Origin: an uncultured Pelagibacteraceae bacterium
GTDB lineage: Bacteria; Pseudomonadota; Alphaproteobacteria; Pelagibacterales; Pelagibacteraceae
DNA: 64,000 nucleotides
Direction of reading: 5' to 3'
Assembly: GCA_902536765.1 (NCBI GenBank)
Contig: CACAYM010000001.1
Span: 62,001 to 126,000 of the forward strand
The position numbers and the translations under genes were made by a program. Every line of letters begins with the position of its first letter. Positions within the stretch are counted from its first letter, which is position 1. Shown here piece by piece: positions 1 through 64,000 of this stretch. The notes under the pieces are model-generated. The model saw only the letters and a program-made list of their open reading frames with translations, was not told the origin of the DNA and made no database searches.

Positions 1-1244
1 GAAATTGTTGTTGCAATTGGGATTATAATAAATCCTATATCTGAAAAAAAATATAGACTTATGCCAATATTTATTATGACTGAATAAAACGAATAAACAA
101 ATGGTGTTCTAGTATTGTGTCTTGCAAAAATAAAACTTGAGAAAACTTTAATCAGTACAAAAGCTGGTAATCCCAATGCAAAATAAAATAACGCACTAGC
201 AGAATTTTTTACACTTAAAGTATCAAAAGAACCATACCCAAAAAGTGCTGAGGTGATTTGCTCAGATGCAATTAAAAGTGCAAATGTTGCCGGCAAACAC
301 AAAAATAAGCTTAATTCTAACGACTTATTTTGAATAAAATTTATTTTTTTTTTATTTTTTTGCTCAACATACTTGCTCAGATTGGGAAGCAATACTGTTC
401 CAATTGCAATTCCTGCTATAGCTAGATTTATTTGATATATTCTATCTGCATAATAGAGGTATGAAACTGCGCTTGCTTGAAAAGACGCTATAATTGTTCC
501 TACTAAAATATTTATCTGTGTAACACCAGAAGAAAATATGCTGGGTATCAACTTTTTAAAAAAAAATTTTAAATTTTTATCGAGTATTATTTTAAAATAA
601 AATTTTGGAAAAAAATATTTTCTTGTAAAAAAAATTAGAAAAATAAGTTGAACGAAACCAGCTATAGTTACAGCATAAGATAAATAGAAAACTAAAGAGT
701 CATTTGCGTAATTTGCAAATAGTAAAGTTAAAATTAAAAATAAATTTAAAATTATTGGTGCTGCAGACGCAATAGCAAATTTATTCTTTGAATTTAGTAT
801 TGCCCCAAAAAAAGACGATAAGCTTATAAATAAAAGAAATGGAAAAGTAATCCTGGTTAGATTAATAGTTAGTTCTAACTTCTCAGTATCTTCTGTAAAT
901 CCGGGAGCTATTAAAAAAACAAATATTGGCATAAAAATTTCTATGATCACTAAGATAAATAGAAGAATTAAAGTTAAAGAATTAAATATATTGTTGGCAA
1001 ACTTTTTTGCTTTCTCTTCTCCTTTATCAGACTCAGTCACATAACTTGGTACGAATGCCGAATTAAATGTTCCTTCAGAAAAAAGCCTTCTAAAAGTGTT
1101 TGGGATCCTAAAAGCAACGAAGAAGGCATCTGCTATTGGCCCTGAACCCAAAAATATTGCAATTAAAACGTCTCTTACATATCCCAGAATTCTGCTTATG
1201 ATAACAAAGAAACTGTATGTGCTTGTTGACTTAATCAAATTCAT
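1..1244 (-). CDS. murJ: Lipid II flippase MurJ (MviN), C-terminus cut by window edge
   Basis: This frame stays open from an ATG at 1244 down to base 1, giving 414 residues. MurJ proteins are usually about 510 aa, so roughly the last 100 residues lie outside the window. The N-terminus (residues about 10-60) has the family pattern: ILGYVRDVLIA, then GSGPIADAFFVAFRIPNTFRR and FAEGTFNSAFVP-like text (here LFSEGTFNSAFVPSY). The rest is a series of long hydrophobic segments. MurJ flips lipid II across the inner membrane for peptidoglycan synthesis. It diverges from the malic enzyme gene across 53 bp. The family assignment is secure. Confidence 0.93.
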   Translation of the reverse strand, partial: MNLIKSTSTYSFFVIISRILGYVRDVLIAIFLGSGPIADAFFVAFRIPNTFRRLFSEGTFNSAFVPSYVTESDKGEEKAKKFANNIFNSLTLILLFILVIIEIFMPIFVFLIAPGFTEDTEKLELTINLTRITFPFLLFISLSSFFGAILNSKNKFAIASAAPIILNLFLILTLLFANYANDSLVFYLSYAVTIAGFVQLIFLIFFTRKYFFPKFYFKIILDKNLKFFFKKLIPSIFSSGVTQINILVGTIIASFQASAVSYLYYADRIYQINLAIAGIAIGTVLLPNLSKYVEQKNKKKINFIQNKSLELSLFLCLPATFALLIASEQITSALFGYGSFDTLSVKNSASALFYFALGLPAFVLIKVFSSFIFARHNTRTPFVYSFYSVIINIGISLYFFSDIGFIIIPIATTI

Positions 1245-1297
1245 AAATCATATTAGTCTTATAAATTAGTTCTATTTTTATATCTATTTAATAAAAA

Positions 1298-3586
1298 ATG
1301 AAAAAAAATAAAATTGAACATTACTCTGATAAAGAAGCTCTGGATTTCCATCATAATAAAAAATCTGGCAAGATTGAGATTATATCATCTAAACCAATGA
1401 CTACAAAAAGGGATCTTGCTTTAGCATATTCTCCAGGTGTGGCGGCACCTGTAAAAGCAATTTCAAAAAATCCTGAAGCTGCATATGATTATACTAGTAA
1501 AGGTAATCTGGTAGCTGTAATAAGCAATGGTTCTGCAATCTTGGGCATGGGAAATCTTGGAGCACTTGCATCAAAACCAGTTATGGAGGGCAAAGCAGTT
1601 TTATTTAAACGGTTTGCTGATATTAATTCAATAGACATAGAAATTGATTCATCTGATCCAGAGGAAATAATAAAAAGCATTAAAACTATATCTGGAAGCT
1701 TTGGAGGAATAAATTTAGAAGATATTGCTGCCCCTGATTGTTTTATTATTGAGGAAAAATTAAAAAAAATACTTGATATCCCTGTATTCCACGATGATCA
1801 GCATGGAACTGCAATAATTACAACTGCAGCATTAATAAATGCTTTAGATATTTCCAAAAAATCAATTAAGAAAATAAAAGTTGTTATTAATGGAGCCGGT
1901 GCATCTGCTATTGCGTGTACAAATTTATTAAAAAAAACAGGAGTGCCATCTAAAAATATTATAATGTTAGATAGTAAGGGCGTTATTTACAAAGGTAGAG
2001 ATAATTTAAATCAGTGGAAAATTTCTCATGCTGCTGATACGAAAAAAAGAACACTTGCAGATGCAATTGTAGGAGCTGATGTTTTTTTAGGTTTATCCTC
2101 AAAGAGCATACTATCAAAAAAAATGGTAAGCAAGATGTCCAAAAATCCAATCATATTTGCATGTGCAAATCCTGATCCAGAGATAACGCCAGAGGAAGTG
2201 GAAGAAGTTAGAAAAGATGCTATTATTGCAACTGGCAGATCTGATTATCCAAATCAAGTAAATAATTTAATAGGATTTCCTTATATATTCAGAGGTGCGC
2301 TTGATGTAAGAGCAAAAACTATAAACGAAGAAATGAAAATAGCTGCAGCCAATGCTATAGCATCATTAGCTAGGGAAAGAGTGCCTGATGAGGTCGTTGC
2401 TGCTATGGGAGGAGATAGACCATCTTATGGTAAAGACTATATCATACCCTCAACTTTTGACCCAAGACTAATTAGCGTTATTCCTGTTGCTGTAGCTAAA
2501 GCAGCAATAAAAACTGGAGTAGCTAGAAAAAAGATCGAAAACTTTGAAATATATTCTGAACAACTTAAACAAAGACTAGATCCATCTGTAACAATCATGC
2601 AAGGTATTAATAATCAAATTAAAAAAAATCAAAAAAGAGTAGTTTTTGCAGACGGTGAAGATGAAGAAACATTAAAAGCAGCAATTGCTTTTAAAAAAAG
2701 TGGTTTGGGTATACCTATAATTGTGGCTAAAGAAGAAATAATTAAAAAAAAATTAAAAGAGATTGGATATAGCGAAAATTTAGATATTGAAATTATAAAC
2801 TCAACAAATAAAACCTTGCGTGAAAAATATGTTAAATATTTATTTGAAAAATTACACAGAAAAGAAGGGCTTCTAGAAAGAGATTGCAATAAGTTAGTAA
2901 GAAATGATAGGGTAATTTGGTCATCTTGTATGGTTGAATGTGGTGATGCAGATGCAATGGTCACTGGCAACACTAGAAGATATTCATCATCTCTTAAAAA
3001 AGTTATAAAAGTAGTTGATGCCAGACCTGGTGAAATAATGTTTGGTTTAAACATGATTGTAAATAAAGGCAAAACTGTTTTCATTGCTGATACCACAGTT
3101 CATGAGTACCCAACTTCAAAACAAATGGCTGATATAGCAATTTCTGCTTCGAGGGTAGTAAGATTATTTGGATTTGATCCTAAGGTTGCATTTCTATCTC
3201 ACTCTACTTTCGGACAACCTATCACGAGTAGAACAAAGCATATAAGAGACGCTGTAGACATATTGAAATCGATGAAAGTGGATTTTAAATTTGACGGGGA
3301 CATGCAGCCAGACGTAGCATTGAGTGAGGAATATAGAGATTTATACCCATTTTCAGAGATAGTAGGAAAAGCGAATGTATTAGTTATGCCAGGGCAACAC
3401 AGTGCAGCCATAGCTTACAAAATAATGAAAACACTCGGTGGAGCTAAAGTCATAGGCCCACTATTAATTGGTCTAGGTAGAGCAATAGAAATTGTGCCTT
3501 TAAGGTCCTCTACTTCAGAAATATTGAACCTTGCTTCTGTTGCAGCTTATTCAGCTGGCGTAATCAATTACGGAAAAGTCAACTAA
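1298..3586 (+). CDS. maeB: NADP-dependent malic enzyme with C-terminal phosphotransacetylase-like domain
   Basis: At 762 aa this has the length of the long MaeB-type malic enzymes, which convert malate to pyruvate and CO2 with NADP. The malic domain shows SPGVAAP (45-51) and HDDQHGT (165-171). A Rossmann segment with INGAGASAIA lies near 198. From about residue 435 the protein becomes a phosphate acetyltransferase-like domain (FADGEDEETLKAAIAF, then MPGQHSAAIAYK near 705). In studied homologues this domain is regulatory, binding acetyl-CoA, rather than a working transacetylase. The start ATG follows an A-rich leader with no clear Shine-Dalgarno. It could supply pyruvate and NADPH from malate made elsewhere in this window. 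Confidence 0.95.
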   Translation: MKKNKIEHYSDKEALDFHHNKKSGKIEIISSKPMTTKRDLALAYSPGVAAPVKAISKNPEAAYDYTSKGNLVAVISNGSAILGMGNLGALASKPVMEGKAVLFKRFADINSIDIEIDSSDPEEIIKSIKTISGSFGGINLEDIAAPDCFIIEEKLKKILDIPVFHDDQHGTAIITTAALINALDISKKSIKKIKVVINGAGASAIACTNLLKKTGVPSKNIIMLDSKGVIYKGRDNLNQWKISHAADTKKRTLADAIVGADVFLGLSSKSILSKKMVSKMSKNPIIFACANPDPEITPEEVEEVRKDAIIATGRSDYPNQVNNLIGFPYIFRGALDVRAKTINEEMKIAAANAIASLARERVPDEVVAAMGGDRPSYGKDYIIPSTFDPRLISVIPVAVAKAAIKTGVARKKIENFEIYSEQLKQRLDPSVTIMQGINNQIKKNQKRVVFADGEDEETLKAAIAFKKSGLGIPIIVAKEEIIKKKLKEIGYSENLDIEIINSTNKTLREKYVKYLFEKLHRKEGLLERDCNKLVRNDRVIWSSCMVECGDADAMVTGNTRRYSSSLKKVIKVVDARPGEIMFGLNMIVNKGKTVFIADTTVHEYPTSKQMADIAISASRVVRLFGFDPKVAFLSHSTFGQPITSRTKHIRDAVDILKSMKVDFKFDGDMQPDVALSEEYRDLYPFSEIVGKANVLVMPGQHSAAIAYKIMKTLGGAKVIGPLLIGLGRAIEIVPLRSSTSEILNLASVAAYSAGVINYGKVN

Positions 3587-3591
3587 GTAAA

Positions 3592-3885
3592 ATGTTAACT
3601 GAAATTCTTCTATTATTAATTTTATATTTCGTTTTTCTTTGGTCAAGAGCATGGATAACATATTTTAATAATATGGATAAGAGATTTGGCAGTTCAGTTT
3701 GGAGATGGAGCTATGATTATCCTGTAAAAGGAAAAAGGGATATATCTATTTTGGATGATAAAGATTTTGTTTTACTTAGGAGGAAAAGAAATAGGGCTGT
3801 AACGATAATGTATTCAATTGTTTTTTTTAGTTTTATAATTTTAATGTCTTTTGTTAGTCAAATTTTATTATTCATTTTGACTTAA
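3592..3885 (+). CDS. Small two-helix membrane protein, unknown function
   Basis: I do not recognise this 97-aa protein. It has one hydrophobic helix at about residues 3-20 and another at about 72-96. Between them is a polar stretch rich in Arg, Lys and Asp, including RFGSSVWRWSYDYP and RRKRNR. That suggests a hairpin membrane protein with a charged cytoplasmic loop. It starts 5 nt after the maeB stop, so it is probably co-transcribed. Its end overlaps the stop of the convergent BON lipoprotein by 4 nt. It has a good ORF and sensible composition but no family assignment. Confidence 0.7.
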   Translation: MLTEILLLLILYFVFLWSRAWITYFNNMDKRFGSSVWRWSYDYPVKGKRDISILDDKDFVLLRRKRNRAVTIMYSIVFFSFIILMSFVSQILLFILT

Positions 3886-4475
3886 TTCTTTTGGATTCTT
3901 AAATCTTCAACGAGTAAGATACTGGCTATTACTCTTTTAACATCAGGTATAGTTTTGCCTTCATTAATAACCTCTTCTTGTTCCTCTTTAGACTGTGCAA
4001 TTCCATAAATATATATCTTCTTTTTATATGTATCGATATTATAATTTGTCGATTTAATTTTTTTATTTAAAACTAATGCTGTTCTTAATTGGGATGTAAT
4101 TAAAAGGTCTGTTGCGGATTGCTTGAAATTAAATTCTTCTTTAATAATTAAATTATTTCTTACAGACCTTACACCTTTGGTTTCCCAAGCCATTTTAGTA
4201 ATTTTTAATTTTTCCTCTGGGTCGTCAACTTTTCCAGTTATGAATATTCTTCCATCCAAAACTTTCGAATTTATTGATAGTAGATATTTTTTATCTTCAA
4301 GAAGCAATCTAGCGGTTAAATTTTTTTGCATTAAATTATCATCAATTTGAGTGCCAAGAGACCTTGGATCAATTGCTACACTTACTCCAGTACCGAATAA
4401 TCCCTGTGAAGATGTTCCCACACATCCACTTAGCATAAATAGAAATAATGCTAATAATATGAATTTATTTTTCAT
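3882..4475 (-). CDS. BON-domain outer-membrane lipoprotein (DolP/YraP-like)
   Basis: This 197-aa protein begins with a lipoprotein signal, and the lipobox LSGC places the acylated Cys at residue 18. Two BON-type repeats follow (about 50-115 and 125-190), with the pattern 'NSKVLDGRIFITGKVDDPEEKLKI' cut into strand-helix units and 'IYIYGIAQSKEEQEEV'. BON lipoproteins of the DolP/YraP type support outer-membrane integrity. The ATG overlaps the end of rsmI by 11 nt, so the two are translated from one message. In gammaproteobacteria dolP also sits in the rsmI-lpoA neighbourhood, which supports the assignment. An exact orthologue name is not certain. Confidence 0.85.
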   Translation of the reverse strand: MKNKFILLALFLFMLSGCVGTSSQGLFGTGVSVAIDPRSLGTQIDDNLMQKNLTARLLLEDKKYLLSINSKVLDGRIFITGKVDDPEEKLKITKMAWETKGVRSVRNNLIIKEEFNFKQSATDLLITSQLRTALVLNKKIKSTNYNIDTYKKKIYIYGIAQSKEEQEEVINEGKTIPDVKRVIASILLVEDLRIQKN

Positions 4476-5331
4476 TTTTTATTTGTAAAAAATAATTATA
4501 AATTTTTTTTTTTGATATATTTTTATTTTTTTTTATTTCTCTTACAATATCTTTAATACTTAATTTTTTCATAAGTTTTCTAACTAATTGTTTATCACTT
4601 TCAGCTAATTTGTCGCCTGATTCGATTTTAATTTTATGAGAAAGTACTAAAGTAATTTCTCCACGAAGCTCAGTATTAAAATCTCGAATTTCTGAAACTT
4701 TCAGTCTAAAATGTTGTTCATGCATTTTGGTTAACTCTTTACAAATTAACAATTTTCTATCCAAAAAGTATTTTTCTAGGTATTTAGAGTATTTTTTAAA
4801 TTTTTTAGCAGAAATAAAAAAAACTATTGTAAAATTTAATTTTGATAAAATTTCTAAATCTTTTTTTATATCTCTATTTTTCTCCGGGAAAAAACCGTAA
4901 AAAACAAACTTTTCTGAAAATCCACTTATTGAAACAGCAGAAATAACAGATGAGGGCCCCGGTATAGAAAAAATATTTATTTCTCTTTCAATACACTCGT
5001 TTATTAAAACGGAGCCAGGATCTGATATACACGGTGTTCCAGCATCAGAAATTAATGATACTATTTTTTTATTTTCTAAGATTTGCATTACTTTACTCAA
5101 GCTTCGCTTTTCATTAAATTTGTGATATGCAAGAAGCCTCTTATTTTTAATATTGTACTTATCTAATAGCTTTTTGGAAACTCTAGTATCTTCACATAAT
5201 ATCAATTCTGAACTTTTAATAATTTCAATAGCATTCAAAGTTATATCCATCAAATTACCTATTGGGGTGGAAACCACATATAAACCACTTTTATAGTTTA
5301 ATATTTTTTTTTGATCTAATGGAATCATCAA
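4465..5331 (-). CDS. rsmI: 16S rRNA (cytidine1402-2'-O)-methyltransferase RsmI
   Basis: At 288 aa it has the family length. RsmI uses SAM to 2'-O-methylate C1402 in the decoding centre of 16S rRNA. Visible motifs are GLYVVSTPIGNLMDIT (about 16-31), LCEDTRVSKKLL (about 45-56) and SLISDAGTPCISDPG (about 92-106), followed by SIPGPSSV. These are the tetrapyrrole-methylase-fold hallmarks of the family. Two consecutive ATG codons begin the frame, so the start could be either. It is divergent from the LpoA-like gene with 28 bp between starts, and its last 11 nt overlap the BON lipoprotein start. Confidence 0.96.
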   Translation of the reverse strand: MMIPLDQKKILNYKSGLYVVSTPIGNLMDITLNAIEIIKSSELILCEDTRVSKKLLDKYNIKNKRLLAYHKFNEKRSLSKVMQILENKKIVSLISDAGTPCISDPGSVLINECIEREINIFSIPGPSSVISAVSISGFSEKFVFYGFFPEKNRDIKKDLEILSKLNFTIVFFISAKKFKKYSKYLEKYFLDRKLLICKELTKMHEQHFRLKVSEIRDFNTELRGEITLVLSHKIKIESGDKLAESDKQLVRKLMKKLSIKDIVREIKKNKNISKKKIYNYFLQIKNEK

Positions 5332-5359
5332 TGAATATAATTATAATAAAGATTTATAA

Positions 5360-6508
5360 ATGAAAGCAGATATTAGATATTTTTTGATAGTAGTTATTTT
5401 GGCTACATTCCCTAAAACTACTTACGGAGATAGTCAAATTAAAATTGGATTATTAGCACCCTTCTCAGGTGAATTTCAAAGTGTTGGAAAGTCGGTCTTC
5501 AATTCAGCTAGAATAGCAGTTGATAAAATAAATAATGAGAACTTCATTATTTTGCCTAGAGACACTAAGGGCAACAATTTAGAAACCTTAAAACAAGTTG
5601 AGAGTTTATACATACAAGGAGTGAGAATTTTTATTGGCCCAGTTTTTAACAAGAATTTAAAAGGACTTGAAAAATTTAAAGATGCACAATTTTTGTCATT
5701 GACGAACAAAATATTAAATAATCCTGAAAATGTTATTAGCGCAGGGATCAATGCTAAATCACAATTCAATGCAATTAAAAAATACCAGGAATTAAAAAAT
5801 TTAAAAAAAACACTTATCTTAATACCAAAAAAGGATTACAAAGAAGAAATAGAGAGAGCAATCAAAGATTCTAAATTTAAAGCAAAGAAAGTTTTTTATT
5901 ATGATACTGAACCTACAAAATTAACAAAACAAATTGAAAAAGTTACAAAATATAATATTAGAAAACAGAATTTAGAAGATGAAATTAAACGTTTAGAAAA
6001 TTCGAATGAAGCTAACAAAGAAAAAAAAATAGAAAATTTAAAGAAAAGAGATACACTTGGAAAAATTAGTTACGACTCTGTTGTAATTGCAGATTTTGAT
6101 GAAAGTTTAAAAAGTGTAACTACCTCACTTCTATATACTGATGTGTCCCCAAAAAAAGTAAGTTTTATCTCACTTAATCAATGGTTTGATAAAACTTTGT
6201 TTAAAGAGACTGCTTCACAACCAATTAGTTTTCCTTCCGTGAACAAAGAAAATTTTGATGAGTTCAGAAATAAATACAAAGAATTATACGACTACAATCC
6301 AAATCAACTTTCACTTATTACCTATGATTTAGTGGGTTTGTTATATTATCTTCTTATTCAAAACGATTTTGAGATAAACGAAGATTTTTTTAAAAGAGAG
6401 AGTAAATTTAAGGGGATATCAGGTGTATTTGTAATTAAGAATAAAGAAATAAATCACGAGTTAAACTTTTATAGTGTTCAAAAAGATACTTTTATAAAAA
6501 TTTTTTAA
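5360..6508 (+). CDS. Penicillin-binding protein activator LpoA/LppC-like periplasmic protein
   Basis: This 382-aa protein starts with a Sec signal peptide (about 1-23, ending TYG). It continues as a type I periplasmic-binding-protein fold: IKIGLLAPFSGEFQSVGKSV, then NFIILPRDTKGN and VRIFIGPVFNKNL. A Lys/Glu-rich segment at about 190-225 may be coiled coil. Its place divergent from rsmI matches the lpoA (yraM) position in other proteobacteria, where LpoA activates PBP1A. No lipobox Cys is seen at the cleavage site, so unlike E. coli LpoA it may not be lipidated. Its 3' end overlaps the convergent rdgB by 17 nt. Confidence 0.82.
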   Translation: MKADIRYFLIVVILATFPKTTYGDSQIKIGLLAPFSGEFQSVGKSVFNSARIAVDKINNENFIILPRDTKGNNLETLKQVESLYIQGVRIFIGPVFNKNLKGLEKFKDAQFLSLTNKILNNPENVISAGINAKSQFNAIKKYQELKNLKKTLILIPKKDYKEEIERAIKDSKFKAKKVFYYDTEPTKLTKQIEKVTKYNIRKQNLEDEIKRLENSNEANKEKKIENLKKRDTLGKISYDSVVIADFDESLKSVTTSLLYTDVSPKKVSFISLNQWFDKTLFKETASQPISFPSVNKENFDEFRNKYKELYDYNPNQLSLITYDLVGLLYYLLIQNDFEINEDFFKRESKFKGISGVFVIKNKEINHELNFYSVQKDTFIKIF

Positions 6509-7127
6509 TTTTTTTAAATGCTTTAGCTCTATGGTCAATTTTAAATTTTTTTATAAATTTCATTTGCCCAAATGTGATTTTTTTTCCCTTAGGTATAAAT
6601 ATTGGATCATAACCAAAACCATTTTTTCCTTTTTTTTTACTCGATATTTTTCCCTCAACTACACCTATTGAATGAATTTTTTTTATATTAGGTCCAAAAA
6701 TAGTTAGAGCACAAACAAATCTTGCTTTGATTGTTTTCTTCCGCCAATTCTTGTCAACCTTATTTAATTCTCTGAATACTCTTTTAATTGCTAAATCAAA
6801 ATTATTTTTTTTTCCTCCCCATCTTGCTGAAAAGATACCTGGTTTTTTATTTAATTTATCAACTTCAAGTCCAGAGTCATCTGCTAAGCAAATTTTATTA
6901 GTTTTTTTTGAAAAATATTTTGATTTTATATAAGAATTTTCCAAAAAAGTTTTGCCAGTTTCTTTTGGGCTTTTGAATTTATAGTCAATAATTGATTGAA
7001 CTTTTATGTTTCTTGGTAATAAATGTTTGATTTCCCTTACTTTTCCAGCATTATTTGAGCCTATTAACAATTCCTTAATTTTTTTTTTTTTCACCTGGAA
7101 ATTTTTTGTTTTCTCACCATATAGCAT
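6492..7127 (-). CDS. rdgB: XTP/dITP diphosphatase RdgB (HAM1 family)
   Basis: The family's N-terminal motif LLIGSNNAGKVREI is present (about 20-33), followed by LADDSGLEVDKLNKKPGIFSARW (about 80-101) in short matches and NGFGYDPIFIPKG (about 170-182). RdgB removes non-canonical purine nucleoside triphosphates such as dITP and XTP. The 211-aa frame carries about 16 extra residues before the first conserved strand. That segment coincides with a heat-shock-like promoter for the divergent grpE, whose start lies 3 nt away. The real start may therefore be further inside, at a non-ATG codon; I keep the ATG for lack of a better one. Confidence 0.93.
   Translation of the reverse strand: MLYGEKTKNFQVKKKKIKELLIGSNNAGKVREIKHLLPRNIKVQSIIDYKFKSPKETGKTFLENSYIKSKYFSKKTNKICLADDSGLEVDKLNKKPGIFSARWGGKKNNFDLAIKRVFRELNKVDKNWRKKTIKARFVCALTIFGPNIKKIHSIGVVEGKISSKKKGKNGFGYDPIFIPKGKKITFGQMKFIKKFKIDHRAKAFKKIKKFL
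7095..7122 (+). promoter_or_regulatory. RpoH (sigma-32)-like promoter of grpE
   Basis: A -35 CTGGAA (7095-7100) is followed after 14 nt by CACCATAT (7115-7122). The sigma-32 consensus is CTTGAA-N13-15-CCCCATNT, so the -35 has one mismatch and the -10 matches at seven of eight positions. Only 8 nt separate the -10 from the grpE ATG at 7131, so the transcript would be nearly leaderless. The distance from the first C of the -35 to the A of ATNT is 24 nt, the same as for dnaK and hslV. Confidence 0.6.
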
Positions 7128-7130
7128 TGT

Positions 7131-7748
7131 ATGGAAAAAAAAAATATTAATATAGACGAAGAGAATAAGTCAAATAATGAAAATAAAGATTTGGCTGAAG
7201 AGGCTATTAAAGAAGATGACAAAAAAGAGCTAGCGCCAGAGGATAAAATAAAAGAATTAGAAGACAAATTAACTAGAACTTTTGCAGAAATGGAAAATCA
7301 AAGGCGTAGGTATGAAAAAGAAAAAGAAGATGCATTTGAGTATGGTGGTTTTGCTTTTGCAAAAGAGGCACTTAATTTATTAGATAACTTAGATAGATCT
7401 AAAATTTCATTAGAAAATGACGAAAAATTAAAAAAGTCTGAGACTTTAGAAAAAATTTTTGAACACCTGAATATTATAAAAAAAGATATGGTTTCGATTT
7501 TTAAGAAAAATAGTATTGAACAAATCGAAACAGTAAATAAAAAATTGGATCCTAATTATCATCAAGCTATGATGGAGGTTGAAGATAACGCTAAAGAACC
7601 AGGTACTATAGTTCAAGAAATTCAAACGGGATTTATGATGAAAGATAGGCTTTTAAGGCCAGCCTTAGTTGTAGTTTCAAAAAAACCAACTAATTCAGAA
7701 AAAAAAGATGAAATTGATAAAAATGATAAGAAAAAGGAGAAAAATTAA
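7131..7748 (+). CDS. grpE: Nucleotide exchange factor GrpE
   Basis: GrpE is the nucleotide exchange factor of DnaK, releasing ADP to reset the chaperone cycle. The 205-aa protein has the standard plan: an acidic disordered N-terminus (1-40) and a long coiled-coil helix (about 40-80, with LTRTFAEMENQRRRYEKE). The C-terminal beta domain carries the signature DPNYHQAMMEV (about 140-150) and the ending GFMMKDRLLRPALVVVS. A charged KKxE-rich tail of about 20 residues follows. It heads grpE-dnaK-dnaJ and starts 8 nt after a sigma-32-like -10 element. Confidence 0.97.
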   Translation: MEKKNINIDEENKSNNENKDLAEEAIKEDDKKELAPEDKIKELEDKLTRTFAEMENQRRRYEKEKEDAFEYGGFAFAKEALNLLDNLDRSKISLENDEKLKKSETLEKIFEHLNIIKKDMVSIFKKNSIEQIETVNKKLDPNYHQAMMEVEDNAKEPGTIVQEIQTGFMMKDRLLRPALVVVSKKPTNSEKKDEIDKNDKKKEKN

Positions 7749-7759
7749 GCAAAAATATG

Positions 7760-7790
7760 CTTGTAGACGTGAAAATAGCACTTATATGAG
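7760..7790 (+). promoter_or_regulatory. RpoH (sigma-32)-like promoter of dnaK
   Basis: CTTG at 7760-7763 is followed by exactly 17 nt and then CTTATATGAG (7781-7790). This matches the alphaproteobacterial RpoH pattern CTTG-N17-CYTATNTNNG at every defined position. It lies in the 53-nt grpE-dnaK gap. The dnaK ATG is 14 nt beyond the ATNT core and has no obvious Shine-Dalgarno, so the leader would be about 6-9 nt. The promoter would allow dnaK to be induced separately from grpE. Confidence 0.7.
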
Positions 7791-7801
7791 ATCTTAACAA
7801 T

Positions 7802-9724
7802 ATGAGCAAAGTAATAGGAATAGACTTAGGTACAACAAATTCTTGCGTAGCTATAATGGATGGAACGCAGGCAAAAGTGTTAGAAAATGCAGAAGGTGCA
7901 AGAACTACACCTTCGGTAGTAGCTTTTACAGACAGTGATGAAAAACTAATTGGTCAGCCAGCGAAAAGGCAAGCTGTCACTAATCCTGAAAATACTATCT
8001 TTGCAGTTAAGAGGTTAATTGGAAGAAATTTTAATGACGCTACAGTTAAGAAAGATATTGAAACTGCACCTTTTAAAATAATTAATTCAGATAAAGGTGA
8101 CGCATGGATAGAAGCCAAAGGGCAAAAATATTCCCCTTCTCAAATTTCGGCTTTTGTGCTTCAGAAAATGAAAGAAACGGCTGAAAAATATTTAGGGCAA
8201 GAAGTATCAAAAGCGGTAATTACAGTCCCAGCATATTTTAATGATGCACAAAGACAAGCAACAAAAGACGCTGGTAAAATTGCTGGTCTAGAAGTTCTAA
8301 GAATTATAAATGAACCCACTGCAGCTTCGCTAGCTTATGGATTAGACAAAAAAGCAAATAAAAAAATTGCAGTTTATGATTTAGGTGGTGGTACATTTGA
8401 TGTTTCAATTTTAGAATTAGGTGACGGAGTATTTGAAGTAAAATCTACAAATGGTGATACTTTTCTAGGTGGAGAAGATTTTGATAACACTATTGTAGAA
8501 TATCTGTTAAGTGAATTTAAAAAAGAAAACGGAATTGATTTAAAATCAGATAAACTAGCTCTTCAAAGATTAAAGGAGGCAGCGGAAAAAGCGAAAATAG
8601 AACTCTCGTCTGCTACTCAAACAGAAATAAATCTACCATTTATCACAGCAGACAAAACTGGTCCAAAGCATATAAATTTGAAAATGACAAGAGCTAAACT
8701 TGAGGCTTTGGTTGAAGACTTAATTTCTAGAACAATTCCACCATGTCAAACAGCCTTAAAAGACGCAGGTTTATCCGCTGGAGAAATAGATGAAATTGTT
8801 TTAGTGGGTGGTATGACTAGGATGCCAAAAGTTATTCAAGAGGTAAAAAACTTCTTTGGCAAAGATCCAAATAAATCAGTAAATCCAGATGAAGTAGTAG
8901 CTATGGGAGCTGCAATACAAGCTGGTGTTTTACAAGGTGATGTTAAAGATGTACTTTTACTGGATGTAACTCCACTTTCGCTTGGAATTGAAACATTAGG
9001 TGGAGTTTCAACAAAGCTAATTGATAAAAATACAACTATACCAACAAAAAAAAGTCAGGTGTTTTCTACTGCTGAAGACAATCAGCCAGCAGTGTCTATT
9101 AGAGTTCTTCAGGGTGAAAGGGAGATGGCCGCTGATAATAAAGTGTTAGGAAATTTTGAATTAGTAGGCATTGCACCCGCACCAAGAGGTGTTCCACAAA
9201 TTGAAGTGACTTTTGATATAGATGCTAATGGAATTGTTAACGTATCTGCAAAAGATAAAGGTACTGGCAAAGAGCAAAAAATTCAGATTCAAGCTTCCGG
9301 AGGTTTAAGTGAGGAAGAAATAAATAAAATGGTTAAAGAGGCTGAAGCAAATAAAGAAGCTGATAAGAAAAAAAGAGAATCTGTAGATGCGAGAAATCAG
9401 GCTGATACTCTCTTGCATTCAACTGAAAAAAACTTAAAGGAACATGGAACAAAAGTTTCAGAGGCAGATAAGAAAGCGATTGAAACAGCATCTGCAAACC
9501 TTAGAAATGCCCTTAAGGGAACTGATATAGAAGATATTAAAAAGAAAACTCAAGATTTAGTTCAGTCTTCAATGAAGTTAGGTGAAGCAATTTATAAATC
9601 CCAACAGAGTGCTAAACCTGGAGATGCACCAAAAGATAAAAAAGAAGAAGGAAAAAAAGACGATAACGTTGTTGATGCAGATTTTGAAGAAGTAAAAGAC
9701 GAGAATAAAGAAAAAAGCGCCTAG
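7802..9724 (+). CDS. dnaK: Molecular chaperone DnaK (Hsp70)
   Basis: This is a full-length 640-aa Hsp70. The ATPase domain begins [12 protein letters not shown] (6-17) and includes [12 protein letters not shown] (about 195-206) and [12 protein letters not shown] (about 336-347). The substrate-binding domain contains [17 protein letters not shown], and the C-terminal lid ends in a charged tail with DADFEEV, close to the usual EEVD-like ending of bacterial DnaK. It works with GrpE and DnaJ, encoded on either side. An RpoH-type promoter lies immediately upstream, so it is expected to be heat-inducible. Confidence 0.99.
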
Positions 9725-9751
9725 ATAACAACTGATTGTCTCTAAATTGTT

Positions 9752-10876
9752 ATGGCAAAAAGAGATTATTATGACGTCTTAGGCGTTAACAAAGATGCAA
9801 CCCCCGATCAAATAAAATCTGCGTACAGAAAATTAGCTGTAAAGTATCATCCGGACAAAAATAAAGGTGACAAGGCTTCTGAAGACAAGTTTAAAGAAGC
9901 GTCTGAAGCTTATCATGTTCTCTCTAACAACGAGAGAAAACAAAATTATGATAATTTTGGACATGCTGCTTTTGAAAATGGCGGGGGAGGAAGGGGAGGA
10001 TTTAGTAATTTTGATTTCTCCAACCATTTTTCAGATATTTTTGAAGATTTTTTCGGTGAAGGTTTCGGTGGCGGAAGAAGATCTAGAAAATCTAACAATA
10101 GAGGTTCTGACTTAAGATATGATTTGTCTATTAATCTCGAAGAAGCTTACTTTGGAAAAAAACAAGATATAAAATTCTCATCCTCCGAAAAATGTGAAAC
10201 CTGCAAAGGTAGTGGTTCTAAACCAGGGCATAATGTTGGATCCTGTTCAATGTGCGGTGGTCATGGCCAAGTGAGATCAAGTCAAGGATTTTTTACTGTT
10301 CAACAAACTTGTCCGCAATGTTCAGGATCAGGTGAGGAAATTACAAATCCTTGTTCTAGTTGTGGTGGACAAGGTAAAAAACAATCATCTAAGAGATTAT
10401 CTGTAACTATTCCTAAAGGTGTAGATGATGGAACCAGGATAAGATTGTCAGGCAAAGGTGAAGCAGGCACTAGGGGTGGAGGAAATGGAGATTTGTATTT
10501 ATTTATAAACGTTTATTCTCATGAACTTTTTAAAAGATCTGATGAGAATCTTTTTTTTGAATGTCCGATTTCAATCGCAGATGCAGCTTTAGGTACATCG
10601 ATTGAAATACCAACAATTGATGGTGGAAAAGCAAAAATTAAAATCCCTGCTGGGACACAATCTGGAAAACAATTTAGACTAAGAGGAAAAGGTATGCCTT
10701 ATATGAGGGGAAGCGGAATGGGTGATCTTTATATTCAAGTAAACACAGAAGTTCCGATATCCTTGAACAGAGAACAGAAAGAATTGTTAGAAAAATTTAG
10801 AGAAATTGAAAACGATAAATCTAATCCAAGTATAAAAAAGTTCTTTCAAAAAGCAAAAAGTTTCTGGAAAAGTTAG
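9752..10876 (+). CDS. dnaJ: Chaperone DnaJ (Hsp40)
   Basis: DnaJ stimulates DnaK ATP hydrolysis and delivers clients. The 374-aa protein has a J domain (5-70, HPD within KYHPDKNKG) and a Gly/Phe-rich linker (about 75-115). Four CxxCxGxG-type zinc motifs follow: CETCKGSG, CSMCGGHG, CPQCSGSG and CSSCGGQG (about 147-210). C-terminal substrate-binding domains complete it. It lies 27 nt after dnaK with no promoter-like element between, so it is probably read from the dnaK promoter. Confidence 0.98.
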   Translation: MAKRDYYDVLGVNKDATPDQIKSAYRKLAVKYHPDKNKGDKASEDKFKEASEAYHVLSNNERKQNYDNFGHAAFENGGGGRGGFSNFDFSNHFSDIFEDFFGEGFGGGRRSRKSNNRGSDLRYDLSINLEEAYFGKKQDIKFSSSEKCETCKGSGSKPGHNVGSCSMCGGHGQVRSSQGFFTVQQTCPQCSGSGEEITNPCSSCGGQGKKQSSKRLSVTIPKGVDDGTRIRLSGKGEAGTRGGGNGDLYLFINVYSHELFKRSDENLFFECPISIADAALGTSIEIPTIDGGKAKIKIPAGTQSGKQFRLRGKGMPYMRGSGMGDLYIQVNTEVPISLNREQKELLEKFREIENDKSNPSIKKFFQKAKSFWKS

Positions 10877-10904
10877 TCCTATTAAAGCATAATAGTATTA
10901 AATT

Positions 10905-11753
10905 ATGTTTTTTTTATCTACTAAAACAAAAATTATAATTGCATCTATTTTAAGTAAAATTTTAATTTTTTTTATTGGTAAACAAAAAAGAATTATATCG
11001 AGAAATTATATAAAATATGAAATTGATCTTAATGAGGCGATTGATTTAGGAATATTTTTAGGCATTAAAAACGAAAATAAACTATATAATATTAAAAAAT
11101 ATTTAAACTATAAGGGTAAACATATCTTAGTCGATATAGGTTCAAATGTTGGTTCAGTTACTTTACCCTTGGCCAAATTGTTTAATTTATCAACGATAAT
11201 TTCCATAGAACCAACAAAATTTGCATTTTCAAAGTTGAAAAAAAACTTAAAACTAAATCCAAGTTTTAAACGCAGGGTCAAATTACTTAACATTTTTATC
11301 TCTGATGAAAAAAAAAAAGTTAGTTTTGTTCACTCTTCATGGAAACTTAAAGTCAAAAATAATAGGCATAAAGTTCACTTTGGAACTTTAAAGAAAACAT
11401 CAAATAAGACCAAATCACTCTCTAATGTTTTAAGTAAAATTGGAAAGAGGATCGATTTTATTAAAATTGATGTAGATGGCTATGAGATCAATGTGCTTAG
11501 AAGTGGAAAAAAAATAATTAATAAATATAAACCTCTAATTTATTTTGAATTTGCTCCATATCTTTATAGAGAATTTGGCTATACGCCTGAAATTCTAATA
11601 AATTTTATCAAAAATGAATTAAACTATACTTTTTTGAATGAAAATTTTAACGAAGTTAAAAATATATATGAAATTGGAAAAAAATTAAAAGATAGATCAT
11701 TAAATTTTTTTTTAACACATAAAACAAATTTACATCATTTTAAAAATTTATAA
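10905..11753 (+). CDS. FkbM-family SAM-dependent methyltransferase
   Basis: The 282-aa protein has a hydrophobic start (about 10-25) and then a class I methyltransferase fold. The SAM-binding motif is LVDIGSNVGSVTLPLA (about 75-90), followed by ISIEPTKFAFSKLKKN. IDFIKIDVDGYEINVLRSG (about 184-202) is the FkbM-family motif ahead of the last strands. FkbM enzymes O-methylate sugars or natural products, often in surface polysaccharide pathways; the substrate here cannot be told. It sits alone after dnaJ, away from other polysaccharide genes. Confidence 0.85.
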   Translation: MFFLSTKTKIIIASILSKILIFFIGKQKRIISRNYIKYEIDLNEAIDLGIFLGIKNENKLYNIKKYLNYKGKHILVDIGSNVGSVTLPLAKLFNLSTIISIEPTKFAFSKLKKNLKLNPSFKRRVKLLNIFISDEKKKVSFVHSSWKLKVKNNRHKVHFGTLKKTSNKTKSLSNVLSKIGKRIDFIKIDVDGYEINVLRSGKKIINKYKPLIYFEFAPYLYREFGYTPEILINFIKNELNYTFLNENFNEVKNIYEIGKKLKDRSLNFFLTHKTNLHHFKNL

Positions 11754-11755
11754 TT

Positions 11756-11923
11756 ATGATTTTGGAACAAATAATGCCTGCGATAGCAATGATATTGGTA
11801 TTAATATTGGTGCTTCCCGGATTTTTATCATCCAATTCAAATTTAAGAATTTTTTTAAAAAATATATCTATTTGGACTATAATTGTTTTGGTTGTTGTGG
11901 TAATTCTATACTTCTTTTATTAA
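11756..11923 (+). CDS. 55-aa two-helix membrane protein, unknown
   Basis: A short ORF fills the gap between the FkbM gene and dapB. It starts 2 nt after the previous stop, and its TAA directly precedes the dapB ATG. The 55 residues form two hydrophobic helices (about 5-20 and 36-54) joined by a short polar loop with SSNSN and RIF. The exact tiling between neighbours and the hydrophobic pattern argue for a real gene, although any AT-rich sequence can read as hydrophobic. I recognise no family. Confidence 0.5.
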   Translation: MILEQIMPAIAMILVLILVLPGFLSSNSNLRIFLKNISIWTIIVLVVVVILYFFY

Positions 11924-12700
11924 ATGAAAAAAATAAACTTAGCGATAACTGGTTGTATGGGACGAATGGGTAAACATATAATTAAATCAGCAAGATCTAA
12001 TAAAAATTTCAAGATTGTAACTCTCACAGAAAATAAAATTGTAAAAAAAAAAATCAATGGGATTCGGCCTAGCTTGAATACCGTTGAAGCTTTGAAAAAA
12101 GCAAACTTAATAATAGACTTTAGTGTACCAAAATGTACTCTTGAAATTCTGAAAATCTCAAGCAAACTTAAAAAGAAAGTTGTTATTGGAACAACTGGAT
12201 TTTCAAAAAAAGAAGAAAATTTGATAAAGAAATACTCTAGAAAAATACCAATTCTTAAAGCGGGAAATATGAGCCTTGGTATTAATTTGTTAATGTACTT
12301 AACCGAAATTGCATCAAAATCTTTAGGTGATAAATTCTTAAGTAAAATTTATGAAGTTCATCATAAACACAAAAAAGACCACCCATCAGGAACAGCATTA
12401 ATGCTTGGTAAAGGTATAGCAATAGGAAAAGAGAAGAAATTTTATAAACTAGTGGGTAAAAAATATTTAAATAAGAAAACTTTCCCTTATGGGAAAAAAA
12501 TTAACTTTAATTCTTTTAGAAGAGGAGAAATAGTAGGTGAACACAATGTTGCTTTTTCGAGTGGCAAGGAAATAATTACTTTAAACCACGAAGCATTTGA
12601 TAGAGCACTTTACTCTGAAGGAGCTTTAGCTGCAGCTATATGGTTAATCAAAAAAAAACCCGGTCTATATTCTATGAGAGATGTCTTGAATTTTAGTTAA
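11924..12700 (+). CDS. dapB: 4-hydroxy-tetrahydrodipicolinate reductase
   Basis: DapB reduces the DapA product with NAD(P)H in the lysine/diaminopimelate pathway. The 258-aa protein has the cofactor loop AITGCMGRMGKHI (about 7-19) and IDFSVPKCTLEIL (about 65-77). Also present are GTTGFSKKE and the catalytic segment EVHHKHKKDHPSGTAL (about 145-160), containing the His pair and the Lys. The ATG immediately follows the stop of the 55-aa ORF. The stop overlaps the start of nth by one base, indicating one operon. Confidence 0.97.
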   Translation: MKKINLAITGCMGRMGKHIIKSARSNKNFKIVTLTENKIVKKKINGIRPSLNTVEALKKANLIIDFSVPKCTLEILKISSKLKKKVVIGTTGFSKKEENLIKKYSRKIPILKAGNMSLGINLLMYLTEIASKSLGDKFLSKIYEVHHKHKKDHPSGTALMLGKGIAIGKEKKFYKLVGKKYLNKKTFPYGKKINFNSFRRGEIVGEHNVAFSSGKEIITLNHEAFDRALYSEGALAAAIWLIKKKPGLYSMRDVLNFS

Positions 12701-13353
12701 TGGGTGACAAAGATCGAGCAAAAATAATACTTAAGATTTTGAATAAAATATATCCAGATATTTCTGTGCCATTAAAAAGCAGAAATGTTTTTACCTTACT
12801 TATATCGGTTTTACTATCGGCTCAGTGTACTGATGTTAATGTAAATAATGTAACAAAAAATATTTATCCTAAATATTATAAGCCTAAGCATTTTTTAAGA
12901 TTGGGTAGGAAAAAAATAGAAAAACTTATAAAAAAGATCGGTATATTTAGGATTAAAGCTAAAAGTATTTATAATCTTTCAAAAATATTAGTAGAAAAAT
13001 ATAACAGTAAAGTGCCTAAAACTTTTGAAGAATTAGAGGAACTACCTGGAGTTGGACATAAAACTGCAAGTGTTGTTATGTCTCAAGGATTTGGATATCC
13101 TGCCTTTCCAATAGATACACATATTCATCGTTTAGCCCAAAGATGGGGCTTAACAAACGGTAAAAATGTGGTTCAAACAGAGAAGGATTTGAAAAGATTA
13201 TTTCCTAAAAAATATTGGAATAAGCTACATCTGCAAATCATTTACTATGGTAGAGAGTTCTGCAAAGCTCGAGAATGTTATGGAATATCTTGTAAAATTT
13301 GTACTACTTGTTATCCTAGAAGAAAAAAACCAATTCAAACAAAGAAAGCATAA
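12700..13353 (+). CDS. nth: Endonuclease III (DNA glycosylase/AP lyase)
   Basis: Nth excises oxidised pyrimidines in base-excision repair. In the 217-aa protein the helix-hairpin-helix LPGVGHKTASVV (about 110-121) carries the catalytic Lys, and FPIDTHIHRLAQRWGL (about 135-150) holds the catalytic Asp. The C-terminal iron-sulfur loop is unusual: E. coli-type Nth has C-X6-C-X2-C-X5-C, but here the second Cys position is Gly and extra Cys residues sit two before it and between ligands three and four (C-X4-C-X4-C-X2-C-X2-C). Five cysteines remain, so a 4Fe-4S cluster is still possible. Confidence 0.95.
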   Translation: MGDKDRAKIILKILNKIYPDISVPLKSRNVFTLLISVLLSAQCTDVNVNNVTKNIYPKYYKPKHFLRLGRKKIEKLIKKIGIFRIKAKSIYNLSKILVEKYNSKVPKTFEELEELPGVGHKTASVVMSQGFGYPAFPIDTHIHRLAQRWGLTNGKNVVQTEKDLKRLFPKKYWNKLHLQIIYYGREFCKARECYGISCKICTTCYPRRKKPIQTKKA

Positions 13354-13354
13354 C

Positions 13355-14284
13355 ATGAAAATTCTGGGTATAGGAAATGCGATTGTAGACGTCATTTGCA
13401 AAGTAGATGATGAATTTTTAAATAAAAATAATTTAACAAAAAGTTCAATGAAGTTGATTTTCGACGACAAAGAGTTCGGAAATTTATTAGCTAATCTTAA
13501 AATAGAAAAGACTGTTTCAGGTGGTTCTGTTGCTAATTCTATAGTTGGTTTATCTCAGCTAGGAAATGATGTTGGTTTTATTGGTAAAGTTTCTGATGAC
13601 GAGCTAGGCGGAAAATATGAAGATGGATTAAAACAAGAAAATGTTAAATATTTTTATTCAAAGAAGAAAGAGGATCTTCCAACTGGGACTTGTTTAATAT
13701 TGGTTACCCCGGACTCAGAGAGAACTATGTGTACTTTTTTAGGCACGGCAGGAAAAATAAATCAAAATGACGTCAGCACAGACGCAATTAAACAAAGTGA
13801 GATAATCCTTCTAGAAGGATATTTGTGGGATGAAGGTGAACCTAAAAAAGCATTCGATAAAGCTATTCAAAATGCAAATAAAGTTGCTATGTCTTTATCA
13901 GATCAGTTTTGTGTTGATAGACATAAACCCCATTTTTTAGACTTAGTAAAAAATAAATTAGATATTACATTTGCAAATGAGAGTGAAATAATGTCATTAA
14001 CAGACGCAAAATCTTTCGACGAAGTAATAAATTTCTCAAAGTCTCTTGGTAAAATAATAGTTTTAACAAGAGGTGAAAAAGGTGCTCTAGCGATTAATAA
14101 AAATGAAGTCATTGAATGCGGAATAAAACAAGGCCTTAAAATTGTGGATTTGACTGGTGCAGGAGATCTTTTTGCTGCCGGGTTTTTGCATGGTTATGTA
14201 AACAAAATGTCATTAAAAGAAAGTTTAGATAAAGGCACTGAGATGTCGTCTAAGGTTATTCAACAAATTGGTGCAAGGCTTTAA
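13355..14284 (+). CDS. PfkB-family carbohydrate/nucleoside kinase (adenosine kinase-like)
   Basis: The frame is open from 13247, but the first 36 codons overlap nth. The start that fits the family is the ATG at 13355, beginning MKILGIGNAIVDVI, giving 309 aa. The PfkB signatures are GGSVANSIVGLSQLGNDVGFIG in the first half (about 47-68) and DLTGAGDLFAAGFLHG near the C-terminus (about 255-270), which holds the catalytic Asp and anion hole. Alphaproteobacterial proteins of this type are usually annotated as adenosine kinase or sugar kinase; the substrate is not provable here. It follows nth by 1 nt. Confidence 0.93.
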   Translation: MKILGIGNAIVDVICKVDDEFLNKNNLTKSSMKLIFDDKEFGNLLANLKIEKTVSGGSVANSIVGLSQLGNDVGFIGKVSDDELGGKYEDGLKQENVKYFYSKKKEDLPTGTCLILVTPDSERTMCTFLGTAGKINQNDVSTDAIKQSEIILLEGYLWDEGEPKKAFDKAIQNANKVAMSLSDQFCVDRHKPHFLDLVKNKLDITFANESEIMSLTDAKSFDEVINFSKSLGKIIVLTRGEKGALAINKNEVIECGIKQGLKIVDLTGAGDLFAAGFLHGYVNKMSLKESLDKGTEMSSKVIQQIGARL

Positions 14285-14397
14285 AGGTTTTTATTTTTTT
14301 TTCTTTTAAAGCTTCCTTTGCCTTTTTTTGGTTTAATAACCCTAAGTTTATATTTAGGTGTCATTAAATCCTTAGCTATTGAGTTTTTTTTTTTCAC
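14281..14397 (-). CDS. Putative alternative ribosome-rescue factor, ArfA-like (38 aa)
   Basis: A 38-codon minus-strand ORF starts with GTG at 14397. Its first base is shared with the TAG stop of the upstream regulator gene (TAGTG), suggesting coupled translation. The protein reads NSIAKDLMTPKYKLRV then IKPKKGKGSFKRKKNK. From memory, E. coli ArfA reads NAIEALLHDPLFRQRV then EKNKKGKGSYMRKGKH at the same spacing, so the KKGKGS core, the RV pair, the Pro and the Asn-x-Ile match. ArfA recruits RF2 to ribosomes stalled without a stop codon. The protein ends just after the basic segment and lacks the hydrophobic tail of E. coli ArfA. Its stop overlaps the convergent kinase gene by 4 nt. Confidence 0.68.
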   Translation of the reverse strand: MKKKNSIAKDLMTPKYKLRVIKPKKGKGSFKRKKNKNL

Positions 14398-14975
14398 TAA
14401 ATGAAATAACCTTTTTTGTCACTTTTTATAAAATTTAGGTCGTCAAAAGCTTTTTTTAATTTTTTTCTAAGTCTATATACATGAGTTTCTACTGTATGAG
14501 TCTCTAAATCCTCTGCATAACCCCAAACCTCTTTTTGCAATATATTTATATTAATTGGAACTTTTTGTTCTTTTAAGAATAATATAATTTCAGTCTCTCT
14601 TTGTGTTAATTTAAGTTTATTATTTTTAAATGATATAATTTTTGAATTTAAATCCAATTTATATCCATTAATATTTATATTTGATTGAAAATCGTATTGT
14701 TGCATCAATAAATTTGAATTAATTTTTTCTACTAATGAAAAGAAGCTAAATGGATATTTTTCTATTTTAATTATTTGATTTTTATCAATTAAACTATAAT
14801 CGGAATCATATTTTGTAAGAACAATAAAACATTTATCTTGTCTTTTTTTTTGATCTTTTAATACATCTTTTTCATTTTCAAAATTAATTAAATCAAAGTT
14901 AAAAAGGTTTTTAATCTCATTAATAATATTATATAAAACTTTAAAGTTTATTATATATACTGCTGATTTACTCAT
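14397..14975 (-). CDS. OmpR-type winged-helix transcriptional regulator with degenerate receiver domain
   Basis: The C-terminal 90 residues are a clear Trans_reg_C winged helix: LKLTQRETEIILFLKEQK, then LQKEVWGY and ETHTVETHVYRLRKKLKK, ending KGYFI. The N-terminal 95 residues look like a worn receiver domain. The acidic pair and the phospho-acceptor Asp are missing (the strand reads FIVLTKYDS), but a remnant of the Lys-Pro-Phe region survives as KYPFSFFSLVEKI. It probably binds DNA without phosphorylation. It is divergent from the L,D-transpeptidase gene with 11 nt between starts, so one could control the other. Confidence 0.85.
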   Translation of the reverse strand: MSKSAVYIINFKVLYNIINEIKNLFNFDLINFENEKDVLKDQKKRQDKCFIVLTKYDSDYSLIDKNQIIKIEKYPFSFFSLVEKINSNLLMQQYDFQSNININGYKLDLNSKIISFKNNKLKLTQRETEIILFLKEQKVPININILQKEVWGYAEDLETHTVETHVYRLRKKLKKAFDDLNFIKSDKKGYFI

Positions 14976-14986
14976 GTGGTTAATTT

Positions 14987-15478
14987 ATGCTAATAAAAGT
15001 TAAAAATAAAGACACTTTAATTTTTGATGAATTTATTTTTCGTTGCAGTGTAGGAAAAAAAGGAATTTCGAGCAATAAAAGAGAAGGTGATTTTCAAACA
15101 CCAAAAGGATTGTTTAAACTTGGTGATGTATACTATAGGCCAGATAGAATTAAAAATATACAAACAAGATTAAAATTAAAAAAAATTAAAAAGGATATGG
15201 GATGGTGCAACGATTCAACAAATAAAAAATATAATTCTTTAATTAATATAAATGAAAAAATAAGATGTGAAAGATTATATCGAAAAGACAGCAAATATGA
15301 CATATTAGTTGTGATCAATTATAATGTTAACAAAACTGTACCATTTAAAGGGAGTGCAATATTTATACATCTTACAAAAAATTTTTCAGGAACAGCTGGA
15401 TGTGTGACTCTATTAAAAAAGGATCTATTAATCTTATTAAAACTAATTACAAAAAAAACAAAAATAAAGATTTATTAA
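14987..15478 (+). CDS. L,D-transpeptidase (YkuD) catalytic-domain protein
   Basis: This 163-aa protein shows the YkuD pattern. KREGDFQTPKGLFKL (about 28-42) is followed by MGWCNDSTNKKYN (about 67-79). The active-site block is SAIFIHLTKNFSGTAGCVTL (about 121-140), with the His and the nucleophilic Cys. L,D-transpeptidases make 3-3 peptidoglycan cross-links or attach proteins to the wall. No signal peptide is seen, although the reaction is periplasmic; close alphaproteobacterial homologues as I recall them also start this way. Its stop overlaps yggS by 4 nt. Confidence 0.9.
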   Translation: MLIKVKNKDTLIFDEFIFRCSVGKKGISSNKREGDFQTPKGLFKLGDVYYRPDRIKNIQTRLKLKKIKKDMGWCNDSTNKKYNSLININEKIRCERLYRKDSKYDILVVINYNVNKTVPFKGSAIFIHLTKNFSGTAGCVTLLKKDLLILLKLITKKTKIKIY

Positions 15479-16116
15479 CTTCTCTCACCAAAAATTTTTG
15501 AACCGATCCTTACATAAGTTGCAGAATTTTTAGCAGCTGATAGATAGTCATTGGACATTCCCATACTTAGTTCTTTGAGATTTGTTTTACCTTGAATTTC
15601 AACCATCTTTTTAAAATATAATTCTGTATCGTCAACAAATGGTGGTATGCACATCAAACCAATTACGTCTAAATTAAAATCTTCTATTTTTTTGTGAAAG
15701 TTTTCAAATTCTGTTAATGGGATACCACTCTTTTGGTCTTCACCCCCAATATTTATTTGAATAAATAATTTTGGTTTAAAATTTTTTTTTATTTGTTCAT
15801 TTGCAATTTTGTCTGCCAATTTAATACTATCTAATGAGTGAATAAAATCAAATAACGGTAAACAAAATTTGACTTTATTAGTTTGCAATTTACCAATTAA
15901 ATGCAGTTTTATAGATTTATTTTTTTCTTTTGTCTCTGTCCATTTTTCCAAAGCCTCTTGAACTTTGTTTTCACCAAAATGTATATGTCCATGATCAATC
16001 GTGGGCTGTATATAATCTATTGGAAAGGTTTTTGATACTGCAATAATTTTAGTATTAGAATTTATTGCGCTTAATTCTTTATTGATTAGTATCAGATTAT
16101 TAACAACATTATGCAT
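15475..16116 (-). CDS. yggS: Pyridoxal phosphate homeostasis protein (YggS/PLPBP)
   Basis: YggS binds PLP and keeps vitamin B6 pools balanced. In this 213-aa protein the PLP lysine lies in IIAVSKTFPIDYIQ (about 23-36). FGENKVQEALEKW (about 48-60), LHLIGKLQTNKVK and LSMGMSNDYLSAA (about 184-196) are all typical. The length fits the family. Its ATG at 16116 is the reverse half of the hexamer ATGCAT, whose forward half is the ATG of the divergent ThiE-like gene. The first conserved helix begins a few residues after this Met, so the start is credible. Confidence 0.95.
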   Translation of the reverse strand: MHNVVNNLILINKELSAINSNTKIIAVSKTFPIDYIQPTIDHGHIHFGENKVQEALEKWTETKEKNKSIKLHLIGKLQTNKVKFCLPLFDFIHSLDSIKLADKIANEQIKKNFKPKLFIQINIGGEDQKSGIPLTEFENFHKKIEDFNLDVIGLMCIPPFVDDTELYFKKMVEIQGKTNLKELSMGMSNDYLSAAKNSATYVRIGSKIFGERS

Positions 16117-16656
16117 ACAAATTTTAAGTATTATTATTTCATAGAAAATTTTAATTTAAAAGAATTATCAAATATAAAAAAATCTATAAACATTATATTT
16201 AGGAACTACCATAGTGATAATTATATGGATGATTTACTTAAAACTAGAAACTTTTGTAAAAAAAAAGGTATTAACCTATATCTCTCAAATGACATTAATT
16301 TAGCTATAAAACTAAGTTTAAATGGAGTTTACCTACCGTCTTTTAACAAAAACCTAGGTTATAAAAAATTTAGTTCAATTAAAAAGTTTAAAGTTATTGG
16401 CTCTGCGCATAATGTTTCAGAGATAAAAATTAAAGAAAAACAAAATTGTGAAGAAATATTTTTAAGCCCTATTTTTAAAACTAAAAAAAAAAAAGAATAT
16501 TTGGATGTTGTTAGATTTAATCTTCAAGCTCTTGTAACTAATAGAGAAATTATTGCTCTTGGAGGTATTAATTTTAAAAACTTAAGGAGAATAAAACTTA
16601 CCAAATCTAAGGGCGTAGCTTCGATATCTTGGATAAAAAAAAACGGCCTAAAATAA
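16111..16656 (+). CDS. Thiamine phosphate synthase-like protein (ThiE/TenI family)
   Basis: The 181-aa protein has the TMP-TenI barrel pattern. It opens with a YYYFI strand, then shows LSNDINLAIKLSLNGVYLPS (about 59-78), VIGSAHNVSEI, EEIFLSPIFKTKKKKEY and IIALGGINFKNLRRI (about 147-161). Compared with ThiE, the usual GVHLGQ-Asp and TK phosphate motifs are altered, so it may be a TenI-like or diverged enzyme in thiamine metabolism. Its ATG overlaps the yggS start codon. The last four codons lie in the left arm of the porin terminator stem, and the stop codon lies in its loop. Confidence 0.8.
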   Translation: MHTNFKYYYFIENFNLKELSNIKKSINIIFRNYHSDNYMDDLLKTRNFCKKKGINLYLSNDINLAIKLSLNGVYLPSFNKNLGYKKFSSIKKFKVIGSAHNVSEIKIKEKQNCEEIFLSPIFKTKKKKEYLDVVRFNLQALVTNREIIALGGINFKNLRRIKLTKSKGVASISWIKKNGLK

Positions 16657-16670
16657 ATTTTAGGCCGTTT
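16641..16670 (-). terminator. Intrinsic terminator of the porin gene
   Basis: A perfect 13-bp inverted repeat (16641-16653 and 16658-16670) encloses a 4-nt loop (16654-16657). The stem includes GGCC on both sides. On the minus strand it is followed by a run of about nine T, as expected for a strong terminator 25 nt past the porin stop. On the plus strand the T run is shorter, so it may also work weakly for the ThiE-like gene, whose TAA occupies the loop. Confidence 0.88.
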
Positions 16671-16694
16671 TAAATTTTAAGATCTTAGAAATAA

Positions 16695-17762
16695 TTAGAA
16701 TGCAAAGTTAATTGCGAATTCTGTTACTTCGTCAGATTTTGCGTTTGAGTCCCAACCTGGATTATCAGTATCTGTTTGATATCCTTTGATTGACATTGAA
16801 CCCATTGTGTAAGCAAACTGAATTGAAGTAGAAGACATTTCTACGTCTGCTATAGTACCATCGTCCTGAGCATCGTATGTTTCGTCTAATTCACCCCAAG
16901 AAAGTGATAAATTTTCATTTACGTTAAACGCAATTGACATTTTTTCAAATTCAAAGGCACCGTTAGCAGTTGTTACTTTTTTCTCTGAAGTAGCAGCTGT
17001 ACCTGTTCCATGCTTACCGTAGTCTAAACCACCAGTTTGGTAACCAACTGATACTGGTCCGAATGAATAGTTAGCGTACCATGTAGCTGTCATAGCATTT
17101 CTTTCATTTGGTCCAGTTGCGGCAGCACCTCTATCATTTTCTACTTCCATAGCGTATGCACCAGCTGATAATCCAGCGATACCTACGTTAACACCTAGTT
17201 CTTTACCAGAACCATATGAAGCTGATTGAGCTGCAACACCACCTTCGCCAGTAGCTGCATCACCAGCCTCTGGAGAGTAACCGAACTGAAATGATGCTGT
17301 AGCACCAGCTACGTCAAATGATGGAGATGTGTAGTGAACTACGTTTCCATCAAGTAAAGCACCCATATTGTCGATTGCTGTTGAAGTTTTCATACCATCG
17401 TGGTTTTCTTCGTAAGCTCTTGGTGTCATATCGTCAAAATTACCACCAACGCCTGCCCAACCATTACCGATAGTGATTGAACCTAATCCTCCCATACCTA
17501 ACGTCACGTTAGAAGATGAAAGAGCTGAACTTTCCGTTAAGATCATAGTTGTAGAAACTGTGAAACCATTATCTAATTCACCTGAACCAGAAAACGTAAT
17601 GTCATGATTAAAACCATAACCTTCGTCAGTTCTTACACCTACTTCTTCAGATGACCAAGTATAACCAGCGTCACCTGATGCAGTAATTTCACCTGCATAT
17701 GCTGAACTAGCAACTAAAGATGTTCCTAAAGCTGTTAATCCAATTTTTTTTAGTGTATTCAT
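16695..17762 (-). CDS. General outer-membrane porin
   Basis: The 355-aa protein starts with a signal peptide (1-23, cleavage after SAYA) and continues as alternating beta strands and Gly/Asn/Ser-rich loops. It ends in the aromatic strand FAINFAF, with the terminal Phe that marks outer-membrane barrels. Segments such as GGLGSITIGNGWAGVGG fit the Gram-negative porin fold. Base composition is richer in G+C than its neighbours, a sign of high expression. A strong Shine-Dalgarno (GGAG at 17774-17771, 8 nt from ATG) precedes it. Its terminator lies at 16641-16670. Confidence 0.93.
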   Translation of the reverse strand: MNTLKKIGLTALGTSLVASSAYAGEITASGDAGYTWSSEEVGVRTDEGYGFNHDITFSGSGELDNGFTVSTTMILTESSALSSSNVTLGMGGLGSITIGNGWAGVGGNFDDMTPRAYEENHDGMKTSTAIDNMGALLDGNVVHYTSPSFDVAGATASFQFGYSPEAGDAATGEGGVAAQSASYGSGKELGVNVGIAGLSAGAYAMEVENDRGAAATGPNERNAMTATWYANYSFGPVSVGYQTGGLDYGKHGTGTAATSEKKVTTANGAFEFEKMSIAFNVNENLSLSWGELDETYDAQDDGTIADVEMSSTSIQFAYTMGSMSIKGYQTDTDNPGWDSNAKSDEVTEFAINFAF

Positions 17763-18009
17763 AATAAATACTCCTTTTGTTATAATTATTCATATGAATG
17801 CTTGCTTTATACAAAAAAAAGGCTCTTCATTCATAATTGATGACTATAAACCTCAAATTTATTAAGTTATGTGGCATAAATATCACTATAAAAACTCTTT
17901 ATTTCTAAAGTTTTTTGGATTTGTGTGTCATTTTGGTGCTTTTTAAAAAAATAAGGACTTTTAAGTGTGCTTTTTTTAATATTATCATTAAAAACTGTAA
18001 TAGCTGAGC
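17763..18009. promoter_or_regulatory. Divergent leader between porin and DUF3576 lipoprotein genes
   Basis: This 247-bp gap is one of the two largest in the window. On the minus side it holds the porin Shine-Dalgarno (17771-17774) and a perfect 12-bp palindrome, ATTCATATGAAT (17788-17799), inside the probable porin leader. The remainder is AT-rich, with no convincing riboswitch fold and no ORF worth calling. Porin genes are often regulated, so an operator is plausible, but I cannot identify its protein. No single -35/-10 pair stands out. Confidence 0.4.
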
Positions 18010-18552
18010 ATGAGATTCAAATACATATTAACAAATCTTTTAATAATCATATTGATTGTTTTATCTGGTTGCAAAAATCCTTTTAGATATACAGACGCAC
18101 GCGAAGTTCCTGTTGATGCAAAAGAAAGAGTTAGAAAAAATATTGAGGAGGGAAGAGGCATAACTATTTTAGGTGGAGATAAAAAAGGTGGAGTATTTGA
18201 TTTTGCTTCATCAAATGAACTTTGGAGAGCATCGGTTGAGGTATTAGATTTTGTAAGCTTTACTAACGCAAGTTATTCTGGTGGAATATTAATTACAGAT
18301 TGGTTCTCAGGAAATGTTACAGATGAAAAATCGTCCCTGAGAGAACTAAAAATAACTGTTCGTTTTTTGAGCAATGAGATTAGAGCAGATGCAATAAAAA
18401 TTATAATTCACGAAAAAGATTGTACAGATAAAACTAAACTTAATTGTAATATTAATAAAATTCAATCTAGTATTGGAAATGATGTCAAGTTGGCAATTTT
18501 AAAAAAAGCTGCTCTTTTAAAAAAAGAGTCCGAAAAAAAAAATAAAAAATAA
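18010..18552 (+). CDS. DUF3576-family lipoprotein
   Basis: The 180-aa protein has a lipoprotein signal with lipobox VLSGC (Cys at about 21). The DUF3576 core follows: GGGDKKGGVFDFASSNELWRA-like text near 55-75, then LDFVSFTNASYSGGILITDWFS (about 80-101). The function of DUF3576 is unknown. In alphaproteobacteria it commonly sits just upstream of leuS and lptE, as here, which may point to an outer-membrane assembly role. The gene ends 28 nt before the leuS ATG. Confidence 0.88.
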   Translation: MRFKYILTNLLIIILIVLSGCKNPFRYTDAREVPVDAKERVRKNIEEGRGITILGGDKKGGVFDFASSNELWRASVEVLDFVSFTNASYSGGILITDWFSGNVTDEKSSLRELKITVRFLSNEIRADAIKIIIHEKDCTDKTKLNCNINKIQSSIGNDVKLAILKKAALLKKESEKKNKK

Positions 18553-18580
18553 TAAACTTTGATAATTGCTTTTTAAACTG

Positions 18581-21136
18581 ATGGAGAGATATAATTTTAA
18601 AAAAATTGAAAAGAAATGGCAAAATTTCTGGGCTGAGAATAAAACCTTTAAATCAGTTATAAATCCTAAATTAAAAAAGTTTTACTGTCTTGAAATGTTT
18701 CCTTATCCTTCCGGAAAAATTCACATGGGCCATGTAAGAAATTATACAATTGGAGATGTATTATCTAGATACAAATCAATGAAAGGTTATAATGTGCTTC
18801 ATCCAATGGGATGGGATTCTTTTGGAATGCCTGCTGAAAATGCAGCAAGAGAAAATAATCTACATCCAAAAGATTGGACTGAAAAAAACATTTCTGCGAT
18901 GAAATTTCAATTAAAGAGCCTCGGACTTTCAATTGATTGGGATAGGGAAATTTCGACTTGTAATGAAGATTATTACAAACACCAACAATTATTTTTCATT
19001 GAAATGTATGAGAAAGGTTTAGTTTACAGAAAAGAAAACTATGTTAATTGGGACCCAATTGACCAAACCGTTTTAGCAAATGAACAAGTGATAGATGGTA
19101 AAGGCTGGAGATCAGGTGCAATTGTTGAAAGAAAAAAATTAAATCAATGGTTTTTTAATATCTCAAAATTCTCAGAAAATCTTCTTGAAGGTCTTAATTC
19201 ACTTGAAAATTGGCCCAAAAAGGTGAAAATTATGCAATCTAATTGGATAGGAAAATCATTTGGTTGTGAAATAAATTTTAAGATAAATGGTGACATTCCG
19301 ATTAAAGAAATTAAATGTTTTACCACTCGTCCTGATACATTATTTGGTTTTTCTTTTTTAGCTGTGTCTGTAGATCATCCAATATCAAAATTTTATGAAA
19401 AAGATACGAAATTTATAAAATTTAAAGAAGAATGCTCTAAAACTGGAACAACTGAAGAGTCTATTGCTCAAGGTGAAAAAATTGGATTTAAAACTAATTT
19501 ACTTGCTACAAATCCCTTAAACGAAGATGAAAAAGTGCCAGTATTTTTTGCAAACTTTGTTCTAATGGATTACGGCTTTGGTGCTGTTTTTGGCTGTCCG
19601 GGACATGATCAAAGAGATTTGGACTTTGCAATAAAATACAATTTACCAGTTAAAACTGTTGTAAAACCATCAGACAAGGATGAAAATTTTAAAGTAACAA
19701 GTGAAGCTTTTACTGGTAGTGGGGTAATTATTAACTCGAAATTTTTAAATGGCTTAAAAGTTCCAGAGGAATCTATTTTTGAAACAATTAAAATAATAGA
19801 AAAAAAGAAATTAGGAAAAAAAACAATTAATTTTAGACTTAAAGATTGGGGTGTATCAAGGCAAAGATATTGGGGTTGTCCAATTCCAATGGCTTATGAC
19901 AAGGATGGAAATGTTTACCCGATACCCAAAGATAAACTTCCTGTAAAATTACCTGAAAAAATCAATTTACAAGCTAAGGGAAATCCTCTTAATTATGAGC
20001 AGAAATGGAGAAAAGTTAAAATTAACGGGCTTGAATGTTTGAGAGAAACCGACACACTGGATACATTCGTTGATTCATCTTGGTATTTTCTAAGATTCTG
20101 TTCACCATACGATGACAAATACGGTTTTAATTACGACGAAGTAAAGTATTGGATGCCTGTAGATCAGTATATAGGTGGAGTTGAACATGCTATCTTACAT
20201 TTGCTTTATTCTAGATTTTTTATGCGAGCGATAACTTATAAAAATAGGGATTATTCACTTTCTGAACCGTTTGAAAGTCTTTTTACACAAGGGATGGTAT
20301 GTCATGAAACTTACAAAGACGAAAATAACAATTGGCTAAGTCCCGATGAGGTTGAGACACAGGACGGTAAAAATTTTTTTATGAAAAATCAGCCAAATAA
20401 TACTGTTTCTGTTGGGCCACCAGAGTCAATGTCTAAATCTAAAAAAAATACCATAGATCCAGCTAAAATGATTGAAAACTATGGTGCAGACGCTGTTAGA
20501 TTATTTATTTTATCAGATAGTCCGCCTGAAAAAGACGTTCAGTGGTCAGATCAAGGAATGCTTGCAGCTTTTAAATTTATTCAGAAGTTCTGGCTGATAA
20601 ATACACGTATTAAAGAAAAAATTAGCACCTGTAATGATAAAGAAAATCAGGAAGGAGATATAAGTTTGAAAAAATTTACAAATCAACTAATTCATAAAAT
20701 TAACAATAACCTTGAAAAGTTTAATTATAATGTGATCATAGCAAATATGCATGAGACCTATAATTTCTTACATAAAATTTTAGATAAAAGTCTTAACAAA
20801 AAAATTTTAATTGAAAATTACAAGAAAATTTTGATTGTGATCTCTCCAGTTTTGCCTCATTTAGTGAGTGAATGTTTTGAGAATAATAATTTTAACACTT
20901 CACAAAATTGGCCTTCGGTAGATAAAGAATATCTTGAGGAAGAGATCGTTTCAATAGTTGTTCAAATTGGAGGTAAAAAGAAAGGCGTCATTAAAACTAA
21001 AAAAGATACTGAAGAAAAAACAGTTATGGATCTAATATCAAAAGAAGATAAGATAAATAAAAACTTAAAAAATAAAAAAATTAATAAAATATTTTTTGTT
21101 AAAAATAGATTGATAAATATATTGTTGAATGACTAA
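18581..21136 (+). CDS. leuS: Leucyl-tRNA synthetase
   Basis: LeuS charges tRNA-Leu. I start it at the ATG 18581 ([14 protein letters not shown]), because the TTG at 18566 only adds five unconserved residues; this gives 851 aa. The HIGH-type motif is [19 protein letters not shown] (about 42-60), an editing domain follows the first Rossmann half, and [13 protein letters not shown] carries the KMSKS signature (about 610). [14 protein letters not shown] is also typical. Its end overlaps lptE by 8 nt, so leuS-lptE-holA form a coupled unit. Confidence 0.98.
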
Positions 21137-21590
21137 AAAAATAAGCCTACTATTTTGTATTTTCTTATTTTTAAATAATTGTGGATATCAACCTATATAC
21201 TCAAAGAAAAGTCAAAACTTTAAAATAACTTCTATAAAAACTTTTGGTGAGACAAAAGTAAATAAAATATTATCAAACAAATTAAAAGTTTATAAAGATA
21301 ATATTGACTCAAAATATGCATATGATATTTCGATCAATTCAAAATCAAATAAAGTTACAATATCGAAAGACAAAAAAGGGAACCCTACACAATTTTCACT
21401 TAGTATATCTATTACGCTTAAAATTATAGATACAATGAATAATGAAATTGAAAAAAATTTTTCAGAAAGTAGCACTTATGATAATAGTACCAACAAATTT
21501 GATTTAAGAAAATATGAAAACAATCTAATAAAAAATATGAGTGAAAATATGTTTTCAGATATAATTTTATTTATACAAACAAAGAATTAA
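21129..21590 (+). CDS. lptE: LPS-assembly lipoprotein LptE
   Basis: The 153-aa protein has a short lipoprotein signal ending [10 protein letters not shown], with the Cys at about 18; the CGYQP motif after the lipobox is characteristic of LptE. LptE plugs the LptD barrel that inserts LPS into the outer membrane. A beta-rich domain of conserved size follows. The position between leuS and holA is the standard proteobacterial one. Overall similarity is low, so the call rests on motif, size and context. Confidence 0.88.
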
Positions 21591-21592
21591 TA

Positions 21593-22585
21593 GTGATATT
21601 AAAACCTTATCAACTATCAAATTTAAAGAAACTAGATTCAAATTTCTTTCTTCTTTATGGTCAAAATGAGGGTCACAAAAATGATTGTATTAAAAATATT
21701 TTAGATTTATGCAAATCTAAAAATATATTTAGATATGATGAGGACGAAATATTTAATGATTACGACAGCTTTATAAACGGTCTCTCTAATAAATCGTTTT
21801 TTGAAGATAACAAAGTAATTATTATCTCAAGGGTATCTGAAAGAATTTATGCCTTGATACAAGATATAAGAGAGAGAATTATAAATGATATCGATATTAT
21901 AATTAATTCTAAACTTTTAGACAAAAGATCAAAACTAAGATCAAATTTTGAAAAAGAAAAAGATTTAATTTGCGTACCATTTTATAGTGAGGACAACTCT
22001 GCACTCGCTTACTTAGCAAATAGATTCTTTATTGATAATAAAATTCCAATTTCAAGAGAAATGATAAATTTATTAGTTGATAGATGTAGGGGTGATAGAA
22101 TTAATTTGAAAAACGAGTTGTCAAAAATTGAAGCTTTTGTGACAAATAAAAAAAAGATTACTATAAGTGAAATATTAAATTTAACTAATCTTGCAGAAAA
22201 CTACGGTTTCTCAGAACTTGCAGATGCATGTTTAAGCAAAAACAGAAAAAAAACTTTGTTAATTATAAATGAAAATTATTTTTCACCTGAAGATTGTATA
22301 GCAATCATCAGAATATTTTTAAGTAAAGCAAAAAGAATTTTTGCTTTAAAAAAAATGCAAGAAGGAGGCAAAAATATTGATCAATGCATATTAGCTTACA
22401 AACCTCAAATATTTTGGAAAGATAAGGAGATTGTAAAACAACAATTAAATAAATGGACTTTGGATAAAATAATAAAGTTTATAACTTTTATTAACGAAGC
22501 AGAACTTTTATTAAAAAAAAATAATTCAAATGCAATAATCTTATTAAATAATTTTATTTTGGAACAATTAGAAGTCAATAATTAG
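21593..22585 (+). CDS. holA: DNA polymerase III delta subunit
   Basis: HolA is the wrench of the clamp loader that opens the beta clamp. The 330-aa protein matches the family plan: FFLLYGQNEGHKNDCI near the start, FFEDNKVIIISRVSERI (about 70-86), then a C-terminal helical domain with SPEDCIAIIRIFLSKAKR. It starts with GTG (21593), 2 nt after the lptE stop. Its stop is convergent with parB, overlapping by 11 nt. Confidence 0.92.
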   Translation: MILKPYQLSNLKKLDSNFFLLYGQNEGHKNDCIKNILDLCKSKNIFRYDEDEIFNDYDSFINGLSNKSFFEDNKVIIISRVSERIYALIQDIRERIINDIDIIINSKLLDKRSKLRSNFEKEKDLICVPFYSEDNSALAYLANRFFIDNKIPISREMINLLVDRCRGDRINLKNELSKIEAFVTNKKKITISEILNLTNLAENYGFSELADACLSKNRKKTLLIINENYFSPEDCIAIIRIFLSKAKRIFALKKMQEGGKNIDQCILAYKPQIFWKDKEIVKQQLNKWTLDKIIKFITFINEAELLLKKNNSNAIILLNNFILEQLEVNN

Positions 22586-23423
22586 CTTTTATTATATAAA
22601 TAAGCTTATTCAACTGATCTAGATCTTTGTAATTAAAAGATATTAATCCAGTATTATTTCTTTTGTTTTTAATTGAAACTCTTATTCCTAACTTATTAAT
22701 TAATGTGTTTTCAAGTTCTTTTAAATTTGAGTCTTGAGAAATTAGTTTTATTTTTTTTGGTTTTTTAAATAAATTTACTAAATTCTCAGCTTGTCTTACT
22801 GATAATTTTTTTTCAAAGATTTTTTTAGCTAAAAGATTTGCATTTTCCATACCAACTAATATTTTTGCATGGCCTTGCGTAATTTTACCACTCTCAATCA
22901 TATCAGCTACATCTTTTGGTAAAGATAATAATCTAAGGCAATTAGCTATGTGCGCTCTGCTTTTGCCTATAAATTTTCCAACTTTTTCTTGATCATATCC
23001 GAACTCATCCATTAACCTTTTGTAGCCCCTTGCCTCCTCTATAGGGTTAAGATCACTGCGTTGAACATTTTCTATAATTCCGAACTCCAACGCTTTCGTG
23101 TCGTCCGCTTCAATAATTACAGCTGGTATTTCATTTAAACCAGCGTTTTGAGATGCTAACCACCTTCTCTCACCTGCTATAATTTCATATTTGCCTTCAA
23201 TTTCTTTTGACTTCCGCACTATTATTGGCTGAACAACCCCTCTTTCCTTTATTGAATTACTTAGCTCTTCTAAACTAGCTTTATCAAATATTTTTCTAGG
23301 CTGAAATTTTCCTCTAACAATTTCACTAATAGAGATCTTATTTTTCATTGTAGAGTTTTTTGTATCACCAATTAACGATGAAATACCTCTACCTAAACCC
23401 TTTTTTGGTTTTAAAATATTCAG
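22575..23423 (-). CDS. parB: Chromosome partitioning protein ParB, probable CTG start
   Basis: ParB binds parS, spreads as a CTP-dependent clamp and stimulates ParA. From the first ATG (23348) the protein would be 257 aa and lack the conserved N-terminal ParA-interaction peptide. That peptide (KKGLGRGISSLIG) is present in frame upstream, at 23367-23405. The best start is CTG at 23423, overlapping the parA stop as CTGA with GGAG 8 nt before it, giving 282 aa. Core motifs are IAGERRWLASQNAGL (about 83-97), IENVQRSDLNPIEEARGY and a helix-turn-helix around KVGKFIGKSRAHIANCLRL. ATT at 23417 is an alternative start. Confidence 0.93.
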   Translation of the reverse strand: MNILKPKKGLGRGISSLIGDTKNSTMKNKISISEIVRGKFQPRKIFDKASLEELSNSIKERGVVQPIIVRKSKEIEGKYEIIAGERRWLASQNAGLNEIPAVIIEADDTKALEFGIIENVQRSDLNPIEEARGYKRLMDEFGYDQEKVGKFIGKSRAHIANCLRLLSLPKDVADMIESGKITQGHAKILVGMENANLLAKKIFEKKLSVRQAENLVNLFKKPKKIKLISQDSNLKELENTLINKLGIRVSIKNKRNNTGLISFNYKDLDQLNKLIYIIKANY

Positions 23424-24220
23424 GCTGCACTCTCCATGATTTTTTCTTGGTTCAAAAATTCCTCTGTCAAATTGAAATATGATTTACTACCATGACAAGA
23501 CTTATCATATATCAAAACAGGTATTCCATGAGATGGTGCTTCTGATAGTCTTACATTTCGTGGTATTACAGTATTATAAACTTTTTCTTTAAAATAATCC
23601 CTAGCTTCCTTTTCAACCTGGCTAGAGAGTTTATTTCTTTTATCATACATTGTAAGAACTATTCCTCTTATAGTTAGATCTGAATTAAGATTATCCTTAA
23701 CTCTATCAATAGTTTTAACAAGTTGAGTTAGTCCCTCTAATGCGAAAAATTCCGTTTGTAGAGGAACCAATAATGAGTTTGAAGCTACAAGTGCCATAAC
23801 CGTCAACAAGCTCAAAGATGGAGGGCAATCAATAAGTACATAGCTATAATTTGATTTATTTTCCTTAAAAAAAACAGACAATTTATCTCTTAGAATGAAT
23901 GCTCTACTATTATCACCTGCAGTTTCTACTTCTAAACCCGATAAATCAACGTTTGATGTAACAATATCCAAGTTATCGATTTTCGTAGTTTGAATTATTT
24001 CTGAAATAGACTTTGATCCGTTTAGAGCGTTATAAATATTTTTTTCTGATCCATCTATATTGGAATGGCCCAGTCCGGTTGTAGCATTTCCTTGAGGGTC
24101 AAGATCTATTACTAATATTTTTTTATTTAGGTTAGCTAATCCTGCTGCTAAATTAATTACAGTTGTTGTTTTTCCAACTCCCCCTTTTTGATTGATCACT
24201 GAAATTATTTTTGTTTTCAT
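23420..24220 (-). CDS. parA: Chromosome partitioning ATPase ParA (Soj)
   Basis: This 266-aa Walker-type ATPase has the deviant P-loop QKGGVGKTTT (about 11-20), LDPQGNATTGLG (about 40-51) and LIDCPPSLSLLT (about 127-138). ParA forms a DNA-bound gradient that moves ParB-parS complexes, and therefore origins, apart. It overlaps rsmG by 4 nt upstream and overlaps the proposed parB start downstream, so rsmG-parA-parB are tightly coupled. Confidence 0.98.
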   Translation of the reverse strand: MKTKIISVINQKGGVGKTTTVINLAAGLANLNKKILVIDLDPQGNATTGLGHSNIDGSEKNIYNALNGSKSISEIIQTTKIDNLDIVTSNVDLSGLEVETAGDNSRAFILRDKLSVFFKENKSNYSYVLIDCPPSLSLLTVMALVASNSLLVPLQTEFFALEGLTQLVKTIDRVKDNLNSDLTIRGIVLTMYDKRNKLSSQVEKEARDYFKEKVYNTVIPRNVRLSEAPSHGIPVLIYDKSCHGSKSYFNLTEEFLNQEKIMESAA

Positions 24221-24852
24221 TTCTTTTGTAAATTACAAATTTTAATTATTTTTGACTCGGAACTTGTTAAACTTTTTTTTTCTTTATAATCGAAAGTCCA
24301 ATTCGATAATGCTTTATCGAGAATATTTTTTTTATTTTTACCTAAAAAGATTATTACGCTTTTGAATTTTTTAAAATTTCTATCTGCTAGATCTAATACA
24401 ATTGGCAATGGCTTGAAGGCTCTAGCAATTATTAAGTCTGTTTCTATATTTTTTTCTTTAAATATATCTTTTTGAAAAACTTCAGCGTTTAAATTCAATT
24501 TTTCTTTAACTGCAGATAGAAATTCACATTTTCTGAAGCTCTTCTCATAAAGATGAAATTTCATATCTGGTTTTTTGATCTTCATAATTATTGCGAGAAC
24601 TATGCCAGGAAGACCAGATCCCGATCCTACGTCTGTACATACATCATAGTTTTCATCAATAAAATCAACTGTTTGTGCACAATCTACTATGTGTCTTTTT
24701 CTTATTTCCTTCTCAGTTGATTTGCTGATTAAGTTAATTTTACTATTTTCTTCTTTCAATAAATTACAATAAGCCTCAAACTGTGGAAATGTTTCACGTG
24801 AAACATTTAGGGGCTCCAAATTTTTATATTCTAAAATGTTCGAATCAATCAA
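24217..24852 (-). CDS. rsmG: 16S rRNA (guanine527-N7)-methyltransferase
   Basis: RsmG (GidB) methylates N7 of G527 in 16S rRNA using SAM. The 211-aa protein shows NVSRETFPQFEAYCNLLKEEN at the start in two short matches, the SAM loop DVGSGSGLPGIVLAI (about 92-106), HLYEKSFRKCEFL and LIIARAFKPLP. Codons 18-23 (Asn-Val-Ser-Arg-Glu-Thr) coincide with a perfect parS palindrome, so this coding segment serves two functions. It overlaps mnmG upstream by 4 nt. Confidence 0.97.
   Translation of the reverse strand: MIDSNILEYKNLEPLNVSRETFPQFEAYCNLLKEENSKINLISKSTEKEIRKRHIVDCAQTVDFIDENYDVCTDVGSGSGLPGIVLAIIMKIKKPDMKFHLYEKSFRKCEFLSAVKEKLNLNAEVFQKDIFKEKNIETDLIIARAFKPLPIVLDLADRNFKKFKSVIIFLGKNKKNILDKALSNWTFDYKEKKSLTSSESKIIKICNLQKK
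24790..24805. other. parS centromere site
   Basis: The 16-bp palindrome TGTTTCACGTGAAACA is the canonical chromosomal parS sequence bound by ParB, matching at every position. It lies inside the 5' end of rsmG, within the operon that encodes ParA and ParB and about 9 kb from the candidate origin. I saw no second perfect copy in this window. Confidence 0.95.
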
Positions 24853-26720
24853 GCTATGTTCTTAATAGACTTTCTTTTGACGTGAGACAACAAAATATAT
24901 ACTGCTGCAGGAGTTATGCCATCTATCCTCAAAGCCTGACCCATTGTTTTAGGCCTTATTTTTTTGAATTTAGACTTAACTTCATTAGAAAGACCGCTTA
25001 AACTGTCATAATTTACACCCTCAGGAATCTTTAGATTTTCATCTTTTTTAAAGGCTAATATATCTGCTTTCTGCTTAATTAAATAACCCCTATAATGCGC
25101 CTTAATTTCTAATTGTTCGTCTATTTCCTTTGATTTGAAGGGTATTGATGGCCAAATCTCTCTAATTTTGCTCATATTCACATCTTTTTGGCTAAGTATT
25201 TGCTCTGCACTTCTTAAAATACCGTCCTTAGCAATATTTACTCCAAATTTAGCAACTTTTGAAGGTGATATATTCAGATTTATCATTATTTTAGACATTT
25301 TTAACAGATTTCTCGATTTTTCAATAAAAATTCTCTTTCTATCATCTTTAATTAATCCTATATCAATACCCTTCTTTGTAAGTCTTAGGTCCGCATTATC
25401 TGCTCTCAAACTTAATCTGTACTCAGCTCTAGATGTGAACATTCTATAAGGTTCAGCAACGCCCTTAGTAACAAGATCATCAATCATAACACCTATGTAA
25501 GCCTCTGATCTATCTAATATGAATGGCTCAGATTTCTTTACAGATTGAGCAGCGTTGATCCCTGCTATAAGACCTTGCGCAGCTGCCTCCTCGTATCCAG
25601 TTGTTCCATTTATCTGACCAGCTAAAAAAAGATTTTTAATCTTTTTTGTTTCAAGCGTTAAAAAAAGTTCTCTTGGATCTACATAGTCGTACTCGATTGC
25701 ATACCCCGGCCTCAAAATTTTGACATTCTCTAAACCACTGATATTACTACATATTTCGGCTTGCACATCAGCTGGTAGTGATGTTGAAATACCATTTGGA
25801 TAAATTGTATGATCATTTAATCCCTCAGGCTCAAGAAAGATTTGATGCCTTAGTTTATTGGTAAACTTGAAAACTTTGTCCTCTATAGATGGACAGTACC
25901 TCGGACCAACACCTTTTATGTTTCCCGAGTAAATCGCACTCAGTTTAATATTCTCAGATATAATTTTGTGGACCTTTTCATTTGTGTAAGTCATCCTACA
26001 TGAAACTTGAGGATTAATATTTTTTGTTGTCAGAAATGAAAAAAAGTATGGATCAATATCAGCTTGTTGTTCCTCCAAATTTGCGAAATTTATAGTTCTG
26101 CTATCTAGTCTGGGAGGTGTGCCAGTCTTAAGTCTACCAATGGTAAAATTATATTTCTCTAACTGTTCACTTAAACCCGTTGTTGGTTTTTCATTGTATC
26201 TACCTGCTGGAGTCTTTTCGTTGCCAATATGTATAAGACCATTTAAAAATGTCCCAGTTGTAAGTATAAGCTTGTCACAAGAGACTGTCTTACCGGACAG
26301 AGTAATGAAACCATTTACGGCATTTTTATTGAAAATAAAGCTTATTACAGGATCCGCAAAAGTGCTTAAATTACAGTAGTTTGCAAGTTTTGACTGCATA
26401 AATTTTTTGTATAATGATCTATCACTTTGAGTTCTAGGTCCCCTAACAGCAGGTCCCCTACTTCTATTCAAAAGTCTAAATTGTATACCTGATTTATCTG
26501 CTACCTCGCCCATAAGGCCATCCAAGGAATCAATTTCTCTGACTAGATGACCTTTGCCTAATCCTCCGATTGCAGGATTACATGACATTTCACCTATAGT
26601 CTCCAATTTATGCGTGAATAAAGCCGTATTTACACCTAGTCTAGCCGATGCAGCAGCTGCTTCACAACCTGCATGTCCACCTCCAATTACTACTACATCG
26701 AAAAAAAAATCATTTCTCAT
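24849..26720 (-). CDS. mnmG: tRNA uridine-5-carboxymethylaminomethyl modification enzyme MnmG
   Basis: MnmG (GidA), with MnmE, adds cmnm5 to the wobble uridine of certain tRNAs using FAD. The 623-aa protein opens with the FAD-binding motif VVVIGGGHAGCEAAAA (about 9-24). CNPAIGGLGKGHLVREIDSLDG (about 47-68), RGPAVRGPRTQSDR and YCPSIEDKVFKF (about 274-285) are all family hallmarks. A C-terminal helical domain mediates binding to MnmE and tRNA. It lies 24 nt downstream of mnmE, in the usual order. Confidence 0.98.
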   Translation of the reverse strand: MRNDFFFDVVVIGGGHAGCEAAAASARLGVNTALFTHKLETIGEMSCNPAIGGLGKGHLVREIDSLDGLMGEVADKSGIQFRLLNRSRGPAVRGPRTQSDRSLYKKFMQSKLANYCNLSTFADPVISFIFNKNAVNGFITLSGKTVSCDKLILTTGTFLNGLIHIGNEKTPAGRYNEKPTTGLSEQLEKYNFTIGRLKTGTPPRLDSRTINFANLEEQQADIDPYFFSFLTTKNINPQVSCRMTYTNEKVHKIISENIKLSAIYSGNIKGVGPRYCPSIEDKVFKFTNKLRHQIFLEPEGLNDHTIYPNGISTSLPADVQAEICSNISGLENVKILRPGYAIEYDYVDPRELFLTLETKKIKNLFLAGQINGTTGYEEAAAQGLIAGINAAQSVKKSEPFILDRSEAYIGVMIDDLVTKGVAEPYRMFTSRAEYRLSLRADNADLRLTKKGIDIGLIKDDRKRIFIEKSRNLLKMSKIMINLNISPSKVAKFGVNIAKDGILRSAEQILSQKDVNMSKIREIWPSIPFKSKEIDEQLEIKAHYRGYLIKQKADILAFKKDENLKIPEGVNYDSLSGLSNEVKSKFKKIRPKTMGQALRIDGITPAAVYILLSHVKRKSIKNIA

Positions 26721-26744
26721 ATTAAAAATATAGTTTTTTTTTTA

Positions 26745-28073
26745 TTATTTGCCAATACAGAAGTCTTTGAAAATACTACCAAGTATTTCCTCTACATCTA
26801 CTTTTCCAACTAACATACCAAGGTGTCTAGTAGCTAATCTAAGATCTTCAGCTGCTTTATCAAAATCATTTTCGTCTTTTTTTTTTGAAAATTCGTCAAG
26901 ATGAAAAATACATTGTAACAGATGCTGCCTATGTCTTTCTCTAGTTATTATAGTGTCCCCTACACTGACAAATTTATTTTTTAAATTTTTTTTAATTTTT
27001 GATATTAATTGATCGATATTAGTCTCATTTTTAATAGAGATTGAAATAGGGTTATAACTTTCCAAATTTTTCGTATTTTTTTCGCCAAGATCTGATTTAT
27101 TTATAACAAATATTGATTTTTTCAGGTCTAGATCTTCCAAAAAGTAAGTAAAATCAACACTTTTTGGCTCAAATAATAAAATATTTAAATCTGCATCTTC
27201 TGCTTTTTTTAAAGCTAATTTAATCCCTCTTTTCTCTATTTCATCCTCGGATTTTCTTATTCCTGCGGTATCAGACATTATTACTGGAAACCCATCTATA
27301 TTTAAATGAACTTCAATTATATCTCTAGTTGTTCCAGCAAACTCGGAAACAATAGCTACTTCTCTATTTGAAAAATAATTTAGTAAACTAGATTTACCTG
27401 CATTTGTAGGTCCAAGAATTGCAATTTTAAAACCTTCTCTAATTCTTTCTCCAACTTTGCTATCATTTAAGCTTTTATTTATTTGAGATTTTACTATTTC
27501 AATATCTTTGTTTATATTTTTTAAAACACCATCAGGCAAATCCTCTTCGGGAAAGTCTATTTTTGCCTCTAAATAAGATAATGTTTTTAACAAAATTTCA
27601 CGCCATAAATTAAATTTATCAGAACTCTTACCGCTCATTATTTTTAAAGCTTGTTTCCTCTGTATTTCTGTTTCAGATGCTATCAAGTCTCCTATGCTTT
27701 CGGCCTTCAACAAATTTATTTTTTCATTTTGGAATGCTCTTTTGGTAAATTCACCAGGTTCAGCCAATCTACAGTTTTTTATTTTGGAAAGGCCATCTAA
27801 AATAGATTGGACTACAGCTTTGCTTCCATGAACATGAATTTCTACCATATTTTCCCCGGTGTAACTATTAGGTGATGGAAACCAAATAACTATTCCTTCA
27901 TCTATAAGTTCATTTGTTCCTGGGCTATAAATTTTTTTTAATGTTGCTATCCTAGGTTTTGGTAATTTACCTTTTATAATGGATAATACAACATTCTCAG
28001 CATCATATCCTGATATTCTTATAACAGCTACACCAGCCAAACCAGGTCCAGATGATAAAGCATATATAGTCAT
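26745..28073 (-). CDS. mnmE: tRNA modification GTPase MnmE (TrmE)
   Basis: The 442-aa protein starts with the tetrahydrofolate-binding domain (IYALSSGPGLAGVAVIRISG, about 3-22). It then has a helical domain with the G domain inserted: GPTNAGKSSLLNYFS (about 222-236), GTTRDIIEVH, DTAGIRKSEDEIE and NKSD. The extreme C-terminus FCIGK carries the catalytic Cys of the CIGK motif. It heads the operon mnmE-mnmG-rsmG-parA-parB and is divergent from a sulfotransferase gene across 48 bp. Confidence 0.98.
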   Translation of the reverse strand: MTIYALSSGPGLAGVAVIRISGYDAENVVLSIIKGKLPKPRIATLKKIYSPGTNELIDEGIVIWFPSPNSYTGENMVEIHVHGSKAVVQSILDGLSKIKNCRLAEPGEFTKRAFQNEKINLLKAESIGDLIASETEIQRKQALKIMSGKSSDKFNLWREILLKTLSYLEAKIDFPEEDLPDGVLKNINKDIEIVKSQINKSLNDSKVGERIREGFKIAILGPTNAGKSSLLNYFSNREVAIVSEFAGTTRDIIEVHLNIDGFPVIMSDTAGIRKSEDEIEKRGIKLALKKAEDADLNILLFEPKSVDFTYFLEDLDLKKSIFVINKSDLGEKNTKNLESYNPISISIKNETNIDQLISKIKKNLKNKFVSVGDTIITRERHRQHLLQCIFHLDEFSKKKDENDFDKAAEDLRLATRHLGMLVGKVDVEEILGSIFKDFCIGK

Positions 28074-28121
28074 CTTAATATTATAACTTGAATTTATTTA
28101 ATAGATATCGATAAATATGAA

Positions 28122-28964
28122 ATGATTATTTGGTTAGCATCATATCCTAAAAGCGGAAATACATGGGTGAGGATGTTTCTGAAAAGCTATTTTCAGAAAA
28201 ATGAAGATGAATTTACATTAGACAGTTCAAAGCTAGATAGTTTTAATACGAAACATTTTCCAAATCAGGATTTATTAGAACATTTTAATGTAAATTATTT
28301 TGAATTTGAAGAAATTGCCAAAAATTGGGAAAATATGCAAGATTACATAAATCTTAATAACAAGACAAATTATATTAAAACACATAATTCAATGTGCACC
28401 GTAGGACCTTACAAATTTACGACTCCTAAGAATACTAAAGGAGTAATATATTTAGTAAGAGACCCAAGAGATATATTGGTTTCTTACGCAAACCACTTAG
28501 GTTTAAATCATGAACAAACCTTTAATATTTTGTCTTCACCTATAACCTTTGAAAATATTTCTACGGTATTTTCAAAAGGAAAAAATTATAAAAATTCTAT
28601 TATGGGGACTTGGTCTGATCACTTTAATTCATGGAAAACTTTTAAATTTTGTAATACGTTAAGAATCAAGTATGAAGACATGATTTCAGACTCTTCTGGC
28701 ACATTTTTAAAAATTTTGAAATATTTGAACGAAATTGATGATATAGAAATAAATACTCAAAAATTAAATAAAGCTGTTGAACAGACTCAGTTTAAAAAGT
28801 TACAAGATATAGAAAAGAAATACGGATTTTCTGAAAAAGGCAAGGGAAAGTTGTTTTTTAGAGAAGGTAAAATTGGGGTTTGGAAAAATAATGTCGATAG
28901 CGAAATTATAAAAAAAATTGAAACTATTTTTAAAAATGAAATGAGTGAATTAGGCTACCTATAA
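28122..28964 (+). CDS. PAPS-dependent sulfotransferase-like protein (copy 1)
   Basis: The 280-aa protein opens with the 5'-phosphosulfate loop ASYPKSGNTWVR (about 5-16). It carries the 3'-phosphate motif YLVRDPRDILVSYANHLG (about 109-126), followed by a late GKGKLFFREGKIGVWKNN segment. KTHNSM supplies the catalytic-His region. Sulfotransferases of this class move sulfate from PAPS to an alcohol or amine; the acceptor is unknown. A clear paralogue lies at 48937-49788. With the convergent glycosyltransferase it interrupts the mnmE-rho neighbourhood, suggesting accessory surface-modification genes. Confidence 0.88.
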   Translation: MIIWLASYPKSGNTWVRMFLKSYFQKNEDEFTLDSSKLDSFNTKHFPNQDLLEHFNVNYFEFEEIAKNWENMQDYINLNNKTNYIKTHNSMCTVGPYKFTTPKNTKGVIYLVRDPRDILVSYANHLGLNHEQTFNILSSPITFENISTVFSKGKNYKNSIMGTWSDHFNSWKTFKFCNTLRIKYEDMISDSSGTFLKILKYLNEIDDIEINTQKLNKAVEQTQFKKLQDIEKKYGFSEKGKGKLFFREGKIGVWKNNVDSEIIKKIETIFKNEMSELGYL

Positions 28965-28970
28965 ATACTA

Positions 28971-29765
28971 CTAATTAGATTTCCACCAAAAACCAAAATT
29001 TTTTAGAAAATCTTTTTTGTTATTTTCATCCGAAAAGAAATTTACAGCTTTTTCATTGATTTTTTTACTTATTTTTACGTTTTTTGGTAACTCTAAATTA
29101 CTGTAAGTATAGTGAACATCATATAAAGTTCTAAAAGCCAAAGTGTGCCTCTCAGAGAACCTTATAGGACATTGATGCCTTAATAAATTGTTGAAAAAAA
29201 TTCTATCACACCACTGAGAAGTTTCTTGGGGAATTAAGTGCCAAATATTCATAACTTTAAAAAAAGCTTGTGGGATTAAATAGCATGAAGTATCTACAAA
29301 TTTTTTTTGAAGACAATCAGTGTCCTCAATATAGGACATTTTTGTTTCATCCATTGTATAAAAGGATCTATAGCTGCAACCTATATAGTCTTTATTTTCA
29401 ATCAATTCAAACAAAGATCTTATGTGGCCTTCCAGGAACCAATTATCACTATCTAAATACATTATAAAATCATAATTCGATGATATTGCAAAGTCTGTTC
29501 CAATACTTCTTGGAGTGTTGCCATTATTATTATAGTTTTTTTTAAGTTCAATTTTTTTGCATTTTAATCTGTTAAGATTTTTATTTTTGTCGAAACCGTC
29601 AACTATAATTATATGGTCACAAATGAAATTAGGCACAAATTTATACTGTTTAGAAAGTTCATTCTCCTGAGAAATAACGGATTCGTTTGCTCTTTTAATA
29701 ATGACAAAATCCTCATTATTGTATGGAGTAATAACTGCTATTTTTTTAATTTTTTCTGATCCCAA
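28971..29765 (-). CDS. Family 2 (GT-A) glycosyltransferase
   Basis: The 264-aa protein begins IAVITPYNNEDFVIIKRANESVISQ in two short matches, as GT2 enzymes do. It has IIIVDGFD, an NNNGNTPRSIGTDFAISSN segment (about 83-101) and the metal-binding motif FIMYLDSDNWF (about 104-114). Later, SQWCDRIFFNNLL probably contributes to the acceptor site. Donor and acceptor sugars cannot be told. It begins 1 nt after the rho stop, so it is likely read through from rho. It ends 6 nt from the convergent sulfotransferase. Confidence 0.85.
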   Translation of the reverse strand: MGSEKIKKIAVITPYNNEDFVIIKRANESVISQENELSKQYKFVPNFICDHIIIVDGFDKNKNLNRLKCKKIELKKNYNNNGNTPRSIGTDFAISSNYDFIMYLDSDNWFLEGHIRSLFELIENKDYIGCSYRSFYTMDETKMSYIEDTDCLQKKFVDTSCYLIPQAFFKVMNIWHLIPQETSQWCDRIFFNNLLRHQCPIRFSERHTLAFRTLYDVHYTYSNLELPKNVKISKKINEKAVNFFSDENNKKDFLKNFGFWWKSN

Positions 29766-29766
29766 A

Positions 29767-31038
29767 TCAAGATGGTTTGTTCATTGAGTTAAAAAATTCT
29801 GAATTATTTTTTGTATTTTTTAATTTTGAATTAATAAATTCTATTGCATCCATTGAACCCATAGGAGCAATTATTCTTCTTAAAACATTCATTTTTTGAA
29901 GGTCTGCTTTTTCAAATATTAATTCTTCACGTCTGGTGCCAGATTTTGTAATATCGATAGCTGGAAAAATTCTTTTCTCTGAAATCTTTCTGTCTAATAT
30001 AGTTTCGCTATTGCCGGTTCCTTTAAATTCCTCAAAAATTACTTCGTCCATCCTACTACCAGTATCAATTAATGCAGTAGCGATTATCGTTAATGATCCA
30101 CCTTCTTCTATGTTTCTTGCTGCACCAAAAAATCTTTTGGGTCTCTGAAGAGCGTTTGCATCAACTCCTCCTGTTAAAACTTTTCCAGAACTTGGTACAA
30201 CAGCGTTGTATGCTCTACCTAGCCTAGTAATTGAGTCTAATAATATAACAACGTCTTTTTTATGCTCTGTTAATCTCTTAGCTTTTTCAATAACCATTTC
30301 AGCTACTGCTACGTGTCTTTGCGCTGGTTCATCAAAAGTCGAACTAATTACTTCCCCTTTAACTGTTCTTTGCATATCAGTCACCTCCTCAGGTCTTTCA
30401 TCAATCAATAAAACCATCAGATAACATTCTGGGTGATTTGCAGTAATTGAATTGGCAATACTTTGTAAAATCATTGTTTTACCAGCTTTTGGAGGTGATA
30501 TTATTAAAGATCTTTGACCTTTTCCTATAGGGCTTACAAGGTCAATTAATCTTGGAGTTAAGTCTGGTTTTTTTTCAATTTTTGTGCTTTCAACTTCCAT
30601 TATTAATTGTTTGTTTGGATATAGCGGAGTCAAGTTGTCAAATGCTATTTTGTGACGAGACTTATCAGCATCCTCTAAGTTGATTTTGTTTACCTGAAGT
30701 AAAGCAAAGTATCTTTCTCCATCCTTTGGAGCTCTAACTGGTCCTTCAACTGTATCACCTGTTCTCAATCCAAATCTTCTTATTTGACTAGGACTTATAT
30801 ATATATCATCAGGTCCTGGTAAATAGTTAGACTCCATCGCTCTTAGAAAACCAAAACCATCTTGTAACATTTGCAATACACCGCCACCTGTTATTTCCTC
30901 CCCTTTTTCAGCTAATTTTTTTAAAATCGAGAAAAGAATTTCTTGTTTCCTCAAAGTGCTAGCATTTTCAATTCCTAATTCTTCTGCTTGGGTAATTAAA
31001 TTTTCTGATGACTTTGTTTTGAGTTCTTGAATATTCAT
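29767..31038 (-). CDS. rho: Transcription termination factor Rho
   Basis: Rho is a hexameric RNA helicase that ends transcription of untranslated RNA. The 423-aa protein has the N-terminal helical domain and the cold-shock-like RNA-binding domain with [15 protein letters not shown] (about 57-71). The P-loop is [11 protein letters not shown] (about 182-192), followed by [13 protein letters not shown] (about 213-225), [10 protein letters not shown] and [21 protein letters not shown] in the Q/R-loop region. The length is typical. It is followed immediately by the glycosyltransferase gene and preceded by a 62-bp gap to hemJ. Confidence 0.98.
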
Positions 31039-31100
31039 AATTGTGGGAGTTTGTTAGTTAGATGGATTTAATATATATATTTTTTTATATTTTTCAATAC

Positions 31101-31535
31101 TTATAAAGGCTTAAAAACAACAACAAATATGATTAAAATTAATAATATGGTCGGAATTTCATTAAATATTCTAAAAAATTTTGATGAATGTGTATTCATA
31201 TTCGATTTAAATTTGCTTAAACATCTTCCTAAAAAGAAATGATAAGCTGTTAAGATTACCACAAAAGAAAGCTTTAAAATAAGCCATTTACTGTAAAGTT
31301 GATCTAATCCAATGCTACCAATTAATGCTAAGCCAAAAAACCATGAAAGTATCATCGCAGGCATCATAATGTAATTATAAAGTTTAAACTCCATGATTTT
31401 AAAAATCTCACTTACATTTTTTTCACTACTTTTTTCAGAATGGTATACAAAAATTCTTGGAAGATATAGCAAACCCGCCATCCAAGAAATAACAGCTATC
31501 AAATGCAAGGCTTTTAGAGCTAAATATAGGTTCAT
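31101..31535 (-). CDS. hemJ: Protoporphyrinogen IX oxidase HemJ
   Basis: HemJ oxidises protoporphyrinogen IX to protoporphyrin IX, the step before ferrochelatase. The 144-aa protein has four hydrophobic helices. It shows the conserved LKALHLIAVISWMAGLLYLPRIFVYH pattern (about 7-32, split here by the His and Trp), which includes the haem-ligand His. AYHFFLGRCLSKF (about 97-109) is also typical. Its start overlaps hemH by 4 nt, and hemE-hemH-hemJ form a haem operon reading away from the origin. Confidence 0.93.
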   Translation of the reverse strand: MNLYLALKALHLIAVISWMAGLLYLPRIFVYHSEKSSEKNVSEIFKIMEFKLYNYIMMPAMILSWFFGLALIGSIGLDQLYSKWLILKLSFVVILTAYHFFLGRCLSKFKSNMNTHSSKFFRIFNEIPTILLILIIFVVVFKPL

Positions 31536-32530
31536 TTTTTTAAGATGTATCTTTCAACTAATGTACTAATAAGCTTTATATGATCATCGTTGTCATTTAA
31601 GCAAGGCACAACATCAAAATTTGTTCCGCCATGGCTTAAAAAGCTTTCTTTGCCTTGAATAGCTATTTCCTCAAGCGTCTCCACACAGTCAGATGAAAAG
31701 CCAGGACAAATGATTAAGATATTTTTTTTTCCATTGCTAGGAAGCTTTTCAAGAGTTTTGTCTGTATAAGGTTGCAACCATTCTTGTGGACCAAATCTGG
31801 ATTGAAATGTGGTTTCAATTGGTATTTTAGAAAATTTCTCTTTAATAAGTCTTGTGGTTTTTTGGCAGTAGCAATGATATGGATCACCTTTTTCGAAATA
31901 TTTCTTTGGGATACCATGATATGAAGCTATTATAAGATCTGGCTTCCAATTTATATCAGATATTTTTTTTTCAATGCTTTTAACCAAAGCATCAATGTAT
32001 AAAGGTTCAGATTCATAATGTGGGATAATTTGTAGACTTGGTTGCCATCTTGCTTTCATCAAATATCTGTAAACTTCATCACAAACTGTTGCTGTAGTTG
32101 CTGCTGCGTATTGAGGATATAAAGGTAAAACTATTAGGTTTTCACAGCCTTTTTTTTGCATTTCTTTCATTACACTTCTAATGCTTGGATTCCCATACCG
32201 CATGGCGTAATCGATTATGATGTTTGTGGAAGATATTTTATTTTTTAACTTTAAAGTTTGATTTTGGGTGTAATATCTTAAAGGAGACATATTTTCTTTT
32301 TTCATCCATATTTCTTTATAAGCTTTGGCTGTTTTTGATGGTCTTAAAGTTAAAATGAAAAAATTAAGTATTAATTGCCAGATTAACGGGTTAACTTCTA
32401 TTACTCTTCTATCTGATAAGAACTCTTTTAAATATTTCCGGATATCAAACCAACTAGTAGAATCTGGTGTCCCAAGGTTAACTAATAGTATTCCGGTTTT
32501 ACCAAAATTAATTTTAGGATGCTCTTTCAT
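31532..32530 (-). CDS. hemH: Ferrochelatase
   Basis: HemH inserts Fe2+ into protoporphyrin IX. The 332-aa protein has GILLVNLGTPDSTSWFDIRKYLKEF at the start in two short matches, then LPLYPQYAAATTATVCDEV (about 135-153). IASYHGIPKKYFEKGDPYHCYC holds the catalytic His (about 200). WLQPYTDKTLE and ICPGFSSDCVETLEEI (about 275-290) complete the pattern. The 5' end overlaps the hemE 3' end by 17 nt, and the 3' end overlaps hemJ. Confidence 0.97.
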   Translation of the reverse strand: MKEHPKINFGKTGILLVNLGTPDSTSWFDIRKYLKEFLSDRRVIEVNPLIWQLILNFFILTLRPSKTAKAYKEIWMKKENMSPLRYYTQNQTLKLKNKISSTNIIIDYAMRYGNPSIRSVMKEMQKKGCENLIVLPLYPQYAAATTATVCDEVYRYLMKARWQPSLQIIPHYESEPLYIDALVKSIEKKISDINWKPDLIIASYHGIPKKYFEKGDPYHCYCQKTTRLIKEKFSKIPIETTFQSRFGPQEWLQPYTDKTLEKLPSNGKKNILIICPGFSSDCVETLEEIAIQGKESFLSHGGTNFDVVPCLNDNDDHIKLISTLVERYILKK

Positions 32531-33527
32531 TAAATTTTCTCACAAGTTTTACTAAGTATTCTATCATAATTGGATCCGTTTGAGGAAGAACACCATGACC
32601 CAAATTAAAAATATATGGATGATTTTCAAACGTTCGTAGGTAGTAATTAGTAATTTTCTCTAATCTTTTTTTATTAGTCAATAAAACTCTGGGATCCATC
32701 CCTCCCTGTATTGGTATGTTAATGTGTTTAATAATATTCTTAGGATTAGTTTGATAATCAATATTAATTACACTTGGTTTTATTATGTCAGTATAATCCT
32801 TGTAATTATTAATATTCCTAGGAAAACATACAGATGGAGTCTTAAGATTTTTAATCTCTTTCACTAGTTTTCTTGTAGGATTGTAAATATAATCTTCAAG
32901 ATTTTTTTCATTCACTAAACCTGCCCAACTATCAAATATTTGTATAATATCTGCACCATATTTGATTTGATTTTGGATATGTAATTTTAAGTATTTATTT
33001 ATATATTTAAGTAAATCAATAATTAATGGTTTATCACTTAGTGCCTTTTTTAGTTTTCTTTTTGGGGAAGTCCTATTTAGAATGTATAATAATATTGTCC
33101 AAGGTCCGCCAATAAAGCCTATTAGGTCTTTTTTATCCATTAATTTACTTTTTTTAACTAAACTTATTGATTTATAAACTGGATAAAGTTTTCTTTTAAA
33201 GTCATTCGCCTCATAATTCATTATGTTCTCAAAATTTAAAGATCCTAGTTGTGGGCCAAAATTTTTTCTAAACTTAACCGATTGACCTAAACCATAAGGA
33301 ACCATTAAAATATCTGAAAATATTATTGCTGCGTCGAAATCATATCTCTTAATTGGTTGAAGTGTAATTTCTTTGGCTTTCTTTTGATTTAAACAAAGTT
33401 TGATAAAGTCTGGGTTTTCTTTCCTTATCTCTCTAAACTCAGGTAAATATCTTCCAGCTTGTCTCATTAACCATATCGGTTTAATTGAAACGTCTTTCTT
33501 TATGATAACTTTCTTAATTGGAGTCAT
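32514..33527 (-). CDS. hemE: Uroporphyrinogen decarboxylase
   Basis: HemE decarboxylates uroporphyrinogen III to coproporphyrinogen III. The 337-aa protein carries KPIWLMRQAGRYLPEFREIR (about 16-35), containing the RQAGR signature, and IIFSDILMVPYGLG (about 68-81). GFIGGPWTILLYI (about 136-148) and FNLGHGVLPQTDP (about 312-324) are also family motifs. In Caulobacter and Rickettsia hemE borders the replication origin. Here it faces ppsR across 284 AT-rich bases with DnaA-box-like motifs. Confidence 0.98.
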   Translation of the reverse strand: MTPIKKVIIKKDVSIKPIWLMRQAGRYLPEFREIRKENPDFIKLCLNQKKAKEITLQPIKRYDFDAAIIFSDILMVPYGLGQSVKFRKNFGPQLGSLNFENIMNYEANDFKRKLYPVYKSISLVKKSKLMDKKDLIGFIGGPWTILLYILNRTSPKRKLKKALSDKPLIIDLLKYINKYLKLHIQNQIKYGADIIQIFDSWAGLVNEKNLEDYIYNPTRKLVKEIKNLKTPSVCFPRNINNYKDYTDIIKPSVINIDYQTNPKNIIKHINIPIQGGMDPRVLLTNKKRLEKITNYYLRTFENHPYIFNLGHGVLPQTDPIMIEYLVKLVRKFNERAS

Positions 33528-33811
33528 ATAAATAATATATATAGATCTAATTTAATATTATTAGGGTCTGTTAATATTGGTAATAAGTTTTTATCAACAT
33601 TTTTTAAATATTTTTTCAACAAGTTAATTTATATATTTCTGCCTTTTTAAAACTAAAAAATTATTATTATTTATTTAATTGTATATTGTTAATATTAATT
33701 ATACATGTGGCTAAAAATGTTGATTAAATGGGTTTTTTTAACTCTATAGACTTAAATATTCAATTTCTTGCAAAATAAGTTTATTATCAACTCTTATTAA
33801 ACAAATTATAC
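33528..33811. other. Candidate chromosomal replication origin (oriC)
   Basis: This gap between hemE and ppsR corresponds to the origin position of Caulobacter and Rickettsia. It is extremely AT-rich, with an A/T-only core around 33654-33680. DnaA-box-like 9-mers are TTATCAACA (33591-33599, +), TTTTCAACA (33613-33621, +), TAATCAACA (33718-33726, -) and TTATCAACT (33784-33792, +). TTAATATT occurs three times (33552, 33571, 33689). Genes on both sides mostly read outward, and parS with parAB lies 9-11 kb away. Chance matches are possible in such AT-rich DNA, so gene context carries most weight. Confidence 0.72.
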
Positions 33812-34636
33812 ATGAGTAATTTTTATCAAATATATTTAATCTCAGATTCAACTGGTGAGACCCTCGATAGAATTTTTTTAGCTTTAAAGGCTCAATTTAA
33901 AAATTTCAATTATAAGACAAATCACTTTTCTTTTACTAGAACTGAAAACCAAGTCATTAAAATTTTAGAGGAATGCAAAAAACAAAGAAATATTATTATT
34001 CTTTATACAATAGTTGATAAGGAATTAAGTTTTTTTTTAAATAATGAGACTAAAAAGATAAATATTCCTTGTTTTAGTGTTTTGGGTGATTTAATTAATA
34101 GCTTTTCGAAACTTTTAAATCAAAACTCTTTAAATGTTCCTAGTAGACAACACATATTGAATGATGAATATTACAAAAAGATTGATGCAATCCAATTTAC
34201 CATGAATCATGATGATGGAAATGCCATTAGTGATGTTGAAAAATCTGACATAATATTAATTGGAGTAAGCAGAACAAGCAAAACCCCAACCTCTATTTAC
34301 TTGGCTAATAAAGGGTATAAAGTATCGAATATTCCTATAGTAAACAAAAACTCTATACCCGAAAGTATTAAAAAAAATAAGCATAAAAAATGTATTATAG
34401 GTTTAATAGCGGAGCCAGGAAGATTAGCCGAGATTAGAAAAAATAGAATGACAAGTTTGAAAGAAACGGGCAATCAAAAGTATACAAATCTACAAAAAAT
34501 TCAGGACGAAGTCGAAAATTCTAAAAGTACATTTTTAAAATTTAAATGGCCAACAATTGATGTAAGCAGAAAATCTGTTGAGGAAACAGCTGCATCAGTA
34601 ATAAAGATCTATGAAATAAGTAGAAAAAATGCTTAA
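33812..34636 (+). CDS. ppsR: Pyruvate, phosphate dikinase/PEP synthase regulatory protein (DUF299)
   Basis: DUF299 proteins are bifunctional kinase/pyrophosphorylases that switch PPDK or PEP synthase off and on by threonine phosphorylation. The 274-aa protein has IYLISDSTGETLDRI (about 6-20), AIQFTMNHDDGNA (about 126-138) and the P-loop-like IILIGVSRTSKTPTSIYLA (about 148-166). KKCIIGLIAEPGRLAEIR and IDVSRKSVEETAA follow. It corresponds to the first gene right of the origin in Caulobacter (the RP001-type gene). It overlaps maf by 8 nt. Confidence 0.95.
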   Translation: MSNFYQIYLISDSTGETLDRIFLALKAQFKNFNYKTNHFSFTRTENQVIKILEECKKQRNIIILYTIVDKELSFFLNNETKKINIPCFSVLGDLINSFSKLLNQNSLNVPSRQHILNDEYYKKIDAIQFTMNHDDGNAISDVEKSDIILIGVSRTSKTPTSIYLANKGYKVSNIPIVNKNSIPESIKKNKHKKCIIGLIAEPGRLAEIRKNRMTSLKETGNQKYTNLQKIQDEVENSKSTFLKFKWPTIDVSRKSVEETAASVIKIYEISRKNA

Positions 34637-35207
34637 TATTGTACTTGCCTCAAAAAGCAAAGTAAGAAAATCCATATTGGAAAAAAACAATATCAGTTGT
34701 TTAGTTAAGCCATCAAATGTTGATGAAGAGCCTGTAAAAGCAAGCTTAATTAAAGAAGGCGCTTCACCAGAAATCATATCTAAAAATTTAGCAGAATTGA
34801 AAGCTAACAAAGTAAGCCAAAAAATGAATAAAGATTTGGTCTTAGGGGCTGATAGTGTAATTGATTTAGAAGGGGAACTAATATCTAAACCGGAAAGCAG
34901 AAATGAGGCACTACAAATATTAAGAAAGTTAAATGGAAAGAAACATCAATTAATTAGCTCAGTTTGTATATCTATAAATGGTTCTATGGTATGGAATTAT
35001 ACAGACAAAGCAAAATTAACTATGAAAAAAATGTCTGACTCATACCTTAAGGAATATTTATCTAAGATTTCTGATGAGTCTCTGTATGCTTATAATGTTT
35101 ACCAAATTGAGGGGGAGGGAAGGAGCCTTTTTAAAGATATACAAGGAGATGAAGATACTATTATGGGTTTGCCAATTAAAAAAATAAAGGACTATTTGAA
35201 CAAATGA
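34629..35207 (+). CDS. maf: Maf-like nucleoside triphosphate pyrophosphatase
   Basis: Maf proteins hydrolyse non-canonical or modified nucleotides such as dTTP/UTP analogues and are linked to septum control. The 192-aa protein starts NIVLASKSKVRKSILEK, where the family has LASxSPxR, so the usual Pro is Val here. It contains LVLGADSVIDLEGELISKP (about 73-91) with the catalytic Asp and AYNVYQIEGEGRSLF near the C-terminus. It sits between ppsR and aroE, overlapping both by 4-8 nt. Confidence 0.94.
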   Translation: MLNIVLASKSKVRKSILEKNNISCLVKPSNVDEEPVKASLIKEGASPEIISKNLAELKANKVSQKMNKDLVLGADSVIDLEGELISKPESRNEALQILRKLNGKKHQLISSVCISINGSMVWNYTDKAKLTMKKMSDSYLKEYLSKISDESLYAYNVYQIEGEGRSLFKDIQGDEDTIMGLPIKKIKDYLNK

Positions 35208-36004
35208 AGAAATACTTAGTAATAGGCAACCCCATAGAACATTCGTTGTCACCAGCGTTACATAACTATTGGATTAAAAAAAATAATATAAATGCAATTT
35301 ATGAAAAAAAAAAAATTTTAGAAAATGAAATTGAAAAAATTATATTAAATATAAGATCAAAAAAGCTAAGTGGTATAAATGTTACGGTTCCATATAAGAA
35401 AAAGGTTTTATCATTTGTTGATACACTAACAGACGAAGCAAATGAAACAATGTCTGTAAATACGATCTACATGAAAAACGAAAAAATTATCGGTCATAAT
35501 ACTGACATTGCTGGCTTTGAACTTGGTATCAGATCATATGGCTATGATGTAAAAAAAAAGAATGTATTTATATTTGGAGCGGGTGGCGTAGTTCCTTCAA
35601 TAATAGTAGGATTAAAAAGAATGCAGGTTTCAAAAATATTTTTGTACAATAGAACTTACTCAAAATCAGAATTAATAAAAAAAAGCTTCAAAGATATTGA
35701 AATTATAGATAAAAATGAAGTTCCAAACGAGGTTGATATGTTAATAAACGCATCTAGTTTAGGAATTAAAAGCAGTGATAAAATTGATTTGAATTATGAA
35801 AAAATAGGAAACAACAAATTTTATTACGATGTAATATACAACCCAACTGAGACAAGTTTTTTAAAGGAGGCTAAAAAATTTGGTAATAGAATTGAGAATG
35901 GCCAAAAAATGTTTATCTATCAGGCCCACCAAGCTTTTGCATTGTGGCACAACGTTTTACCAAAAATTGACGATGAAGTTGAGAAATTAGTTAATAAAAA
36001 ATGA
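35204..36004 (+). CDS. aroE: Shikimate dehydrogenase
   Basis: AroE reduces 3-dehydroshikimate with NADPH in aromatic amino-acid synthesis. The 266-aa protein shows VIGNPIEHSLSPALHNYW (about 6-23), with the shikimate-binding Ser residues, and GINVTVPYKKKVL (about 58-70), containing the catalytic Lys. HNTDIAGFELGI, the NADP loop FGAGGVVPSII (about 123-133) and GQKMFIYQAHQAF (about 228-240) follow. ATGA-type overlaps join it to maf and coaE. Confidence 0.97.
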   Translation: MKKYLVIGNPIEHSLSPALHNYWIKKNNINAIYEKKKILENEIEKIILNIRSKKLSGINVTVPYKKKVLSFVDTLTDEANETMSVNTIYMKNEKIIGHNTDIAGFELGIRSYGYDVKKKNVFIFGAGGVVPSIIVGLKRMQVSKIFLYNRTYSKSELIKKSFKDIEIIDKNEVPNEVDMLINASSLGIKSSDKIDLNYEKIGNNKFYYDVIYNPTETSFLKEAKKFGNRIENGQKMFIYQAHQAFALWHNVLPKIDDEVEKLVNKK

Positions 36005-36576
36005 TTAGAATTGCAGTAGTTGGAGAGATAGGATCTGGTAAAACGTATGTGTCAAATTTATTTGATTTACCTGTATTTAATGCCGATAAAGAGGTAGAAA
36101 AAATCTATAATAGCAATAGAAGTGCTTTTAAAAAACTTAAGTCAAAACTTCCAAAATTTATTATCTCTTTTCCTGTTCAAAAAGATTATATAAAAAATGC
36201 TATAAGATATAATTCCAAAAACATTAAATTGATATCAAGCGTAATACACCCGATAGTAAGAAAGAATATGAATGAATTTTTAAGGAAAAATAAAACTAAA
36301 AAAGCTGTGGTGCTAGATATTCCTTTGTATTTTGAAAATAAGCTTAATAAAAAAAAAGATGTAGTCATTTTTATAAGCTCTAAAAGAAAACTTATAGATT
36401 TAGCCTTAAAGAAAAGAGGCAAATCTAGCCTAAAACTTTTAAAAAAATTAGGTAATTTACAAAAATCCTTAGAATCAAAGAAAAAAAAATCGGATTATGT
36501 TATTATAAACGATTTTAAAAGTACCAATTTAAAAAAAAGAGTTAAAAATATTAAAGATAAAATATTAAATCTATGA
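36001..36576 (+). CDS. coaE: Dephospho-CoA kinase
   Basis: CoaE performs the last step of coenzyme A synthesis, phosphorylating the 3'-OH of dephospho-CoA. The 191-aa protein has the P-loop VVGEIGSGKTYVSNLF (about 6-21), where most homologues have GSGKS. FNADKEVEKIY supplies the DAD-like region (about 29-39). ISSVIHPIVRKNM (about 79-91) and VVLDIPLYFENKL (about 103-115) follow. Many Lys codons reflect the AT-rich genome. It overlaps aroE and dnaQ by 4 nt each. Confidence 0.95.
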   Translation: MIRIAVVGEIGSGKTYVSNLFDLPVFNADKEVEKIYNSNRSAFKKLKSKLPKFIISFPVQKDYIKNAIRYNSKNIKLISSVIHPIVRKNMNEFLRKNKTKKAVVLDIPLYFENKLNKKKDVVIFISSKRKLIDLALKKRGKSSLKLLKKLGNLQKSLESKKKKSDYVIINDFKSTNLKKRVKNIKDKILNL

Positions 36577-37244
36577 AGGAAGTTGTTTTAGACACTGAAA
36601 CGACAGGCTTAGATGTAAAGGATGGGCACCGTATTGTTGAAATTGGATGTTTAGAATTAGATAATTTTGTTTTAACATCAAAGAAATTTCATTGTTATCT
36701 AAATCCAGAAAGAAAAGTCTCTGAACAAGCTTTAAAAGTTCATGGATACACCGATCAATTCCTATCTTCACAAAAAAAATTTTCCGAAGTAGTCGATAAT
36801 TTCTTGAATTTTATAAAAGATAAAAAACTTGTGATACATAATGCATCCTTTGATTTGTCACACTTAAACAATGAGCTAGCAATTTTAGGAAAAAATAAAA
36901 TAAGTGAAAAAAACGTTATAGATACACTTGAATTAGCAAGAAAAAAATTTCCAGGTTCTCAAAATAGTTTAGATGCCTTGTGCAAAAGATATAAAATAGA
37001 TAACACAAAACGAGTAAAGCACTCAGCCCTTGTAGACTGTGAATTGCTATCTAAAGTTTATGTAAATTTAACTGATCAAAAAGAACCTACTTTTGATCTT
37101 AAAACACATGAAAATTTGATTCAAAATGAAACTAGTAATAATAAAGTAAAATATTTTACCAAAATTATTAAGCCAACTGATGAGGAGTTAAAGTCTCATA
37201 AAAATTATTTGAGAAGTAGCTTAAAAAAAAACTTTTTTAATTAA
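36573..37244 (+). CDS. dnaQ: DNA polymerase III epsilon subunit (3'-5' exonuclease)
   Basis: DnaQ is the proofreading exonuclease of the replicative polymerase. The 223-aa protein has Exo I VLDTETTGLDVKDGHRIVEIG (shown in part, about 5-25), Exo II LVIHNASFDLSHLNNEL (about 88-104) and Exo III with HSALVDCELLSKVY (about 150-163), which includes the His and Asp. It is somewhat shorter than E. coli DnaQ at the C-terminus, where the polymerase-binding tail sits. The 3' end overlaps the convergent secB by 8 nt. Confidence 0.96.
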   Translation: MKEVVLDTETTGLDVKDGHRIVEIGCLELDNFVLTSKKFHCYLNPERKVSEQALKVHGYTDQFLSSQKKFSEVVDNFLNFIKDKKLVIHNASFDLSHLNNELAILGKNKISEKNVIDTLELARKKFPGSQNSLDALCKRYKIDNTKRVKHSALVDCELLSKVYVNLTDQKEPTFDLKTHENLIQNETSNNKVKYFTKIIKPTDEELKSHKNYLRSSLKKNFFN

Positions 37245-37659
37245 ATTTTTCGTTAAACAATTTAGTGAAGTCAACTTTTTTTTCAAATTTTATTCCTGGA
37301 TATCCAGATTCTGAAATCATATTAATTAAGATTTTCTCAAGTTTTGGGAATATCTCATTTTGTACATCACAAAGTATTATTTTTTGTAGATCTTTTTTTT
37401 CTTTGATATCATCACCTATTTTTACAACTGAACTATAAACGAGCTCAAAAAAAGATTTGTTTTCAGCTTTTTTTTTATCCTGAAATTTTAGTGTCGTGTT
37501 TACTTCTACTAATTTATTTTTTAATGGTTTTGAGTTAATATCAATATCAAGTTCATACTTTGATATGTTATCTTTAGTGTATAAATAGCTTTCTACATTG
37601 GGTGTCTCACTAGAAAGATCTTTTATATAACCGGAAAGTATTTTGAATTTTTGGCTCAT
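37237..37659 (-). CDS. secB: Protein-export chaperone SecB
   Basis: SecB holds precursors unfolded and passes them to SecA. The 140-aa protein starts near YIKDLSSETPNVESYL (about 12-27), the family's N-terminal signature. It has the alternating strands LDIDINSKPLKNKLVEVNTTL and a C-terminal LINMISESGYPGIKFEKVDF-like end. Overall divergence is high, but length, the first motif and the place next to dnaQ in alphaproteobacteria agree. It is coupled to fxsA by an ATGA overlap. Confidence 0.92.
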   Translation of the reverse strand: MSQKFKILSGYIKDLSSETPNVESYLYTKDNISKYELDIDINSKPLKNKLVEVNTTLKFQDKKKAENKSFFELVYSSVVKIGDDIKEKKDLQKIILCDVQNEIFPKLEKILINMISESGYPGIKFEKKVDFTKLFNEKFN

Positions 37660-38069
37660 TTCTTATCATCTATATCTTCTGACTCACCTTCTATAAAGTC
37701 CTCATTTAATTTTTTTTCTTTATAAATTTTTTTGGAAAATTTGCTAAACACAAGACTACGCGTTGGTGGAAATATCAATAAAAAACCAACAAGGTCAGTT
37801 GCAAAACCAGGAATAATTAATAATAAGGCTGCGAATGCTAGAGCAGCACCAGAAACAATCTCATAAACTGGTATCTCATTTTTGATCAGCTGGCTCATAC
37901 CCGACCTTAGGGTATTAAAACCCTCATATTTAACATAATAGATACCAATTACTGCTGTAAGAAATATTAGAGAAATAGTATATAAAGCTCCAATTTTTCC
38001 ACCAATCTCAATAAATAGATATATTTCTATTACAGGAATTAAAATTATAGTTAATAAAATCGCGTTCAT
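37656..38069 (-). CDS. fxsA: FxsA-family inner-membrane protein
   Basis: The 137-aa protein has three to four hydrophobic helices and the FxsA pattern: IPVIEIYLFIEIGGKIGAL (about 11-29), then LRSGMSQLIKNEIPVYEIVSGAALAFAALLLIIPGFATDLVGFLLIFPPTR read in short pieces (about 55-105). A charged cytoplasmic tail closes it. In E. coli FxsA interferes with phage exclusion by F plasmids; the normal role is unknown. It is divergent from the Tim44-like gene with 58 bp between starts and is followed by secB with a 4-nt overlap. Confidence 0.93.
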   Translation of the reverse strand: MNAILLTIILIPVIEIYLFIEIGGKIGALYTISLIFLTAVIGIYYVKYEGFNTLRSGMSQLIKNEIPVYEIVSGAALAFAALLLIIPGFATDLVGFLLIFPPTRSLVFSKFSKKIYKEKKLNEDFIEGESEDIDDKK

Positions 38070-38127
38070 TTGTCTTTTAATTAATTTGCCAGTTGAAATT
38101 AAATAACATAGTAAATATTATTGTACT

Positions 38128-38715
38128 ATGAATTATAGTTTCGAGTATATAGATATAATACTTTTAGCAATGATTGCAGGATTTATTTTCTTGCGGTTAC
38201 GAGGCATTCTAGGAAAAAAATCTGGTTTTGAGGACAAAATGTCAGCAAGTTTTGCTCATGATTTTCCAACTGATACACCCATAAAACCTTTAAATGAAAA
38301 AACTTTTGATGAAAATGCAAAAAAAGATTTTATATCGGGAGCTAAAATTGCATACGAAACAATTATTACAAGTTTTTCCTCTGGTAATTTAAAAGGTGTT
38401 AAACAACTTTTAGATAAGAAAGTATATGAGCAATTTGATGAGGCAATAAAAGCTCGTAACTCAAGCGGCCAAGTATCAGAAACGACATTTATAGGAATAA
38501 GTTCAGCAGAAATCAAAAATCATGAAAATAAAAAAGGTTTCTTAGAAGTAACAGTAAGTTTTGTAAGTGAGATTATTTCATGTGTTAAAGACAAGGATAA
38601 CAAGATCTTGTCAGGAGATCCAAAAAAAATCAAAAAGGTTTTTGATACGTGGACATTCTCAAAAGAAATAAACTCTACAAATCCAAATTGGTTACTAGTT
38701 AGTACTGAAGCTTGA
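38128..38715 (+). CDS. Tim44/TimA-like domain membrane protein
   Basis: The 195-aa protein has one N-terminal membrane helix (about 9-25). The Tim44-like domain follows: FLRLRGILGKKSGFE, FISGAKIAYETIITSFSSG (about 69-87) and FDTWTFSKEINSTNPNWLLVST at the end in short pieces. Mitochondrial Tim44 anchors the import motor; the alphaproteobacterial TimA protein occupies the same origin-proximal position and its bacterial role is not settled. Its TGA stop overlaps the TTG start of the Smr gene (TTGA). Confidence 0.92.
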   Translation: MNYSFEYIDIILLAMIAGFIFLRLRGILGKKSGFEDKMSASFAHDFPTDTPIKPLNEKTFDENAKKDFISGAKIAYETIITSFSSGNLKGVKQLLDKKVYEQFDEAIKARNSSGQVSETTFIGISSAEIKNHENKKGFLEVTVSFVSEIISCVKDKDNKILSGDPKKIKKVFDTWTFSKEINSTNPNWLLVSTEA

Positions 38716-39125
38716 AAAATAAAATTTCTGAAAAAGACAAAAAGGATTGGGAAGATTTTATAACCAAAAAAGATAAAGTTGAAGACAAAGATAATTTGTC
38801 AAAGCAAAAAACTAGTTATAAGGATCATATGGAAATAGACTTACACGGTTATTCTCTGGAAGAAGCTAATAAAAAGATATTTAGCTTTATCAACGACTGT
38901 TATGAAAAGAATATAAAATCTATTAATGTTATTACAGGCAAAGGTCTAAGATCTAAGAATATTGAAGATCCCTATTCCTCTTCTGATCTAGGAATGTTAA
39001 AAAGTTCTGTCCCAGATTTTATCAAAAATAATTCAGATTTAATGAACAAAATCAAATACATAAATTTAGATGAAGTTGCATCAAAAAATAAAGGTAATTT
39101 TTATATTTATTTAAAAAAAAATTAA
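38712..39125 (+). CDS. Smr-domain protein (MutS2-type C-terminal domain)
   Basis: The 137-aa protein has a short charged N-terminus and then the Smr domain: MEIDLHGYSLEEANKKIFSFI (shown in part, about 38-58) with the DLHG motif, and INVITGKGLRSK (about 71-82) with the TGxG motif. Smr domains are often nucleases or RNA-binding modules. Translation probably begins at TTG 38712, inside the stop of the Tim44-like gene. In Caulobacter-type order an mltA gene sits between these two; it is absent here. Confidence 0.9.
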   Translation: MKNKISEKDKKDWEDFITKKDKVEDKDNLSKQKTSYKDHMEIDLHGYSLEEANKKIFSFINDCYEKNIKSINVITGKGLRSKNIEDPYSSSDLGMLKSSVPDFIKNNSDLMNKIKYINLDEVASKNKGNFYIYLKKN

Positions 39126-39129
39126 TTTT

Positions 39130-39735
39130 ATGAAAAAATTTAACCCAAGAATAAAAGCAAGAATCCGAAAAAGCAAAATAGATTTTAAAAAAAAACTTTC
39201 AGCAGTGTCTCGAAAGGCTAAGATTGTCAAAAGTCAAGCAAACATAAAAAATTTCTTTGATTGGGTCAAAGGTGCTGAGCTCGTAGAACTAGAGAAATGT
39301 GATATTTCTGAGGATCCCGTCAGACCAGAACTAGATAATATATTCAGAACTAATTATGGTAGAAAAATATTTGGAGTGAAATTTAAAGATGAAATTCATG
39401 CAGTAATGTGTTTTGCGTTTACAGATCAGATTCCAAAATCTGTTGAAGAACTCGATTTATTTAGTCAAGACGCTTTTTTAAAAAATGTTCAACGAGACCC
39501 AAATAAAGTTGGTAGAATAGCAATTGCTTATACAGTCTGGTCTAAGAAAAAAGGAGGCGGTAAACTTATTGTAAAAGAGGTTTACAAAATGATAAAAAAA
39601 TCAAATCATCTTAATAGATTAGTGACTCTGTCGCCTTTGACAGATATGGCGAGAAAATTCCACCTTAGAAATGGTGCTGTAGAACTACAAGTTAATGAAA
39701 CAACCCAAAATTTTGAATATAAAGTTATAAAATAA
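39130..39735 (+). CDS. Unknown protein, possibly GNAT-fold
   Basis: I do not firmly recognise this 201-aa protein. The first 40 residues are strongly basic ([14 protein letters not shown]). The second half has features of an acyltransferase fold: a strand [11 protein letters not shown] (about 127-137), a Gly-rich turn [18 protein letters not shown] (about 138-155) like the GNAT acyl-CoA loop, and [20 protein letters not shown] (about 162-181). It follows the Smr gene by 4 nt and ends convergent with hslU, overlapping by 11 nt. A catalytic role is a guess. Confidence 0.6.
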
Positions 39736-41092
39736 ACTTCGATAAATCCGTATCTTTAACTAATTCACCTAGATTTTTCTTAATATAATCAGAGTCTACT
39801 ACAATTTTTTCACCGGATCTGTCAGTAGCAGTAAAACTTATTTCATCCAGAACTCTTTCTATGATTGTATGAAGTCTTCTTGCACCTATATTTTCCACTG
39901 TAGAATTTACCTCTGTAGCAATGTTGGCTATAGTATCAATTCCATCATCAGAAAATTCTAAATCAACATTTTCTGTTTTAAGTAATGCTTTGTATTGTTT
40001 AATTAAACTGTTATCTGGCTCTTTTAAAATTTTTTTAAAATCTTCACTTGTTAAAGCTTCAAGCTCAACTCTTATTGGTAAACGACCTTGTAATTCTGGT
40101 AAAAGATCTGAGGGTTTTGCTAGTTGAAACGCGCCTGATGCTATAAAAAGTATATGATCAGTTTTAATAGGTCCATATTTTGTACTTACAGTTGTTCCTT
40201 CTATCAAAGGCAATAAATCTCTTTGAACTCCTTCCCTGGATACGTCACCACCAACTCTATCAGTTCTTGCTGATATTTTATCAATTTCATCAAGAAACAC
40301 GATACCATTATTTTCAGTGGAATTTTTTGCAGATTTAATAATTTTGTCTTGCTCAATTAATTTATCAGACTCTTCGTTAATTAAAATTTCATGAGATTCT
40401 TTTACAGTCATTTTTTTCTTTTTGGCTTTATTACCCATGCCTTTACCAAGCATTTCACCAATATTGATCATCCCAACATTAGCTCCTGGCATTCCAGGTA
40501 TTTCAAATGATGGCATAGTGTTTGATTCGTTTACTGCAATTTCAATTTCATTATCGTCTAAGTCACCATTTCTCAATCTTTTTCTAAAGCTTTCTCTTGT
40601 AGCAACACTTGCTTTATTTCCAACTATTGCATCAAGTACTTTTTCCTCTGCTTGTTTTTGAGCTTGTGCGTATACTTCTTTTCTTTTTTTTACTTTCTCC
40701 ATAGCAATAGCTATTTCAAGTAAATCTCTTACTATTTGCTCAACGTCTCTACCCACATAACCGACTTCAGTAAACCTTGTAGCCTCAACTTTAACGAATG
40801 GTGCTTCAGCAAGTTTCGATAATCTTCTTGATATTTCTGTCTTCCCAACCCCTGTAGGTCCAATCATTAAAATATTTTTTGGTAAAACTTCATCTTTCAT
40901 ATCACCTTTTAAAGCTTGTCTTCTCCATCTATTTCTTAAAGCAATAGCTACAGCTCTTTTAGCTTTATTCTGTCCAACTACAAATCTATCTAATTCAGAA
41001 ACAATTTCTCTTGGTGATAGAGAGTTTACAAAAGATTCATCTTGATCCTTTTTATCCTTAGGTACCAAAGGTGTTACGTTGTTTTTTTCCAT
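39725..41092 (-). CDS. hslU: HslU ATPase of the HslUV protease
   Basis: HslU unfolds substrates and feeds them to HslV. The 455-aa AAA+ protein has [34 protein letters not shown] in short matches (about 25-55), Walker [15 protein letters not shown] (about 73-86), the Tyr-Val-Gly-Arg pore loop [14 protein letters not shown] (about 105-118), Walker [12 protein letters not shown] (about 255-265) and a C-terminus ending SKFIL. Its ATG shares one base with the hslV stop (TAATG), so the pair is coupled. Confidence 0.98.
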
Positions 41093-41607
41093 TATATTTT
41101 TTCCATATTTATATTGTCATTTGTGAAAACACATATTTCTGAAGCAACCTTAATTGCTTTTTTCGCTATCTCTTCAGCAGACATATCGGTATCCATTAAT
41201 ACTTTAGCTGATGCTAAAGCATAATTTCCACCTGATCCAATTCCAATTACATCACCTTCAGGTTCTAGAACGTCACCTGTACCTGAAATAATAAAACTTT
41301 TTTCTTTATCACCTATTGCCATTAATGCTTCTAGTCTTCTCAAATATTTGTCTGTTCTCCAATCCTTTGCAAGCTCAACAGCGGCTCTCGTTAAATTTCC
41401 AGCATGTTTTTCTAATTTTGACTCTAATCTTTCAAATAAAGTTAATGCATCTGCTGTTGATCCAGCAAATCCAGCGATCACATTTCTTTTCTCAATTTTT
41501 CTAACTTTGTTTGCTGTTCTCTTGATGACAGTATTTCCCATACTAACCTGCCCATCACTAGCAACTACAACATCTTTATTTTTTCTTACTAATACTATTG
41601 TTGTCAT
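41092..41607 (-). CDS. hslV: HslV peptidase of the HslUV protease
   Basis: HslV is a proteasome-like threonine peptidase. After removal of Met the protein starts with the catalytic Thr: [25 protein letters not shown] in two short matches (1-25). [20 protein letters not shown] (about 43-62) and [17 protein letters not shown] (about 121-137) are typical. The 171-aa length is normal. It starts 7 nt from a sigma-32-like -10 element, so it should be heat-inducible, and it precedes hslU. Confidence 0.98.
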
Positions 41608-41612
41608 ACATG

Positions 41613-41642
41613 TTAGATGGACATTAATTTTTATAATTCAAG
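41613..41642 (-). promoter_or_regulatory. RpoH (sigma-32)-like promoter of hslVU
   Basis: Reading the minus strand, CTTGAA (41642-41637) is followed by 14 nt and GTCCATCT (41622-41615). That is a perfect sigma-32 -35 and a -10 matching CCATNT. Only 7 nt then remain to the hslV ATG at 41607, so the mRNA would begin on or next to the start codon. The distance from the first C of the -35 to the A of ATNT is 24 nt, identical to grpE and dnaK. Confidence 0.65.
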
Positions 41643-41697
41643 TTCTTGATTACTTTTATTGATATAAGCAAATAATGAATATATACGTATTAAAATA

Positions 41698-42288
41698 ATG
41701 AAGAGAAAAGCTGATATTACTAGAAAAACTAAAGAAACATCAATCAAGGTTGAGCTGAATATTGATGGTAAAGGTCAATACAAAATTGACACAGGAATTG
41801 GTTTTCTTGATCACATGCTTGAGCAACTATCAAAACATTCTTCAATTGATCTTAAAGTCAAAGCAAAAGGAGACACTCATATTGATTTACATCACACAAC
41901 TGAAGACACAGGAATTGCCATTGGTGAATGCTTAAAAAAAGCATCAAAAAATTTTGTTGGAATAAAAAGATATGCACATGCCTTGTTACCAATGGATGAA
42001 ACATTAACAAGGGTAGCGATTGATATGTCTAATAGACCTTATCTTATTTGGAATGTTAAATTAAAGGTCGAAAAATTAGGTGAAATGGACACCGAATTAT
42101 TTAAGGAATGGTTTCAAGCATTTGCTCAATCTGCTGGAATAACTATGCACATTGAAAATATTTATGGCGACAACAGCCACCACATAATCGAATCTTGTTA
42201 TAAAGGACTAGCTAGATCACTAAGAGCAGCACTTGAATTAGACCCTAAAAATAAAAATACTGTGCCCTCTACAAAAGGTTCTTTATAA
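41698..42288 (+). CDS. hisB: Imidazoleglycerol-phosphate dehydratase
   Basis: HisB dehydrates imidazoleglycerol phosphate in histidine synthesis. The 196-aa monofunctional enzyme has [19 protein letters not shown] (about 25-43), with the first metal His pair. [15 protein letters not shown] (about 64-78) and [18 protein letters not shown] (about 161-178) supply the second His cluster. It begins hisB-hisH-hisA-hisF-hisE, 90 bp from the divergent hslV. hisG, hisD and hisC are not in the window. Confidence 0.97.
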
Positions 42289-42301
42289 AAAAAAAGAATT
42301 A

Positions 42302-42928
42302 ATGAAAGTCACAATCGTTGATTATAGCTCGGGCAATATAAGCTCTGTAATAAATTCATTTAAAGAGGTTGCGCAAAACAAAGCAACGATAGAGGTAACA
42401 TCAGATTTAAATAAACTTAAATCTTCTGATAAAATTGTTTTACCAGGACAAGGATCTTTTAAAAGTTGTGTAGATGCTTTAAACAAACTCAGCGGTTTAA
42501 ACGATACTTTAAATGAATTTGTTATAGCAAATAAAAAACCACTTCTTGGGATATGTGTAGGGTTACAAATGTTTGCAGATGTTGGTTATGAAGAAACTGA
42601 AACAAAAGGTCTAGGATGGATTTCTGGCAAAGTATCAAAAATAGACAACCAGAATGGCAAATTCAAACTTCCACACATAGGCTGGAACCAAATAAACATA
42701 TTGAAAGATAGTAAAATTTTAAATGAAGTTCAAAATAATTCACATATGTACTTTGTTCATAGCTATGAATTTGTTCCAAATGATAAAAATGTGATTTCTG
42801 CAACAACAGATTATTCATCAAATATTGTTTGCGCCGTTGAAAAAGAAAATATATTTGGAACACAATTTCATCCAGAAAAGAGTGATAAGATAGGTCTGAA
42901 AATTATTCAAAATTTTATAAATTTATAA
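42302..42928 (+). CDS. hisH: Imidazole glycerol phosphate synthase glutaminase subunit
   Basis: HisH releases ammonia from glutamine for HisF. The 208-aa class I glutaminase shows VDYSSGNISSVINSF (about 6-20), LPGQGSFKSCVDAL (about 49-62) and the nucleophile Cys in PLLGICVGLQMFAD (about 80-93). The C-terminal His/Glu pair is in FGTQFHPEKSDKIG (about 185-198). It starts 13 nt after hisB and ends 1 nt before hisA. Confidence 0.97.
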   Translation: MKVTIVDYSSGNISSVINSFKEVAQNKATIEVTSDLNKLKSSDKIVLPGQGSFKSCVDALNKLSGLNDTLNEFVIANKKPLLGICVGLQMFADVGYEETETKGLGWISGKVSKIDNQNGKFKLPHIGWNQINILKDSKILNEVQNNSHMYFVHSYEFVPNDKNVISATTDYSSNIVCAVEKENIFGTQFHPEKSDKIGLKIIQNFINL

Positions 42929-42929
42929 T

Positions 42930-43646
42930 ATGAAAATATTTCCAGCTATAGATATAAAGGATAAAAAGTGTGTGAGGTTAGTTAAAGGAGATTTTGACAA
43001 TAAAACAGAATATGAAATGTCTCCTGTTGAACAAGCAGGAAAATATAAAGATCATGGATTTAAAAATTTGCACATTGTAGATCTTGATGGAGCTTTAACT
43101 GGCGAAACAGTCAATTTAGATGTTATTAAGGATATAGTTGGCAAATTTAATTTAAAAGTCGAAGTAGGTGGTGGCATTAGAAATCTTGATAGTATTATGA
43201 AGTATGCTGATATTGGTGTTGAAAAAATTATTTTAGGAAGTGCCGCTATTAAAGATAAGAATTTTTTAAAAAAGTCTTGTGAAAAATTTCCAAATAAAAT
43301 TGCACTAGGTTTAGATGCCAAAGATGGATATTTATCAGTATCTGGATGGAAGGAAAATTCAAATCAACTAACTTTAGATTATTTAAATGAAGTAAATGAT
43401 TATGGAGTTAGTAGACTAATTTATACTGATATAAATAAAGATGGAATGAAGCAAAGCCCAAATTTCGAAGATACATTAAAAATTGCAGCTAAATCAAATT
43501 GTCCCGTAATCATATCTGGCGGAGTTTCATCAATAGATGATATTAAAAAAGCAAAAGGTTTAGAAAATATTGAAGGTATAATAGTTGGAAAAGCTATTTA
43601 CGATGGTGATATTAAATTAGAAGACCTTGTGAAAGAAGATGCTTAA
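42930..43646 (+). CDS. hisA: ProFAR isomerase HisA
   Basis: HisA is the (beta/alpha)8 Amadori isomerase that converts ProFAR to PRFAR. The 238-aa protein has [19 protein letters not shown] (about 4-22) with the catalytic Asp. [25 protein letters not shown] (about 76-88), [13 protein letters not shown] (about 167-179, second Asp) and [13 protein letters not shown] (about 194-206) follow. The phosphate-binding Gly loops are intact. It overlaps hisF by 8 nt. Confidence 0.97.
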
Positions 43647-44394
43647 AAATAGAATAATTCCTTGTTTAGATGTGAAGAATGGCCGTGTTGTAAAAGGCAT
43701 TAACTTTGTTGATTTAAAGGATGCAGGAGATCCTGTTGAGCAAGCAAAAATTTATAGCGATGGTGGCGCTGATGAAATTTGTTTTTTAGATATAACAGCC
43801 TCAAATGAAAATAGAGATACGATTTATAACGTTGTAGAGAAAACTTCCAAGAAATGTTTTGTACCTTTAACAGTAGGTGGAGGAGTAAGAAGTGTTGATG
43901 ACATTAGTAAATTACTTAACTGTGGTGCCGATAAAGTTTCAATAAATACAGCTGCTGTAAATAATAAACAGGTTGTTGTTGAAAGCTCAAAAAAGTTTGG
44001 TTCCCAATGCATTGTTGTTGCAATAGATGCAAAAAAAAATGGAGACGTGTGGGAGATTTATACTCACGGTGGAAGAAATAAAACTGGCATTGATGCACTT
44101 AAATTTGCTAAAGAAATGGAAAAAAGTGGAGCAGGGGAATTACTTGTAACATCAATGGACAGAGATGGAACACAGGTCGGATATGATATTGATCTAATGT
44201 CCAAGATTACATCTGCTGTAAATATTCCTGTAATTGCCTCTGGTGGAGTTGGTACTTTAGATCATTTAGTAGATGGTATTAAATTAGGTAATGCGAGTGC
44301 TGTGCTAGCAGCTTCAATTTTTCATTATGGCAAATATTCAGTAAAACAGGCAAAGGAATATTTGGACTCGAAGGGAATTCCGGTTAGAATTTAA
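43639..44394 (+). CDS. hisF: Imidazole glycerol phosphate synthase cyclase subunit
   Basis: HisF uses ammonia from HisH to close the imidazole ring, forming IGP and AICAR. The 251-aa barrel has [19 protein letters not shown] (about 5-23), [26 protein letters not shown] (about 75-87) and [13 protein letters not shown] (about 170-182, catalytic Asp). [14 protein letters not shown] (about 196-209) follows. AICAR made here is recycled by purH, which is also in the window at 54.7 kb. hisE follows after 1 nt. Confidence 0.98.
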
Positions 44395-44395
44395 T

Positions 44396-44680
44396 ATGCT
44401 TAAAACTTTAGAAGATTTAATAAAAATAATAAGAGAGAGAAAATCCTCATCAGATGATAACTCTTACACATCAAAATTACTTAAAGATAAATCTTTGTCT
44501 TTGGGTAAGGTCAAAGAGGAGATTGGTGAACTTATAGAGGCTGTAGAAAACAATTCAAATAAAGTTCATGAGGCAGCTGATGTTTTTTATCATTTATTAG
44601 TTTATCTAGAAGGAAATGGCGTCCGTATTGAGGATATCATGAATGAATTAGAAAAAAGAAAGAAAAAAAAAGAGTCTTAA
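44396..44680 (+). CDS. hisE: Phosphoribosyl-ATP pyrophosphohydrolase
   Basis: HisE removes pyrophosphate from PR-ATP in the second step of histidine synthesis. The 94-aa protein is a stand-alone MazG-like helical bundle: SYTSKLLKDKSLSLGKVKEEIGELIEAVEN in short matches (about 23-52), with the metal-binding EExxE pattern, then KVHEAADVFYHLLVYLEGNGV (about 56-76). It closes the his cluster. Most alphaproteobacteria also keep HisE separate from HisI. No terminator is visible before mcl. Confidence 0.95.
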   Translation: MLKTLEDLIKIIRERKSSSDDNSYTSKLLKDKSLSLGKVKEEIGELIEAVENNSNKVHEAADVFYHLLVYLEGNGVRIEDIMNELEKRKKKKES

Positions 44681-44725
44681 AAAGACAAAATTAGTGTTAG
44701 CCTTCCTAAAAAATTGAATTCATTT

Positions 44726-45664
44726 ATGAGCCATAAGTTTTATAAACCTGCAAGGTCCAGACTTCAAAGAAGTGAATTAGCAGTTCCAGGCTCATCACCA
44801 AAAATGTTTGAAAAGGCTTTAAATTCAGATGCTGACTATGTTTTTTTAGATTTAGAAGATGCTGTATCACCTAATGATAAAGTAAGCGCAAGGGCAAACG
44901 TTATAAAAGCTTTAAATGAAATTAATTGGCGAGATAAAGGAAAAACTATTTCAGTAAGAATTAACAGTTTGGATACTCATTACATGTATAGCGATTTAGT
45001 TGAGCTTGTTGAGCAAGCAGGGAAAAATATTGATACAATACTTGTTCCAAAAGCAGGAACAGCAAGTGATGTTTACATGGTAGATTGTTTGCTTGCTCAA
45101 ATAGAAACAAACAAAAAAATTGAAAATAAAATTGGAATTGAGTGTTTAATTGAAACTGCTTTAGGTATGTCCAACATAAAAGAAATTGCAAAATCAAGTG
45201 AAAGGTTAGAGGCGTTACATTTTGGTGTTGCAGATTACGCTGCAAGTCTTAGAGCAAGAACTGTTGTGATAGGTGGGCTAAATCCAGATTACCCAGGAGA
45301 CCAATGGCATCACGGATTATCAGAATTAGTTATGACATGCAGAGCATATGGGCTTAGAGCGATAGACGGACCATTTGGAGATTTTAATGATCCAGATGCA
45401 TATATTGCTTCAGCAAAAAGAGCTGCTGCTATCGGTATAGAAGGTAAATGGGCAATACATCCGTCTCAAATAGATTTAGCAAATAAAGTTTTTTCACCAC
45501 CAGAATCTGAAGTTAAAAAAGCAAAAAGGATTTTAGAAGAATTAGATAAAGCTGCAAAAGAGGGAAAAGGCGCGGCACAACTAGATGGAAGAATGATAGA
45601 TGCAGCATCTGCAAGGATGGCAGAAAATATTGTAAATATAAATAAAAAAATAGAGGATAAATAA
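44726..45664 (+). CDS. mcl: Malyl-CoA lyase / CoA-ester lyase (HpcH/HpaI superfamily)
   Basis: I choose the ATG at 44726 over the TTG at 44714 because the aligned part (RLQRSELAVPGSSP, about 12-25) starts shortly after it; this gives 312 aa. FLDLEDAVSPNDK (about 43-55) supplies metal ligands. VRINSLDTHYMYSDL (about 79-93), LIETALGMSNI, LHFGVADYAASLRART and WAIHPSQIDLAN (about 249-260) match malyl-CoA lyase of serine-cycle methylotrophs. The enzyme splits malyl-CoA into glyoxylate and acetyl-CoA, reversibly. The next two genes encode a matching malate-CoA ligase. Confidence 0.9.
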   Translation: MSHKFYKPARSRLQRSELAVPGSSPKMFEKALNSDADYVFLDLEDAVSPNDKVSARANVIKALNEINWRDKGKTISVRINSLDTHYMYSDLVELVEQAGKNIDTILVPKAGTASDVYMVDCLLAQIETNKKIENKIGIECLIETALGMSNIKEIAKSSERLEALHFGVADYAASLRARTVVIGGLNPDYPGDQWHHGLSELVMTCRAYGLRAIDGPFGDFNDPDAYIASAKRAAAIGIEGKWAIHPSQIDLANKVFSPPESEVKKAKRILEELDKAAKEGKGAAQLDGRMIDAASARMAENIVNINKKIEDK

Positions 45665-45665
45665 A

Positions 45666-46829
45666 ATGGATATTCACGAGTACCAAGCAAAAAAAATTCT
45701 TGCAGGATTTGGAGTTGCAGTACCAAGGGGTGGAATAGTTTACAGTCCAGAAAATGCGGAAAATAAAGCTAGAGAACTCGGAGGGTCTAAGTGGGTTGTA
45801 AAAGCACAAATTCACTCAGGAGCTAGAGGAAAGGCAGGAGGAATTATTGTTTGTAACAGCGAGTTAGAAGTTGCTCAAGCAACAGACAAACTTTTAGGAA
45901 AAAAACTAGTAACCAATCAAACTGGGCCTGAAGGAAAAATTGTTAATAGAGTTTACATTGAAGAGGCAACTGATATTAAAAAAGAATTATACCTTGGACT
46001 TGTGTTTGATAGAAGCTCAGAGTCTATAATGGTAGTAGCTTCTACTGAAGGAGGCATGAGCGTCGAGGAAATTTCAAAACAAAAACCAGAGACAATTATC
46101 AGATCTAAAATTGAGGTGGCCGTTGGCATGCAACAATTTCAGGCAAGAGAAATTGCTTTTGGTCTTGGAATAGAACCAAAGCTAATCTCTAGAATGGCCG
46201 AGGCAATAACTGGTTGTTACCGAGCGTTTAGCGAATTAGATGCAACTATGGTTGAGGTAAATCCACTTGTAATTTCAAACCAAGAACAAATTTTAGCTTT
46301 GGACTGCAAAATGAGTTTTGACAATAATGCATTATTTAGAAGAAACCAAATTTCAGAGCTGAGAGATAAAACTCAAGAAAATGCAAGTGAAGTTTACGCG
46401 TCTGATAGAGGTCTTAATTATGTAAGTTTAGATGGCAATATTGGCAACATAATTAATGGAGCAGGTTTAGCAATGGCCTCAATGGATATGATAAAATTAG
46501 CTGGGGGAGAACCAGCTAACTTCTTAGATGTTGGTGGTGGCGCAACACCTGAGAAAATTGTTAAAGCATTTAAGCTAATCTCAATGGATAAAAAAGTGAA
46601 AGTTATTTTGGTGAATATTTTTGCTGGAATAAATCGATGTGACTGGGTGGCAGAGGGGATAGTTCAAGCACTTCAAAAAATAGAAATAAAAGTACCACTA
46701 GTTATTCGACTAGCAGGTACAAATGTAGAAAAGGGCAATCAAATATTAAAAGAAAGTAAAATTAATTATATCGAAGCTTATACCTTGGAGGATGCAGCAA
46801 ACAAAGCGGTAAAAGCATTAGGAAAATAG
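45666..46829 (+). CDS. mtkA: Malate-CoA ligase beta subunit (SucC family)
   Basis: The 387-aa protein is a SucC-type ATP-grasp subunit: MDIHEYQAKKILAGFGVAVP (1-20), VKAQIHSGARGKAGGI (about 45-60), FLDVGGGATPEKI (about 288-300) and VNIFAGINRCDWVAEGIV (about 318-335). By recall it is closer to methylotroph MtkA than to TCA-cycle SucC; the RCDW..EG stretch and the TGPEGKIVNRVYIEEATDI segment in short match point that way. The neighbouring malyl-CoA lyase makes malate the likely substrate. Succinate-CoA ligase activity cannot be excluded. Confidence 0.88.
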   Translation: MDIHEYQAKKILAGFGVAVPRGGIVYSPENAENKARELGGSKWVVKAQIHSGARGKAGGIIVCNSELEVAQATDKLLGKKLVTNQTGPEGKIVNRVYIEEATDIKKELYLGLVFDRSSESIMVVASTEGGMSVEEISKQKPETIIRSKIEVAVGMQQFQAREIAFGLGIEPKLISRMAEAITGCYRAFSELDATMVEVNPLVISNQEQILALDCKMSFDNNALFRRNQISELRDKTQENASEVYASDRGLNYVSLDGNIGNIINGAGLAMASMDMIKLAGGEPANFLDVGGGATPEKIVKAFKLISMDKKVKVILVNIFAGINRCDWVAEGIVQALQKIEIKVPLVIRLAGTNVEKGNQILKESKINYIEAYTLEDAANKAVKALGK

Positions 46830-47729
46830 ATGTCAGTGTTAATTGATAAAAGTACAAAAATATTAATTCAAGGTTTTACAGGAAAAATGGGAACATTCCA
46901 CTCAGAGGAAATGATAAAGTATGGCTCAAAAGTAGTTGGAGGTGTTACTCCAGGCAAAGGAGGATCAAAACATTTAAATTTACCAGTTTTTAATACAGTA
47001 AAAGAAGCTGTAGAAACAACTGGAGCATCAGCTTCAATATTATTTGTTCCCCCAGCCTTTGCAGCAGATTCTGCAATGGAAGCAGCTGATGCTGGTATTA
47101 AAACATGTGTTGCTATAGTTGATGGAATACCATCACACGATATGATTAGAATAAAAAGATATATGAGGAGATATTCCAGAGTTCAAAAAATGACATTGGT
47201 TGGACCTAATTGCGCAGGTGTAATTAGTCCTGGAAAGTCCATGCTTGGAATAATGCCAGGTCATATTTACAAAGAAGGAAAAGTTGGAATAATTGGAAGA
47301 TCAGGCACTCTTGGTTACGAAGCAGCTCAACAAATGAAAAATTTAGGAATTGGTATTTCTACTAGTGTAGGTATAGGTGGAGATCCAATTAATGGAAGTT
47401 CTTTCAAAGATATTTTAGAAAAGTTTGAAGGAGACAAAGAGACAGAGGCAGTTTTAATGATTGGAGAAATCGGCGGACCACAAGAGGTAGCAGCAGGAAA
47501 ATTTGCAAAAGAAAATATGAAAAAACCTGTAATTGCATATATAGCAGGCATAACAGCACCTAAAGGTCGAGTTATGGGACATGCAGGAGCAATAGTTTCA
47601 GCATATGGTGAAAGCGCTGTAGAAAAAGTTGAACTTTTAAAAGAGTGTGGAGTTACAATTTCTAAAAATCCTTCTGTAATGGGCGAAACTGTTAAATCAG
47701 TATTAGATAAATCTAAATGGGTAAAATAA
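46830..47729 (+). CDS. mtkB: Malate-CoA ligase alpha subunit (SucD family)
   Basis: The 299-aa SucD-type subunit has the CoA-binding start STKILIQGFTGKMGTFHSEEM (in part, about 8-28), GGVTPGKGGSKH (about 37-48), MTLVGPNCAGVISPGKSMLGIMPGH (short parts, about 129-153) and GRSGTLGYEAAQQM. The active-site phospho-His is in MGHAGAIVSAYGES (about 250-263). With MtkA it makes malyl-CoA from malate, ATP and CoA. Its ATG directly follows the mtkA stop, and its end overlaps the next gene by 13 nt. Confidence 0.88.
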   Translation: MSVLIDKSTKILIQGFTGKMGTFHSEEMIKYGSKVVGGVTPGKGGSKHLNLPVFNTVKEAVETTGASASILFVPPAFAADSAMEAADAGIKTCVAIVDGIPSHDMIRIKRYMRRYSRVQKMTLVGPNCAGVISPGKSMLGIMPGHIYKEGKVGIIGRSGTLGYEAAQQMKNLGIGISTSVGIGGDPINGSSFKDILEKFEGDKETEAVLMIGEIGGPQEVAAGKFAKENMKKPVIAYIAGITAPKGRVMGHAGAIVSAYGESAVEKVELLKECGVTISKNPSVMGETVKSVLDKSKWVK

Positions 47730-48061
47730 AAATTATTGCCTTAATTGTTTTAGCTTTCATCTTATATAAAGGGTTTGTTGCGATTAAAAACTTCGAAATT
47801 GGATTAGATAAACAAGTTGCAGAAATAGAAAAGATGGGTTTTGAGAAAGAAGATCAAGTAATTGGACTAATGATGTATTTAGGTGATGAGGAGGATTTAG
47901 AATTAATTGAGCATTTATTAGTTGAAAATAAATCAAAATGTTTTGAAATGAAGCAGATTGCTGAAGAAAGCTCAAATGCATACTATGAATGCGCAAGAAT
48001 TAAAGCTATTGTTAAAGATGGAAAAATTCTAAATGTTATTGAGGAGCTTGAAGTTTTATAA
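47717..48061 (+). CDS. Small membrane-anchored protein, unknown function
   Basis: This 114-aa protein is not recognised. One N-terminal membrane helix (about 4-20) is followed by an acidic, helical soluble domain (EKEDQVIGLMMYLGDEEDLELIEH-like, about 43-66). Two Cys residues lie at about 75 and 92 (KCFEM and YECAR), which might form a disulfide if the domain is periplasmic. It begins inside the end of mtkB and its stop overlaps the HIT gene (TAATG), so it is embedded in the operon. Confidence 0.7.
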   Translation: MGKIKIIALIVLAFILYKGFVAIKNFEIGLDKQVAEIEKMGFEKEDQVIGLMMYLGDEEDLELIEHLLVENKSKCFEMKQIAEESSNAYYECARIKAIVKDGKILNVIEELEVL

Positions 48062-48426
48062 TGAGTTATGATGATAATAATATTTTTGCAAAAATTTTAC
48101 GAGGTGAGATACCTTGTAAAAAAATATATGAAGATGAATTTGTCTTGTCTTTTCATGATATTAATCCTCAAAAAAAAATTCATGCACTTGTAATTCCTAA
48201 GGGTAAGTATACAGATTTAGATGATTTCTGCAAAAATGCTACATCAAAAGAGATGGTTGGAATGTTTAAAGGAATAGAAGCAGTATCAAAAAAACTTGGA
48301 ATTTCATCAGAAAGTGGAAAAGGATACAGAGCTTTAACTAATATTGGAAGAGATGGTGGCCAAGAAGTTCATCATTTACACTTTCATTTATTTGGTGGAG
48401 AGAAAGTTGGAAAAATGGTCTCATGA
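48061..48426 (+). CDS. hinT: HIT-family nucleotide hydrolase (HinT-like)
   Basis: The 121-aa protein is a typical HinT: NIFAKILRGEIPCKKIYEDE (about 7-26), FHDINPQKKIHALVIPK (about 31-47) and the active-site triad in QEVHHLHFHLFGGEKVG (about 101-117). HinT enzymes hydrolyse adenosine phosphoramidates and acyl-adenylates. It overlaps the genes on both sides (TAATG upstream, ATGA downstream). This is a very common core gene. Confidence 0.96.
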   Translation: MSYDDNNIFAKILRGEIPCKKIYEDEFVLSFHDINPQKKIHALVIPKGKYTDLDDFCKNATSKEMVGMFKGIEAVSKKLGISSESGKGYRALTNIGRDGGQEVHHLHFHLFGGEKVGKMVS

Positions 48427-48926
48427 TTGAAAGAATTGAAAGATATTATCTTGAAATAAATTCAATTGAGGATTTAAACAGTAAACAATTTTCGGATCAA
48501 AATTTTACTCTTACTGAAGAAAATAATTACAAATTTAATCTAAATAAATTTTTTTATAAGCAGATCGGAAAAAAACATCAATGGGTAGATAGACTGGTTT
48601 GGCAAGACAAAAATTGGATGGATTATGTTTCAAATAAAAATTTAAAAACATTTATATTGCAAAAGAAAGAAGATCTAATTGGATATTTTGAGCTTATTTT
48701 TAATAATAATGACTGTGAAATTGCATATTTTGGAATTTTAGAGGAATATATAGGTAGAGGGTATGGGGGTTTTTTACTTTCTGAAGCAATAAAAATTGGT
48801 TTTAAAAATGCTAACAGAATTTGGGTCCATACCTGCTCCCTGGATCATGCAAATGCAATCGAAAATTATAAGTCTAGAGGAATGAAAGTCTTCAAGACAG
48901 AAATTTTAAATAGAAAAGCAATTTAG
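48423..48926 (+). CDS. GNAT-family N-acetyltransferase
   Basis: The 167-aa protein has a GNAT core in its C-terminal half: DLIGYFELIFNNNDCEIAYFGILEEYIGRGYGGFLLSEAIKIGF in short segments (about 83-125), with the acetyl-CoA loop RGYGGFLL. IWVHTCSLDHANAIENYKSRGMKVF (about 134-158) follows. The N-terminal 60 residues are polar and unassigned. The substrate is unknown. It overlaps hinT by 4 nt, and its stop lies within the Shine-Dalgarno of the following sulfotransferase. Confidence 0.88.
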   Translation: MIERIERYYLEINSIEDLNSKQFSDQNFTLTEENNYKFNLNKFFYKQIGKKHQWVDRLVWQDKNWMDYVSNKNLKTFILQKKEDLIGYFELIFNNNDCEIAYFGILEEYIGRGYGGFLLSEAIKIGFKNANRIWVHTCSLDHANAIENYKSRGMKVFKTEILNRKAI

Positions 48927-48936
48927 GAGATCATAT

Positions 48937-49788
48937 TTGATAATTTGGATTGCTTCATATCCTAAAAGCGGCAATACCTGGGTGAGATCAATAATATCCT
49001 CTTATTTTTTCTCAGAAAAAGGTGATTTTGATTTTAGTTTATTAAAAAATATATCTTTGTATCCAGGCCCAAAATATTTTCAAAATAATATTGATAAGCC
49101 AGGCCAAGTGAGTCTTTTTTGGGAGGCATCCCAAAAAAAAATTATTGAAAAAAAAAAACAAATTTTTTTAAAAACACACAACGCATTGGTTGCTTTGAAT
49201 AACAGAAATTTTACATCAGAGAAGACAACGCTTGGAGCAATTTATATAGTTAGAGATCCTAGAAATATTTTATCATCACTTAAAAATCATTATGGCTTTA
49301 ATGATTATAATGAAACTTTTAATTTTATGACCAATAAAAAAAAATATATCTGGGACATAAGAAAAAAAAATGATTTTAGTGGTTTTCAATTTTTGGGATC
49401 TTGGTCAGATCATTATAAGTCGTGGATTAAAAATACAAAATTTAAAACTCTTTTAATTAAATATGAAGATCTGGAAAAAGACTGTTATTCGACCTCACAT
49501 AAAATAATAAAATATATTTTACTCTTAAAAGGACAAAATAATCATGTTGATGAAAACAAACTTTTTAAATCAATTGAAACAACAAAATTTGATATTTTAA
49601 AAAAAAAGGAAAAGGATAAAGGATTTATTGAGAGTATCAAGATTAATAATATAAATAAATCTTTTTTCTTTCTGGGTCCAGAAAATCGTTGGGAAAAAAC
49701 ATTACCAAAGGAAGTCATATTTAAAGCAGAAAAAGAATTTAAAGAAGATTTAAATTATTTTAATTATAAGTTAGAAGTGGAAGTTTAA
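48937..49788 (+). CDS. PAPS-dependent sulfotransferase-like protein (copy 2)
   Basis: The 283-aa protein starts at TTG 48937, with AGGAGA 7 nt before it. It carries ASYPKSGNTWVRS (about 5-17), FLKTHNALVAL (about 74-84), IYIVRDPRNILSSLKNHYG (about 101-119) and LGSWSDHYKSWIKN (about 150-163). All match copy 1 at 28122-28964 in order, so the two are paralogues at dispersed sites. The acceptor is unknown. Its final 29 nt overlap the convergent lolA. Confidence 0.88.
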   Translation: MIIWIASYPKSGNTWVRSIISSYFFSEKGDFDFSLLKNISLYPGPKYFQNNIDKPGQVSLFWEASQKKIIEKKKQIFLKTHNALVALNNRNFTSEKTTLGAIYIVRDPRNILSSLKNHYGFNDYNETFNFMTNKKKYIWDIRKKNDFSGFQFLGSWSDHYKSWIKNTKFKTLLIKYEDLEKDCYSTSHKIIKYILLLKGQNNHVDENKLFKSIETTKFDILKKKEKDKGFIESIKINNINKSFFFLGPENRWEKTLPKEVIFKAEKEFKEDLNYFNYKLEVEV

Positions 49789-50323
49789 ATTGATTACCTT
49801 TAATCTCGATATTTTTTTTTATATCAAATAAATACGTAATAACTAAATTTTGATAGATATCTACATTCTGCCATCCAACTAAATTATAAGAATTAATATC
49901 AAAAAAAATATTTATTTGGTAATCTCCCTCATTAAATTTAAATCTAAAATATTTATTCTCTATAGAATCACCTTTACTAAATTTAATTTTTTCTAAAATA
50001 AAGTTTTTATCTAAGATTAAATTGAAGGCTGTCTTTTCAATTGGGTAAATATAATATTGATTATTACTTAAATTCTGAATTACTAAATCTTTACCGTTTG
50101 AAACAATTTTTTTTTTGCTATCTTGATATTCGCAATAAATTTTTTTTGGATATTCTACTAAACAATTTCCCTCTTGAGTTTTATCATCAATATTTTGTTT
50201 AAATTTAAAAGATAGATTTCTTGTGTCGCTAAGATTTTTTATTATATTTTTTTTTTCTGATGCTTTAAGGTTAATAGGTTGTAATAAAATAATAAAAAAA
50301 AAAAATTTTAAAATCAGTTTCAT
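49760..50323 (-). CDS. lolA: Outer-membrane lipoprotein carrier LolA-like protein
   Basis: The 187-aa protein has a signal peptide (about 1-21, ending LKA). A LolA-type half-barrel follows: LSFKFKQNIDDKTQEGNCLVEYPKKIYCEY in short pieces (about 38-67), IVSNGKDLVIQN (about 74-85) and NSYNLVGWQNVD. LolA carries lipoproteins across the periplasm to the outer membrane. Its ATG overlaps the ftsK stop by one base; ftsK-lolA is a standard alphaproteobacterial pair. Sequence divergence is high. Confidence 0.85.
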   Translation of the reverse strand: MKLILKFFFFIILLQPINLKASEKKNIIKNLSDTRNLSFKFKQNIDDKTQEGNCLVEYPKKIYCEYQDSKKKIVSNGKDLVIQNLSNNQYYIYPIEKTAFNLILDKNFILEKIKFSKGDSIENKYFRFKFNEGDYQINIFFDINSYNLVGWQNVDIYQNLVITYLFDIKKNIEIKGNQFKLPLLTYN

Positions 50324-52401
50324 TATTTAATTACGTCTCTTTTTCCGACGTGATTTGCTTTACTAATAATTCCCTCAGTCTCCATAGTATCGATAATCCT
50401 AGCTGCTCTGTTATAGCCAATTTGTAGTTTTCTTTGTAAGAAAGACGTCGAGGCTTTACCTTCAGTTCTGATTATCTCAACAGCTGTTTGGTATAATTCA
50501 TCTTTATCCTCACTTTTGCCTGAGTTATTTGTGTTTTTTTCGTCCCCGAAACTAAAAATTTCATCAAAATAGTCTGCTTCTGCCTGAGATCTTAGGAAAT
50601 TGTTAATTTTTTCAATTTCTTTTTCAGATACATATGGACCATGTATTCTTGAAATTCTATTTGCAGAGGTCATGTAAAGCATATCACCTTTACCAAGAAG
50701 TTGCTCAGCTCCTTGCTCACCTAGGATTGTTCTACTATCAATTTTGGATGTTACTTGAAAAGAAATTCTTGTAGGAAAATTCGCTTTTATAGTTCCTGTA
50801 ATTACATCAACACTTGGTCTTTGAGTTGCCATGATAATATGAATTCCTGCAGCCCTTGCCATTTGAGATAGTTTTTGAATATAATTTTCGATTTCCTTTC
50901 CTGCTACTAACATTAAATCTGACATCTCATCCACAATAACAACAATGTAAGGCATAGGGAGTGAATGTTTTTCATTATAACCGTCAATATTTCTTACACC
51001 TTCTTTTGTCATAAGTCGGTACCTGCTTTCCATTTCTTTAACTACCCATCCAAGTACTGATGCTGCTCTTTTGGGCTCCGTAATTACTGGACAAAGAAGA
51101 TGTGGAATTTTTTCATATGTCGACAACTCCAACATTTTAGGATCAATTAAAATAAATTTACATTTATCTGGTGTAAGTTTATATAAAAGAGATAGAATGA
51201 TAGTATTGATACAAACTGATTTACCAGATCCTGTTGTACCTGCAATAAGTAGATGTGGCATAGAAGTAAGATCTCCTATAATAGGGTTTCCAGAAATACT
51301 TTTACCTAAAGCAATAGGTAATTTTATGTCCTTTTTTTTGAATTCCTTGCTAGAAATTATTTCTCTTAAATAAACATCTTCTCTCTTACTATTTGGCAAT
51401 TCAATACCGATTGTGCTTCTTCCAGGTATCATTGATATTCTTGCTGACTCAGAACTTGTATTTCTAGCAATGTCTTCTGACAGATTTATAACTTTAGAAA
51501 CTTTTATTCCTGCTGCTGGTTCAAATTCATTTAAAGTTACAACTGGCCCCTGGCTAACTTTAGTTATATTTCCCTCAACACCAAAATCTAACAGAATTTT
51601 TTCTAAACCCTTTTGATCATAATTACTTTGCGATATATTATTTTTTCCGTGATTCTTTAAATTAGAATTTAAAAAATCAACCGACGGTAATTTGATCAAT
51701 TTTTTTTTTTCATTTCTTTCCTGAGAAAAATTATCAAATGTAAAATTTTCCTGAATATCATTTTTTGGCAAAATTAGATTATCATCAACAATTACTTTTT
51801 CATTAGTGAATATTTCTTGATTAGTTCTTTTTTTTGAGAAAAAATTTTTAAGAACAATTAAATAGTGAATTTTAAAATTAATGCTTAATAAAAATAAAAT
51901 AAAAACGAAAATTATTAAAGAAATATATGATGCTTGCTCATTTAATATCAGTATCTCCTTTAAAAAACTATTTACAAAAAAATTCCCAATAAACCCACCA
52001 TTTCCACTTACAGTAAGATAAAATGAATCTTGGTAAAAAAATGATAAATAAATAGAACCTAATAATGAATATAATACAATAAAAAATAAATTTTCAAAAA
52101 TAATTATTATTTTTTTATTAAATAAAATATTAAACCCAGAAATTATAATTGTTACAGGAATCAAAAATGAAATTAATCCAATTGCTTGAAAAAAAAAATC
52201 AGATACAAGACTGCCATTAAATCCTAAGAGGTTTTTTATTTCTTTATTTTCTGAAAATATGAAATTAGGATCATCTGGAGAATATGTTATTAAAGAAATG
52301 AGAAACAAAGCTCCAAAAATAACAATTACAATTCCAATAAATTGAATAAATTTATCTAGGATTATATTTGCCGTATTTAATAACATATTCTTGAAATTCA
52401 T
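50323..52401 (-). CDS. ftsK: DNA translocase FtsK
   Basis: FtsK pumps chromosome ends through the septum and activates dimer resolution. The 692-aa protein, short for FtsK, has four to five membrane helices in residues 1-175 and a brief linker (about 180-260). The motor has GLEKILLDFGVEGNITKVSQGPVVTLNEFEP in short parts, Walker A LLIAGTTGSGKSVCIN (about 385-400), IVVIVDEMSDLMLVAGKE (about 480-497) and ATQRPSVDVITG. A C-terminal gamma winged helix (YQTAVEIIRTEGKASTSFLQRKLQIGYNRAARI in parts) reads KOPS sites. Confidence 0.97.
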   Translation of the reverse strand: MNFKNMLLNTANIILDKFIQFIGIVIVIFGALFLISLITYSPDDPNFIFSENKEIKNLLGFNGSLVSDFFFQAIGLISFLIPVTIIISGFNILFNKKIIIIFENLFFIVLYSLLGSIYLSFFYQDSFYLTVSGNGGFIGNFFVNSFLKEILILNEQASYISLIIFVFILFLLSINFKIHYLIVLKNFFSKKRTNQEIFTNEKVIVDDNLILPKNDIQENFTFDNFSQERNEKKKLIKLPSVDFLNSNLKNHGKNNISQSNYDQKGLEKILLDFGVEGNITKVSQGPVVTLNEFEPAAGIKVSKVINLSEDIARNTSSESARISMIPGRSTIGIELPNSKREDVYLREIISSKEFKKKDIKLPIALGKSISGNPIIGDLTSMPHLLIAGTTGSGKSVCINTIILSLLYKLTPDKCKFILIDPKMLELSTYEKIPHLLCPVITEPKRAASVLGWVVKEMESRYRLMTKEGVRNIDGYNEKHSLPMPYIVVIVDEMSDLMLVAGKEIENYIQKLSQMARAAGIHIIMATQRPSVDVITGTIKANFPTRISFQVTSKIDSRTILGEQGAEQLLGKGDMLYMTSANRISRIHGPYVSEKEIEKINNFLRSQAEADYFDEIFSFGDEKNTNNSGKSEDKDELYQTAVEIIRTEGKASTSFLQRKLQIGYNRAARIIDTMETEGIISKANHVGKRDVIK

Positions 52402-52469
52402 AATTTTCTAAAAAGTATGCTATTAGCTTTGTATCATTTAATATTTATTGTTAAAATTAAAATTTAATT

Positions 52470-53543
52470 ATGAAAATTTGCGTTATAGGAATGAATCTAA
52501 CTAGCCTTATACTATCTAAGGCATTAGTTAATAGTGGTCTTATCGTTCATTTGTTTTCTTCGAATAAAAATTATATGGGACCTTCAACTAGGACAATTGG
52601 AGTGAGCAAAAGTAATGTAAACTTTATAAATAAAAATATTATTGATCTAAAAACTAAAAAATTACATGATATTAAAAAAATAAGTATATTGTCAGAAAAA
52701 AAAAATGAAATTATTAAATTCTACAATAAAGGCGAAAATTTATTTTCGCTTATAGAAGTTACCACGCTATTTAATATTCTATATAATAAATTAAAAAGAG
52801 ATAAGTTATTCAAAATAAAAAATTCTGGCAAACAGATTCCCAAAAAAAATTATGAATTAATTATCAATTGTGAAAAAAATAATAAAATCTCTAGAAAATA
52901 TTTTAGTACAAAGTTAGAAAAATCTTATAATAGTTTTGCTTATACTACGATAATAAGACATCAAAAGATTCAAAATATTGAAGCCAAACAATATTTTACA
53001 GCAGCAGGTCCTTTAGCTTTTTTACCGTTGTCTTCAAAAGAAACATCAATAGTACTATCAGCATATAATAATACAAAATTTAATGATGAAAAATTAAAAA
53101 AACTCATATTTAAGTTTTCAGATAATTTAAAGATTAAAAAATTTTCAGAATTTCAAAAAGCAAAATTAAAATATTCATTAGCAAGAAAGTACTACTTTAA
53201 AAATATTTTACTATTTGGCGATACTTTGCATCAGATTCATCCTCTAGCGGGTCAAGGATTTAATATGACATTAAGAGATCTTAAAATTTTACTAAGAGTA
53301 ATTAATAATCGAATTGATAATGGTCTAGAAATTAATGCATCTTGCTTAGAAGAATTTGAGAAAATTGCGAAACCTAAAAATTTTCTATTTTCAAATGCAA
53401 TTAATTTTATTGAAAAATTCTTCAGGATGAAAAAAAATTTTGGAGAATACGAATTTAACTATTTGATAAAAAAAATTGGTAGTAATAATAAAATTAATAA
53501 TTTTTTTATGAGAACTGCAGATGAGGGAATAACCACTTTTTAA
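52470..53543 (+). CDS. FAD-dependent monooxygenase, UbiH/COQ6 family
   Basis: The 357-aa protein starts with a dinucleotide-binding strand (MKICVIGMNLTSLILSKAL), in which the usual Gly-rich loop is partly worn (GMNLTS). The family signature is strong: LFGDTLHQIHPLAGQGFNMTLRDLKIL (short parts, about 248-274). These enzymes hydroxylate ubiquinone precursors. The atypical first loop and short middle suggest divergence, so I do not choose between UbiH, UbiF and UbiL. It is divergent from ftsK and ends one base before the convergent Lon-domain gene. Confidence 0.86.
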   Translation: MKICVIGMNLTSLILSKALVNSGLIVHLFSSNKNYMGPSTRTIGVSKSNVNFINKNIIDLKTKKLHDIKKISILSEKKNEIIKFYNKGENLFSLIEVTTLFNILYNKLKRDKLFKIKNSGKQIPKKNYELIINCEKNNKISRKYFSTKLEKSYNSFAYTTIIRHQKIQNIEAKQYFTAAGPLAFLPLSSKETSIVLSAYNNTKFNDEKLKKLIFKFSDNLKIKKFSEFQKAKLKYSLARKYYFKNILLFGDTLHQIHPLAGQGFNMTLRDLKILLRVINNRIDNGLEINASCLEEFEKIAKPKNFLFSNAINFIEKFFRMKKNFGEYEFNYLIKKIGSNNKINNFFMRTADEGITTF

Positions 53544-54188
53544 TTATTGGATAGTTTTATTACTAAATTCATCTAAAGTGTATGTTTTAAGTATTTCCTC
53601 TAGTCTTAATTTTCTGGTATTTAAATCTTTTGTCTCTAGCAAGACTTGCTTTTCCTCCAGAGAAAAAGGTGAAGCCATTGACAATGTGTTTAGAGTATTT
53701 GAAAAGTCTTGTTTTTTGAGATTCGACCAATCAACCACAAAACCCTTCTTTTCAAATAGACTTTTAAGATCTTTAAATATTTTATCTAAGTCTTTAGAGT
53801 TTAATATCTCGATTTTTTCATCTAAATCTTTTATGTAGTTTTCGTAATTTACTTTACATGATCTGTAAAGTTTATCTGAACTAATTTCTTCATTTATATT
53901 AAATCTACTAACACCACTTATAATTATTAAATAACGTCCATCATCTGTCTCGTTAAAGCTCGTTATTTTTCCTATACAACCTACGTTGTATAAATCAGGT
54001 TTTTTTAATTGACCACTCTTCTTTGGCTGGACCATTCCAATCATTCTATGCGACTTCATGCTGTCGTCTATCATTTGTATGTATCTTGGTTCAAATATAT
54101 TTAATGGTACAGTGGTATTTGGAAAAATAATAAAATTTGATAATGGAAATATAGGAATTATTGAGGGTAGTTTATTTTTTTCATTCAT
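53544..54188 (-). CDS. Lon N-terminal (LAN/PUA-like) domain protein
   Basis: The 214-aa protein begins IIPIFPLSNFIIFPNTTVPLNIFEPRYIQMIDD in short matches (about 10-42), the Lon substrate-binding domain. GMVQPKK, VGCIGKITSFNETDDGRYLIIISGVSRF (about 69-96) and a helical C-terminus follow. No ATPase or protease domain is present. Stand-alone proteins of this type are common in alphaproteobacteria and their role is not established. It abuts the UbiH-like gene end to end. Confidence 0.92.
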   Translation of the reverse strand: MNEKNKLPSIIPIFPLSNFIIFPNTTVPLNIFEPRYIQMIDDSMKSHRMIGMVQPKKSGQLKKPDLYNVGCIGKITSFNETDDGRYLIIISGVSRFNINEEISSDKLYRSCKVNYENYIKDLDEKIEILNSKDLDKIFKDLKSLFEKKGFVVDWSNLKKQDFSNTLNTLSMASPFSLEEKQVLLETKDLNTRKLRLEEILKTYTLDEFSNKTIQ

Positions 54189-54325
54189 AATAAAACAAAA
54201 TTTATTAAAAAGTATTTTAATTTATAATTAAATTATAAATATATTATAAATAATAGAAATAAATAATTCTATTTTGTCACTTGCTTAATTTTTAAAAAGC
54301 CACTAATTTTAATAATTATAAACAT

Positions 54326-54400
54326 GCGGGCATAGCTCAGTGGTAGAGCGTCTCGTTGCCAACGAGAAGGTCGTGGGTTCAAGTCCCATTGCCCGCTCCA
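54326..54400 (+). tRNA. tRNA-Gly (anticodon GCC)
   Basis: All four arms fold: acceptor GCGGGCA/TGCCCGC, D arm GCTC...GAGC, anticodon stem TCTCG/CGAGA with loop TTGCCAA (anticodon GCC), and T arm GTGGG/CCCAT with TTCAAGT, where one G-T pair occurs. The CCA end is encoded. A long AT-rich stretch (54189-54325) lies upstream. Eleven bases after the CCA the phhB ATG begins, so the two are probably on one transcript. Confidence 0.97.
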
Positions 54401-54411
54401 AAGGAGAGAAA

Positions 54412-54750
54412 ATGAGTGAATTGGCAGACAAAAAATGTATACCTTGTGAAGGGGGTATTCCAAGTTTTGACTTAAAAGAAATACACAAGTATTTAAAAAA
54501 AGTTGATGGATGGGATGTGAAAACCGACGATGATAAAAGTTATTATTTGCTTAAAGAATTTAAATTTGAAAATTTTTTAGAGAGTCAAAATTTTATCAAT
54601 AAAGTTGGAAATATTGCAGAAAAGGAATCACATCACCCTGACATTTGGTTTGGTTGGGGTTATGCAAAAATTAAAATTTTTACACATGCAATTAATGGAT
54701 TACACGAGAGCGATTTTGTCTTGGCCGCTAAAATTGACGCTTTATCCTAA
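54412..54750 (+). CDS. phhB: Pterin-4a-carbinolamine dehydratase
   Basis: The real start is ATG 54412, preceded by AAGGAGAG right after the tRNA CCA end; the longer open frame upstream runs through the tRNA and is not coding. The 112-aa protein has LKKVDGWDV (about 31-39), FKFENFLESQNFINKVGNIAEKESHHPDIWFGWGYAKI in short parts (about 50-87, with HHPD) and LTHAI-like FTHAINGLHESDFVLAAKID. These enzymes dehydrate carbinolamine pterins. It overlaps the convergent purH by 4 nt. Confidence 0.95.
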   Translation: MSELADKKCIPCEGGIPSFDLKEIHKYLKKVDGWDVKTDDDKSYYLLKEFKFENFLESQNFINKVGNIAEKESHHPDIWFGWGYAKIKIFTHAINGLHESDFVLAAKIDALS

Positions 54751-56285
54751 TGCTTAAAATGTCTTGTTTTAGAGAAAACTAGCATCGTTCCAGTTCTATT
54801 TGCAAAATTTATAATTTCTTTATCTCTTATTGATCCACTTGGCTGAATTATACCTGAAATTCCATTCTGTATTAGTTTTTCAACACCATCAACAAATGGA
54901 AAAAAAGCATCAGAGGCTGCCAAAACTTCTCTGTCTGGCATGTTTTGAAATTTATTCATCTTATTAATTGCAACATCACAACTATCTAATCTGCTAGGCT
55001 GGCCAGATCCAATCCCAACCGTAGATTTTTCATTTGTGAGTACTATAGCGTTAGATTTAACAAATCTACAAACATTGAATGCAAAAATTAAATTCTCAAA
55101 TGTTTTTTTACTTGGTTTAACCTTAGACACAATTTTAAAATCATTATGAGTAAAATTCTTTATATCTGGCGACTGGGCCAAAGCAAAGTGCATATTAGAA
55201 ACTAAATTATTGTTATTGGAAATTTTAAAATTTTTACTATTTATCAATCGAACATTTTTTTTCTTCTTGAGCACAGACAAAGCATCTTTGTCAAACCCGT
55301 TACCTATTATTACCTCAAAAAATAATTTATTTAATTTAATTGCAAGACTTCGATTTACTTTAAAATTACAGGAAACAATACCCCCAAAAGAACTTATAGG
55401 GTCACATTTATATGCCATTAAAAAACTTTCAATATTATTTTTATGTATTGAAACGCCACAAGGATTACCATGTTTAACTATTACTGTTCCCTTATTCTTT
55501 GGAAAAGATTTTGATATTTGTAATGCAGAAAAAATATCAGCGTAGTTATTATAACTTAATTGCTTCCCATTTAATTTTTCAAGACCTAAATCTTCAGATG
55601 CAGCATATAAAGCTCCTCCTTGATGAGGATTTTCACCGTATCTAAGTTTCTCAACTCTATTTAAACCTAAAATGATTTTTTTTGAAAATTGACTATTTGA
55701 AATATCTTTAAAATAGTTAAAAATTAACGATTCATAATATGCGGTTTCCCCAAATGCTTCGAAAGCAGCTCTCTTTCTAAATTCTAGAGAAGTGGATCCT
55801 TTGTGATTATTTAAGTTTTCTATTAAGCCTTCATATTGTGAAACATTTGTGATTACAGTTACATCATTATAATTTTTTGCAGCCGCACGCACCATAGTTG
55901 GTCCACCAATGTCAATATTTTCAATAATTTTTTTATGGCTTTTTGTCTGTTCAACAGTTCTCTCAAAAGGATAAAAATTTACTATAACTAAATCGATTTC
56001 ATTATAATTATTTTTTATCAAATCTCTTTTGTGCACTCCTAACTTTCTATTAGACAATATACCAGCATGTATTTTTGGATGAAGTGTTTTTACTCTACCT
56101 GATAAAATTTCTGAGCTTCCTGTATATTTAGAAACTTCTTCACAATTAAAACCCATTTTTTTTATCTCTTTGAATGTACCTCCTGAGCTAATTAATTTGA
56201 TTTTGTATTTATTTAAATTTTTTAATAAAAATTTTAAATTATTTTTGTTGGAGACTGATATAAGAGCTCGTTTTATTTTTTTCAT
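54747..56285 (-). CDS. purH: Bifunctional AICAR transformylase / IMP cyclohydrolase
   Basis: PurH does the last two steps of IMP synthesis. I choose ATG 56285, not the GTG at 56306, because it forms an ATGA overlap with the upstream stop and begins MKKIKRALISVSNK; this gives 512 aa. The MGS-like domain has SSGGTFKEIKKMG (about 35-47) and SGRVKTLHPKIHAGIL (about 62-77). The transformylase domain has RYGENPHQGGALY (about 215-227), VKHGNPCGVS and ASDAFFPFVDGVEKL (about 458-472). AICAR from hisF/hisH feeds it. Confidence 0.97.
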   Translation of the reverse strand: MKKIKRALISVSNKNNLKFLLKNLNKYKIKLISSGGTFKEIKKMGFNCEEVSKYTGSSEILSGRVKTLHPKIHAGILSNRKLGVHKRDLIKNNYNEIDLVIVNFYPFERTVEQTKSHKKIIENIDIGGPTMVRAAAKNYNDVTVITNVSQYEGLIENLNNHKGSTSLEFRKRAAFEAFGETAYYESLIFNYFKDISNSQFSKKIILGLNRVEKLRYGENPHQGGALYAASEDLGLEKLNGKQLSYNNYADIFSALQISKSFPKNKGTVIVKHGNPCGVSIHKNNIESFLMAYKCDPISSFGGIVSCNFKVNRSLAIKLNKLFFEVIIGNGFDKDALSVLKKKKNVRLINSKNFKISNNNNLVSNMHFALAQSPDIKNFTHNDFKIVSKVKPSKKTFENLIFAFNVCRFVKSNAIVLTNEKSTVGIGSGQPSRLDSCDVAINKMNKFQNMPDREVLAASDAFFPFVDGVEKLIQNGISGIIQPSGSIRDKEIINFANRTGTMLVFSKTRHFKH

Positions 56286-57913
56286 TGTATTTTTTCTATT
56301 TCCCACTTAATTGAAGCTTCTTGATGTGAAACAATTCCTGATATTAATATATTTTGATTTTCAACAAAGCTATTTTTATTGCCAAAGTATAAACCACTTT
56401 CAAATGAAATTTTATTATTTAAAGATGTAAATTTCCATCCTTCATTTTTTAAACCTATGTATATTGATTTACCGTCCTGTGTTTTCATAATTTTGGCTGC
56501 TGGGTCTAAGTGGAATCGAATCTCAAAATTCGACTCTTCAAAATTGCTTTTTTTTAGTATTTTATCTTCACCTAAAAGTTTTGAAACTTCATGAAAAAAT
56601 TCAACTTTTCGGTGATGTGTTATTCCAAATTTTTTATTATATCCGTTATGAGATGCTTCAAAAGACCAATAGTTATTTTTATTTACAATTTTTTTGTTAA
56701 ATATTTTTAATGTGGTGTTTAATTTATTTATACCAGAAGGTTGTTTTAAAAAGTTTACAGAAGATGTGTTTTCTACATTTAAACAACTATGACACGCAGT
56801 AGATTTTGATATAAGATTAAGCTGATGTTTATAGTTTTGAAAGTATCCTGAGTTGCAAATTATTTTATTTCCATTACTAATAAATTCGAATGATAAAGCA
56901 CCCGATTGGTAGTCTTTGGAAAACTCTTTTTCAGGAGGTATTCCTAAATCTGCTACAAGACAGTACTTTTTTTTTTTTAGGAAAATATATCCCCCAGCCT
57001 CAAAACTCTCACTTTTGAAATTATAACCTAATCTTTTCAAATAATTATCAAATTCGGAATTATCACTTATTTGGTTACCATTAAATAAAAAATTTGTTTC
57101 TGTATTTTTATGTATCAAAACATACGATTGTCCTAAATAATAAATAATTTCATTTAAATATTCTGGAATTTCATTTTGAGATTCTTTCAACCACTCTCTT
57201 ATAACTATAAAATATTTAATATAAAAAATAAGCTGTCGGATATTCCTTGACTTTGGAAAACCCTCTTTGTCGAAAGATATTTTAATGATTTTTCTCAATA
57301 ATTTAAATCCATAATTTAAAAAACTTTTGTCGTTATAGGAAATGCCAGTTAAAACTATGGCTGAACATCCTATCATTTTGTCATCCACCCATGTTGATCT
57401 CTCTATTTCATTAATAAGATGGTTTATTTGTTTTTTAATAATTTCATCAAATTTACTTTTATATTCCTCATTACTATCTTCATATGATATTTTGGAGTTT
57501 GATATCCAAGAAATAATTCTTTTTGAAAGAATATCGATATCCCAAGTGGAAATGTTGTATTCACTATATTTCTCTATCCATTTAAGAATTACAAATTGAA
57601 CATCTTCTTTTGAGGATTTTAAATCTAAAGAGAATAGCCAAAAGAAACTCTGAAGATTTTTATAGTCATTTAAAGATAAATTTTCATTGTTCCAAATTTC
57701 ATTCAATAAAAAATCACTTATATTTTTTTTCTCTTTATTGTATTTAATTAAGCATTCCAACAGACTTGGACTAGGTTTATATTCTAAATTACTATGACTT
57801 ACTCTGGAAATTTTTTTATTATATATGCTTGAATTTAAGTAATATTGTCTTAACTGGTTGTTAAAAAAAGTAAAAAATTCATTTAAATAGTTTAATGAGT
57901 TTTTTAAAATCAT
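56282..57913 (-). CDS. Heparinase II/III-like protein
   Basis: The 543-aa protein has an N-terminal alpha-helical toroid (about 60-280, with several Trp-rich helices) and a C-terminal beta-sandwich. The sandwich contains CLVADLGIPPEKEF (about 330), HSCLNVENTSSVNF and FRFHLDP-like RFHLDPAAKIMKTQDG (about 465-480). In alphaproteobacteria a heparinase II/III-type gene lies directly before purH, as here, but its substrate is not known. No signal peptide is evident. It starts 5 nt after rpe and is coupled to purH by ATGA. Confidence 0.85.
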   Translation of the reverse strand: MILKNSLNYLNEFFTFFNNQLRQYYLNSSIYNKKISRVSHSNLEYKPSPSLLECLIKYNKEKKNISDFLLNEIWNNENLSLNDYKNLQSFFWLFSLDLKSSKEDVQFVILKWIEKYSEYNISTWDIDILSKRIISWISNSKISYEDSNEEYKSKFDEIIKKQINHLINEIERSTWVDDKMIGCSAIVLTGISYNDKSFLNYGFKLLRKIIKISFDKEGFPKSRNIRQLIFYIKYFIVIREWLKESQNEIPEYLNEIIYYLGQSYVLIHKNTETNFLFNGNQISDNSEFDNYLKRLGYNFKSESFEAGGYIFLKKKKYCLVADLGIPPEKEFSKDYQSGALSFEFISNGNKIICNSGYFQNYKHQLNLISKSTACHSCLNVENTSSVNFLKQPSGINKLNTTLKIFNKKIVNKNNYWSFEASHNGYNKKFGITHHRKVEFFHEVSKLLGEDKILKKSNFEESNFEIRFHLDPAAKIMKTQDGKSIYIGLKNEGWKFTSLNNKISFESGLYFGNKNSFVENQNILISGIVSHQEASIKWEIEKIQ

Positions 57914-57918
57914 TTTAA

Positions 57919-58575
57919 TTACGTTCTAAGTAATTCAATATTTTTTTTTATATCTCCATTATTTTCTTTAAAAATAGTTGTTCCAGATACAAGAATATTA
58001 GCTCCTGCTTTTATTACTGTATTATTATTATTTAAATTAATTCCTCCATCTACTTCTATGTCAAAATTTAATTTTTTCTCATCTTTTATTTTTTTAAGAT
58101 CTTTAATCTTATCTAATATTTTTGTTATAAACTTTTGTCCTCCAAATCCTGGGTATACTGTCATTACCAGAACCAGATCTATCTCATTAAAATAATTTTT
58201 AATTATATCAATCGGAGTATCTGGATTAAGTGATAGTCCAACCTTTTTACCTAAACTTTTAATTAGATTAATAGAGTTTTTAATATTTTCGGTTGCTTCG
58301 GGATGAATTGTAATAATATCAGATCCTGCATCTGAAAAGTTTTTGATATACTTGTGAACTGGAGATATCATCAAGTGCACATCAAAGGGTAAATCTGTGT
58401 ATCTACGTAAAGATTTTATAACCGGTGGGCCAATTGTTAAATTTGGTACAAAATGTCCATCCATCACATCGACATGTATCATATCTGCACCAGCTTGCTC
58501 GAGTCTTTTAATTTCTAAGCCAAGATTACTAAAATCCCCAGCTAAAATTGATGGTGAAATTTGTATTTTTTTCAT
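57919..58575 (-). CDS. rpe: Ribulose-phosphate 3-epimerase
   Basis: Rpe interconverts ribulose-5-phosphate and xylulose-5-phosphate. The 218-aa barrel has ISPSILAGDFSNLGLEIK (about 6-23), MIHVDVMDGHFVPNLTIGP (about 33-51, metal ligands), FDVHLMISPVHKYI (about 64-77), VYPGFGGQKFI (about 142-152) and EVDGGINLNN (about 176-185). It opens rpe-heparinase-purH, a common alphaproteobacterial order. Confidence 0.98.
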   Translation of the reverse strand: MKKIQISPSILAGDFSNLGLEIKRLEQAGADMIHVDVMDGHFVPNLTIGPPVIKSLRRYTDLPFDVHLMISPVHKYIKNFSDAGSDIITIHPEATENIKNSINLIKSLGKKVGLSLNPDTPIDIIKNYFNEIDLVLVMTVYPGFGGQKFITKILDKIKDLKKIKDEKKLNFDIEVDGGINLNNNNTVIKAGANILVSGTTIFKENNGDIKKNIELLRT

Positions 58576-58619
58576 TGGATATGCTTACTGATTACTATCA
58601 ACTTTATAAAAAAATAAAA

Positions 58620-58964
58620 TTATTTTTTACCAAATATGTCGTAAATCAGTCTAGAAATTTCACTGTCGAGTGGAAATGACAGCATCCCCATTTCTCCGTA
58701 TCCAAGCATTACTGGCAATAAATAGAATCTTACCATAAAAATGAACCATGCGATATATAGAGGCACAACTGCCCTGATAAGGAAGCTTGGGGTCATAAAT
58801 TTGAATAAGTCTAATATAGGATTTGTTAACTTAACAAATGCTTTCATAAAGAAAAATTCAGAGTCTTCTTTTTGAAAAATATTCATCGCTGATCTTCCAA
58901 TTAATGTGTACATGACAACCCCGAGTATGTAATCAATAATGTATACATAAATTGGAATTTCCAT
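58620..58964 (-). CDS. YggT-like two-helix membrane protein
   Basis: The 114-aa protein has two main hydrophobic segments (about 5-24 and 62-85). Between them lies KAFVKLTNPILDLFKFMTPSFL (about 41-62), which resembles the YggT pattern of 'TEPxLxPxRRxxP' between helices. The function of YggT proteins is not settled. It lies downstream of the symporter on the same strand, with a GC-rich hairpin between them. The family match is tentative. Confidence 0.6.
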   Translation of the reverse strand: MEIPIYVYIIDYILGVVMYTLIGRSAMNIFQKEDSEFFFMKAFVKLTNPILDLFKFMTPSFLIRAVVPLYIAWFIFMVRFYLLPVMLGYGEMGMLSFPLDSEISRLIYDIFGKK

Positions 58965-58989
58965 AATTTGTAATGAATTTGGTTAATTA

Positions 58990-59014
58990 GAAGGGGCGAA
59001 ATAATCGCCCCTTC
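58990..59014 (-). terminator. Hairpin after the symporter operon
   Basis: A perfect 10-bp GC-rich stem (58990-58999 and 59005-59014) with a 5-nt loop stands out from the AT-rich surroundings. It begins 12 nt past the symporter stop. The minus-strand T tract after it is broken (TAATTAACC), so it may be a partial terminator or an mRNA-protecting stem that lets the YggT-like gene be expressed at a lower level. Confidence 0.6.
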
Positions 59015-59026
59015 AAAATATCTTAC

Positions 59027-60865
59027 TTAGTGTTGTTTACCAAGTATAGTTTTACCCGTAGGTATACGAACTTCGTCTATCATTTTTTGAGTAGAGCTGT
59101 CCGGTGCTGGTGTCATCAAACTAACAACAACCATTACCACTAAACAAACGCTAGCTCCGATAATACCGAAACGTAAATGGTCAATACCTAACCATGCTGG
59201 ATTACCCATAAATTTAGGATAAACATAGATTAGATAAGCTGTACCTGACGCAAGACCAGTTATCATACCTGCTATTGCACCTTGTCTTGTTGCTCTCTTC
59301 CACCATACTCCTAATACAAGTGGGAAGAACAATCCTGACATTGCAAAGTCAAATGCCCATGCAACTGCACCAAGGATACTTGTAATCCTCATTGATGCAA
59401 TGTAAGCACCTGCAGCTCCGATAACTATTAAAAGTCCTCTAGCTACTAGCAATCTTTTTCTTACATCCGCTTTTGGATCAATGATTTTGTAATAAACATC
59501 ATGTGATAAAGCATTTGCGATTGCTAAAATCAATCCGTCAGCCGTTGACATCGCCGCAGCCATTCCTCCAGCAGCAACTAGTCCAGAAATTACATATGGT
59601 AATCCTGCAACTTCAGGAGTTGATAATACAACAACATCACCTCTCATAAACCATTCGTTTAATTGAAGAACTCCGTCTCCATTAAAGTCAGCTATGAAAG
59701 CTTGTTTCTGAGCGGTCCATGCTTGTACCCAATCAATTGACATTACAGCAGAAATATCCTTTCCGATAATTCCTGTTGCTAAATTTGGATCCATTAATGA
59801 AAGCTTAGATAATGTTGCTAGCATTGGTGCAGAAGTATAAAGCAATGCAATAAAGAATAGTGACCAAGCCACTGATTTTCTTGCAGCTTTAACGCTAGGA
59901 GTTGTGAAGTATCTCATTAAGATGTGTGGTAAAGAAGCTGTTCCTACCATCATACAAATTACTAATGAAATAAACTTCCACGCAGCCATTCCGCCTGCTG
60001 GCACTTCTGAGTGAGGCAACGAAATAGATTTCAATCCTCCAGGAACACCCGCAGCTTTAACATCTGCAGCAGCATTTTTGACTAAACCAAATTGAGCTTC
60101 TAGTTCGCCTAATCTTGCAACTTCTTCTCCCAACATTAAATGTGGGAAGAATCCGTATCCACCTTTATTACTTATCCAGAATATCGGTAGCAAGTAAGCT
60201 ATGATCAACACGATGTATTGAGCAACTTGTGTCCAAGTAACCGCTCTCATTCCACCTAACATTGAACATAATAAAATACTTACTAAACCAACCCATACTC
60301 CAAGTTCAAAAGGAATAGCAAGCGCTCTAGCAGCAATTGTTCCAGTCGCGTTAATTTGTGCAGTCACGTAAGTAAAAGACGCCAAAGTTAAAACTACTAC
60401 AGCGCAGAACCTAGCAAGGTTTCCACCATATCTAGTTCCAATGAAGTCTGGCACCGTGTAACATCCAAACTTTCTTAAGTAAGGTGCAAGTAATGATGAT
60501 ACCAAAATGTATCCCCCAGTCCACCCAATTAAGAATGCCATGTATGTATATCCACCGAAGTAAATTCCACCTGCCATAGCAACAAATGAAGCACCTGACA
60601 TCCAGTCAGCCGCAGTTGCCATACCATTAAATACAGTTGGAACCGATCTTCCCGCAACATAGTACGCATCAACTTGTACAGTTCTTGACATCCATCCTAT
60701 AAAAGCATAGATACAAACCGTAAAAGCAACGAACAATATACCTATTGTCTTCGCAGTCATACCAGCCTGTTCTGCAATAGCCATCAGAATGATGAATACT
60801 AAGAAACCTCCAGTATAAGTTCCGTAAATTTTAGGTAAATTGTCGATAAATTTTCCTTTAAACAT
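59027..60865 (-). CDS. Sodium:solute symporter large subunit (VC_2705 type, ActP-like)
   Basis: I start at ATG 60865 (MFKGKFIDNLPKIYG), which overlaps the small-subunit stop as TAATG and has GGGGAGG just before it; this gives 612 aa. About 13 membrane helices follow the SSS fold, with AGRSVPTVFNGMATAADWMSGASFV (short parts, about 68-92) and GGMRAVTWTQVAQYIVLI (about 205-222). A soluble segment at 393-404 (DFNGDGVLQLNE) is a canonical EF-hand loop, Dx[DN]xDGx[IL]xxxE. The adjacent acs suggests acetate or another short carboxylate as substrate. Confidence 0.92.
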   Translation of the reverse strand: MFKGKFIDNLPKIYGTYTGGFLVFIILMAIAEQAGMTAKTIGILFVAFTVCIYAFIGWMSRTVQVDAYYVAGRSVPTVFNGMATAADWMSGASFVAMAGGIYFGGYTYMAFLIGWTGGYILVSSLLAPYLRKFGCYTVPDFIGTRYGGNLARFCAVVVLTLASFTYVTAQINATGTIAARALAIPFELGVWVGLVSILLCSMLGGMRAVTWTQVAQYIVLIIAYLLPIFWISNKGGYGFFPHLMLGEEVARLGELEAQFGLVKNAAADVKAAGVPGGLKSISLPHSEVPAGGMAAWKFISLVICMMVGTASLPHILMRYFTTPSVKAARKSVAWSLFFIALLYTSAPMLATLSKLSLMDPNLATGIIGKDISAVMSIDWVQAWTAQKQAFIADFNGDGVLQLNEWFMRGDVVVLSTPEVAGLPYVISGLVAAGGMAAAMSTADGLILAIANALSHDVYYKIIDPKADVRKRLLVARGLLIVIGAAGAYIASMRITSILGAVAWAFDFAMSGLFFPLVLGVWWKRATRQGAIAGMITGLASGTAYLIYVYPKFMGNPAWLGIDHLRFGIIGASVCLVVMVVVSLMTPAPDSSTQKMIDEVRIPTGKTILGKQH

Positions 60866-61125
60866 TAATCGTCCTCCCCTCGTTCGGCAAAGCCGCATTC
60901 TTCATCTATTTTTTCTTGTCTATTAGCTGACCAGAATAGGATGATCACGAAAGCCACAATCGATCCTTGTGCACACATATAGTAAGCTAAAGGGTATCCA
61001 AGAAAACTAGCTGAGTTTAAACTTTCACCAAACATGAAGATTATGTAACCGAAGAAAAACCAAAGTGCTAATGTAAGAAACATATTTCCCTTTGTTTTTT
61101 CCCAGTGTTTTTCTTTGTTTGACAT
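60865..61125 (-). CDS. Symporter small subunit (DUF4212)
   Basis: The 86-aa protein has two membrane helices (about 14-33 and 46-65). The conserved start HWEKTKGNMFLTLALWFFFGY is read in short parts, followed by GYPLAYYMCAQGSIVAFVIILFWSANRQEKIDEE in pieces. DUF4212 proteins pair with VC_2705-type symporters, encoded next here and joined by TAATG. A strong Shine-Dalgarno (GGGAGGG) precedes the ATG. The pair is probably expressed at high level from the 108-bp divergent gap 61126-61233, where no clear -35/-10 stands out. Confidence 0.93.
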   Translation of the reverse strand: MSNKEKHWEKTKGNMFLTLALWFFFGYIIFMFGESLNSASFLGYPLAYYMCAQGSIVAFVIILFWSANRQEKIDEECGFAERGEDD

Positions 61126-61233
61126 TTTTTTCCCTCCCTATAGGTTAAAAACAGGAATCATACTCATTTACTAGTTGAATGGAACCCCTAAAAATTATCA
61201 CATCTGCAACAAATAAGGTGATATAACAGTTTT

Positions 61234-61860
61234 ATGAGCTCTAAATACAAGCTGAAGTTGAAAGACTTTAAGCTAGATTATATAAAGGAATATGTTGCCC
61301 CGATATTCAATTTTTTAAAGCCAAAGAAGAAGATAACTAATATTAGTGATCTTAAAAATTTTATTCAAAGAAAATCAGCGTGGGTAAGTCAAGAAACTCT
61401 TTATGGATATTTGAAGACTAGGATGGGAACTAAATATGTTCTTATGTTTGAGGATGAAATATTTTTAGAGTCTATAAACAAGGCTAAATGGAATATTTAT
61501 TCTGAGTGTTTACAGGATCTTACCTTGTATTGTCTTTCGTACTTAAAAAATAAACATAACTTTGGTCAAGTCAATCAAGCACAAACTATACTTGAGAATA
61601 TCTTCACAGAAGAAAAATTAAATGGAATGCCAGATGAAGTTATAGAAAAATCTAAATCTAACTTTACAAATAGAATTGATAAGTTGCAATGGTCAGAACA
61701 TTATACAAATTCACCTTTTGAAAATAGTGGTGCTGCGTTATATAAATGGGCTCCAATTGCAGATGAATTAAAAAAGCTTGATAAAAGAATAGTTTTAAAT
61801 TCTATTCATTTAAAATGGGAAAATATTAAAAAAGAATTTTCGAATTTAGTAAATCTTTAA
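61234..61860 (+). CDS. Conserved-looking hypothetical protein
   Basis: I do not recognise this 208-aa protein. It looks soluble and helical, with no signal peptide or membrane helix. Distinct stretches are [27 protein letters not shown] (short parts, about 48-74), [19 protein letters not shown] (about 86-104) and [18 protein letters not shown] (about 157-174). These ordered Trp/Tyr/Gly patterns suggest a folded, conserved protein. It lies between the divergent symporter operon and the convergent acs, overlapping acs by 4 nt, so a link to acetate use is possible but only by position. Confidence 0.7.
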
Positions 61861-63899
61861 ATGTTCTTTCTATTGTCAACCAAAGATGAAACAACAGATG
61901 GATCAGCTAGTGTAGTTGTATCACCAAGTTGATCATATTCATTTGCTGCGATTTTTCGAAGAATTCTTCTCATTATCTTTCCAGATCTTGTTTTAGGTAA
62001 CCCTGGTGCAAATTGAATAAAATCAGGAGTCGCTATTGGTCCTATCTGTTTTCTTACCCAAAGTTTCAAATCTCTTTCAAGATCTCCATCGTGGCTTTCG
62101 CCAGCATTTAAAGTCACATAACAATATAACCCGTTTCCTTTAATGTCATGTGGATACCCAACCACTGCAGCTTCAGCAACTTTAGGATGAGCAACAAATG
62201 CACTCTCTATTTCTGCAGTACCAAGATTGTGACCTGAAACAATTATTACATCATCTACGCGACCAGTAATCCAGTAATAACCATCTTTATCTCTTCTGCA
62301 TCCATCCCCAGTAAAATATTTTCCATCAAATTGAGAAAAATATGTATCTATGAATCTTTGATGATCTCCGTAAACTGTTCGCATTTGACCTGGCCACGAT
62401 TGAGCGATGCACAATCTACCTTTTGCCTCACCTTTAAGAACCTTTCCTTCTTGATCAACAATTACTGGCTTAATACCGTAAAAAGGTTTCGTTGCTGATC
62501 CTGGTTTAAGATCTATTGCTCCTGTTTGTGGACTAATTAAAATTCCACCTGTTTCAGTTTGCCACCAAGTATCTACTATAGGGCATTTAGATTCGCCGAC
62601 TGTTTTATAATACCATTGCCATGCTTCGGGATTAATAGGTTCACCCACGGTTCCAAGTAGTTTAAGTGTTTTTCTAGATGTTTTTTTTACTGGACCATCT
62701 CCTTCTCTCATCAAAGCCCTTATAGCAGTCGGAGCTGTATAAAATATGTTTACTTTATATTTATCTACTATTTGCCACCATCTTGAAGTGTCAGGATAAG
62801 TTGGTATTCCCTCAAACATTATTGTTGTAGCACCATTTGCAAGTGGGCCATAAATTATATAACTATGACCAGTTATCCAACCAATATCAGCTGTGCACCA
62901 GTAAATATCTTTTGGTTTATAATTAAAAATATACTGGTGTGTCATTGATGCATAAACCATGTATCCACCAGTAGTATGAAGAACGCCTTTTGGTTTTCCA
63001 GTTGAACCTGATGTATATAAAATAAATAAAGGATCTTCAGCATTCATTTCCTCTGGTTCGCAAAAAGCAGATGCTTTTTTAGTTATTTCGTGATACCAAA
63101 CATCTCTATTTTCATCCCAATTAATTCTATTCCCAGTTCTTTTTACAACAATACATTTCTTAACATTTGGACAATGAATTAATGCTTCATCTGTAATTGA
63201 CTTTAGAGGTATTGTTTTACCTCCTCTTAAACCTTCATCGGCAGTAATAACATAATCTGATTTACAATCATTAATTCTGCCAGCGATACTATCTGGAGAA
63301 AAACCTCCAAAAATAATTGAATGTATAGCTCCTATACGCGCACAAGCCAACATAGTGTAAGCTAATTCAGGGATCATCGTTAAATAAATTGTAACCCTAT
63401 CACCTTTTTTTATGCCTAGATCTTTGAGGGCATTAGCGGTCTTAGAAACTTCTTGATGTAATTGTTTGTAGGTAATTTTTTTTTGAACTTTAGGATCATC
63501 ACCTACCCAAATTATAGCAGTTTTATCCTTATTTTTTTTTAAATGTCGATCTAAACAATTTGAGGAAGCATTAAGAGTACCGTCGTAATACCACTTTATA
63601 TTAACATCTGACTTGCTGTATTTTACATCCTTTATTTTCGTATATGGTTTGATCCAATTAATTCTTTTTCCCTCTTTTTTCCAGAAATCGTCATTATGTT
63701 TAACAGAGTCGTTATATTTTTTTTCGTACTGTTTTTTATTGACCAAAGCTTTTTTTTGCCAGTCTGATTTAATTTTTATAACATTTTCAAAAACTTTTTC
63801 ATTAGAGGTTTTAGATTTTTTTCTCTTAAGTGAAAATTTTTTGGGCTTCTTATTTTTCTTTTTAGCTTTTCTTTTATTTTTTTTTGCTTTTTTTTTCAT
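61857..63899 (-). CDS. acs: Acetyl-CoA synthetase
   Basis: Acs makes acetyl-CoA from acetate, ATP and CoA. The 680-aa protein is longer than the usual 650 because its first 34 residues are almost all Lys and Arg with a few Ala and Asn; no ATG, GTG or TTG in frame offers a shorter start. The core has [19 protein letters not shown] (about 288-306), [24 protein letters not shown] (about 440-448) and [27 protein letters not shown]. The C-terminal [15 protein letters not shown] carries the Lys that is acetylated in other bacteria. Confidence 0.97.
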
Positions 63900-63911
63900 A
63901 ATAAATGGTAT

Positions 63912-64000
63912 TTATTTCTTGATATTACTAATCTTATTAATAATTTTCCAGCTTTTAGTATCTATAGGCATTACCGATAATCTGCTTTGTTTTACCAGTG
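63912..64000 (-). CDS. C-terminus of an EVE-domain protein (cut by window edge)
   Basis: The last 29 codons of a minus-strand gene are present, ending at TAA (63914-63912), 12 nt before acs starts. The text LVKQSRLSVMPIDTKSWKII resembles the end of EVE (thymocyte nuclear protein 1-like) domain proteins, which read LVRxxRLSVxPLxxxEW. EVE domains bind modified bases in nucleic acids. Only the tail is visible, so the call is provisional. Confidence 0.55.
   Translation of the reverse strand, partial: LVKQSRLSVMPIDTKSWKIINKISNIKK

Follow-up and report, generated by a model that had tools for sequence, protein, structure and literature searches.

Gene content and composition of the hemE-ppsR locus

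The window analysed here is a 64-kb stretch of DNA from an uncultured Pelagibacteraceae bacterium whose genome comprises 1.14 Mb in 20 contigs and has its closest named matches among Pelagibacteraceae, the SAR11 lineage. It contains hemE (32514–33527, minus strand; PF01208), encoding uroporphyrinogen decarboxylase, and ppsR (33812–34636, plus strand; PF03618), encoding a member of the Kinase-PPPase family. The two genes diverge from a 284-bp intergenic region (33528–33811), the whole of which is the candidate oriC. The G+C content of this gap is 16.2%, compared with 29.7% for the entire window, and the least stable 250-bp duplex within the window starts at 33527. The outward-facing genes and extreme AT content that underlay the original prediction of an origin at this position are therefore both present. 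Of all 40-bp duplexes in the window, the one starting at 54213 is the least stable; it lies just upstream of a tRNA gene (54326–54397) that is the sole Rfam match in the window at the gathering threshold.

To the left of the gap come hemH, hemJ and rho, then two more genes of which one is on the plus strand, and then mnmE, mnmG, gidB, parA and parB. Of these, hemH, hemJ, gidB, parA and parB were named from protein families, and rho, mnmE and mnmG by eye; parA (23420–24220, minus strand) belongs to the AAA_31 and CbiA families and owes its name to its pairing with parB (22575–23348, minus strand). Inside gidB is a perfect parS (24790–24805, plus strand) located 8.7 kb from the gap, which matches the consensus TGTTTCACGTGAAACA at 16 of 16 positions with no mismatches. 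The nearby parS-parAB cluster noted in the prediction is thus confirmed. Between mnmE and rho, at 28122–29765, are two genes that by eye resemble a sulfotransferase and a glycosyltransferase.

We take PF03618 to be equivalent to COG1806/DUF299, so that hemE and ppsR form the boundary pair of the alphaproteobacterial hemE/COG1806 origin. A COG1806/DUF299 gene is found beside Cori of Caulobacter crescentus, and the window ppsR was taken as its counterpart (PMC1914354). The same report describes Cori and the Rickettsia prowazekii origin as AT-rich regions with hemE/COG1806 boundaries and a cluster of DnaA boxes. The SAR11 gap has the same two boundary genes, AT-richness and box cluster, but its boxes mostly carry A at position 6 (A6) and do not conform to TTATNCACA as reported there (PMC1914354).

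A cluster of DnaA boxes in the intergenic region

Boxes were located using a relaxed definition shaped by the relatives' sequences, TTAT[ACT][AC]ACA, in which a single mismatch was allowed provided that it left the [AC]ACA core untouched. The gap contains six such sites compared with 0.87 in its own shuffles, none of which reached six in 1000 trials, and elsewhere in the window no 290-bp stretch contains more than three. A strict ranking of the window by box density also picks the hemE-ppsR gap. As the strict consensus TTATNCACA has no exact match in the window gap, the cluster is apparent only with the SAR11 form of the box. In the complete relative G011, the three strict boxes of the gap form the densest strict cluster among the sampled stretches; under the relaxed definition, two other places in that genome outscore the origin gap and many tie with it.

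Four box-like 9-mers had been predicted, and all are present. We assign them to TTATCAACA (33591–33599, plus strand), TTTTCAACA (33613–33621, plus strand), TAATCAACA (33718–33726, minus strand) and TTATCAACT (33784–33792, plus strand). Absent from that prediction were three minus-strand sites, namely the box ATATTAACA (33569–33577), a degenerate tandem box TTATTACCA (33578–33586) that abuts it, and the box-like TTAGCCACA (33706–33714), as well as the DnaA-trios described below. The box ATATTAACA is the one nearest the predicted unwinding region; it differs by one mismatch from the SAR11 form TTATTAACA and by three from TTATCCACA.

Of the four predicted 9-mers, those at 33591, 33613 and 33718 are conserved in the 100-row alignment. 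The site at 33784 still resembles a box in 10 of the 11 nearest relatives compared, but this resemblance does not extend to the 100 rows. Similarly, TTAGCCACA retains its CACA end in 11/11 nearest relatives and is unconserved across the 100 rows. The TTTTCAACA site carries C at position 6 in every one of the 11 nearest relatives compared. Mean column conservation is 0.85 in the four boxes at 33569, 33591, 33613 and 33718, compared with 0.64 elsewhere. The two best-conserved boxes are those at 33569–33577 and 33718–33726. At the former, T4 is found in 100%, A7 in 99%, C8 in 100% and A9 in 98% of the 100 rows, position 6 is C in 57 and A in 43, and the commonest form is TTATTCACA (46/100 rows). 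At the latter, TTATTAACA is the commonest form (43/100 rows).

The gap and its boxes are conserved across SAR11

Matches to ppsR were found in 62 of the 121 relatives searched: 62 of 73 own-genus genomes, many of which are incomplete, and none of the 48 others, among which the labelled ones belong to the sister family f2. Both genes are present at 109 loci (100 distinct gaps), a set that excludes L043 and L055, with partial ppsR, and L050, without hemE, and that contains the window three times (as itself, L001 and L004); the duplicates were removed from the 100-row set and from a 52-locus set comprising own-genus loci and records titled Pelagibacteraceae or Pelagibacter that lack a genus label. 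All 109 loci are divergent, with gaps of 261–287 bp and 12.5–20.6% G+C. These gaps are shorter than the more than 400 bp reported for Caulobacter and Rickettsia (PMC1914354). The sequence of the gap evolves quickly between a few fixed blocks.

Across the 52 non-redundant loci, TTATTAACA occurs 68 times, in 43 loci, compared with 3.77 copies in dinucleotide shuffles, and together with TTATTCACA (26 versus 0.43 expected) it is the most enriched 9-mer of all. Enrichment was also observed for TTATCAACA (16 versus 0.53) and TTATAAACA (30 versus 3.53). Canonical TTATCCACA is represented by a single copy (0.10 expected). The prediction that the boxes read like TTATCAACA rather than TTATCCACA therefore extends to the SAR11 loci compared. 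Position 6 of TTATNNACA is A in 117 cases, C in 31, T in 6 and G in 1, where chance would yield A and T about equally; the SAR11 box thus carries A or C here, with A favoured approximately 4:1. Over all 109 gaps and the flanks of the retrieved loci, the pattern TTAT.[AC]ACA was found 328 times in 30,204 intergenic bases and 210 times in 1,024,197 flanking bases, which is approximately 50 times denser, the flanks being less AT-rich than the gaps.

Two other words recur in these gaps. ACATGT is present 62 times versus 12.4 expected, in 28 of 52 loci, perhaps as a result of abutting head-to-head boxes. ATTGAAGCT, which is not a DnaA box, recurs in 9/52 gaps (0.04 expected).

A predicted unwinding module adjacent to hemE

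The basal unwinding system (BUS) rule describes a DnaA box followed by a spacer of at most 16 bp and at least three 3'-NAN-5' trios (PMC8287927). On the minus strand of the window, reading toward hemE, the module is TTATTACCA-ATATTAACA-GACC-CTAATAATATTA: the tandem boxes are followed by the 4-bp spacer GACC (33565–33568) and four DnaA-trios, CTA ATA ATA TTA (33553–33564), with the plus strand as the 3'-NAN-5' strand. Taking the SAR11 box as the standard, the window conforms to the sequence rule, with four trios after 4 bp. Beyond the trios is an AT-rich, hemE-proximal stretch (33528–33552) that we predict to be part of the unwound region; in total, 33528–33568 contains six G/C in 41 bp.

Searching the 52 loci between 25 and 75 bp from hemE revealed a candidate unwinding box in 51, all but L062, with its 5' end 46–59 bases from the hemE start (46–52 in 47/51); in L006 and L072 the search appears to have picked a neighbouring box. 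Consecutive NTA trios number at least three in 32 of the 51 placed loci and two in the remaining 19. The mean run is 3.02 trios compared with 1.53 in mononucleotide-shuffled sequence, where the highest mean among 500 shuffles was 1.88.

The SAR11 module resembles the published system in its tandem boxes, its gap of 4 bp (13 bp when counted from the upstream box), its trios numbering at least three, and the presence of CTACTACT-type words in 6/10 non-redundant sister-family gaps. It differs in that both window boxes are three mismatches from TTATCCACA, and qualify only by the SAR11 consensus, and in that most of the window trios are ATA or TTA, not CTA (PMC8287927). By count on the alignment, the window DnaA has V201 where Bacillus subtilis DnaA has I190, described as a single-strand-binding residue (PMC8287927).

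Sites for other origin regulators

The IHF consensus WATCAN5WTR has no match in the window gap (0.32 expected), which is a difference from the Caulobacter and Rickettsia origins as reported (PMC1914354), and a near-IHF form gave no clear enrichment over the 52 loci (7 versus 4.1 expected). Since we treat the IHF site as accessory, the placement in the hemE/COG1806 type was kept on the other features. The window gap likewise differs from those origins in lacking an exact CtrA site (PMC1914354): TTAA-N7-TTAA has no exact and one loose match (1.71 expected). CtrA control was rejected, as exact sites are missing in the window gap and the count over the 52 loci, 42 versus 29.7 ± 8.2, is unconvincing. 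One variant CtrA pattern reached 16 versus 5.9, in 12/52 loci, but overlaps the TTAAC of the box words. Related origins without CtrA sites are described (PMC1914354). We also rejected a role for CcrM, whose GANTC site is if anything depleted (2 versus 11.5 expected).

GC skew agrees coarsely with an origin sector near ppsR

GC skew inside the 64-kb window is uninformative because it largely tracks gene strand, and we therefore turned to complete relatives. Five complete genomes were sampled with 20 even stretches each, representing 29–32% of bases. In all five, skew is on average higher on the right side of ppsR than on the left, with a contrast of 0.078–0.143 (permutation P = 0.028 in G011, 0.0003 in G123, 0.0034 in G126, 0.0022 in G128 and 0.0002 in G121). 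The contrast at ppsR is the best of all rotations in 20-kb steps in G123, G126, G128 and G121; the best rotations in G011 lie 38–78 kb from ppsR. Interpolated minima are 11, 4, 94, 138 and 12 kb from ppsR in G011, G123, G126, G128 and G121, respectively. Their jackknife ranges miss ppsR in G126 (47–161 kb) and G128 (36–147 kb) and span more than 290 kb in G011 and G123. Of the GC-skew support anticipated for the predicted origin, the shift at ppsR was thus observed in 5/5 complete relatives, at coarse resolution, while minima as far as 138 kb away do not coincide with it. The sampled skew fixes the origin sector coarsely in the relatives, and not the gap itself.

A denser sample of G011, covering 57% of bases, produced a cumulative skew with a maximum at approximately 615 kb and a broad minimum at 1.18–1.31 Mb, the lowest sampled point being 1,231,116. 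Both ppsR (1,262,210) and dnaA (1,198,465) fall within this minimum, 31 and 33 kb from the low point, respectively, so this sample cannot separate the two. That dnaA lies within the G011 trough, that many other bacteria have their origin beside this gene, and that SAR11 whole-genome alignments have been started at DnaA (PMC12421898) would all be compatible with a true origin beside dnaA, which in this genome is approximately 66 kb from the gap, the gap itself acting as a secondary DnaA-binding locus. Several observations make this highly improbable. The 20-stretch minima of G011 and G121 are 11–12 kb from ppsR but 75 and 84 kb, respectively, from dnaA, which is unplaced in G123, G126 and G128. 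The sequence upstream of dnaA yielded one box in 1,110 bases, with only 6 of 21 loci providing more than 100 bp. Furthermore, the Caulobacter and Rickettsia origins are reported at hemE/COG1806 (PMC1914354).

The module persists when a flanking gene is lost

In the sister family f2 the layout is hemE, 271–281 bp, maf, and the box-spacer-trio module is kept (30 loci, L204–L233). None of these 30 origin loci gave a match to ppsR. At the equivalent place next to hemE some f2 loci carry TTCACAGGACCTACTACTACTACTATTCTATATATATAA (for example L233) and others ACATAAACAACTACAATTATATATATA. HemE of f2 is mostly 36–41% identical to that of the window. Two g6 genomes present the converse arrangement, in which a gene recognized by eye as rho is separated by approximately 353 bp from ppsR and hemE is gone from the locus; TTATAAACA, the 4-bp spacer and CTAATAA are nonetheless kept. 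For these g6 loci (L294 and L295, in G124 and G121), the only HemE match, of approximately 30% identity, is elsewhere, beside a hemB-like reading frame identified by eye, which suggests that the haem genes of g6 have been replaced.

hemE and ppsR point away from each other across a short, AT-rich gap, which must therefore contain their promoters too. The same features would fit a gap that is merely a divergent promoter, its box words arising by chance from AT-richness or serving DnaA as a transcription factor. The gap is not just a two-way promoter, however, as the module persists both where ppsR is lost (f2) and where hemE has given way to rho (g6). Box counts far above dinucleotide shuffles of the same gaps, and a difference in mean skew between the two sides of the locus, seen in five genomes with the sign expected of an origin, also argue against this explanation, which we regard as extremely improbable.

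We conclude that 33528–33811 is very probably the chromosomal oriC of this SAR11 bacterium, of the hemE/COG1806 type, comprising a DnaA-box array and an unwinding module on the hemE side. Conserved length, box enrichment, the module, the skew of relatives, parS and survival upon loss of a flanking gene all bear out the original placement between hemE and ppsR. An origin of an ordinary kind is very well supported, and its derived box is common to the SAR11 relatives. From the sequence, its conservation and arrangement, and its coarse genomic position we infer that DnaA binds here, that the duplex unwinds and that replication does begin at this place. DnaA would bind the array of TTAT[T/A/C][A/C]ACA 9-mers. 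The abutting minus-strand boxes at 33569–33586, which point to hemE, may load a DnaA filament across the 4-bp spacer onto the trios. This filament would maintain the plus strand in single-stranded form and open the AT-rich sequence as far as hemE so that the helicase can load, and the sites at 33591, 33613, 33706, 33718 and 33784 would build the remainder of the DnaA complex.

Box spelling and DnaA specificity

The departure from TTATCCACA had been taken to imply an adapted DnaA specificity. The base-contacting residues of DnaA are given as 399, 423, 432–435 and 438–439 in Escherichia coli numbering (PMC5043019), which we transferred to the window DnaA by an inferred ungapped offset of 4. The window protein keeps the equivalents of R399, P423, R432, D433, H434, T435 and H439; the exception is residue 438, an I that B. 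subtilis and the sister family share. No re-tooling is therefore apparent at the base-contacting residues of domain IV in the window DnaA. Differences were observed alongside them: own-genus DnaA has an RYLVRPRQ loop, IHS with S after H439 (21/21 sequences, compared with 0/23 others) and SN or AN before RDHTT, the N being common to g9/g10.

We had expected A6 boxes to track the changes in helix 5 of DnaA, an idea contradicted by g7 and g8, whose DnaA has the ordinary xGRDHTTVIHA helix 5. In the six gaps of g7 and g8, TTAT.AACA occurs 14 times versus 0.59 expected, and there are two boxes with C at position 6 (C6). The nine gaps of g9 and g10 contain 16 A6 boxes (1.17 expected) and three C6. 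For 5 of these 15 gaps of other f1 genera the start of hemE or ppsR is approximate. The boxes of f2 are mixed, with 10 A6 and 10 C6 in 30 distinct, partly near-identical gaps, and a ratio of 8 to 6 in 10 non-redundant gaps. Since helix 5 is ordinary in g7/g8, g9/g10 share only the N, and A6 is dominant in all of these genera, the box shift either predates the DnaA changes or needs none.

An alternative is that the gap is the origin and that SAR11 DnaA was re-tooled together with the box to prefer A at position 6. The own-genus RYLV loop and S after H439, which neighbour contact residues, the SN or AN before RDHTT with its N shared with g9/g10, and a position 6 that takes A and C but shuns T and G are consistent with this. 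Nevertheless, the listed base-contact residues are kept (PMC5043019), A6 dominates in g7 and g8 despite their ordinary helix 5, the unwinding box has C6 more often than A6 (57 versus 43), and TTATTAACA boxes are reported from Mycoplasma as well (PMC2751442). We consider re-tooling unlikely. Equally doubtful is a co-diverged recognition code, TTAT[T/A/C][A/C]ACA, in which A6 would be preferred although C6 is the commonest form of the unwinding box, and TTATCCACA would no longer be the favoured site. Such a code would be tuned by domain IV changes in the second shell, namely the RYLV loop, IHS and the N before RDHTT. With contact residues kept apart from I at 438, A6 boxes alongside an ordinary helix 5 in g7/g8, and C6 boxes coexisting with A6 boxes in the same origins, the adapted specificity originally proposed is not borne out. 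The SAR11 spelling, C5 to T/A and C6 to A, may most simply be read as AT-biased drift within the ordinary tolerance of domain IV, and on a plain reading of the box sequences A or C would be required at position 6.

Comparable departures are described in other lineages. Epsilonproteobacterial origins (core TTCAC) share with SAR11 a clade-wide departure from TTATCCACA and T at position 5, and A in place of C at position 6 is a tolerated, if rare, change there; they differ in that DnaA residues 435 and 438–439 vary, whereas SAR11 keeps 435 and 439 and has I438, and in that position 6 moves to A in SAR11 (PMC5043019). Putative DnaA boxes with the identical 9-mer TTATTAACA are reported for Mycoplasma hominis, M. 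mobile and M. arthritidis, an unrelated lineage in which the boxes are upstream of dnaA in one or two copies (PMC2751442).

Implications for locating SAR11 origins

SAR11 bacteria rank among the ocean's most abundant cells, and mycoplasma genomes are AT-rich like theirs. In the literature covered, which took in few subscription journals, we found no description of a SAR11 origin or its box. The DoriC database may hold a prediction for the SAR11 origin. Our results suggest that this origin would receive a poor score from origin finders that rely on TTATCCACA. Estimates of growth rate from metagenomes by peak-to-trough ratios depend on the position of the origin, and at least one growth estimator puts dnaA-bearing fragments at the origin (PMC7852909). 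Assuming dnaA as the origin would here be off by approximately 66 kb, a small, systematic error. The sister family, g6–g10 and the own genus constitute a natural series in which the box drifts to A+T and the DnaA contact residues are fixed.
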